This document shows positions 1-7,402 of a stretch of DNA of 7,402 bases, in pieces (positions within the stretch are counted from its first letter, which is position 1; every line of letters starts with the position of its first letter). The notes under the pieces were generated by a model that did not search any database, was not told where the DNA came from, and worked only from the letters and a program-made list of their open reading frames with translations. The DNA is from an uncultured Lachnospiraceae bacterium (lineage in GTDB: Bacteria; Bacillota_A; Clostridia; Lachnospirales; Lachnospiraceae). The position numbers were made by a program, and so were the translations under genes. The stretch spans positions 2,899 to 10,300 of the forward strand of contig CACZHN010000126.1 of NCBI GenBank assembly GCA_902780985.1. Reading direction: 5' to 3'.

Positions 1-827
1 GTGGACATTGCCAGATATACCAGGCTTCGCTCGGTGTGGATCACCGACTGCCCCTGCTCTATATAATCATCGTCTTTAAACATAGCGGATGCGGCGATGG
101 CCGAAAGAGAAGCTATATTGTTCTTTGTTGTTGCTATATCAACCTGCTGCATAAGAGAAGGGTTCTTCATAACCGCATATCCGAATCTGAGACCCGGAAC
201 GGCGAAGAACTTTGATACGCTTCTGATTACAGCCAGATTTGAAAACTCGTCCGTAAGCGGGATGGCGGTGTAGGTCTTGTAGTCATCCACAAACTCGATA
301 TACATCTCATCCACGATGAGGAATATCTTATGATCCCTGCAGGCCTCCGCCAGCTTTTTGATATCCTCCTGGCTTACGATCTTTGAAGTAGGATTGTTAG
401 GATTGCTGATCATCAGCACATCGTAGGAATCATCCAGGAAGTTGATAAGTTCGTTCATATCAAGCTCGAAGTCCTTGTTTTCGGAAAGATCGAAATACTT
501 GGCTTCGCAGCCGTAGGTGCGGAGAACCCTTTCGTACTCCATCGGACCCGGCGACAGAAGAAGCGCCTTCTTCGGCTTCAGGATAGTAGTGTAAAGCTTA
601 TACAGATCCGAAGATCCGTTGCCCATAACAATCCTGTCCAGAGTCATGTCTGTGTACTCTGCAGCGGCTTTCTTAAGTTTGTTGTAGTAAATGTCCGGGT
701 ACTTTGTTATAGAACTGAGGTTCTCGGCGATCGCTCTCCTTACTGATTCGGGGATTCCGAGAGGATTAAGGTTTGCATTATATAAAACTGTCGGATACTG
801 CTCCAGGCGAAGGTTAGTTGAGTTCAA
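1..827 (-). CDS. HisC/CobD-type PLP-dependent aminotransferase, N-terminal ~275 codons (partial)
   Basis: Reading the minus strand from a TTG at 827-825 gives an open frame of 275 codons to the left window edge, so the C-terminus is missing. It is a fold-type I PLP enzyme of the histidinol-phosphate aminotransferase / threonine-phosphate decarboxylase group. Visible marks are an N-terminal 'NANLNPLG' (residues 17-24), 'GNGSSDL' (69-75, cofactor phosphate region), 'SNPNNPT' (141-147), 'DEMYIEF' (173-179, with the Asp that contacts the pyridine nitrogen) and 'SVSKFFAVPGLRFGY' (203-217). K206 is the expected Schiff-base lysine. The 'SK-F-PGLR-GY' form resembles CobD as much as HisC, so the substrate (histidinol phosphate, another amino acid, or threonine phosphate) is unresolved. 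No his or cob genes are visible beside it. The TTG start is chosen because a GGAGG lies 9 nt upstream and no in-frame ATG or GTG fits. It is transcribed divergently from the three-gene unit. Soluble; no signal peptide. Confidence 0.9.
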   Translation of the reverse strand, partial: MNSTNLRLEQYPTVLYNANLNPLGIPESVRRAIAENLSSITKYPDIYYNKLKKAAAEYTDMTLDRIVMGNGSSDLYKLYTTILKPKKALLLSPGPMEYERVLRTYGCEAKYFDLSENKDFELDMNELINFLDDSYDVLMISNPNNPTSKIVSQEDIKKLAEACRDHKIFLIVDEMYIEFVDDYKTYTAIPLTDEFSNLAVIRSVSKFFAVPGLRFGYAVMKNPSLMQQVDIATTKNNIASLSAIAASAMFKDDDYIEQGQSVIHTERSLVYLAMS

Positions 828-833
828 GGAAAT

Positions 834-841
834 GCACCTCC
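834..841 (-). promoter_or_regulatory. Ribosome binding site fixing a TTG start
   Basis: On the minus strand GGAGGTGC is followed by six bases and then TTG at 827-825. The strong Shine-Dalgarno match and correct spacing are the main support for the non-ATG start of the aminotransferase. Confidence 0.8.
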
Positions 842-851
842 AAAATGAACC

Positions 852-880
852 TTTTAAAAAAAAGTTATATCTGATATAAT
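852..880 (+). promoter_or_regulatory. Candidate extended -10 promoter of the three-gene unit
   Basis: Plus strand: TGATATAAT at 872-880 is a perfect extended -10 element (TG-N-TATAAT). The -35 position 17 bp upstream (852-857, TTTTAA) is weak, which extended -10 promoters tolerate. An eight-A run lies in the spacer (856-863). The start would be near 887, giving a leader of about 107 nt before the ATG at 994. Weaker alternatives are TTGATT (884-889) with GATAAC (907-912), 17 bp apart, and TATATT at 920-925. The call rests on sequence match only. Confidence 0.5.
865..879. promoter_or_regulatory. 15-bp perfect dyad, candidate operator over the -10 element
   Basis: TTATATC-T-GATATAA is a perfect 7-1-7 inverted repeat. 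It overlaps the extended -10 of the rightward promoter, the usual place for a repressor site. The 7-1-7 form and outer TTATA/TATAA arms recall Fur/PerR-family boxes, while the central C-N-G recalls the CodY box; it matches neither fully. A short AT-rich dyad can also arise by chance, and part of the symmetry comes from the -10 itself. Confidence 0.35.
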
Positions 881-886
881 AAGTTG

Positions 887-993
887 ATTAATTATGTTTA
901 AGATGGGATAACCATCGGATATATTCTACACGATAAAGTAACAAGTGTCAAAACAAAGACGCACTTAGCAGCAGAATTTTACAGAGGGAAAGC
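887..993 (+). other. Presumed 5' leader of the three-gene unit, with two small hairpins
   Basis: This is the stretch between the candidate start of transcription and the ATG at 994. It holds GATGG-GATAA-CCATC (902-916, 5-bp stem) and AAGTGTC / GAC-GC-ACTT around an A-rich loop (943-966, 7 bp with a 2-nt bulge). Neither is followed by a U-run. I see no T-box, known riboswitch core or leader peptide. The ribosome binding site GAGGG lies at 984-988, 5 nt before the ATG. Confidence 0.3.
923..951 (-). promoter_or_regulatory. Sigma-A promoter of the aminotransferase gene
   Basis: Minus strand: a perfect -35 TTGACA (951-946), a 17-bp spacer (945-929) and a -10 TAGAAT (928-923, 5 of 6 consensus). 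Transcription should start near 916, giving a 5' leader of about 89 nt before the TTG start. The leader crosses the 15-bp dyad at 865-879, which would lie roughly 37-51 nt into the transcript, so a protein bound there could also affect this gene as a roadblock. Confidence 0.75.
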
Positions 994-3900
994 ATGAAGG
1001 CCATTGTTGAACAGTATGCAAAGGGTCAGTTTATCATAGACAGACCCGAGGTTGTTATCTCAGAGAGATTTTTCAAGATCAATATTGAGGCTGGTACTGT
1101 ATATTCGGGGGAGTTTACAGTAGAATCCAAAAACCAGTATCCGATTAAAGGTCTCGTATACGACAGCAGATACCTGCTCCGTTTCGAGGACCATTCCTTT
1201 GTGTCAAGAAAGTTTGCCGTAAAGTATTCTTACGATGCAACCTGTCTTGAAGCAGGTCAGAATTTCCGTGGTCATATAAATGTAATAACCGACGGAGGCG
1301 AGTTCAAACTCCCTTACGATATAAATATAGTTCAGCCTTGCGTAAAGCATCATGATGAGAGGGTTGATGACCTTTTCAAGTTTGCTGCTCTTGCGGAAAG
1401 AAGTTGGAAAGATGCTGCGCGCCTTTTTGTAAGTGATGAGTTCAGACGTACATTTATCGATAAGGATGCCCAGCTGAGACGTGTTTACGGAAGCCTCCTG
1501 GACAGCCGTTCCATCGATCAGGCTATGGAGGAATTCCTGGTTCTCGTATCCAAAAAGAGAACGGTTACACTTTCTGCATCCAAGGCCAAGGTGGATATAG
1601 AAATGCCTTCAGAGACGGAAAGCATTTCCATTGAGCTTTCAAAGAATACCTGGGGTTATACCTACTCGGATATCCGAAGTGATTCTGAATTCATTATACC
1701 TGCGAAGAAGTCCATTTCTTCCCAGGATTTTACCGCAAACAAATGTGCTCTTCGCGTTTATATATCACCGGAGCATGTTCCGGAAGGTGAGAACAGCGGA
1801 AAGCTTATCATTGAAAATATATATCAGAAGATCGAGATAGATGTTCATCTTTCCAAGCCCCAGAGGCCGAGAGACAATCAGGAGAACCGTCTGAGAGAAC
1901 AGCGCTATAAGACCAACAAGGTTGCGGTTACCAGAGCATATCTTGATTTCAGAATGGACAGGATCAACCTGGCCGAGTATACAAAGAGAACCATGGAGGC
2001 TCTCGACAACCTGAATGAGCTGGAGTCCGAAGAGAATCTTTACAGACTCGGCATCATGCACATGAATATCCTGAACGGGGATTACAGCAAGGTTGAGCAG
2101 GAGTTCCTGCGTATAGAGGCCGACGTTGATAAGACTCAGATGAGCAGCGAGCAGATGTGCTACTACGAGTACCTGCGTGCGCTTATCGCAAGAGACAACG
2201 AAGTGACCGAGAAGGTTGCAAATCTGCTTAGAAAGAATTTCAGAACCGAGAAGGAGAAGATGTTCTACTTCTGGCTTCTGCTTTTTGTGGACCCTACTTA
2301 TACAGAGGATAAGTCCCAGCTTTACAGAGAACTCAGTGAAATGTATTACGACGGCGAAAACAGCCCGATCATTTACTTTGAGTTCTGCAACATACTGAAC
2401 GAGAACCCGATCATCCTGAAGAAACTGGGATCCTTCGAGATTACAGCAATCAAGTGGGGACTCAGACATAAGTTCATATCGGATGACGTACTTATCGAGT
2501 TTGTTAAGCTTGCCGGAAAGAACCGCGACTTCAACAAGCAGATATTCGACGTACTCCGTCAGATATACGACAAGAACGAAGAGGAGCTCCGGGGCGAGAG
2601 ACTGAAGGCTCAGGTATGGTCCGCATCGACTCCTATCAAGAAGAATCAGGACGAGCTCCTGGACTTCCCGCTTAAGGAAGCCGATGATGAGGAAGAAGAG
2701 GAAGAAATCGAAGGCTTCAAGTTCGAAGGCGGAAGAACCGAAGATGACGATGACGATGAGGACGAATTCGGAGAAGAGTATCTCTACGATTCCGAATCAT
2801 CGGGAATAGATAAGATACTTTTTGCCAGATCCGCAGAGTACTGGAAGAAGGATCAGGATTCCGACAACACGGCTCTTGTTGATGCGGTGGACGAGAAAAT
2901 CGTTTACGAGAAGGATGAGCCGGTTAGCCCGTCGGAGGCAAGATTTGATGCGGCAGTACGTGCCGACGAAGCAGAGAAGCTGTCCCGTAAGGAAAATGAA
3001 AATCTTACGGTACTCAGTTCAATCTGCTCCATGCTTATTTCCGCAAATATGCTGGACAACAAGTATCACCGCTTCTATAAAGCAGCTATCGACAGATCTC
3101 TTAAGTTCATCGGACTTAATGAATGCTACATCAGAAGCATGAACAGAACGAGATACGACCTTATACCGTCATCCGTTCTTATGTATCTTAACTACAAGAA
3201 TACACTTACAGAGGATGAGCTGGCTTACCTCTATGCAAATGTAATCTTCAACAAGTCGGAGCACATGAAGATCTATCATGAATATGCACCGACCATGGAA
3301 GACTTCATGGAGAAGATGATCATGAAGGGCAGAGTCAACGATGACCTGACAGTCATTTACGACGAGTTCCTGGAGCCTGATAATGTAAGTTCTCTGTATG
3401 CGGGAAAGCTTATCAATATCATTTTCAGAAGGAAGATCGTCTGCTCCAACAAGAAGGTTAGAGCGGTTGTTATTTCCCATGAAGAGCTGCAGGACATCCA
3501 GAGAGTTCCGCTGGTAAACGGCGAGGCTTACGTGGAGATTCTGTCGGATAACGCTTCCATAGTATTTGAGGATAACAACGGCAACAGATATGCCGGATCC
3601 ATTCCTTATCATTTCGAAAGGATAGTGGATGAGAAGGCATACATGCCGATCTGTAAGGAGTACAGCCCTCGTGACTACAGAGTCCTTCTGTTCAATTACG
3701 AGAGCCTGGGCGAGTTTACTTACAGAAATGCCAAGGAGGTCAACGCCGCAAGAGATATCATCCAGTGCGAGGAGATATCCCACGACTACAAGCAGCAGGC
3801 CTGCCTCAGAATAATAGAGTATTATCATGAGAATCTTGATACAGACGTTCTGGTCAAGTACCTCAACAGACTTGATATAGAGTATCTTACACATGCAAAT

Positions 3901-4977
3901 GCGAGAACCATCATTACATATCTCATCGATATGAACATGTTCGACAAAGCATTTCAGGCTGTTAAGCTCTATGGTTTTAACGAGCTGGATGTAAACGAGC
4001 TTTACCGCCTTGCAGACTACGGTGTTTCAGACTCGGACGGCTTCCTGAACGAAGACCTGATGTCCATATGTCTGAACCTGTATAAGACAGGTACCGTAAA
4101 TAACAACATTCTCGGTTACATGACGTCCAACTTCAAGGGAAGTCTGGAAGAGCTTTCATCCCTCTTCAAGCTGGCCAAGGACAGAGTGTCCGACATGACC
4201 CCGCTTGCCGAGAACACGCTGGCACAGATGATGTTCTCCAATTCTTATCTGGAGTACATTTACGATATCTTCTCAACTTACTACGTGGGAAGAAGCAGAG
4301 GACTGGTTGTAAAGGCCTTCCTCAGACTGTCGGCGCACAATTATCTTGTTAATGATACACAGGTTCCGAACCACATTTTAGATGCGCTTTATCAGGAAAT
4401 GTGGAGAGGCAACATAGACGACGAAGTATCCGCTATGGCACTGCTGCTTTACTTCAGCAGGCTTGAACGATTCAACGACAATCAGAAGAAGTGGATCACA
4501 GACAACATCGAGCGTTTCGTGGATGCAGGCAAGATCCTTCCGTTCTTCAAGAAGTTCGGAAGCTTCATCAAACTGCCTCAGGACGTATACCTTAAGACCT
4601 ATCTTATCTACAAGACAGAGAATGTACGTCATGTCTTTGTTAAGTACAGTTTCGATACGGGAACAAGGAATAAGTCCAAGACCGAGAGACGACGCCTCGA
4701 GGAAGTGGTGGACGGCGTATATGTTATGGAATTCGTGATATTCCATGGCGAGCGTCTGGTTTACTCCATCGAGGACGATCCGAACGGAAATGCAAAGATC
4801 ATGGAGAGCGAAGTGCTCAAGAAGAAATCCTTCAATCAGAAGAAGGTCAACAGATTCGAGCTTATCAACAGCATGCTGGTTAAGCAGGAAATGCGTGACG
4901 ACAAGTCACTTCTCGAGGATCTGGATGTATACATCAATACGGTGCACCTGTTTGAGGAGAACCTGAACATACTTTAA
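994..4977 (+). CDS. Large multidomain cytosolic protein, DUF5717-like, function unknown
   Basis: A 1327-aa protein of unknown function. Its look and partner match what I recall as the Lachnospiraceae DUF5717 family; this is memory, not a search. Predicted order from sequence character: an all-beta region at 15-115 ending in a 'GGEFKLPYDI' strand pair (101-110), like bacterial Ig-type sandwiches; a helical stretch 116-190; a second beta region 190-286; a charged linker to ~306; a helical array ~306-556 with TPR-like pairs ('LYRLGIMHMNILNGDYSKVE'); an acidic linker from ~562; helices ~680-800; a beta insert ~800-907; a second long helical array ~907-1205; and a C-terminal beta region 1210-1275 ('VYVMEFVIFHGERLVYSI'). 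There is no signal peptide, membrane segment or nucleotide-binding loop. The layout suggests a scaffold or adaptor (inference). The start is supported by GAGGG 5 nt upstream. The Hsp70-like gene follows after 14 nt. Confidence 0.9.
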   Translation: MKAIVEQYAKGQFIIDRPEVVISERFFKINIEAGTVYSGEFTVESKNQYPIKGLVYDSRYLLRFEDHSFVSRKFAVKYSYDATCLEAGQNFRGHINVITDGGEFKLPYDINIVQPCVKHHDERVDDLFKFAALAERSWKDAARLFVSDEFRRTFIDKDAQLRRVYGSLLDSRSIDQAMEEFLVLVSKKRTVTLSASKAKVDIEMPSETESISIELSKNTWGYTYSDIRSDSEFIIPAKKSISSQDFTANKCALRVYISPEHVPEGENSGKLIIENIYQKIEIDVHLSKPQRPRDNQENRLREQRYKTNKVAVTRAYLDFRMDRINLAEYTKRTMEALDNLNELESEENLYRLGIMHMNILNGDYSKVEQEFLRIEADVDKTQMSSEQMCYYEYLRALIARDNEVTEKVANLLRKNFRTEKEKMFYFWLLLFVDPTYTEDKSQLYRELSEMYYDGENSPIIYFEFCNILNENPIILKKLGSFEITAIKWGLRHKFISDDVLIEFVKLAGKNRDFNKQIFDVLRQIYDKNEEELRGERLKAQVWSASTPIKKNQDELLDFPLKEADDEEEEEEIEGFKFEGGRTEDDDDDEDEFGEEYLYDSESSGIDKILFARSAEYWKKDQDSDNTALVDAVDEKIVYEKDEPVSPSEARFDAAVRADEAEKLSRKENENLTVLSSICSMLISANMLDNKYHRFYKAAIDRSLKFIGLNECYIRSMNRTRYDLIPSSVLMYLNYKNTLTEDELAYLYANVIFNKSEHMKIYHEYAPTMEDFMEKMIMKGRVNDDLTVIYDEFLEPDNVSSLYAGKLINIIFRRKIVCSNKKVRAVVISHEELQDIQRVPLVNGEAYVEILSDNASIVFEDNNGNRYAGSIPYHFERIVDEKAYMPICKEYSPRDYRVLLFNYESLGEFTYRNAKEVNAARDIIQCEEISHDYKQQACLRIIEYYHENLDTDVLVKYLNRLDIEYLTHANARTIITYLIDMNMFDKAFQAVKLYGFNELDVNELYRLADYGVSDSDGFLNEDLMSICLNLYKTGTVNNNILGYMTSNFKGSLEELSSLFKLAKDRVSDMTPLAENTLAQMMFSNSYLEYIYDIFSTYYVGRSRGLVVKAFLRLSAHNYLVNDTQVPNHILDALYQEMWRGNIDDEVSAMALLLYFSRLERFNDNQKKWITDNIERFVDAGKILPFFKKFGSFIKLPQDVYLKTYLIYKTENVRHVFVKYSFDTGTRNKSKTERRRLEEVVDGVYVMEFVIFHGERLVYSIEDDPNGNAKIMESEVLKKKSFNQKKVNRFELINSMLVKQEMRDDKSLLEDLDVYINTVHLFEENLNIL
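2677..2778 (+). other. Extreme acidic low-complexity linker inside the large protein
   Basis: Residues 562-595 carry two acidic runs: one (564-571) of two Asp then six Glu, and another (583-591) of Glu, five Asp, then Glu-Asp-Glu, separated by a short glycine-containing segment. The DNA is a near-tandem GAN trinucleotide array, especially at 2740-2765. The polar, disordered-looking stretch continues to about residue 680. It separates the two helical arrays and is likely a flexible tether or a site for binding basic partners (inference). Confidence 0.85.
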
Positions 4978-4991
4978 GAAAGGAACCGGAA

Positions 4992-6245
4992 ATGTCAGAG
5001 CTTTACTACATTGGAATGGACCTGTGCTCGGATTTTACGCAGCTGTCATATTATAACGATATCAAGCGTGAGCCGGAGTCCGTAAGCCAGTTGAATAACA
5101 AGGATACCTACCTTATGCCGAACATCCTGTTCTACAGTACCGAGTCTGAACGCTGGTACGTAGGCGGTGAGGCTTCCGAAGCAAGATTCTCGGAGGAAGG
5201 TGTTGTCGTGGACAGCATATTTGAAAACCTTGGAAATACTGAACCGCTTACGGTTGCGGACAGGGAATATACTTACGCTGACCTTTTCATAATGATGGTC
5301 AAACTTCATATCGACTCATTCCTGTACAGATACGAGTCTGCGGAGATCAAGAAGCTGGTCATCTCCGTGCCGGAGTATGATCCGCAGATATTCCACCTTC
5401 TGTCAGGATTATATAAGGAAATGGGCGTGAAGAAGAACAGGATAGAGATCACCAGCCACCTGGACAGCGGTCTCTACTATATCTTCAATCAGCCTCATGA
5501 CCTGTGGAACAATTCCGTGGCACTTTACGACTACAGCGCTGACGGACTGCATTACTACAGAATAGATATGTCCAGAAACAGAAAGCCTGAGCTGGTAACG
5601 GTTCAGCATGAGGATTATTCCTCGCAGATATCTCTTTCCAGATACGGAAATGATACCTATCAGATGGACATTGATTTCAGTAAGATCGCCGAGTATGAGC
5701 TTAAGAAGGCATATATATCCTCCGTATTCCTGACGGGAGTCGGCTTCTCCAACAAATGGATGAAGAAGTCTACCAACGTTCTCTGTCAGGGAAGAAGAGT
5801 TTTCGTGGGACAGAACATTTATACCAAGGGCGCCTGCTACAGAGCGGTGGGCGGCGAGTATGCTCAGTTCTATGATGACTTTTTCGTGGAAACCAAGGAA
5901 AATGTACTCTTTGACGTGGGCATCGCCCTGGAAGAAGGAGATACCGAGTTCGTGCCTATCGTAAGAGGCGGCAGACAGTGGTATAACACATACGGAAAGA
6001 TCTGCGTCATCCTGGATGATACGGATAAGATAACAATAGTTTACAAAAATCATCACACCGAAGAGGAGAAGCGTGAGACCGTAAGAATTCACGGCCTTCC
6101 GAAGAGACCGAACAAGACTACGAAGCTGAGCCTCGAAGTTGAGTTCGACGATCCGCATTCGGGAGCGGTCATCATCAAGGATCTGGGATTCGGTAAGCTC
6201 TTTCCGACAACCAACAAAATATACAGAAAGGAGTTCAGTATCTGA
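4992..6245 (+). CDS. Degenerate Hsp70-like (actin-fold) protein, DUF5716-like
   Basis: A 417-aa protein laid out like Hsp70/DnaK but with altered active-site motifs. 'YIGMDLCSDF' (6-15) stands for phosphate-1 GIDLGTTN, 'MPNILFYSTESERWYVGGEA' (42-61) for the PSVVAF...VG.A segment, 'KKLVISVPEYD' (120-130) for the AVITVPAYF strand, 'ITSHLDSGLYY' (153-163) for IINEPTAAALAY, 'VALYDYSADG' (176-185) for phosphate-2 DLGGGT, and 'SSVFLTGVG' (243-251) for the adenosine motif. Residues ~304-402 resemble the Hsp70 substrate-binding beta domain ('LFDVGIALEEGD', 'IHGLPKRPNK', 'LSLEVEFDDPHSGAVIIKD'). The two strand aspartates (D10, D180) remain, but the phosphate-loop glycines/threonines and the NEPT glutamate are lost, so normal ATP hydrolysis is doubtful. 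There is no helical lid. I recall the related family as DUF5716. The start follows AAGGA by 7 nt, and the stop overlaps the next gene's ATG by 1 nt. Probably a chaperone-like partner of its neighbours (inference). Confidence 0.85.
   Translation: MSELYYIGMDLCSDFTQLSYYNDIKREPESVSQLNNKDTYLMPNILFYSTESERWYVGGEASEARFSEEGVVVDSIFENLGNTEPLTVADREYTYADLFIMMVKLHIDSFLYRYESAEIKKLVISVPEYDPQIFHLLSGLYKEMGVKKNRIEITSHLDSGLYYIFNQPHDLWNNSVALYDYSADGLHYYRIDMSRNRKPELVTVQHEDYSSQISLSRYGNDTYQMDIDFSKIAEYELKKAYISSVFLTGVGFSNKWMKKSTNVLCQGRRVFVGQNIYTKGACYRAVGGEYAQFYDDFFVETKENVLFDVGIALEEGDTEFVPIVRGGRQWYNTYGKICVILDDTDKITIVYKNHHTEEEKRETVRIHGLPKRPNKTTKLSLEVEFDDPHSGAVIIKDLGFGKLFPTTNKIYRKEFSI
6227..6233 (+). promoter_or_regulatory. 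Ribosome binding site inside the end of the Hsp70-like gene
   Basis: AAAGGAG lies within the last codons of the Hsp70-like gene, 11 nt before the ATG at 6245. That ATG shares its A with the TGA stop (TGATG), so the third gene is likely translated by coupled re-initiation. Confidence 0.7.
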
Positions 6246-7078
6246 TGTCAAAGGTAATTTTATGTTCTTCAAAAACAGCAGAGACTCCCTTCACCTTTCT
6301 GAATACAAAGGTTGAGATTTACACATACGAGGAGCTTTGCTTCTATATATTCAACAACACGGTTCTGATAAGCAAGTCGGTGCTTTCGGAGAAGCTTTTC
6401 AATTTCATCCGCGATGAGCTGGGAATGGAAGAGCTGGCCGATAAACTTACCGGTCTTATGAACAAGACGACTTATGCTCAGGACCTGCTTATAGAAATTC
6501 TGAATGCCGGAGATTATTATACTCCGGACGAGATAAAGACTTACGCCGCAGCATGGCAGAAGTACCGCAAGCTCAATCCGCAGCAGAGAGCAAAGCTTAA
6601 GGCGGACGGATATCTTGCATACAGAAGATATATCAAGGCTGCGACTCTTTATGATGAGATTCTGGACGGCACGGACGAAAGCACGGATCCGGTATTTATC
6701 GGAAATGTATGCCACAACAGAGCAGTTGCCGCAGCAAACAATCTCGACATAGAAGATGCTAAGGAATACTTCCTTAAAGCTTATGAATACAATAACAATC
6801 CTGAGTCACTGAAAGGATATTTCTATATAATTGCAACCTACGAAGATTCCGTGACTCTGAGAGAGGAAATCCGAGTCCGCGGATTGGACGAGGATTACTT
6901 TGATGATATAATGGCCGAAATCGGTGATTCGAAGGCTGACGTCCAGGAGATGACAATCTTTGCCATGCTCCAGAGAGCGGTATACAATCGTTTAAATAAG
7001 GACATGACGGATTATGATAAGAGAATGGATATCATACTTGCTGAGCTGAAGGATGAGTTCAGAGAACAGGCTATATAG
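6245..7078 (+). CDS. TPR-like helical protein, third gene of the unit, function unknown
   Basis: A 277-aa soluble protein of unknown function. Residues 1-25 look beta-rich ('SKVILCSSKTAETPFTF', 'KVEIYTYEELC'), followed by a conserved-looking helical block to ~115 ('LCFYIFNNTVLIS', 'LFNFIRDELGMEELADKL'). Residues ~117-201 look like tetratricopeptide-type helix pairs: 'GYLAYRRYIKAATLYDEIL' (122-140) and 'NVCHNRAVAAANNLDIEDAK' (154-173) with 'EYFLKAYEYN' (174-183), then a third helix pair. The C-terminal ~75 residues are acidic helices. TPR domains usually bind peptides or partner proteins, and some bind Hsp70 family members; here the partner would plausibly be the Hsp70-like product encoded just upstream (inference). 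Translation is coupled through the TGATG overlap. I recall similar hypothetical proteins in Lachnospiraceae but know no characterised member. Confidence 0.85.
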   Translation: MSKVILCSSKTAETPFTFLNTKVEIYTYEELCFYIFNNTVLISKSVLSEKLFNFIRDELGMEELADKLTGLMNKTTYAQDLLIEILNAGDYYTPDEIKTYAAAWQKYRKLNPQQRAKLKADGYLAYRRYIKAATLYDEILDGTDESTDPVFIGNVCHNRAVAAANNLDIEDAKEYFLKAYEYNNNPESLKGYFYIIATYEDSVTLREEIRVRGLDEDYFDDIMAEIGDSKADVQEMTIFAMLQRAVYNRLNKDMTDYDKRMDIILAELKDEFREQAI

Positions 7079-7111
7079 CGTAAAAACGAATTCAAAATAT
7101 TATATGAATAT

Positions 7112-7119
7112 AGAGGAGA
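7112..7119 (+). promoter_or_regulatory. Ribosome binding site of valS
   Basis: AGAGGAGA with GAGGAG at 7113-7118, 8 nt before the ATG at 7127. It lies in a 48-nt AT-rich gap with no convincing promoter, terminator or T-box. Confidence 0.8.
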
Positions 7120-7126
7120 AATTAAA

Positions 7127-7402
7127 ATGAGTAAGGAACTGGCGAAAACATACGACCCTGCGGGTATCGAAAAGAGACTGTATGATAAGTGGGTCGAGAA
7201 GGGATATTTTCATGCGGAGGTAGACAGAAGCAGAAAGCCTTTCACAATTGTTATGCCGCCTCCAAATATTACGGGACAGCTTCACATGGGTCATGCACTG
7301 GATAACACAATGCAGGATATCCTTATCAGAATGAAGAGAATGCAGGGCTACAATGCTCTGTGGCAGCCGGGTACAGACCATGCGGCTATCGCAACAGAGG
7401 TT
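7127..7402 (+). CDS. valS: Valyl-tRNA synthetase, N-terminal 92 codons (partial)
   Basis: Class I aminoacyl-tRNA synthetase that charges tRNA-Val in the cytosol. The open frame begins at ATG 7127 and runs off the right edge; full-length bacterial ValRS is near 880 aa, so about a tenth is visible. '[20 protein letters not shown]' (9-28) is the typical N-terminal opening. '[15 protein letters not shown]' (44-58) contains the HIGH-class ATP signature as HMGH (53-56), and '[11 protein letters not shown]' (81-91) is the characteristic ValRS segment. IleRS and LeuRS differ at these sites, so the specificity call is strong. It starts 48 nt after the TPR-like gene on the same strand, with no T-box in the gap. 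It may therefore be read through from upstream; an internal promoter inside the preceding gene cannot be excluded. Confidence 0.95.

Follow-up and report, generated by a model that had tools for sequence, protein, structure and literature searches.

Results

Genes and features of the locus

The window, by which we mean the whole stretch of 7,402 nucleotides that was analysed, lies on contig CACZHN010000126.1 of an uncultured Lachnospiraceae bacterium. A DUF5716 gene stands between a DUF5717 gene and a TPR-type gene, and the following features were assigned:

3-827, minus strand: upstream, partial class I/II aminotransferase gene, an ordinary neighbour (Pfam)
994-4977, plus strand: DUF5717 gene, 1327 aa (PF18984, PF18983), the conserved upstream neighbour of DUF5716 (Pfam)
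4992-6245, plus strand: DUF5716 gene, 417-aa pseudo-Hsp70 (family match, model and profile)
4992-5891, plus strand: Hsp70-type nucleotide-binding domain (NBD), about residues 1-300, lacking the stretch of subdomain IIB (model and spacing)
5892-6242, plus strand: beta substrate-binding domain (SBD-beta), about residues 301-417, with no helical lid after it (model and profile)
6245-7078, plus strand: TPR-type gene, 277 aa, with one base shared between its start codon and the stop codon of DUF5716 (TGATG)
7127-7402: downstream, beginning of a gene for a class I tRNA synthetase (valS judging from the neighbouring genes), an ordinary neighbour (Pfam)

DUF5716 is a degenerate Hsp70

The DUF5716 product matched PF18980 (DUF5716_C; 1.2e-100, 336.8 bits against a curated cut-off of 34.7), in agreement with the family name given in the initial annotation of this DNA. 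The one-line Pfam description of PF18980 gives neither a function nor a link to Hsp70. Literature searches returned a passing mention of DUF5716 in the available part of a paper on cancer drug targets and no paper naming DUF5717.

The initial annotation had read the protein as an Hsp70 fold and proposed a fold search. The structure predicted for the window protein (pLDDT 80.8) was used for this purpose; Hsp70s were the best 50 of the 50 matches listed, with Ssz1 at the top, and no unrelated fold was obtained. The structural matches covered the NBD, with alignments from about 3-288 to 3-301, as well as the SBD-beta. A relative in which DUF5716 is fused to the TPR protein was modelled independently and again adopted an Hsp70 NBD plus SBD-beta fold. 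Searches with the single window protein gave no PF00012 (HSP70) match in a Pfam scan at E up to 1 and, with phmmer against the PDB, no Hsp70 but two non-Hsp70 matches (E 0.19 and 0.22). We then relied on a profile of divergent members, for which 134 aligned proteins of 370-480 aa were reduced to 44 sharing less than 72% mutual identity, and 41 of these were used (L120, L088 and L137 were omitted). DnaK was the first match of this profile in the PDB (E 6.6e-8, profile positions 8-133), and a second, weak stretch was colinear with it, GLPKRPNKTTRL...DxGFG aligning onto the DnaK strands GIPPAPRG...AKDLGTG. When compared with 15 Hsp70s by hhalign, the same profile reached 97% (E 9.6e-11, 387 columns). 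Altogether, the model, the structural matches and the profile searches bear out the Hsp70 fold, and DUF5716 is a degenerate Hsp70 descended from an Hsp70 with both NBD and SBD-beta.

Active-site residues, missing parts and selection

Alignment to Hsp70s and within the family placed the following features on the DUF5716 gene:

5013-5036, plus strand: phosphate-1 loop, residues 8-15, GMDLCSDF replacing GIDLGTTN (alignment to Hsp70)
5220-5222, plus strand: residue 77, F at the position of DnaK catalytic Lys70 (alignment to Hsp70)
5454-5465, plus strand: residues 155-158, SHLD replacing NEPT (alignment to Hsp70)
5529-5546, plus strand: phosphate-2 loop, residues 180-185, DYSADG replacing DLGGGT (alignment to Hsp70)
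5730-5747, plus strand: adenosine-strand remnant, residues 247-252, LTGVGF (family alignment)
5784-5837, plus strand: strongly conserved NBD stretch, residues 265-282, CQGRRVFVGQNIYTKGAC (family alignment)
6093-6194, plus strand: residues 368-401, GLPKRPNKTT...DLGFG, resembling DnaK GIPPAPRG...AKDLGTG (profile match)

The loss of the usual ATPase residues, claimed from the window protein alone, extended to the whole family alignment. Lys was found in 0/41 members at the DnaK Lys70 position, which was occupied by L (19), Y (8), F (7), V (5), D (1) or S (1). The catalytic Glu position falls on S155 by the profile and on H156 in the initial annotation, and Glu was absent from both in 41/41 members. 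The GGGT of the phosphate-2 loop was likewise gone. The letters of the altered phosphate loops were not conserved in any form across the 41 members. The strand aspartates and glycine described as persisting did so in part: G249 was invariant and D10 was Asp in 34/41 members, but D180 was Asp in only 25/41. D397, G399 and G401 were also invariant (41/41), and residue 158 was acidic (Glu/Asp) in 38/41.

Whole parts of the Hsp70 architecture were missing as well. In DnaK, 142 residues separate the phosphate-2 loop from the adenosine strand, against only 58-76 in DUF5716 of the Eubacterium ruminantium family, so about 70 residues are missing, in the stretch that forms subdomain IIB in DnaK. At the other end, 21-33 residues separate D397 from the C terminus in the 41-member alignment, and therefore DUF5716 has no helical lid; the model contains no helix past the last strand. 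In one fused DUF5716-TPR protein (P0124), a further 25-30 residues or so are absent close to the NBD N terminus (about columns 32-62 of alignment A6), which by its alignment appears to be a further reduction of the Hsp70 fold. Of the two readings offered by the initial annotation, a pseudo-ATPase or altered nucleotide use, the latter seems less likely than loss because the stretch holding IIB in DnaK is missing too.

The dN/dS of the window gene against six relatives was 0.014-0.067, with synonymous sites near saturation for the more distant ones. This rules out decay into a pseudogene: DUF5716 is under strong purifying selection, and its coding frame is indeed intact and maintained.

Distribution of DUF5716

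Of 397 genomes sampled from the E. ruminantium (G001) family, 388 contained PF18980, with one match in 380 of them and two in the other 8. Most two-match genomes carried split or partial copies, and one (G530) had two full matches. A second, weak match in G730 was discarded as chance, since by eye its protein looks like a diguanylate cyclase. In a draw from the phylum, 5 out of 398 genomes were positive, and those five also matched in the family draw; none of 14 control genomes had PF18980. Nine genomes of the family draw had no PF18980 match, and five of these also had no match to PF18984. In two of the nine (G547 and G708), DUF5717 occurred without DUF5716 on contigs continuing past it, and in two others DUF5717 lay at a contig edge, one of them partly masked. 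PF00012 matches were present in all nine, and a strong DnaK match was found in 10/10 genomes searched for it.

NCBI places E. ruminantium in Eubacteriaceae; GTDB, the basis of the genome set, places it in Lachnospiraceae. By NCBI family, the 80 named loci belonged to Lachnospiraceae (60), Eubacteriaceae (15), Bacteroidaceae (1) and Clostridiaceae (1), and three had no family. The same locus type was carried by a contig labelled Bacteroides (L063), which is probably a mislabelled assembled genome.

The DUF5717/DUF5716/TPR module

Neighbours were counted in the 98 loci, out of 101, in which gene calling recovered DUF5716. DUF5717 was present in 97 of them, immediately upstream (-1) in 96, and the TPR gene was immediately downstream (+1) in 92. 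The six loci without a TPR gene at +1 comprised two fusions, two contig ends and two cases in which an ORF on the opposite strand had been called. The median distance between the DUF5716 and TPR genes was -1 base, as in the window, and the two were fused in four genomes (G472, G756, G444 and G728, the last cut by a contig end) and in two further proteins of the protein database. A profile of the TPR protein matched designed TPRs and co-chaperones such as Sti1 and CHIP in the PDB, matches that are only suggestive because such TPRs are common there. The placement of the TPR part relative to the SBD is unsure, given the pTM of 0.59 of the fusion model.

DUF5717 gave no convincing relative among solved structures, either as a single sequence or as a profile. 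By eye, the N terminus of its product (window 994-4977) seems to consist of two beta-sandwich-like domains followed by helical repeats; in addition, a highly acidic stretch is present in the copy of the window. Since DUF5717 occurs without DUF5716 in G547 and G708, DUF5716 is dispensable, and these two genomes suggest a core role for DUF5717, to which DUF5716 would have been added as a subunit. In G708 (L209:2501-7434), DUF5717 is followed directly by a coiled-coil gene and then a valS-like gene, and the DUF5716 and TPR genes are absent.

This coiled-coil gene, encoding about 430 aa with two hydrophobic stretches, stood at +2 in 32/98 loci (L074:6994-8304 and 31 similar) and was labelled in 4/20 regions of other genomes in the order. 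A Pfam scan of one member gave no family above cut-off. When the gene was searched in 14 genomes, mostly chosen for a locus without it, only G708 was positive. We therefore rejected it as a constant part of the module; it is a frequent neighbour only.

A multi-Hsp70 operon in other genomes of the order

A corresponding search in the order of E. ruminantium gave matches in 59/116 genomes (55 above cut-off), many of which had two weaker adjacent matches, lying in reading frames some 520 and 550 aa long. Out of these 59 genomes we selected 19, which contributed 20 regions; most of the regions represent the higher-scoring among the weaker matches, and some the lowest-scoring ones. Genomes with weak matches were taken to lie outside the family because even the poorest match of the family draw (8.9e-32) is stronger than their values (2.3e-28 and weaker). 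The order DUF5717 - Hsp70A - GrpE-domain gene - DUF5716 - Hsp70B - Hsp70C-vWA - TPR was found in 15/20 regions, a count that includes extra ORFs in some regions and one region (L223) where both DUF5717 and Hsp70C are split in two; in the five remaining regions the operon was incomplete or interrupted. Searches of the literature, with subscription papers outside their scope, found no description of the DUF5716 system or of this operon.

The Hsp70s of the operon appear complete. The catalytic Lys, Glu, Asp and Thr were kept in 36/36 aligned Hsp70A, B and C proteins, and a C-terminal von Willebrand A (vWA) domain was present in 15/15 Hsp70C proteins scanned (L213:4790-6862 and 14 similar, L212-L229). 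In L213, Hsp70B scored 215 bits against PF00012 and 47.7 bits against PF18980, the latter exceeding the cut-off. Like DUF5716, Hsp70B ends soon after SBD-beta. Every one of the 17 genes scanned between Hsp70A and DUF5716 had a GrpE domain (L213:10130-12019 and 16 similar; alignment A9 holds 17 of 18, a 253-aa ORF of L217 being omitted). Sixteen of their products measure 502-644 aa and that of L223 279 aa, so most far exceed a housekeeping GrpE. No J domain was found by Pfam in the five window proteins or among the matches listed for ten operon proteins, and a simple motif scan of the operons revealed no J-domain protein, its single match lying inside the GrpE-domain gene of L218.

DUF5716 orthologs of these operons matched PF18980 in 16/17 cases and PF00012 in 11/17, the other six having no PF00012 match. 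Their profile (A10, 17 of the 19 orthologs found; L217 and L230 omitted) aligned to the 41-member family profile (A2) with E 9.2e-58 over 418 columns. Through these orthologs and Hsp70B, the reduced family is thus tied to Hsp70 in steps. The phosphate-2 to adenosine spacing was 132-151 residues in these orthologs outside the family and 144-145 in Hsp70B.

The long GrpE gene gave strong matches in G818, G799 and G829, the multi-Hsp70 genomes that were searched, and was not found in 13 other genomes searched, 11 of which are family-type genomes carrying DUF5716. GrpE matches of 20-25 bits lay beside dnaK in three of those 13 (20-23 bits in the two bearing DUF5716), as expected for the housekeeping GrpE.

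Order of losses

A tree of 72 rows was built, from which 7 of the 20 regions were omitted as near-copies or incomplete and in which 4 of 10 DnaK sequences were included. A 100/100 branch split 46 Hsp70 rows from 26 DUF5716-type rows. With a root placed among the other Hsp70s, Hsp70B would be the nearest relative (sister) of the DUF5716 group. The E. ruminantium family, represented by 13 rows, formed one clade (100/95), and its sister was the L223 protein (100/100), in which the motif is already altered (GFDLCTDYS) and the multi-Hsp70 operon still present. Fine placement is weakened by long branches and odd composition; the operon order gives independent support. Hsp70s of about 563 aa in the family were considered as relics of Hsp70A-C and rejected, as the five placed grouped with DnaK (L187 and L191 were not in the tree).

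Among the 26 DUF5716-type rows, the catalytic Lys was found in none and the Glu in two, both among the 13 orthologs outside the family, and yet these 13 have the IIB spacing of 132-151 residues. Catalysis was thus lost first and the IIB stretch later. GrpE docks on DnaK at subdomain IIB, and for this reason the joint loss of the long GrpE gene and the IIB stretch fits one story.

Discussion

Several findings go beyond what the initial annotation had seen in the window: the SBD-beta, the absence of a lid, the partners, the occurrence in nearly all genomes of the family sample, and the multi-Hsp70 operon that relatives carry. Because that operon has three complete-looking Hsp70s and an exchange-factor-like gene, DUF5716 may be the surviving passive piece of a chaperone machine. 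We consider it probable that DUF5716 is a pseudo-Hsp70, an Ssz1-like passive partner of a multi-Hsp70 machine that was kept as a scaffold with DUF5717 and the TPR protein after the active Hsp70s were lost. DUF5716 would then not hydrolyse ATP and would probably not cycle, acting instead as a fixed scaffold or a client- or partner-binding subunit in a putative DUF5717/DUF5716/TPR complex. In such a complex, DUF5717 would hold DUF5716 and the TPR protein would join its SBD-beta end, where a canonical Hsp70 has its lid. The ancestral DUF5716 may have stood beside three ATPase-competent Hsp70s and the GrpE-domain protein of the same operon, as Ssz1 stands beside Ssb. In the E. ruminantium family, the ATPases and the gene for the exchange factor would have disappeared while the passive complex remained, possibly serving the housekeeping DnaK. 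For a more far-reaching version the arguments appear to us evenly balanced: that this order of Clostridia carries an undescribed machine of three ATPase-competent Hsp70s, a pseudo-Hsp70, a long GrpE, a TPR protein and a DUF5717 scaffold, that the E. ruminantium family lost the motors and the exchange factor, and that DUF5716, freed of IIB, became a nucleotide-independent structural core part.

Ssz1 belongs to the yeast ribosome-associated complex, in which it acts with Zuo1 beside Ssb, has no lid and binds ATP without hydrolysing it, according to the available parts of PMC7083937 and PMC8476630. DUF5716 resembles it in the Hsp70 fold, the absence of an SBD-alpha lid, a dedicated partner and active Hsp70s alongside, with little or no hydrolysis described for Ssz1 in those parts. 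It differs in lacking the IIB stretch and the catalytic Lys and Glu, whereas Ssz1 binds ATP, and in having DUF5717 and TPR neighbours with no J-domain partner found by Pfam and motif scan. DUF5716 might still, like Ssz1, bind ATP or another nucleotide tightly, with the nucleotide locking one conformation. Some ligand may indeed bind, since D10 and G249 are largely kept, but the IIB stretch falls short by about 70 residues in the E. ruminantium family, and this, together with the inconstant D180 and the unconserved phosphate loops, makes tight nucleotide binding an unlikely reading. It is very improbable that DUF5716 works as an enzyme through a site rebuilt around, for instance, the acidic residue 158: conserved as this residue is, its place in the modelled helix 156-165 is roughly one helical turn away from the catalytic position, and the other active-site positions examined vary. 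Descent from another actin-fold family (MreB, FtsA or EutJ) can practically be ruled out. Such proteins share the NBD fold, and MreB-type chains appeared at Foldseek rows 46 and 50 of the fusion model; however, SBD-beta is present and matched, hhalign of the DUF5716 profile to MreB gave 0.65% (with only two sequences on the MreB side), and PF00012 matches most of the operon orthologs.

Degenerate Hsp70s, including the bacterial CnuD (PMC11090510), and Hsp70-GrpE-TPR neighbourhoods (PMC7159879) are already known from the available parts of these sources. CnuD, of the CoCoNuT type IV restriction systems, has Hsp70-like NBD and SBD with degenerate nucleotide motifs and is predicted there to hydrolyse very poorly, a likeness drawn by description and not by sequence. 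CnuD occurs with McrBC-type GTPases, whereas DUF5716 accompanies DUF5717 and TPR genes in nearly every genome of the family sample, and Pfam found no McrB-type GTPase among the window proteins scanned. The theme in the accessible portion of PMC7159879, that of GAP1-N2 neighbourhoods, unites HSP70, GrpE, a second HSP70 without the peptide-binding domain (in a subset) and an FNIII protein with DnaJ or TPR repeats fused to it, and the operon described here likewise has Hsp70s, a GrpE-domain gene and a TPR gene. Membership of our module in these GTPase/chaperone conflict systems of firmicutes and actinobacteria, with an immunity-like role, nevertheless seems improbable to us. The reduced HSP70 in that source lacks the peptide-binding domain, whereas DUF5716 keeps SBD-beta. 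Conflict systems are patchy, unlike a family found in 388/397 genomes with a single match in 380. None of the three window genes matched a PADLOC model at E up to 1, three of eight L213/L221 proteins did so only in part (the best 3.9e-11, over an Hsp70 stretch), and no GAP1 or GTPase gene was found among the operon proteins scanned, which cover part of the neighbours.

We thus favour the passive, Ssz1-like pseudo-Hsp70. Compared with DnaK and PF00012, DUF5716 retains the succession of NBD and SBD-beta, the latter ending in GLPxRP...DxGxG, but has lost the catalytic residues, the GGGT loop, the IIB stretch and the lid, together with a PF00012 match for the window protein. The best-known atypical Hsp70s are eukaryotic (Ssz1, Sse/Hsp110). 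DUF5716 is near-universal in the sample of a large family, whose members are mostly gut bacteria, and has no annotated function. Its living intermediates, from active paralogs through orthologs with the IIB stretch and faint Hsp70 scores to the reduced form, constitute a stepwise record of an Hsp70 losing catalysis before a subdomain. The function-less Pfam families DUF5716 and DUF5717 become testable parts of a chaperone-like complex and, if this reading is true, an Hsp70 would have turned into a purely structural protein that almost a whole family has kept.
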